DNA from: Candidatus Schekmanbacteria bacterium
Lineage (GTDB): Bacteria; CSSED10-310; JACPHN01
Assembly: GCA_016188575.1 (NCBI GenBank)
Contig: JACPHN010000105.1
Location: forward strand, 1-20,912
DNA: 20,912 nt
Direction: 5' to 3'
Shown piece by piece: positions 1 through 20,912 of this stretch (positions within the stretch are counted from its first letter, which is position 1; every line of letters begins with the position of its first letter). The notes under the pieces are model-generated. The model was not told the origin of the DNA. It saw nothing but the letters and a program-made list of their open reading frames with translations, and made no database searches. The translations under genes were made by a program, and so were the position numbers.

Positions 1-60
1 GCCCGTCCCCGTGAACAGGTCCGTGAGCCCGAGGCCGAACAGCCGGTGCCACGCGATCAT
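1..60 (-). CDS. N-terminus of an unidentified protein (runs off the left edge)
   Basis: An ATG at 58-60 on the minus strand opens a frame reading MIAWHRLFGLGLTDLFTGTG up to the window edge. A purine-rich GAGGAA stretch lies about six bases upstream and could be the ribosome binding site. The opening resembles hypothetical proteins that start M-I-x-W-H-R-L-F-G-L, but this is a recollection of a pattern, not a family assignment. Only about 20 codons are visible, so no function is proposed. It lies downstream, on the same strand, of a degraded frame at 168-446. Confidence 0.4.
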   Translation of the reverse strand, partial: MIAWHRLFGLGLTDLFTGTG

Positions 61-167
61 TGTGGTTCCTCGGAGGTCGCACGGCAGCGCGGGCGCCGCG
101 CCTCACCTACCACTATGCGGGGTCCGGTGGGCGATGTCAACTGCGCAGGCAGGCCAAAGCGGCCGCG

Positions 168-446
168 CTACGAAGTGCCCGAGGCGCGCGACCTGGTCCT
201 TGAGGAGACCCCAGGTGACTTCCAAGGCGACTTCCGGCGAGGTTGACTTGCTCGCGGGCGACGGCGGGCCGGCGGCAGCAACGGCGCCGCGTCCGGCCCG
301 GCGAAAACCGACAACGCTTCGGTCACGTCGTGCGGGTGCACGACCCAGCCCGGGGCGCTAGCCGCCAGCCGCTCGCACAGCGTCTCGGGCTCGCGGATGT
401 TGCCCGGCTACGGGCGGTTCGCCAGCGCAGCCAGGGCCTCATCCAT
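168..446 (-). pseudogene. Degraded coding remnant, unidentified
   Basis: From an ATG at 444-446 the minus strand reads MDEALAALANRP, meets a TAG at 408-410, and continues in the same frame with a protein-like stretch that includes the segment APGWVVHPHDVTEAL and runs to a stop at 168-170. A second frame over about 103-230 also reads protein-like (WGLLKDQVARLGHFV), which would fit a frameshift. The codon choice is GC-rich like real genes here. I do not recognise the family. The internal stop and possible frame change are why I call it a pseudogene rather than a gene. Confidence 0.3.
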
Positions 447-493
447 TCGTCAGCCGGTCCGAAACCCCGCCCTTCAGGACGGAATGTGCGCGG

Positions 494-532
494 AACCGAG
501 CGCAGCGAGGTCCAGGGCGGCGCCCGCCGCCG
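494..532 (+). repeat. 39-bp dispersed repeat, copy 1
   Basis: This segment matches 20330-20368 in inverted orientation at 38 of 39 positions, with the first 33 bases identical. It begins AACCGAGCGCAGCGAGG. Here it lies just before the DUF4007 remnant. The other copy lies inside the HNH domain of the IscB gene at the far end of the window. Immediately upstream, at 464-483, is a short imperfect hairpin (CCGCCC-TTCA-GGACGG). Confidence 0.85.
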
Positions 533-540
533 CTGGCCCG

Positions 541-1200
541 CGCTATCGCTTCTCCGGCCATCAAACGTTTCCGTTCCGGGATCCGTTCCTCGAGGATCCG
601 GCTTCCTTGTGGCTGATTCACGGGAAGCTCTCGACCCATTCGGCGCGCGCGGCGGCATGGTACCTGGCCTTCCACAGGTTTACGCGCTCGGAGCTTACCA
701 AGGACGACTTGACCGATTTCCTGTGCGACTTCGCGGCGCGGGCGGAGATCATGTCCCGGCTCACAATGGCTGGCGCTGGGGAGGCAATTTGTGCTTACAA
801 TCAGATGCCCGGAAGAACCTGGTCAGAAAAGGAAAAATCAGCTCCGCGGCCGGTCTCCGAAGCGATCTCGAAGGCCTGATAACGCGTTTCCTGGCGTGCT
901 CCGCCGACTTGGCGCCCACGGCGGCGACAGGACGTGCGACGGCAGGAAAGTCGAGCAAGGTCTGGACAGTTTTTCCTGAGCAGGTACAAGATCAGGGCGC
1001 AACGCGGCACGATCAGCAGGGATGTGGACTGTCTGATTCGCACGTACTTGCCGGCCCGGACGTCAGTTGCCTCCGGGCGCGCCGCCGCGGAAGAGTCCTT
1101 CGACTGCCCCCTCGTGGACCTTGGTCTCCTGCTTCGTCTCCGAGACGGCGATGCGTATCAGCTCGCGGTTGGACCGACCGGGGTGTGCCGGGATCCGTAG
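541..1200 (+). pseudogene. DUF4007-family gene, collapsed by internal deletion and disruption
   Basis: DUF4007 proteins occur in DNA phosphorothioation (Dnd-like) and related defence loci, usually near PAPS-reductase-like and cysteine desulfurase genes; their biochemical role is not settled. Three family blocks are visible in a single frame. The first is the N-terminal signature RFSGHQTFPFR at about 544-579. It is joined directly to the mid-protein block DPFLEDPASLWLIHGKL at about 580-630, which continues as TAWY/FNHF-like sequence (AAAWYLAFHRF) and a DDLTDFL segment. After a scrambled stretch of about 270 bases with two stops (877-882), the C-terminal block TISRDVDCLIRTYLP and EESFDCPLVDLGLL appears at about 1006-1130. 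In normal members I recall roughly 80-100 residues between the first two blocks, so that part is missing. It has no convincing start codon of its own. Confidence 0.65.
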
Positions 1201-1288
1201 GCCCAGGGTTGTCGATCCACGAACCGGCAGCTTCGGATCCAGCGCGTCACGCGGCGTGCTACTGTGGATGACGGCGCAATTGATGGGG

Positions 1289-1317
1289 GGGGAGCGGTGA
1301 AGAAACCACCGCTCCCC
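1289..1317. repeat. Perfect 11-bp hairpin
   Basis: GGGGAGCGGTG (1289-1299) pairs with CACCGCTCCCC (1307-1317) around a seven-base loop. There is no T-run on either side, so it is not a convincing intrinsic terminator. It sits in the non-coding gap between the DUF4007 remnant and the zinc-ribbon ORF. Confidence 0.6.
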
Positions 1318-1413
1318 GGGGGATGGCCGGCAGCGCGCGGGTGCTGACCGGTTCTCCTCTTACTTCGGCAGAACGTAGCTTGCCAGTCCCCTCGGCGCGC
1401 CGGGGGACGGCTG

Positions 1414-1620
1414 ATGGCACCGCTGCCTGTTTACGAGCTCGTTTGCTGCCGGTGTGGGCAGACGTTTCGGCTTTGCCGGCGGTGCTACCGGGGTGAGCGT
1501 TATTGCGGCGCGGCGTGCCGAGGCGATCCTGCCCTCTTCCGCTATCGTGCCCGCGCCGCCGGAAAGCAGTGTAACGCATCAAGGTTTCCCCGCGATTGCG
1601 GCCCCGGTACAAGAAGTCCG
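1414..1620 (+). pseudogene. Small cysteine-rich zinc-ribbon protein, C-terminus degraded
   Basis: From the ATG at 1414 the frame reads YELVCCRCGQTFRLCRRC and then GERYCGAACR, giving a CxxC...CxxC...CxxxC zinc-ribbon-like pattern within the first 40 residues. Small proteins of this cysteine pattern are often seen as accessory ORFs near mobile elements, but I cannot name the family with certainty. After the last cysteine pair the sequence loses the Arg-rich regular pattern expected and the frame simply stays open into the neighbouring transposon remnants, so the end given is approximate. The open frame itself continues to 2052 across unrelated sequence. The fragment is probably not functional. 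Confidence 0.45.
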
Positions 1621-1800
1621 AGAGTTTTCCATTGCCGCGGGCAAAGCCGTCGACCTGTGGCTCCACGACATCGGCAGTGGCCTCAACTACACACGCCAGA
1701 GCTTCGGCGAGCTCCTGAGAATGGTGGAACGGAACGAAGTCGCCGAAATCCTCACCGCCCACAAGGATCGCCTGGTACGGTTCGGTTTCGAACGGAAACC
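1606..1800 (+). pseudogene. IS607-type serine recombinase (TnpA) fragment
   Basis: The plus-strand frame carries DIGSGLNYTRQSFGELL, then MVERNEVAEILTAHKDRLVRFGFE, which is the characteristic middle of IS607-family serine recombinases (IGSGLN...RDRLxRFGFE). These enzymes move IS607 elements and carry the catalytic serine near the N-terminus in a YARVSS-like segment. That segment, the N-terminal helix-turn-helix and the C-terminal part are all absent here; only about 65 residues of a roughly 200-residue protein remain. The frame upstream reads non-homologous sequence and downstream stops at 1823-1825. The adjacent TnpB fragment supports the assignment, because IS607 elements encode both proteins. 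Confidence 0.75.
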
Positions 1801-1899
1801 GAGAAGCGCTACGCCTGTTGGATGATCATGAATCCTCACCGGATCGCGGCGCTGGTCGCGGGCCAGGCTCCTATTCCCGATCATTTCGCTGTTTCCCGC

Positions 1900-2215
1900 A
1901 GCGAAAAGCGGCGAGTCAGGAACTACCTTCGGCGGGTGATCCGGCGCCAGCGAGGCCGGGCGCCCCGAGTCGGCAGGGCCCGCTCCTTCACGACCGAAGC
2001 TCAGTGCCTCTCGGCAGCGGATGCGCGCCGAGATCGAGCGTCGCATCGATGAAGCGACGAACCAGGTGCTTGCCGTGCGCACGCCCTCGGTGCTCGTGAC
2101 GGAACGCCTCGATATTCGCGGCAAGGCGAAGTCCAGGCGTCTGTCGCGGATCGTGTCCACGTGGGCGAGGAAGTATCTCAAGGATCGAGTCGAGCTCAAG
2201 GCGTCGGCGAGAGTC
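1900..2215 (+). pseudogene. TnpB (IS607/IS605-type RuvC nuclease) fragments
   Basis: TnpB is the RNA-guided nuclease carried by IS605 and IS607 elements and the relative of Cas12. The clearest part is at about 2021-2215: RIDEATNQVLAV, then LVTERLDIRGKAKSRRLSRI and VSTWARKYLKDRVELKASA, which matches the RuvC region (VxExLxxxGKxKSRxLSRxVxxWxR). An earlier part in another frame, RRQRGRAPRVGRARSFTTEAQ at about 1945-2005, resembles the upstream part of the same family, which would imply a frameshift or deletion near 2000-2020. The sequence stops matching exactly where a 61-bp palindrome starts at 2216, so the zinc finger and final RuvC motif are lost. Confidence 0.65.
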
Positions 2216-2276
2216 GTAACTGTTCACCCCCTCCCCCCGCTTGCGGGGGGGACAGAGGAGGGAGGTGAACAGTTAC
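2216..2276. repeat. 61-bp palindromic element
   Basis: GTAACTGTTCACC (2216-2228) pairs perfectly with GGTGAACAGTTAC (2264-2276). Inside it CCCCCCGC (2233-2240) pairs with GCGGGGGG (2243-2250) around TT. The two stems are separated by an asymmetric purine-rich bulge on the right side. It abuts the broken end of the TnpB fragment. Its inner part (CACCTCCC...GGGAGGGGG when read on the minus strand) resembles the hairpin inside the acylase gene at 8931-8972. It behaves like a REP-like or MITE-like element, not a typical terminator. Confidence 0.75.
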
Positions 2277-2736
2277 CCAACGAGCTCGTTCCGCCGAGCG
2301 CCGACCGGCCACGGGGCAGGAGGGAGCCGCGTGACCGATCGACCTAAATCGCCTCGGAATCAGTACGACTGTATGCCGTATCACCGCCGCTGATCCGAGA
2401 ATCACTCAGAATGCAAACCGGATCACCTGCAGTGCTCGGCACATCAGCGCGATTGCAGGTATATGACACCGATAATCCAACGGGAATCAAAATGACTGAT
2501 CCGCGGATCAGTAAAATGGCACAGTACCTGCCACGTGATTGCTCGTCGAAGCACTCACATTGCAAGCTCGTGCCTTCGCGGTGAACCTGAGATCACCACT
2601 GGTGTATAGCCTGGCAGTTCCTGACCAGCAGCCGGACACCCCGAGGCTTGACGGGGCAGCCCGACTGCTCTAGCCTGCAGCACATCGGTTCGGCGGCGTG
2701 CCGCCGGTCAGGCTTCTTTCCTCGGAGGATTTCACC
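2277..2736. other. Non-coding stretch with lower GC and an 18-bp palindrome
   Basis: No convincing gene is visible here. About 2345-2590 is clearly less GC-rich than its surroundings and contains several GATC-centred words (TGATCCG, GGATCACC, GATCACC). It also holds the perfect palindrome ACTGATCCGCGGATCAGT at 2495-2512. Its composition suggests transferred DNA, possibly an end region of an insertion sequence, but no transposase goes with it. Confidence 0.4.
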
Positions 2737-3132
2737 ATGGGCGACGCCTTGGCCAAAAAGACTTACTATCCCTCGAAGACCTTCGACGACGATCTCGCGG
2801 GCTTTGTGGATCTTTTCAAGCAGCGAGGATGGATGTTTTCGGGGACCGATCCGGCGACCTTGGAGCAGGACGCCGCGGCGCAACGCGAGCAACGCGCGGC
2901 TCACGACGCGCTCGAGCGCCAGTATCTGGCTGCTCATCAGCAGCTCGGCGTCGACCAGGAGGCTCGCTACATTCGGTTCACCGCCGCGCTCAACGCCGCG
3001 CGCGGCGCTTTTCGCAGGGATAAGGCGATCATGGCCGAGCTTTCCCAGTTCAAGCGTTCGCTCCGTCGCGCGCGCAAGCAGGCAGCGCCGGAAGCCGCGG
3101 CGGATGAGACCGCGGGGCAAGAGCGCGAGTGA
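2737..3132 (+). CDS. Conserved-looking hypothetical protein, helical
   Basis: The ATG at 2737 is preceded by GGAGG at 2724-2728 with good spacing, so this start is preferred over an upstream in-frame GTG at 2698. The product has 131 residues, begins MGDALAKKTYYPSKTF, and is soluble with no signal peptide or membrane segment. After an aromatic N-terminal part (DDDLAGFVDLFKQRGWMF) it is rich in Ala, Glu, Gln and Arg in a heptad-like pattern, suggesting long helices. It ends in a basic RRARKQ stretch and an acidic tail. I do not recognise the family and assign no function. It is the first apparently intact gene after the transposon remnants. Confidence 0.7.
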   Translation: MGDALAKKTYYPSKTFDDDLAGFVDLFKQRGWMFSGTDPATLEQDAAAQREQRAAHDALERQYLAAHQQLGVDQEARYIRFTAALNAARGAFRRDKAIMAELSQFKRSLRRARKQAAPEAAADETAGQERE

Positions 3133-3392
3133 TCGCGCCGCGGCGCCGGGCTCACCTGGGTGCGCATGGCCGCGAGCCGCGCCATGCCACCCGCGGCCAT
3201 TGCGGACAGCCGCAGCCGCAACGCACTTGCGGGCCGCGCAGGCACGCGTCAGTCTGGCAGGAGCAGCATTTTCTGAGCGCCAACGTTGGGCGGACAGTGG
3301 TGTTGCTGCGGAACGCGGCCTGGAGAGAGCGCGCGAGCTCGCACCTGTCGCTGCTCCAGGAGCAGCTCGAGCGCGAGGTCCGCGAGCGGTAG
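3129..3392 (+). CDS. Doubtful small ORF after the 2737 gene
   Basis: A GTG at 3129 overlaps the stop of the preceding gene in a GTGA arrangement and opens 87 codons. The first half is Arg/His/Pro-rich and looks like an out-of-frame reading. The second half (VWQEQHFLSANVGRTVVLL) reads more like protein and ends in a Glu/Arg-rich helix. Without a recognisable domain this may be a degraded gene or chance. The rest of 3133-3441 shows nothing else. Confidence 0.2.
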   Translation: MIAPRRRAHLGAHGREPRHATRGHCGQPQPQRTCGPRRHASVWQEQHFLSANVGRTVVLLRNAAWRERASSHLSLLQEQLEREVRER

Positions 3393-3441
3393 CAGACCGC
3401 GCTTGCCTTGCCAACCGGAAACGTGCTAGATCACCAGAGCC

Positions 3442-4392
3442 ATGATCTTCGCCGACCTGAAGAACGACTTTGTTTTCCGGCGCATCTTCGCCACGCACCC
3501 GAACATCCTCCGAGGTTTGCTCAACGATTTACTCGACCGCCAGGGCAGCCAGGCCATCGAGGCTATCGAGTACTTGCCGAGCGAGCAGCTCCCGCTGGTG
3601 GTGGGAGCGAAGCTCTCGATTCTGGACGTCAGGTGCCGCGACCGCTCGGGCACGACATTCGTTGTGGAGATGCAGTTGCTGCACGTCTCCGGCTTCCTCA
3701 ACCGGGTCGTCTACAACGCCTGCAAGGCGTACGTGGGGCAGATCAAGAGGAGTGAGCCGTACACGAGGCTCACGGACGTAGTCGCGATCTCCATTTGCGA
3801 CTTCGCGATCTGGGCGGACGCCGATCAGGGCGCCGCGAACCTCCCCCGTGTGCCGATGCTGAGCCGCTGGAACATGACGGAGCGTGGCTCGGGCAACCAC
3901 GGGCTCTTGCAGGTGCAGTACGTGTTCGTGGAGTTGCCCAAGCTGCCACCGCGGCGGCCCGAGACGGGGGCCGAGCTGTGGGCATGGCTGTTCGTGCATA
4001 CGCCGGAACTGAGCGAGGTGCCGCCCGATCTGCCGTTTGGGCCCCACCGGGAGGCCGTCGAGCTCGCCAACGAGGCGACCTTCACACAGCTCGAGCTCGA
4101 TGCCTACCAGAAGGTGATGGACGAGATCGAGCAGGCGCGCCAGTATGGCGAAGACAAGCGAGCGGAGGGGAAGGCCGAAGGGGAGGCCGAAGGGGAGGCC
4201 AAAGGGAAGGCAAAAGGGAAGGCCGAGGCAATCCTGGCGGTCCTCGCGGCGCGCGGGATCGCTGTGGACAGCGAGACTCGCACACGCATCACGGTCTGCG
4301 TGGATGGCCCCACACTCGATCGATGGATTGCCCGGGCCGCCACTGCGGCATCCGCCCACGAGGTTATGGTTGCAGACTCGGACCACGTATGA
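3442..4392 (+). CDS. Rpn/PDDEXK_2-family nuclease (putative transposase)
   Basis: Proteins of the Rpn (recombination-promoting nuclease) / PDDEXK_2 family are DNA endonucleases linked to RecA-independent recombination and are often annotated as putative transposases. The 316-residue product starts with the typical LKNDFVFRRIFA motif (residues 6-17). It carries a PD-(D/E)xK core with Asp62 in KLSILDVRC and Glu76-x-Gln78 in FVVEMQ. It ends with a low-complexity Lys/Glu/Gly/Ala segment at about residues 235-256 (repeating EGxA/KGKA units), usual for this family. The length fits the family and the frame is intact. The ATG at 3442 lies just before the conserved motif; its ribosome binding site is weak. 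It sits alone between remnants and may be the only live mobile-type gene of the island. Confidence 0.85.
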   Translation: MIFADLKNDFVFRRIFATHPNILRGLLNDLLDRQGSQAIEAIEYLPSEQLPLVVGAKLSILDVRCRDRSGTTFVVEMQLLHVSGFLNRVVYNACKAYVGQIKRSEPYTRLTDVVAISICDFAIWADADQGAANLPRVPMLSRWNMTERGSGNHGLLQVQYVFVELPKLPPRRPETGAELWAWLFVHTPELSEVPPDLPFGPHREAVELANEATFTQLELDAYQKVMDEIEQARQYGEDKRAEGKAEGEAEGEAKGKAKGKAEAILAVLAARGIAVDSETRTRITVCVDGPTLDRWIARAATAASAHEVMVADSDHV

Positions 4393-4587
4393 ACCGTGAG
4401 CCAACACGCCGCCCAACAACCGATTGCAGCGGACGGCGCTGCCGCGCCGCCGCTGATAGGGCATCGGCAAAATGCGGGGGGTGATGCTTTACACCTGGTC
4501 CCAGCCGATGGGCCCGCGACCTGCTTGGGGAGCGAGTCGGACTGTCCCTGCCGAGAAGAATGTGTAGAGGTTGGTCGGCGACATTAG
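4393..4587. other. Gap without a recognisable gene
   Basis: The stretch after the Rpn gene holds open frames of ordinary chance length. I see no motif, repeat or RNA structure that I can support. It may be further pseudogene material upstream of the frame at 4588. Confidence 0.4.
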
Positions 4588-4743
4588 GCCGACGCCCAAT
4601 TTCCGGGGTGTGAATGTTCCCCTGAGGAGTTTGCGCGGTATTGCCTCAAACCTGCCCAGATGCTCCGTCAGCTCGTGTGGGACCAGCTCTACCTGCTCGA
4701 CGGTGAGTACCGGCAGTATGGGAGGCACATCGTGGTCTCATGA
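4588..4743 (+). pseudogene. C-terminal tail of an unknown operon gene
   Basis: After a stop at 4585-4587 the frame reads about 51 codons. It contains CECSPEEFARYCLKPAQM and then LRQLVWDQLYLLDGEYRQYG, and ends at TGA 4741-4743. The TGA overlaps the ATG of the desulfurase remnant as ATGA, the usual sign of translational coupling in an operon. The segment reads as genuine coding sequence, with alternating hydrophobic helix pattern and GC-rich wobble positions, but lacks a start. In loci with DUF4007 and a DndA-like desulfurase the gene in between is often a PAPS-reductase/DndC-like protein. That identity is only an inference from position. Confidence 0.4.
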
Positions 4744-5117
4744 GGACGTTCGAGTGCTGTATCTACCTGGACCATGACGCGAGCACGCCTTGTGACCCCC
4801 GCGTGGTCGAGGCGATGCTTCCGTGTTTTTCGGAGCACGCCGCCAATCCGTCAAACGGATTGCATAGAGCGGGACGCCGGGCCGCGCGGTTGATCGAGGT
4901 GGCGCGCGAGAAGGTTGCCGCGCTTCTGGGTGCCGAACCGTCCGAGGTCGTCTTCACGAGCGGCGCGACTGAAAGCAACAACCTTGCGTTGCTCGGGTGT
5001 GCGCGTGCCGCGGCGGGCACGGGGCGGGTAGCGTTCGGCCGAAGCAACTGCGAGGCGGACGTTGACCTCGCGGTCTCCGCTCTCGTCGCTGCCTACAATC
5101 GTGTCCTGTCGGGGTAG
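4740..5117 (+). pseudogene. Cysteine desulfurase (DndA/IscS-like) with the catalytic middle deleted
   Basis: Cysteine desulfurases are PLP enzymes that pass sulfur from cysteine to acceptors; DndA-type members feed DNA phosphorothioation. Residues 1-97 match the family N-terminus: YLDHDASTPCDPRVVEAML, the NPSN segment, and the PLP-phosphate motif SGATESNN at about residues 79-86. The sequence then jumps straight to the family C-terminus, VAFGRSNCEADVDLAV and LVAAYNRVLSG. About 250 residues are missing, including the PLP-binding lysine and the catalytic cysteine, so the 125-residue product cannot be an active desulfurase. The frame is retained across the junction. The start is the ATG overlapping the previous frame's stop. 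Whether it is DndA or a housekeeping paralogue cannot be told from sequence alone; the DUF4007 remnant favours DndA. Confidence 0.8.
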
Positions 5118-5144
5118 CGCGGCCGCCTCCTTAGCGATCGAATC

Positions 5145-5300
5145 GTGACCAGCCGGGCGACCTTCCAGAAATTACATACCCAGGAGTCACTGCGATCGTT
5201 TCTGCACGAGGCCTTGGGCGAGGCGCCGAGGGCCGTCGCGCCGGGAATCTTTTGCGTTTCTCGGGACAAACAAGAGGAGCAGCTTTCCAGGCGGCAGGGA
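5145..5300 (+). pseudogene. Possible N-terminal remnant of the next operon gene
   Basis: A GTG at 5145, 27 bases after the desulfurase stop, opens a frame with a protein-like start: TFQKLHTQESLRSFLHEALG, then VAPGIFCVSRDKQEEQ. After about 50 residues it turns into Arg/Ala/Gly-rich sequence typical of a wrong frame, although it stays open to 5624. I read it as the head of a lost gene of the same operon. I do not recognise the family. The rest of 5300-5506 shows nothing I can support. Confidence 0.3.
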
Positions 5301-5506
5301 CGGCGAGCGTCGCCCGGGCGGCCCGCGCGCGCGGATCTGCCGCGGCCTGTCAGGCGGGCACGGCAGGCAGCCGGGGGGAAGGAGCCAGATCAGCAAGGCC
5401 GGGCGGCGCTGGACCGTCTTGGGGATAGTTCGTTGGAGCTTGGACGGGAACCGCTTATCTTGAATAGCCTCCTGAGGTCTGGTGAACGGAGTAAGCCAGC
5501 TACCTT

Positions 5507-7063
5507 TCACCGCCGGCGCCGGCGCAGCCACCGCCCGAGGAGGATCGCCAGGAGGCCGGCACCGGCGGCGGCCAACCCGGGAACGACCTCGGGCCGCACC
5601 TCGTCCGCTGCGGCGTCGACCTGAATGCGCGGTTTTGTCTGCCCATCGCAGGACCAGACAAGCAGCGATGTTCCTGTCGAGAGAACGGCGTTCAGGAGCT
5701 CACTGACCGTCGCCGCCCGGTGCGTACTGGAGCTCACCTCGCGCAACAGCGTCCAGGCTCCCGTGACGTGCGGCGTCGCCATGGACGTGCCGTTCCAGCC
5801 TTCGTAGGAGGTGTCCGAGCCGCCGGTGGAAGAGAGAATATCGACGCCCGGTGCAAATACCTCCAGCAGGCTCCCCAGGTGGTTGCTGAAGTTGGCACGG
5901 TCATCGCCGTCCGTTGATGCCCCCACCGCCACGACCGAAGAGATACATCCCGGCGAGGAGATCCCGTCGCAGAAGCCGTTGTTTCCCGAGGCGACGATTG
6001 TGGCGATGCCGGCCGCCCGGAGCAGGTCCACCGGCGCCTTCACGGCGTTGCTCGCGTCATCGACGTCACACTGGGCCTGTGAGGTGTACTTTCCGCCGCC
6101 GAGGCTCATGTTGATGGCGCCGATCGCGTACGACCCGCGGATGCTGTAGATATATTCCAGGCCGCTGATCTGGTCGGAAATCCACGTGAGCACGCACGGC
6201 TCCGGCGAGCCGCAATCGGCGGGGCCGAACTTCGTGAAGACGTTGACCGCGATGACGTTGGCGCCGCGCGCGACGCCGGTCAATCCGGCGCCGTTGTTGC
6301 CGGCGGCGATGCCCGCGACGTGGGTGCCGTGGTCGTAGCCCTCATAGCTCGACGGATGATGCGCCGCCGACCCCGTCCCCGTCATCGAGCTCTGGCCGTT
6401 CGGGCAGTCGCCGGCGCCCGCGGCCCCGTCGGCCCCGAGCGCGAAGCACGCTTCCACAATCGACTTGCCCGCGAACATCTGGTGCGAGGAGCGAATCCCC
6501 GTGTCGAGAATCGCCACCCACCACCCCGTGCCGATGTTTCCCGCCGCCCACACCGCGTCAGCGCCGATGATGTGCACGGTGTTGTCCAGCCGCGCCGGCG
6601 CCGGCTCGCGCGTGGCGTCCCACTCGATCGTGTCGCCCTTCTCGACGGCATCGATCAGCGGCACCGGTTCGTCCCGAAGCACGCTGCGGACCATGGGGTC
6701 AGCGGCGATCAGGTATTTTGCCTCCCTGTCGACGTCCAGCAGCACGTAGGGCACCGTGCGAAACACCTTGAGCATCGCGTAGGGAACGTCGCGACTGTCC
6801 AGGCGCGCCGCGAGCTCCCTGGCCGCGCCCTCGATCGCTCGCGCGAGCGCCTGATCCGCCGCCGGCTCGTAGCGGGCTTGCCCAGGCCGGATGCCCGGCT
6901 GCGCGGTCGATGCCGCCGTCAACGCAGCCAGCCCGGGCACCTCGATTTTGACCAGCACCCGCTCTCTCGCCCCGCCCGCGACAGCCGCCGCGCCCAGGCC
7001 CAACACTATCGCCGCCACGACTCCCGTGCTCGCCGCTGTCCTTCGTAATCCGTGCGCCATCAT
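5507..7063 (-). CDS. Secreted subtilisin-like serine protease (S8) with a C-terminal anchor
   Basis: Numbered from the ATG at 7061-7063, the 518-residue product has a signal peptide (RRTAAS, then a hydrophobic run ending AAAVAGG near residue 31). A propeptide of about 140 residues follows, then an S8 domain with Asp187 (VAILDTGI), His245 (DHGTHVAG), the oxyanion Asn361 (ASGNNG) and Ser427 (NGTSMATPH). Several cysteine pairs suggest disulfides. The end is a hydrophobic helix after PEVVPG (LAAAGAGLLAILL) and RWLRRRRR, a tripartite sorting or anchor signal. It should act outside the cytoplasmic membrane on proteins or peptides. An in-frame TTG at 7070-7072 overlaps the acylase stop; the ATG five bases after that stop is preferred. 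It is probably co-transcribed with the acylase. Confidence 0.9.
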   Translation of the reverse strand: MMAHGLRRTAASTGVVAAIVLGLGAAAVAGGARERVLVKIEVPGLAALTAASTAQPGIRPGQARYEPAADQALARAIEGAARELAARLDSRDVPYAMLKVFRTVPYVLLDVDREAKYLIAADPMVRSVLRDEPVPLIDAVEKGDTIEWDATREPAPARLDNTVHIIGADAVWAAGNIGTGWWVAILDTGIRSSHQMFAGKSIVEACFALGADGAAGAGDCPNGQSSMTGTGSAAHHPSSYEGYDHGTHVAGIAAGNNGAGLTGVARGANVIAVNVFTKFGPADCGSPEPCVLTWISDQISGLEYIYSIRGSYAIGAINMSLGGGKYTSQAQCDVDDASNAVKAPVDLLRAAGIATIVASGNNGFCDGISSPGCISSVVAVGASTDGDDRANFSNHLGSLLEVFAPGVDILSSTGGSDTSYEGWNGTSMATPHVTGAWTLLREVSSSTHRAATVSELLNAVLSTGTSLLVWSCDGQTKPRIQVDAAADEVRPEVVPGLAAAGAGLLAILLGRWLRRRRR

Positions 7064-7068
7064 CGCTT

Positions 7069-9678
7069 TCAAACCCTGCCTTTCCTACCGCTGCTTCTTC
7101 CTCTACATCGTCTTCGTGCCAACCGCGCCATCACTACTCCCCACAGCCCGAGCAACACCGCCATCGGCACGGCCGGCACCGCCGCCTGCGACGCGGGGAG
7201 GAGCATCAGCTCGTTTACCTTGTGCGCCTCGATCTGCTCGTCGCAAAACCACCACCGCACCCCTTCCCCCGACAGATAGGCCGCTACCTGGTCCTTGTAG
7301 TGCTCGAAGCCAGCCCGCCCGGACACGCCGGTCGTCACGCTCCCGAGAACCGAGCAATCATCGCCGAGATCGACGACCATGCGCATCGCGGCGTTGAACG
7401 CCACCGCGAAGCTGTCGCCGGCGAACGCGTAAGCGCCGCGATCGAGCGTCTCGCCGTCGCCCTCGAACGGATACGGCCCGTCGCCGAGCAGTGACCGCTC
7501 TGGTTCGGCCGTGCCCGCCGGGTGCTCGAAATACAGCGTGTGCAGGTCTCCCCATTGCCACGCCGCCATGTCCTCGCCGAGCCGCCCGCGCAATGCCACG
7601 AGCGCTGTGCCTGCCGCCCGCGCGATGATCTCGTCGCGCGTCTCCACCAGTCCCGCCGTCGAAACGTCGTCGAACCACACAGCGTCGCTCTTCGCCAACA
7701 TCTGCTCGAAGCGCTCCTGAAAAAAATACGTCTGGCCAAGGTAGGCGTCGAGCAGGTCGTCCCCGAGCTCGTCGCGAAACGTCTCGCGCAGCGTCTGCCG
7801 GTAGATGGCATTCCACAGAGTAGCGCCGACCGAATCCACATCCGCGCGGAAATCCCACGCGCTCAGATAGGTGACGACCTCGTCGAGCTCCGCCGTCCCC
7901 GCTGCCGCCAGCGCCGCGGCGAACGCCGGCACCAGCCGCCGCGCCAGGATCGAGACCGTGTCGAGCTGCAGGTTTCGGTGGTCCTGCACCGACCACGTCG
8001 CGCGCGCGTCCAGCTCCTCCTTCATGCGCAAGACGCGATAGGGCCCGGAGCTCGTCGTGGCATACAGGTAGGGGTAGCTCGCGCCGAGCCCCCAATGATT
8101 GGCGCTGCCGGACCAGCCCTGCTCCGGGCTGAACAGATGCGGCATCTCCGCGAAGGGGATGATCGCGCCGTTCCAGACCCCGGCCGCGTCCGCCGCCGGA
8201 ATGGGGAAGAGGCCCGCATGCCCCGCCCGCACCGGCACGTGTCCCATCATCTGCCACGCGAACCAGCCGTCCTTGTGCGCGATCGAGGTATTCTGGGTGA
8301 AACCGGGCCATTTGGCGAGCCCTGCCAGAAAGTCCTCGGGCGTGCGCGCCACCATCGCCTCGTCGAGCCCCAGGTTGCCGTCCAACAGGTCGCGCAGATA
8401 CCAGCGAAAGGACAGCGCTGCCGTGACGCCGGGAAAGAGCTCGGTGACGAGCGGGCCGCGCGGCGTCTCGCGGATCGTCCAGGCGGTGGCGGATACGGTG
8501 CCGTCCTCGGCCTTGACGTCGATCTGCTCGGTCCATTCGGTGAATGGGGTCCACTGGCCGCCTTCCAGATACTGGTGCGGATCCGCCGGGTTGAGCGTTT
8601 CGATGAAGAGGTCCTGCTGGTCGGCGTTGTCGTTGGTGAACCCCCAGGCGAGCCAGTTGTTGCGCCCCGTCTGAATGCCCGGCACGCCGATCACCGTGAT
8701 GCCGGCGAAGCGGACCTCGGGGAGCATGACGGCGACCGGATAGAAAGGCACGGGAATCATGTTTCCGGAGCCGTGCGGATCGCTCGCGAGGATCGGGTGA
8801 CCACCCGCCGATTTCGCGGCTCCGGTCACCCAGGCGTTGCTGCCGCCCAGTCGCGCCGTGCCTGCCGCCCGCGCCAGCGCCGCGAGCAGCGGGTCGGCGC
8901 CGAACGGCCGGGTCGTCGGCGGGGCGCCCGGCTCACCTCCCGCCACTTGCCGCGGGAGGCAGGGAGGGGGGCATGATCGCATCGCCGTCGCGGCGGGGTC
9001 GTAGACGAGCCCCGGCGGCAGGGCTTCGTGGACCGGAAAGAGATCCTGAGCGCGCGCGGATCCGAGCCGCTCGACGAGCCGCTGCGCGAGAATCTCCTCG
9101 CCAACATTGCCCGAGAAGTTCCAGTTGAGGTAGACGAAGAGCGTCAGCGTGTCGAGCAGCGTCCACGGGTCCGGGTTCTTGCCCAGGATGGAGTATTCGA
9201 ATGGGTAGGTCGCGCTGCCCGTGTCTACGTAGGCGGCGACGCCCTGCGTGAACGCCGCGAACGTGGCGCGCGCTTGCGGGCTCAGCCGCTGCTCCAGGTC
9301 CGCGGCGATTCGCCTCAAGCCGACCGTGCGGAACAGCCGGTCCTGCGCGAGCATTCCCTCGCCGGCTATCGACGCGAGCCTCCCGCTCGCCAGATAGCGG
9401 AAGAGATCCATGATGAACAGGCGATCCTGCGCCATGACGAACCCCTCCGCAAGCAGCCCGTCGGCGAGCGACTCGGCGTAGATGTAGGGCATCGCATACT
9501 CATCCCGCACCACGCGCACAGGGTTTTGCAGGCCGGCCACCTCCAGCTCGCCGTCATACTGGGCGCGAGGGCAAGCCATCGCCAGCAGCGCGCAGGCAAC
9601 CGCCGCCGCCTCGATGGCGCGGCAACGCCGTTTTCGCCGAGGGATGGGGGCACGGCCGCGTTTTTTCGGGGTGGTCAC
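7069..9678 (-). CDS. Penicillin acylase family Ntn-hydrolase
   Basis: Members of this family (penicillin, cephalosporin and AHL/lipopeptide acylases) hydrolyse amide bonds after self-cleavage into alpha and beta chains. The 869-residue product has a basic N-terminus, a hydrophobic export segment (EAAAVACALLAMAC) and then the alpha-chain start with VRVVRDEYAMPYIYAES and the typical GFVMAQDRLFIMDLFRYL. The beta chain would begin at Ser280 in GGSNAWV, the nucleophile created by autocleavage, followed by LASDPHGSGN. The C-terminus has a helix preceded by VPAVP and followed by LARRRCR, so the protein may be held in an envelope membrane. The substrate is not predictable. Between the chains (about residues 233-256) lies a Cys/Pro-rich insert that coincides with a DNA hairpin. 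Its stop is just ahead of the S8 protease. Confidence 0.92.
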   Translation of the reverse strand: MTTPKKRGRAPIPRRKRRCRAIEAAAVACALLAMACPRAQYDGELEVAGLQNPVRVVRDEYAMPYIYAESLADGLLAEGFVMAQDRLFIMDLFRYLASGRLASIAGEGMLAQDRLFRTVGLRRIAADLEQRLSPQARATFAAFTQGVAAYVDTGSATYPFEYSILGKNPDPWTLLDTLTLFVYLNWNFSGNVGEEILAQRLVERLGSARAQDLFPVHEALPPGLVYDPAATAMRSCPPPCLPRQVAGGEPGAPPTTRPFGADPLLAALARAAGTARLGGSNAWVTGAAKSAGGHPILASDPHGSGNMIPVPFYPVAVMLPEVRFAGITVIGVPGIQTGRNNWLAWGFTNDNADQQDLFIETLNPADPHQYLEGGQWTPFTEWTEQIDVKAEDGTVSATAWTIRETPRGPLVTELFPGVTAALSFRWYLRDLLDGNLGLDEAMVARTPEDFLAGLAKWPGFTQNTSIAHKDGWFAWQMMGHVPVRAGHAGLFPIPAADAAGVWNGAIIPFAEMPHLFSPEQGWSGSANHWGLGASYPYLYATTSSGPYRVLRMKEELDARATWSVQDHRNLQLDTVSILARRLVPAFAAALAAAGTAELDEVVTYLSAWDFRADVDSVGATLWNAIYRQTLRETFRDELGDDLLDAYLGQTYFFQERFEQMLAKSDAVWFDDVSTAGLVETRDEIIARAAGTALVALRGRLGEDMAAWQWGDLHTLYFEHPAGTAEPERSLLGDGPYPFEGDGETLDRGAYAFAGDSFAVAFNAAMRMVVDLGDDCSVLGSVTTGVSGRAGFEHYKDQVAAYLSGEGVRWWFCDEQIEAHKVNELMLLPASQAAVPAVPMAVLLGLWGVVMARLARRRCRGRSSGRKGRV
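8931..8972. repeat. GC-rich hairpin lying in frame within the acylase gene
   Basis: CCTCCCGC (8936-8943) pairs perfectly with GCGGGAGG (8952-8959), followed by GGGAGGGGGG. On the minus strand it encodes SCPPPCLPRQVAGGE, a sequence unlike the rest of the acylase, at the spacer between the alpha and beta chains. Flanks (TCACCTCCC at one end, GGGAGGGGG at the other) match the ends of the inner part of the 2216-2276 palindrome. I infer a small mobile or proliferating repeat that landed in a tolerant linker. Confidence 0.5.
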
Positions 9679-9794
9679 GAACGCTCACTCGCCACGGGTT
9701 GCTGGACAGCTCGGCCCGAAATCGTAGCACCGAACGCGTCTCACCGCTCCCGGCGCGGCTTCTCGCCGCCGGCACGGGCCGGCAATGCGGGCAC

Positions 9795-10475
9795 CTATGG
9801 CCCCACCGGAAGGTGCTTCAATAGCCCGATCAGTCGATAGGCATCCAGAGCGAGCACGGTGCAGTCACACGAGCGGCGATCCGACTGGCATTCGGGGCGG
9901 CACACCGCGGGCCACGGTAGGTGGTGATAGCTCTCCCACGGCAGCTCGGCCCAGAAATCCCGGTTGTAGATCCGCGCTGATAGTTGGTTGCAAAACGCGA
10001 TCGGCTGATAGCCCGCCGGCATGTAGGACTCGACCGCGAGGATCTCCCGAGCGTCGACGAGCACGCGGCCGAAGCCCGCGCCGCGGAACGGGTCGTCCAC
10101 GACCGCGGACGAAAACTCGAGGAAGCTCGCTCCATCGACGTTCCAGGGGTGAAACGAGGCGTAGCCGATAAGCTCGTTCTCGCAGTAGACGATCACCGCC
10201 TGCTCGTCCGCCATCGCCGCGAGCACCTGGCGCTGCTGGTCCTCCCGCCGCGCGCCGGAACCGCTCATGCCCTTGGTGCCGCGCTCGTTCTCGCGCACCA
10301 GAAGCTCCGCGATCGGCGGTACGAAATCGCCGTGCTTCTCCGGCTCCGCCACTTCGACGGTGATCCGCGGTAGCCGCCCGCGATACGGAGTCAGGCTTTC
10401 GGACAGCGTTCGGCGCATGAAATCGAGCAGCCGGTTGCGCACGTCATCTCTCCGCAAAAGCCCCACAAAATCCAT
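9795..10475 (-). CDS. GNAT-family N-acetyltransferase
   Basis: GNAT enzymes transfer acetyl from acetyl-CoA to amines; the substrate here is unknown. The 226-residue product has an N-terminal helical part (MDFVGLLRRDDVRNRLLDF), and a core containing AVIVYCENELIGYASFHPW and the acetyl-CoA-binding motif A, FSSAVVDDPFRGAGFGRVLVD, at about residues 124-143 with RGAGFG as the pyrophosphate loop. Near the C-terminus is a cluster of cysteines (VCRPECQSDRRSCDC) that could bind metal or form disulfides, which is unusual for a plain GNAT. The ATG at 10473-10475 has AAGGAGGT nine bases upstream (10485-10492), so the longer frame to 10580 is rejected. It follows prmC after 166 bases and precedes the acylase. 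Confidence 0.85.
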   Translation of the reverse strand: MDFVGLLRRDDVRNRLLDFMRRTLSESLTPYRGRLPRITVEVAEPEKHGDFVPPIAELLVRENERGTKGMSGSGARREDQQRQVLAAMADEQAVIVYCENELIGYASFHPWNVDGASFLEFSSAVVDDPFRGAGFGRVLVDAREILAVESYMPAGYQPIAFCNQLSARIYNRDFWAELPWESYHHLPWPAVCRPECQSDRRSCDCTVLALDAYRLIGLLKHLPVGP

Positions 10476-10641
10476 CACGTTGGTACCTCCTTCTGGCCGG
10501 CAGGGCGACCCAGCCGCCGGGAGCCCGCCCCGGCGGCGATGCGCTTCGGTGCGCTGGAAGTGTACAGCGATCGCACGCAAAGCGCGCTCCCCGCCGGCAC
10601 GCGGCGGACGTCGCGCACCCGGGCCGCGACCCGGAACGGTA

Positions 10642-11634
10642 CTATGCCCGAGCTGGCCGCCGCGCCGTCAGCACGCGTTCGTGGCCGGCGTAATCCCGGC
10701 GCACCGAGACTTCGCCGAACCCGGCGGCCGCGGCGATTTTCCGTGCGCGCGCGATCTGTCTCGGGTCGAGCTCCACAATCACGGCGCCGCCGCCGGAAAC
10801 GCGCTCACCTGCCTGCGCCACCAAGCGTTCGTAGAGCGCCAGGCCGTCGCCGGGAGCGAATAGCGCCAGCGGCGGCTCGTAGTCCGTGACGTCGCGTGGT
10901 AGCGTGCGCCGCTCGGACTCCGCCACGTACGGCGGATTGGCGACAATCAGGTCGACCCCGCACCCGCCCGCGCGCAGGGCGCCGAGCAAATCCGCCTGCA
11001 AAAAGGAGACACGCACGGCACTGCCGCTGCCGCCCTCATCATCCTCGCGTGCGCCCGCTCCCGCCGCCGGGCCCGTCGCCCACGGGATCAACCGCCGCGC
11101 ATTGCGGGCGGCGACCGCGAGGGCCGCCCCTGAAATGTCTGAGGCCACGATGAGGTAGCGCGTGCCGCCTGCCCGGTAGCGCCGCCGAATCTCCGCCGCG
11201 ACGGCGATCGCGAGGCAGCCGGAGCCCGTGCCAACGTCCACGATGGTCATCAGACCCGCGCGCTCCGTGCCGGCCTCGCTCAGGCGCCGCACTTCCTTAC
11301 CAGCTTCCTCGACGATGAATTCGCTCTCGGGGCGCGGGATGAGCACGCTGGGGTCCACGTCGAAGGCCAACGACCAGAACTCGCGCCGCCCGGTCAGGTA
11401 GGCGACAGGCTCGTGGCGGGCGCGGCGCTGCAACAGCGCGCGGTACGCGCTGCGCTCATCGGAGGTCAGCGGTCGTTCCGGGTCGAGAAACAGCTTGATG
11501 CGTTCGACGCCGATGGCGTGGGCCAGCAGAACCTCGGCGTCCAGGCGCGGGCTGTCTGCGCCGGCTCTGGCCAGGTACGGTCCCGCGAACGCCAGCACGT
11601 CGCGGACGGTCCAGACGGCGCGGTCGTCGCCCAT
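10642..11634 (-). CDS. prmC: Peptide chain release factor glutamine methyltransferase PrmC
   Basis: PrmC N5-methylates the glutamine of the GGQ motif in release factors RF1 and RF2, using SAM, and so sharpens translation termination. The 330-residue product shows the N-terminal helical domain (PRLDAEVLLAHAIGVER), the YLTGRREFWSLAFDVDPSVL family signature, LIPRPESE, the SAM loop VDVGTGSGCLAIAVA, and the catalytic NPPY in LIVANPPYVAES. An Ala/Gly/Asp/Glu-rich insert after NARRLIPW makes it a little longer than usual. The ATG at 11632-11634 lies six bases after the prfA stop, so the enzyme and its substrate RF1 are made from one message. Confidence 0.97.
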   Translation of the reverse strand: MGDDRAVWTVRDVLAFAGPYLARAGADSPRLDAEVLLAHAIGVERIKLFLDPERPLTSDERSAYRALLQRRARHEPVAYLTGRREFWSLAFDVDPSVLIPRPESEFIVEEAGKEVRRLSEAGTERAGLMTIVDVGTGSGCLAIAVAAEIRRRYRAGGTRYLIVASDISGAALAVAARNARRLIPWATGPAAGAGAREDDEGGSGSAVRVSFLQADLLGALRAGGCGVDLIVANPPYVAESERRTLPRDVTDYEPPLALFAPGDGLALYERLVAQAGERVSGGGAVIVELDPRQIARARKIAAAAGFGEVSVRRDYAGHERVLTARRPARA

Positions 11635-11640
11635 CGCTGC

Positions 11641-12738
11641 TCACGCCTCGCTTTGCGTGGCCAGCTCGGACTCCTGATCTGCCAGCGCCAACGCCGCGAT
11701 GAGCTCGTCGAGATCCCCGGCGAGCACTGCTTCCAGGCGGTGCACCGTGAGCTTGATGCGATGGTCGGTCACGCGCGTCTGCGGGAAGTTGTAGGTGCGG
11801 ATCTTCGCGGACCGATCGCCCGAGCCGACCTGGCTCCGCCGCTCGAGGGCGATTTTCGCTTCGTGCTCCGCGAGCACTCGGTCGTAGAGGCGCGACCGCA
11901 AGATCTTCAGCGCCTTCGTGCGGTTCTTGTGCTGGGATTTTTCGTCCTGGCAGGTGACGACGAGGCCGCTTGGGATGTGGGTGATGCGCACGGCGGAGTC
12001 GGTCGTGTTCACCGATTGGCCTCCTGGCCCCGACGATCGGTACACGTCGATGCGCAGGTCTTCGGGAGAGATCTCGACCTCGACTTCCTCGGCCTCGGGA
12101 AGGACTGCGACGGTAACCGCGGAGGTGTGAATCCGACCCTGGCTTTCGGTCGCGGGCACGCGCTGCACCCGATGCACGCCGCGCTCGTACTTCAGCGAGC
12201 CGAACACCTTCTTGCCGGTGACGTTGGCGATGACTTCCTTGTAGCCGCCCTTGATCTCGCTATCGCTCTGCGAGAGCAGCTCAACTCGCCAGGAGCGCCG
12301 TTCGGCCAGGCGCAAGTACATGCGGAAAAGCTCACCGGCGAACAGCGCTGCTTCCTCGCCGCCGGTGCCGGCGCGGATCTCGAGGATGATGTTCTTGTCG
12401 TCGTTGGGGTCGTGCGGCATTACCGCCGCCAGGATCTCCTGGTTCAGCTTCTCCTGCCGCGTCGCGAGCTGCTGCTGCTCTTCGCGCGCCAGCGCGAGCA
12501 ACTCCTCGTCGGCACCCGCACTGGCGACCAGCTCCGCGACTTCCTGAACCTGTCGCTTCAGCGCGTAATAGGCGTCGAGCAGCTTGACCTGGTCTTCGAG
12601 CGCGGCGAATTCCTGCGTGAGCGTTCGGTAGCGGTCCTGGTCGCTGAAGATGCTGGGGTCGGCGAGCTCCTTCACGACCGCGTCAAAGCGGCCGCGGATC
12701 TCTTCGAGCCTGTCGACGGCACCGTTGATCAGCTCCAT
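11641..12738 (-). CDS. prfA: Peptide chain release factor 1
   Basis: RF1 reads UAA and UAG in the ribosomal A site and triggers peptide release. The 365-residue product has the usual length. It has an N-terminal coiled-coil domain, the codon-reading tripeptide Pro195-Ala-Thr197 in RVPATESQGRIHTSA (PxT marks RF1, as against SPF in RF2), and the peptidyl-transferase motif Gly239-Gly-Gln241 in SSGPGGQSVNTTDSAV. The GTGGEEAALFA segment near residue 124 is also typical. The ATG at 12736-12738 has GGAGAG a few bases upstream. It sits between rpmE and prmC on the minus strand. Confidence 0.98.
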   Translation of the reverse strand: MELINGAVDRLEEIRGRFDAVVKELADPSIFSDQDRYRTLTQEFAALEDQVKLLDAYYALKRQVQEVAELVASAGADEELLALAREEQQQLATRQEKLNQEILAAVMPHDPNDDKNIILEIRAGTGGEEAALFAGELFRMYLRLAERRSWRVELLSQSDSEIKGGYKEVIANVTGKKVFGSLKYERGVHRVQRVPATESQGRIHTSAVTVAVLPEAEEVEVEISPEDLRIDVYRSSGPGGQSVNTTDSAVRITHIPSGLVVTCQDEKSQHKNRTKALKILRSRLYDRVLAEHEAKIALERRSQVGSGDRSAKIRTYNFPQTRVTDHRIKLTVHRLEAVLAGDLDELIAALALADQESELATQSEA

Positions 12739-12777
12739 GAGGCTCTCTCCGCAACTGTCGTCCGTGCCCGACCCCGG

Positions 12778-12993
12778 CTACTTGGCGTCGCCACCTTTCC
12801 AGCCGTACTTGCGCTGAAATCGCTCCACGCGCCCGGCCGAGTCGACGATGCGCTGCTTGCCGGTGTAGAACGGATGGCAGTTGTAGCAGATTTCAACTTT
12901 CATTTCCTTGCGAACCGAGCGCGTCACGAACTCGTTGCCGCACGCGCACGTGACGGTGCAGACCTCGTACGCCGGGTGAATGTCCTTCTTCAT
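12778..12993 (-). CDS. rpmE: 50S ribosomal protein L31 (zinc-binding form)
   Basis: L31 is a small protein of the large ribosomal subunit that bridges to the 30S head. The 71-residue product starts [20 protein letters not shown] and keeps the four cysteines of the zinc-containing C+ type: Cys16, Cys18, Cys36 and Cys39, with the [14 protein letters not shown] signature. The ATG at 12991-12993 has AGGAGAT upstream. It lies 11 bases after the rho stop and 39 bases before prfA, in an order (rho-rpmE-prfA-prmC) common in bacteria. Confidence 0.97.
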
Positions 12994-13004
12994 CTTGAGA
13001 TCTC

Positions 13005-14288
13005 CTAGCCTTCGGTGTTCATCGACGCGAGAAACTCTCTGTTGGCCTTGGTCAGGCGGATCTTGCTGACGAGCAGCTCCATGGCCTCGACGGTGCCGAG
13101 CTGGCTGAGCACCTTGCGCAGGACCCAGACGCGCGAGAGGTCTTCCTTGGGCAGCAGCAGCTCCTCCTTGCGCGTGCCGGAGCGGGCGATGTCTATCGCG
13201 GGAAAGATCCTCTTGTCAACGATACGCCGGTCCAGATGCAGCTCCATGTTGCCGGTGCCCTTGAACTCCTCGAAGATGACGTCGTCCATGCGGCTGCCGG
13301 TGTCGATGAGCGCGGTGGCGAGCACCGTGAGGCTGCCCCCCTCCTCGATGTTGCGGGCGCTGCCGAAGAACTTCTTGGGGCGGCTAAGCGCGCTGGCGTC
13401 GAGGCCGCCGGAGAGGATGCGGCCGCTCGGCGGGCAGACCGTGTTGTGGGCGCGCGCCAGGCGCGTGATCGAGTCGAGCAGAATCACGACGTCGCGACCA
13501 CATTCGACGAGTCGCTTGGCCTTTTCGAGCACCATGTCGGCGACCTGGACGTGCCGCTGGGGGTTCTCATCGAAAGTGGAGGAGATCACCTCGCCTCTCA
13601 CCGATCGCTCCATGTCCGTGACTTCCTCGGGGCGCTCGTCGATGAGCAGCACGATGAGGTAGGCTTCCGGGTGGTTGGTAACGACGGCCCGGGCAATGGA
13701 CTGCAACAGCATCGTCTTGCCGGTGCGGGGCGGCGCCACAATCAGACCGCGCTGCCCTTTGCCCACCGGCACGAGCAAGCTCATGATCCGGGTGGACAGA
13801 TCGTCCGGGTGGTACTCAAGGTGAAGCGCTTCCTGCGGGTAGAGCGGCGTGAGGTTGTCAAACAGCTTCTTCTCGCGGCCGGGCGCGGGCGGTTCGAAGT
13901 TAATGGATTCGACCTTGAGCAGGGCGAAGTAGCGTTCGTTGTCCTTGGGGGGGCGGACGTGGCCGCAGACCGTGTCGCCGGTGCGCAGGTCGAAGCGGCG
14001 GATCTGGCTCGGGGAAACGTAGATGTCGTCCGGTCCGGGGAGATAGCTTTCGCGCGCCGATCTGAGGAACCCGAACCCGTCGGGCAGAGTCTCCAGGACG
14101 CCTTCCGCGAGGATCTGGCCGTTGCGCTTGGTCTGCGCCTCCAGGATCTTGAAGATCAGCTCCTGGCGCCTGAGGTGGCCCGTGTCCGCCGCTCCGAGCT
14201 CCCGGGCGACGTCGTGCAGCGTCTGGAAATTCTGCAGCTTGAGCTCGGCGATGTTGATGGACTGGACTTCCCCGTTTTCTCCGGACAC
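13005..14288 (-). CDS. rho: Transcription termination factor Rho
   Basis: Rho is a hexameric RNA-dependent ATPase and helicase that ends transcription at C-rich unstructured sites. The product shows the N-terminal helical domain ([23 protein letters not shown]), the RNA-binding cold-shock-like domain ([31 protein letters not shown]), Walker A ([12 protein letters not shown]), Walker B ([14 protein letters not shown]), the Q-loop region ([13 protein letters not shown]) and the R-loop ([12 protein letters not shown]). The GTG at 14286-14288 has AGGAGA seven bases upstream and gives 427 residues, close to the usual length. A GTG at 14358-14360 would add 24 non-conserved residues and lacks a ribosome binding site. 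A sigma70-like promoter lies upstream, leaving a leader of roughly 230 bases, in keeping with known autoregulation of rho through its leader. Confidence 0.96.
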
Positions 14289-14525
14289 GACGGCTTCTCC
14301 TGGCCCCTCGTTGGGCCCATCGAGTGCAGTAGATTGTATGGCGTCGGTTTGGTGAGACACGTGCGCGAGCTGTTGGAGGCGCCGGCGATCGTCGTTCGGC
14401 CTCTGCGGGCCTGACTCCGGGGTGCCGGTATGGAGGAAAGTGAGTGCGGGGCAGCGGCGAGAGATCTCGAAACGCGGTCAATCCAGTGCCAGGACGTTCC
14501 ACATCCCATGCAAGATTTCACGGGC

Positions 14526-14554
14526 ATCGTACACGCTGGGAGCGATATTGTCAA
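14526..14554 (-). promoter_or_regulatory. Sigma70-type promoter for the rho operon
   Basis: On the minus strand TTGACA (14549-14554) is followed after exactly 17 bases by TACGAT (14526-14531), a consensus -35 and a good -10. Transcription would start near 14519 and run into rho, rpmE, prfA and prmC. The site lies about 80 bases downstream of the trmB stop, so trmB readthrough could also feed the operon. Confidence 0.6.
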
Positions 14555-14632
14555 TGGGCGACAGCGTGAGCTTCGGTGCGCCCACCGTCGGGATCGCGCC
14601 GGGCGCTGCGGCGCTGTCGCCTGCGCTGGCTC

Positions 14633-15355
14633 CTACCCCGGGAGCCGGGCAGCAGCGAACGACGCGGTTGCTTCCCACGCCGCGGCGCCGAGATGTGCGA
14701 ACAGGCAGTCGAAAGCCGACAGGTCTGCGCGTCCGGTGCGGTCGAGCCGATGCGCTGTGGCCTGGCCTCCGAGCAGCTCCGCTGCGCGCACGAAAGCCGC
14801 GCAAACGCGTTCGGAATCCGTCCGCAAGTGAATACTGCCACCTCCTCGGAGGTGGGGAATGAAGCGGTCTAGCTGCGAGTAGAGCCGGCGATCACGGTCG
14901 CGCGGCCGCGGCCAGGGGTCCGGGTAGATCAAAAAGAACGCGTCGACCTCGCGACCCAGCGCATGGGCGAGGCGGAGACCATCGTAGCGCACGATCCTGA
15001 GATTGGCCGCCGCCGGCAGTCGCCGCGCCGCCTGATGCAGGCGCTTGTAGCGCAGCTCGACGCCGAGAACCAGCGCGTGTGCGTGGGTCATGGCCAGGTG
15101 ATGCGCAAAAAACCCGCAGCCGCACCCGACCTCCACCCACAGCGGCGCCTCGGCCGGAAAACCGAGGCGCTGCCTCCACTCGCCCCGAAGCCGCTCTGCA
15201 TCCAACGGAAACACGATCCCCCGGCACTCCTGCACCAGGCGTATGTAGGCGTTTTCCTCACGGGTCTTCGGGCACGGACCCGGAACCGCGGAATACGGCA
15301 CCGCGTGTCGCGCCAAGGCACAGTCGGCGCCCGTGCCGGTGATGCTCGCCGGCAC
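14633..15355 (-). CDS. trmB: tRNA (guanine-N7)-methyltransferase
   Basis: TrmB makes m7G at position 46 of tRNA from SAM. The frame shows the SAM loop VEVGCGCGFFAHHLA, the GVELRYKRLHQAARRL segment, and the family signature IYPDPWPRPRDRDRRL (usually PDPWPKxRHxKRR), then FIPHLRGGGSIHLRTDS. The open frame reaches 16108, but everything above about 15360 is the antiparallel shadow of prmA's own frame. The GTG at 15353-15355 is chosen because GAAGGTAGG lies just upstream and it follows the prmA stop by five bases. This gives 240 residues, a normal length. A short palindrome CCACCTCCTCGGAGGTGG at 14838-14855 lies within the gene. It is the last gene of the thioredoxin-prmA-trmB run. Confidence 0.9.
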   Translation of the reverse strand: MPASITGTGADCALARHAVPYSAVPGPCPKTREENAYIRLVQECRGIVFPLDAERLRGEWRQRLGFPAEAPLWVEVGCGCGFFAHHLAMTHAHALVLGVELRYKRLHQAARRLPAAANLRIVRYDGLRLAHALGREVDAFFLIYPDPWPRPRDRDRRLYSQLDRFIPHLRGGGSIHLRTDSERVCAAFVRAAELLGGQATAHRLDRTGRADLSAFDCLFAHLGAAAWEATASFAAARLPG

Positions 15356-15360
15356 CGCAC

Positions 15361-16269
15361 CTACCTTCGCAAGATGACCATCGCCCACGGGTCGGGCCCC
15401 TGAGTGTCGTCGGCACGCCTGTCCTCCCGGACCAGTGTCCACCCGAGCGCCGCGAAGCACGGCACCACCTGCGCCGCGCCGGCACCTGTGAGGCCGCTCA
15501 GCACCAGGCGCCCCCCGACCGGTTCCGTGCGCTCGGTGAGCACCTCGGCCAGCTCGAGGAGAACGTGGGTATGGAGATTGGCGACCACGATGTCCCACCT
15601 CCCCGCAGTCCCGAGCGCCGCGCCCCGGCGGATCTGAACAACGCCTTCCAGGGAGTGGCGCCGCACGTTCTCCCGCGCGATGGACACCGCCAACGGATCG
15701 ACGTCCACACCGACGACGCGATCCGCCCCGAGTAGCCCCGCCGCGATCGCGAGAATCCCGCTTCCGGTACCGACATCCAGCACCGAGCAGCGGCCGCGGT
15801 GCGCCGTGAGCATCTCCTCCAGCGCCGCCAAGCACATCTGCGTGGTCGGGTGATTCCCCGCCCCGAAGGCCATCCCCGGGTCGATCCTCACGACGATGTC
15901 GCCGTCCTCCGGGACGTAGGACTCCCAGGAAGGGCAGACGACCAGCCGCCCGGAAATGCGTGTCGCGCCGTAGTGCTCCTTCCAGCGCTCGGACCAATCC
16001 CCGGCGGCGATTGTCAACGGCCGCAGCGACGGCTGCCGCTGCAGCGTGGCGTCCGCCGCGAGTGCGCCGAGCTCGCTGCCCAACGCTTCCACGATGCTCG
16101 CGCCGCACCCGTGCTCAAAGTAGCCGATCAGCTCCGCCCCGCCGTCCGATGATTCCCGCTCCTCAGTACCCAGGCATGCGTGCGCAAATAGCAGCGCGCT
16201 GACGATTTCGACTTCATCAGCACCGCAGGTCACGCTGACCGCATCCCACTGCGCGACGGCGTTACTCAC
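15361..16269 (-). CDS. prmA: Ribosomal protein L11 methyltransferase
   Basis: PrmA trimethylates lysines and the N-terminus of ribosomal protein L11. From the GTG at 16267-16269 the product has 302 residues, the expected size. It has a substrate-binding N-terminal domain ending with WSERWKEHYGATRISGRLVV, the family signature RIDPGMAFGAGNHPTTQMCL (usually DPGLAFGTGTHPTT), the SAM loop VLDVGTGSGILAIAAG, VVGVDVDPLAV, and DIVVANLHTH where NILANxL is usual. The open frame extends to 16452, but that extension lies inside the preceding gene. The GTG follows that gene's TGA by one base, so translation is probably coupled. Confidence 0.93.
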   Translation of the reverse strand: MSNAVAQWDAVSVTCGADEVEIVSALLFAHACLGTEERESSDGGAELIGYFEHGCGASIVEALGSELGALAADATLQRQPSLRPLTIAAGDWSERWKEHYGATRISGRLVVCPSWESYVPEDGDIVVRIDPGMAFGAGNHPTTQMCLAALEEMLTAHRGRCSVLDVGTGSGILAIAAGLLGADRVVGVDVDPLAVSIARENVRRHSLEGVVQIRRGAALGTAGRWDIVVANLHTHVLLELAEVLTERTEPVGGRLVLSGLTGAGAAQVVPCFAALGWTLVREDRRADDTQGPDPWAMVILRR

Positions 16270-16270
16270 C

Positions 16271-17368
16271 TCACACTCCGCTCGCCGCGCTGCCCGCGTC
16301 GGTCTTGCCGGAGGCCGCCTTTGCCTTTTCGAACTTGTCGAGCTGCTCCTTGAAATAGACGTCTTCGGCGTCGGCCGCGATGCACTCCCGCATGAGCGCG
16401 ATCGCCTCATCATAGTTGCCGGCCGCGAAGTGCGCTTCCGCCAGCGTGTCAATCACTCCGGGTTGGCGCTGCGACAGCTCCACAGCGCGTTTGCCAAACG
16501 CGATCGCCTGCTGCAGATTGTACTGTCGTTTGGCGAAAAACCAGGCATAGGAATTGAGCGCATCGGGGTCATCCATGCCTTTCTTGCCGAGCCAGTCGGT
16601 ATAGAGTCGCACCGCCTCCTCCTTGCGCTCGGTCTTGTAGTACGCCGAGGCCAGCAGGGAGATCGCCTGGTCCTGCGCTGCGGTATCCGCAAACAGGTAG
16701 ACAAAATCCTCCAGTACTGCCGCCATCTCCGCGTGCTGCTCGGCGCGGCGATAGGCGTGCGCAAGCGCCATGACGGCCTCCTGAGCGCGCTCTGCGGCGG
16801 CGGGAACCCCAAGCGAGCGGCGGATGACTCGCCCCAGGTAGCGTTCGGCGCTCCTGACGTCCTGGTGCTCTCCGTACTTGTCGCCGATGCGCAACCACAG
16901 GTCCAGATCGTCGGGCTTGTCGGCGACCTTCTGCAGCAGGTCCTTGAGCGTTCCCTTGCCGGCCATCGTTGCCGTGGCCGTGGCGATGAATTCCGCCGGG
17001 GTGAGCAAGCCGACGTGGCGATCGATCTCCTCGCCATCTGCGCCGACGAACACTACCGTCGGGTAGTTGAAGATCTTGAACTGCTTGGCCAGATCGACGC
17101 CCTCGCCTTTCTCCACGTCGATTCTGATGCTGACAAAACCGTTCATGAGCTCGCGCACCTGCGGGTCGGGGTACGTGGCCTTGTCCATCTCCTTGCACGG
17201 GCCGCACCAGACGGCGAAGAAATCGACAATCGCGGGCTTGGCTTCGCGCTTCGCGCGCGCCAGCGCAGCGGTCGGCGCTTCATCCGTCCACGGCTGCCCG
17301 GCATGCGCGGCAGGCAACATCATGAAAACAAACGACAGCGTAGCGAGAATGGTATGGGCACGGGACAC
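16271..17368 (-). CDS. Exported thioredoxin-like protein with TPR-type C-terminus
   Basis: The product has 365 residues from the GTG at 17366-17368, which has AAGGAGG six bases upstream; the longer frame to 17506 is rejected. It begins with a signal peptide (RAHTILATLSFVFMMLPAAHA, cleavage near residue 23). The thioredoxin fold follows, with the redox pair Cys55-Gly-Pro-Cys58 in FFAVWCGPCKEMDKATYP and the cis-proline region NYPTVVFVGADGEE. The C-terminal 200 residues are helical TPR-like repeats (SAYYKTERKEEAVRLYTDW, EAHFAAGNYDEAIALMREC). It resembles periplasmic thiol:disulfide proteins of the DsbD-C or TlpA kind that keep partner cysteines reduced or oxidised. Its partner is unknown. Linkage to prmA and trmB is probably by shared transcription, not function. 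Confidence 0.9.
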   Translation of the reverse strand: MSRAHTILATLSFVFMMLPAAHAGQPWTDEAPTAALARAKREAKPAIVDFFAVWCGPCKEMDKATYPDPQVRELMNGFVSIRIDVEKGEGVDLAKQFKIFNYPTVVFVGADGEEIDRHVGLLTPAEFIATATATMAGKGTLKDLLQKVADKPDDLDLWLRIGDKYGEHQDVRSAERYLGRVIRRSLGVPAAAERAQEAVMALAHAYRRAEQHAEMAAVLEDFVYLFADTAAQDQAISLLASAYYKTERKEEAVRLYTDWLGKKGMDDPDALNSYAWFFAKRQYNLQQAIAFGKRAVELSQRQPGVIDTLAEAHFAAGNYDEAIALMRECIAADAEDVYFKEQLDKFEKAKAASGKTDAGSAASGV

Positions 17369-17477
17369 CGCCGTCCTCCTTTGGCAGCCGCCGGCTTTGG
17401 TCCGACACAATGAGCGACCGCGGCCTCGCCTTGGCGATTCGGCGACCGCGGAGAGTGAGGCATTCACAGGCACTTCA

Positions 17478-17506
17478 AGTATACTGGCGCGGCCCCGGAG
17501 ATACAA
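17478..17506 (-). promoter_or_regulatory. Candidate promoter for the thioredoxin-prmA-trmB operon
   Basis: On the minus strand TATACT (17478-17483) is a near-consensus -10. TTGTAT (17501-17506) lies 17 bases upstream of it as a weak -35. A start near 17471 would leave a leader of about 100 bases before the GTG at 17368. The position between divergent genes fits. Confidence 0.4.
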
Positions 17507-17615
17507 TTGGCGCGGCGCCGGCTGGACCAGAAACGCTGTTGGCGGTATTGAACCATGCGGTGCCAGGCAGCGGTGCGGACCCCAACCGGGATCCTGAAGT
17601 CAATTGGGTACGAGC

Positions 17616-18554
17616 ATGGTGAGGATCGTCGTAATCGGAGATATTCACGGTCGATGGGACGCCGACGATCAGTCATACTACCGCTCATTGCGGACCGATC
17701 TGCTGCTGTGGACCGGGGACCTCGGCGATACCATCGCGGATGGGCTGCGCGTGGCCGGTATGCTGTCGAGCCTGGGTGAGCACAGCTTTGGTGTTCTCGG
17801 TAACCATGATGGCGCGGAGACGCTGCTGGTCATCGCAGAGGCGCTCGGTCTTGACTTGGTGGCCAGCGTTCTGGGGTGGCGCCATGCGGAGCGCGTCACC
17901 GCGCTGAGGCGCGTGCTGGGTGGCCACGATCTCGGCCTCGCGGCGCGCGAGTTGCCGCAGCTCGGGCTCGCCATCGTAGGCATGCGGCCACACACGTCCG
18001 GAGGCGAGCGGATCAGCTTCTCGCGCACGCTTCGCAAGGTTTATCAGTGCGTCGACCCGCACGCCACGCTCCGCGCGCGAATCGCCGCGACAACCGCAAC
18101 GAATCTGGTTCTCCTTGGGCACAACGGACCGACAGGGCTCGGCGACTCGCACCTTTCACCCTTCGGCGTGGATTGGCGCCGGGGCGGCGGGGACAATGGC
18201 GACCCCGATTTCGCGGCGGCGCTCGAGCACGCTGAGGCCTGTGGCAAGCGCGTGCTTGTGGCGATCGGCGGTCACATGCACGATCGGCTCAAGGCGCTCG
18301 CGTTCCGCGGCCTGCGGCGAGCACCGTTCGCGCGGTATGGCACCGTGCCTATCGTCAACGCCTGCACAGTGCCGCGGATTCGCCGCCACAAGTCCAGCAC
18401 GCTGCACGCCCACGTCGAGCTTCGTGTCGATGGCGACGCCGGCCTGGCGGCGGCCGACCGCGTCTTCTGGAGCCCATCTGCTGGTGAGGTGCGCCGCGAG
18501 TCCCTACTGGCAGCGAGCGCGTCCGACACCCGCGGCGAACCGGCCCGGGATTAA
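17616..18554 (+). CDS. Calcineurin-like metallophosphoesterase (TIGR04168-like)
   Basis: The 312-residue product carries the full set of dinuclear-metal motifs: GDIHGRWD at residues 8-15, LLWTGDLGD, GVLGNHDG, LLGHNGPTG and AIGGHMHD. A GGGDNGDPDFAAALEHA segment resembles the GDWGDPDF-type stretch of the TIGR04168 group known from cyanobacteria and plants. There is no signal peptide, so a cytoplasmic phosphoesterase is likely; the substrate is unknown. The ATG at 17616 begins directly before the first motif; a TTG at 17604 would add four residues, and neither has a strong ribosome binding site. It is transcribed away from the thioredoxin operon and converges on the M50 protease with only 12 bases between stops and no obvious terminator. 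Confidence 0.88.
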   Translation: MVRIVVIGDIHGRWDADDQSYYRSLRTDLLLWTGDLGDTIADGLRVAGMLSSLGEHSFGVLGNHDGAETLLVIAEALGLDLVASVLGWRHAERVTALRRVLGGHDLGLAARELPQLGLAIVGMRPHTSGGERISFSRTLRKVYQCVDPHATLRARIAATTATNLVLLGHNGPTGLGDSHLSPFGVDWRRGGGDNGDPDFAAALEHAEACGKRVLVAIGGHMHDRLKALAFRGLRRAPFARYGTVPIVNACTVPRIRRHKSSTLHAHVELRVDGDAGLAAADRVFWSPSAGEVRRESLLAASASDTRGEPARD

Positions 18555-18566
18555 TAACCCCCGTCT

Positions 18567-19649
18567 CTATCCCGAGCGCTGCGTCGCGGATGCGAACATC
18601 AGAAACTCAGCGACGTTTTCGAGGGTGACGATCCCGACGAGCCGGCCCTCGTACACTACCGGCATCGACCGGCAATCGATTTCTTGCAGGCGCGCATAGG
18701 CCTGCTCCACCATCTCCGTTGCCTGCACCACCTGCACGTTCGGGTTCATTGCCGAGCGCACCGGCAGGTCCGTGCCGAACTGCGCAAGCGCGCGCAACAG
18801 GCCCTGCCGTGTGAGCATCCCGAGAACCTTGCCGCCCTCGACGACCGGAAAATCGTGCTGAAAGCCCGCGAGAACGTGGCGGATGGCATCGGCAAGCGAT
18901 TCTGCTGGCGCCAACGCGCAAAATTCGGTGATCATCACGCGCGCGACACGCACTCCCGCGAGGGAGCTCGTGATGCGCACGGCGCGGGCCTCTCCGGCAG
19001 CTCCCAGCCACACGAAGAGCGCGATGAGGACGAGAAAGGGATTTACTAGCGCCCCGACCAGGCCGATCAGCACCGCAAAAACCTGGCCGACCGCGGCGGC
19101 GATTTCCGTCGCGCGCACGCGATCCGTGCCCATCGACAGCAGCGCGCGCAACACCCGCCCCCCATCCATCGGGAACGCCGGGATGAGGTTGAAGGCCGCG
19201 AGCACGACGTTGACCCAGAACAGTTTCGCCAGGAAGTTTCCGCCGGCCGTCGCCGCGTCGCTGATGGACGACATCTGTGCCAGCGGCACGGTGACGACGA
19301 TGAGCAGGACGGCCAGGGCGACGTTGACGGCTGGACCAGCGAGGGCGATGAGCAGCTCGTGGCGCGGCTCCTCCGGTAGCTTCTCCAGCCGCGCCAGACC
19401 GCCGATCGGCAGCAGCGTGATGTCCTTGGTGCGCACCCCGAAGCGCCGCGCCATCAGCGCATGGCCAAGCTCGTGGAGCACGACGATAGCGAACACGAGA
19501 ACCACAAACGCCATGTCTCCAACGATCTCGGGGAGCGCGGCGCCGGCTCGGGCATGCGATAGCGCAATCCACGCGAGCAGGATCGCGAAGGTGCCGTGAA
19601 CGTAGATGTCGATCCCGGCGACGCTGCCGATCTTCCATGACCACTTCAT
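18567..19649 (-). CDS. Site-2-type M50 zinc metalloprotease with two CBS domains
   Basis: Such intramembrane proteases cut membrane-bound substrates such as anti-sigma factors. The 360-residue product starts MKWSWKIGSVAGIDIYVHGT, usual for the SpoIVFB-like branch. It has several transmembrane helices and the zinc motif His59-Glu60-x-x-His63 (HELGHALMARRFGV), and the second zinc ligand region NLIPAFPMDGGRVLRALLS with Asp162. The last 130 residues form a CBS pair (ITEFCALAPAESLADAI; QVVQATEMVEQAYARLQEIDCRSMPVV) that may sense adenine nucleotides. The ATG at 19647-19649 overlaps the IscB stop as ATGA, with GGAGAT just upstream inside IscB, so its translation may be coupled to IscB. Confidence 0.93.
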   Translation of the reverse strand: MKWSWKIGSVAGIDIYVHGTFAILLAWIALSHARAGAALPEIVGDMAFVVLVFAIVVLHELGHALMARRFGVRTKDITLLPIGGLARLEKLPEEPRHELLIALAGPAVNVALAVLLIVVTVPLAQMSSISDAATAGGNFLAKLFWVNVVLAAFNLIPAFPMDGGRVLRALLSMGTDRVRATEIAAAVGQVFAVLIGLVGALVNPFLVLIALFVWLGAAGEARAVRITSSLAGVRVARVMITEFCALAPAESLADAIRHVLAGFQHDFPVVEGGKVLGMLTRQGLLRALAQFGTDLPVRSAMNPNVQVVQATEMVEQAYARLQEIDCRSMPVVYEGRLVGIVTLENVAEFLMFASATQRSG

Positions 19650-20912
19650 GCGATCTCCGGCGCGGAAACCACCGGGTTCAGCCGGTGGAGGAAGCGCCTC
19701 TTTCTCTGGCTGTAGGTGTAGCCATCCGCTCGCTGGAGCAGACGACAGTGTTTGTGCGAAATTCCTTGAATCGTACCCGCGTCTGTCTGGACGTTGAAGC
19801 TACCCGAGGCCCTTTCGGCGACGCGCCCTACGTACTTACCGGCTTGCTTGCCTCGTGGCACCATCGCACGAACCAACTCGCCGGTTGCAAAACCGTGGAC
19901 GCGCTTTTGCCGCATGAGATAGCCGCGCGGGAAGCCGAACTTGTCGACACGTGTTCGTTGGTAACTGCGGCGGCCACCGGCCTCGATGGCAAGCATGGGT
20001 TTTTGCCAGCCTGCCACGCGTTCGACCACCCCTACGCAGGCGGCATCGAGGGCATGCGTCTTCGGAATGCTGAACCGCGAGCGATTCCACTTGGTTCGAC
20101 CGCCGCTACTGACCTCGAGGTCCAGACCCGTGTTTTCGAGCGCTTGCCAGAGGACTCGGCGCGTGACATTGACCGCAGCCACGGCAGCCAGCGGTGCCTT
20201 GGCGTTCGCCAGAACATGCGCGAGTCGCTTGCTGTCGCGCCCAACAAACTCCCGTACCTCCCGACTGCCCTTGCGCTCGTTGCATGAGCGGCAGGCGAGT
20301 GTGAGGTTCGGGAACCCTCCCATCGCCTTCGGCGACGGGCGCCGCCCTGGACCTCGCTGCGCTCGGTTGCTCGTCCGATCGCTGCCGCCGCGCGCCTTTG
20401 GCACGATGTGCTCGATTTGCAGCGGCACGTTCTCGGCGTCGCAACAAGCACACCGCCGGCCCCACTTCTCCAGCAGGTACTCGCGAAGCTCGTAGCCAGC
20501 GAGCTCGCCCTGCTGGTACCCGATACCAGAGATCTCGGGGTTCTGCATCGCCTGGGTATCGAACCGCACGGTCTCGACGGACACGGCGCCGATCGGGCAG
20601 AGTTTTCGATAGCGGCCAACCCAGGCGAGCACGTTGTCGAGCCGGCAGCGAAGACTGGGCGGCAACCATCCCTCGCGCCGTCGTCGGTTGTCCAACCGTG
20701 GCGCTCGATAGCGCAAGTTGACGATCGCCGGCGCCGCCGATAGTTGCTCCGCTGCTCGATGTGCTTGCGCACGGTCTCGCCCCGGTCCTCGATTTCGGCC
20801 AAATGCAGAACATGTTGCACCGAACCATCCTCGCGGACGATCGCGACACCAGTCGTCCTGGCCCCCGGATCTAGCTTCAGGCGCAGCGGTGCGACCACGC
20901 TGTCCTCGAGGA
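19646..20912 (-). CDS. iscB: IscB-type RNA-guided nuclease, frameshifted and 5' partial
   Basis: IscB proteins are IS200/IS605-associated, omega-RNA-guided nucleases and the ancestors of Cas9. Visible from the right edge are RuvC-I with LKLDPGARTTGVAIV (Asp at 20869-20871) and the Arg-rich bridge (QRSNYRRRRR). A frame change near 20721-20728, equal to one lost base, follows. The second frame (19646-20716) continues with YRAPRLDNRRR and EGWLPPSL, RuvC-II SVETVRFD (Glu at 20573-20575), an HNH domain with CACC, IEHIVPKARGG (His at 20408-20410) and LACRSCNERKG, RuvC-III KTHALDAACVG, and the C-terminal target-interacting region. Twenty extra residues split the HNH between SN and LTLAC. The PLMP domain, start codon and omega-RNA, which lies upstream in this family, are beyond the window. 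The frameshift is either inactivating or a sequencing error. Confidence 0.9.
   Translation of the reverse strand, partial: PRGQRGRTAAPEARSGGQDDWCRDRPRGWFGATCSAFGRNRGPGRDRAQAHRAAEQLSAAPAIVNLRYRAPRLDNRRRREGWLPPSLRCRLDNVLAWVGRYRKLCPIGAVSVETVRFDTQAMQNPEISGIGYQQGELAGYELREYLLEKWGRRCACCDAENVPLQIEHIVPKARGGSDRTSNRAQRGPGRRPSPKAMGGFPNLTLACRSCNERKGSREVREFVGRDSKRLAHVLANAKAPLAAVAAVNVTRRVLWQALENTGLDLEVSSGGRTKWNRSRFSIPKTHALDAACVGVVERVAGWQKPMLAIEAGGRRSYQRTRVDKFGFPRGYLMRQKRVHGFATGELVRAMVPRGKQAGKYVGRVAERASGSFNVQTDAGTIQGISHKHCRLLQRADGYTYSQRKRRFLHRLNPVVSAPEIA
20306..20368 (-). repeat. 60-nt insertion in the IscB HNH domain carrying the 39-bp repeat (copy 2)
   Basis: Read on the minus strand, IscB has SN, then 20 extra residues (RAQRGPGRRPSPKAMGGFPN), then LTLACRSCN, where family members run SNLTLAC directly. 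The inserted 60 bases are flanked by AACC on both sides (20365-20368 and 20305-20308) and keep the frame. The first 39 bases (20330-20368) match 494-532 in inverted orientation with one mismatch. It behaves like a protein-invading repeat. Confidence 0.75.

What the first reader, a model, noticed from the sequence alone, without database searches (positions are those of the whole stretch)
20306..20368. A dispersed repeat has inserted in frame into the HNH nuclease domain of an IscB
Directly visible: 60 nt, a multiple of three, separates the conserved SN and LTLACxxCN parts of the HNH finger. The segment begins with a 39-bp repeat found again at 494-532 and is bounded by AACC on both sides. From family knowledge, IscB HNH domains have no such loop. 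I infer a protein-invading repeat comparable in behaviour to Rickettsia palindromic elements, here splitting the domain of a Cas9 ancestor between its two CxxC pairs.
Basis: partly seen in the sequence, partly recalled or inferred. Interest (0 to 1): 0.75.

Follow-up and report, generated by a model that had tools for sequence, protein, structure and literature searches.

The report
Tiny mobile repeat inside IscB nuclease
A 60-letter mobile repeat, present in about 36 places in this bacterial genome and in no other genome searched, has jumped in frame into the HNH nuclease domain of an IscB (a relative of Cas9's ancestor), just as sister copies have jumped into other IscB, TnpB and IS66 transposon genes; the kind of event is known, the victims are unusual.

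Summary
The window IscB carries exactly 60 extra nucleotides (20309-20368, minus strand; 20 residues) between its two HNH CxxC pairs. Three paralogues in the same genome have the empty site, and 62 of 64 homologues have the shorter spacing (15 residues against 35 here), so this is a derived insertion, not an ancestral loop. The insert is a dispersed repeat: 36 matches in the 9.2-Mb genome, none convincing in 59 other genomes, 84,980 species genomes or IMG/VR. Empty sites show one rule: 60 nt inserted immediately 5' of AA, consensus GG|AAC(C). 'AACC on both sides' is therefore not a 4-bp duplication; at most AA is duplicated. Copies outside one carrier repeat lie mostly in mobile-element genes: two IscB, at least five TnpB-derived sequences, one IS66-type ORF. 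Best reading: a non-autonomous, hairpin-bearing miniature element moved in trans by an unidentified enzyme and multiplied by hitch-hiking, tolerated because it is 60 nt with open frames and adds a disordered loop. It works like Rickettsia palindromic elements but lacks their size and inverted repeats, and lacks REP tags. The window IscB also has a 1-nt frameshift upstream, so it may already be dead. New member of a known kind.

The parts
20309..20368 (-). 60-nt mobile repeat (AACCGAGCGCAGCGAGGTCCAGGGCGGCGCCCGTCGCCGAAGGCGATGGGAGGGTTCCCG), in frame, encoding NRAQRGPGRRPSPKAMGGFP
   Evidence: Absent from three in-genome IscB paralogues and 64 homologues; 36 genomic matches
20305..20308 (-). Host AACC at the 3' edge of the insert; AAC encodes the conserved HNH Asn (N137 of the ORF)
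   Evidence: Present in the empty paralogues; N137 invariant in the homologue alignment
19646..20716 (-). IscB, downstream frame (RuvC parts, HNH with insert, C-terminus)
   Evidence: NF040563 guided_IscB 268 bits, PF14239, PF14279, PF01844
20719..20912 (-). IscB N-terminal part in another frame, cut by the contig end
   Evidence: RRXRR/IscB N-terminal match; 1-nt deletion at 20722/20723 against the C162 paralogue
439..493 (+). Left arm of carrier repeat 'repeat-1' (TCATCCATTCGTCAGCC...), about 40 copies in the genome, many without the 60-nt insert
494..537 (+). 3'-truncated copy of the 60-nt element (model positions 1-44) inside repeat-1

Best explanation
The insert is a non-autonomous miniature mobile element, 60 bp long and without coding capacity of its own, that forms one conserved hairpin plus a small 5' hairpin and inserts immediately 5' of AA in GG|AAC(C)-like sites. 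It jumped into the HNH part of an IscB gene in frame. Because it is 60 nt and open in all six frames (the C variant) or four of six (the T variant), the insertion adds 20 residues as a disordered loop between the HNH CxxC pairs and keeps the conserved HNH residues. Copies persist mainly in multicopy, dispensable mobile-element genes (IscB, TnpB, an IS66-type ORF) and in one abundant carrier repeat, and some were multiplied by hitch-hiking when the carrier was copied. Shown: insertion, exact length, dispersal, target preference, in-frame fusions, carrier duplication. Inferred: movement by an enzyme acting in trans (single-strand Y1-type or a 2-bp-duplicating recombinase), tolerance rather than benefit, reduced or neutral effect on IscB activity.
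For: Exact 60-nt empty/filled pairs: IscB HNH against C90, C5, C162; IscB C-terminus C136 against the window and C162; TnpB RuvC-I C13 against C161 and C37; repeat-1; C106 and C161 empties for the C235/C147 and C130 copies. 36 matches in the genome and none convincing in 59 other genomes, 84,980 species genomes or IMG/VR. In-frame fusions in TnpB and an IS66-type ORF. Shared-site duplicates C13/C158, C33/C83, C147/C235, C130/C115. Hairpin kept in 97.6% of cells with one compensating pair. Insert predicted disordered, flanking HNH strands and helix as in an insert-free homologue.
Against: No enzyme could be tied to it: resident Y1 elements have different ends. Most copies sit in one carrier repeat and may derive from a single insertion, so the number of independent jumps is about nine, not 36. 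Covariation rests on one column pair and three sequences, two of them near-identical sisters. No protein or activity data.
Confidence: 0.85

Rival explanations
1. Mechanism variant A: a single-stranded hairpin element (REP/PATE-like) mobilised in trans by a Y1/HUH transposase. Read on the other strand it sits 3' of a (G)(G)TT tetranucleotide, ends itself in GGTT and carries a complementary AACC just 5' of its hairpin, as IS200/IS605 guide logic would ask; no target duplication is then needed.
For: Fixed flank on one side, no duplication needed beyond AA; 8 Y1 transposase matches in the genome; hosts are largely IS200/IS605-type genes; hairpin constraint. The guide logic is from general knowledge of IS200/IS605 elements.
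Against: The ends of the five related Y1 elements (ACACCAAAGTC...) do not resemble the element; targets CGTT, AATT and GATT fit a GGTT guide imperfectly.
Confidence: 0.35
2. Mechanism variant B: a double-stranded recombinase or transposase that makes a 2-bp duplication (AA), such as an IS607-like serine recombinase, moves the element.
For: The C130 copy has AG on both sides where its relatives have AA, as a true 2-bp duplication would give.
Against: A single degenerate copy, and the C115 copy at what looks like the same site reads AA; IS607-type recombinases were not searched for.
Confidence: 0.2
3. The insert is a selected, functional loop or switch that modulates the nuclease, with the repeat specialised to RNA-guided nuclease genes.
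For: Two IscB and several TnpB insertions, mostly in frame; HNH residues preserved.
Against: Insert sites, orientation and reading frame differ between hosts, so unrelated peptides are made; the loop is predicted disordered; the window IscB is frameshifted; the C136 and C83 hosts are degraded.
Confidence: 0.05
4. Ancestral or family-specific HNH loop that merely resembles the repeat.
For: None found.
Against: Empty in three paralogues and in all 64 homologues measured.
Confidence: 0.01

Closest known systems
Rickettsia palindromic elements (RPE)
   Same: Small dispersed repeat inserted in frame into protein genes and tolerated by the host protein (PMC2229807, PMC10969869)
   Different: 60 bp against about 105-150 bp; no terminal inverted repeat of about 12 bp; hosts here are mobile-element nuclease genes, not conserved cellular genes; no sequence relation tested
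GTAG/CGTC REP elements and REPINs (RAYT-associated)
   Same: Small hairpin repeats, some inside genes encoding 20-30 residues (PMC3733652)
   Different: No GTAG or CGTC tag at an end, longer unit, resident Y1 element ends do not match
RUP (pneumococcus) and Correia/NEMIS (Neisseria) MITEs
   Same: Non-autonomous miniature elements found in transposase genes; 107-bp NEMIS fused in frame (PMC2229807)
   Different: Those have terminal inverted repeats, TA ends and clear target duplications; this one does not
Small dispersed repeats (SDR) of cyanobacteria
   Same: Very small mobile repeats that nest in other repeats (from my own knowledge; only citations found)
   Different: Paper not available to compare; sequence and size class not tested

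Membership tests
Rickettsia palindromic elements | In-frame insertion into protein-coding genes | tested here: met
   IscB, TnpB and IS66-type ORF fusions
Rickettsia palindromic elements | About 105-150 bp palindrome with terminal inverted repeats | tested here: not met
   60 nt; ends AACCGAGCGC and GGGTTCCCG share only a 4-6 base inverted match
Rickettsia palindromic elements | Hosts are conserved cellular genes | tested here: not met
   Identified hosts are mobile-element genes; the one other gene is stopped by a TAG
GTAG/CGTC REP elements | GTAG or CGTC tetranucleotide at one end of the hairpin repeat | tested here: not met
   Ends are AACC and CCCG
GTAG/CGTC REP elements | Association with a RAYT-type Y1 transposase | tested here: inconclusive
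   8 Y1 matches in the genome, none flanked by the element or with similar ends; RAYT subtype not assigned
Classical MITE | Terminal inverted repeats | tested here: not met
   Only a 4-6 base inverted match at the ends
Classical MITE | Target-site duplication | tested here: inconclusive
   At most AA; AG/AG in one copy
Miniature non-autonomous mobile element (general) | Dispersed copies with precise empty sites and no coding gene | tested here: met
HEARO / IscB omega RNA | Covariance-model match to RF02033 | tested here: not met
   15 HEARO matches in the genome, none at element copies
IscB (host protein) | RRXRR/RuvC plus HNH and NF040563 match | tested here: met

The most novel reading that the evidence does not exclude
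A miniature element that has specialised as a hyperparasite of RNA-guided transposon nucleases (IscB and TnpB): it enters their genes in frame, rides on their transposition and tunes or disarms the nuclease without breaking the reading frame.
Probability: 0.1. Interest if true: 0.75.

Novelty: new member of a known kind. Interest (0 to 1): 0.42.

Why it matters
It is a clean case, documented by empty sites, of a tiny mobile repeat entering the catalytic domains of Cas9- and Cas12-ancestor nucleases. It gives natural insertion points (HNH between the CxxC pairs, just after TnpB RuvC-I, before the TnpB zinc finger) whose tolerance can be tested directly, and a precise target rule (60 nt, 5' of AA) from which the missing mobilising enzyme can be sought.

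Tried and rejected
omega RNA origin: no HEARO match at any copy and no Rfam hit in the window. 4-bp AACC target duplication: excluded by the AATT and AACG empty sites. Resident Y1 elements as parents: their ends differ. Selection for open frames in the element: six open frames are expected in 21-60% of shuffled or Markov sequences of that composition, so openness is not evidence. Horizontal source: a core pattern is absent from 84,980 species genomes and IMG/VR; hits in G010, G044 and G058 are partial and near the noise level. Pfam naming of the C129 host gene and the C122 ORF failed; the IS66 assignment of C122 rests on the neighbouring ORF as read by eye. RNA and DNA folding z-scores were unremarkable. 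The C33 TnpB site against C190 aligns only roughly, so it was not used as an exact empty site.

Full report
What is there. The window is contig C218 of a 9.2-Mb, 275-contig genome. At its right end, on the minus strand, lies an IscB gene: NF040563 guided_IscB 268 bits, PF14239, HNH_5 and HNH. Between the two CxxC pairs of the HNH domain sit 60 nt, 20309-20368, encoding NRAQRGPGRRPSPKAMGGFP; the conserved Asn-Leu (N137-L138) follows intact.

It is an insertion. Three IscB paralogues in the same genome (C90, C5, C162) have AACCTCAC at this point with no extra sequence. Among 64 homologues from named genomes and IMG/VR in which the HNH motif could be measured, 62 have 15 residues between [ED]H[IVL]xP and CxxCN, two have 19, and the window has 35, that is 15 plus 20.

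It is a dispersed repeat. The 39-bp pattern has 26 genomic copies at up to three mismatches and none for the reversed control. A sequence model of the whole unit gives 36 matches with E at or below 2e-4. Fifty-nine other genomes, none from the same family, have only weak partial matches, and a core pattern is absent from the 84,980-species collection and from IMG/VR.

Where the copies are. By my reading of the flanks, 23 of the 36 lie at one fixed site in a carrier repeat (repeat-1, TCATCCATTCGTCAGCC...), including the truncated copy at window 494-537. Many repeat-1 copies lack the element, with the exact empty site GCGG|AACCCCGG. The other 13 include two IscB genes (the window; the C-terminus of a degraded IscB on C136). 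They include TnpB sequences: C13 just after the RuvC-I GFDWGIE motif, C33 and degraded C83 before the zinc finger, C130 and C115 and probably C37:31462 near the 3' end. They also include an ORF on C122 followed by an IS66 Orf2-like ORF (the IS66 naming is by eye), a pair of duplicated flanks on C147 and C235, a diverged relative on C34, and a gene of unknown family on C129, where the inserted copy carries an in-frame TAG.

Rule of insertion. Filled and empty sites differ by exactly 60 nt wherever they align cleanly. The left junction is followed by the element's CCGAG, and the right junction begins AA but continues CC, CG, TT or TC. Empties of the odd types are C106 (AACG) and C161 (AATT). At most AA is duplicated in general. 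One copy (C130) has AG on both sides, which would fit a 2-bp duplication, but that copy is degenerate. The roughly nine independent targets give the consensus GG|AAC(C).

Structure of the element. A nine-pair hairpin in the middle and a small 5' hairpin are kept in 97.6% of cells; one pair changes on both sides (CG, UA, GC) and neighbouring pairs change by wobble. The support is modest. Folding energies are not unusual for the composition.

Effect on IscB. AlphaFold2 puts pLDDT below 50 on residues 117-133, inside the insert, while the HNH strands and helix either side match those of an insert-free homologue (E99-103, E138-142, H143-149 against E216-220, E235-239, H240-246). The model as a whole is of middling confidence (mean pLDDT 69.8), and its best PDB matches are IscB structures. 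The HNH positions that are invariant among homologues are kept. The gene nevertheless has a 1-nt deletion upstream relative to C162 and is cut by the contig end, so whether it makes a protein is unknown; a sequencing error cannot be excluded.

How it most likely works. Shown: discrete insertion, fixed length, dispersal, target preference, in-frame fusion, and copying of carriers after insertion (C13/C158, C33/C83, C147/C235). Inferred: an enzyme in trans moves it, and copies survive mostly in dispensable multicopy genes because insertions elsewhere are removed. The enzyme is not identified. Eight Y1 transposase matches exist, but the five related elements have other ends. In-frame openness needs no selection: sequences of this composition are open in all six frames 21-60% of the time.

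What is known. In-frame protein-invading repeats are established: RPEs in Rickettsia, GTAG/CGTC REPs encoding 20-30 residues inside genes, and 107-bp NEMIS fused to transposase genes (PMC2229807, PMC10969869, PMC3733652). This element works like them but is not a member of any: it fails RPE size and inverted repeats, REP tags, and MITE inverted repeats. What is new is the sequence family and the victims, HNH and RuvC domains of RNA-guided transposon nucleases. A text search for such insertions in IscB or TnpB found none, which is a limited test.

Noticed in passing
L044 (C162:118248-119306), IscB RuvC-I region: Another IscB paralogue carries a different in-frame insert of about 35 residues (GRSAEFRVLSTEKGQGQEEDPRLSSSSLSTRDSALSTC) before VLHLAEIE.
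   Followed up: no
repeat-1 copies, e.g. L067, L078, L086: Repeat-1 has a second nested insert (GGTTTCAGCGGTGGTTTGGGCGGGGTCCAAACCCCGCCC...GCCGGCCT) at its 3' hairpin, flanked by repeats of CCGGCCTGAAGGCCGG.
   Followed up: no
window 1792-2251 (+): Degraded TnpB remnant close to the truncated repeat copy at 439-537.
   Followed up: partly
ends of contigs such as C161, C69, C170, C214, C117, C201: Several contigs end inside IscB or next to its HEARO omega RNA, so IscB copy number is probably under-counted by the assembly; 15 HEARO matches against 4 full IscB genes.
   Followed up: partly
L054 (C5:79952-80230): An IscB with a large internal deletion (residues about 88-362 missing) downstream of a HEARO RNA.
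   Followed up: no
C158:9732-10700 (L136, L240, L241): A TnpB remnant with the 60-nt element at the same site as C13 and a repeat-1 copy inserted about 12 nt away, a nested insertion.
   Followed up: partly
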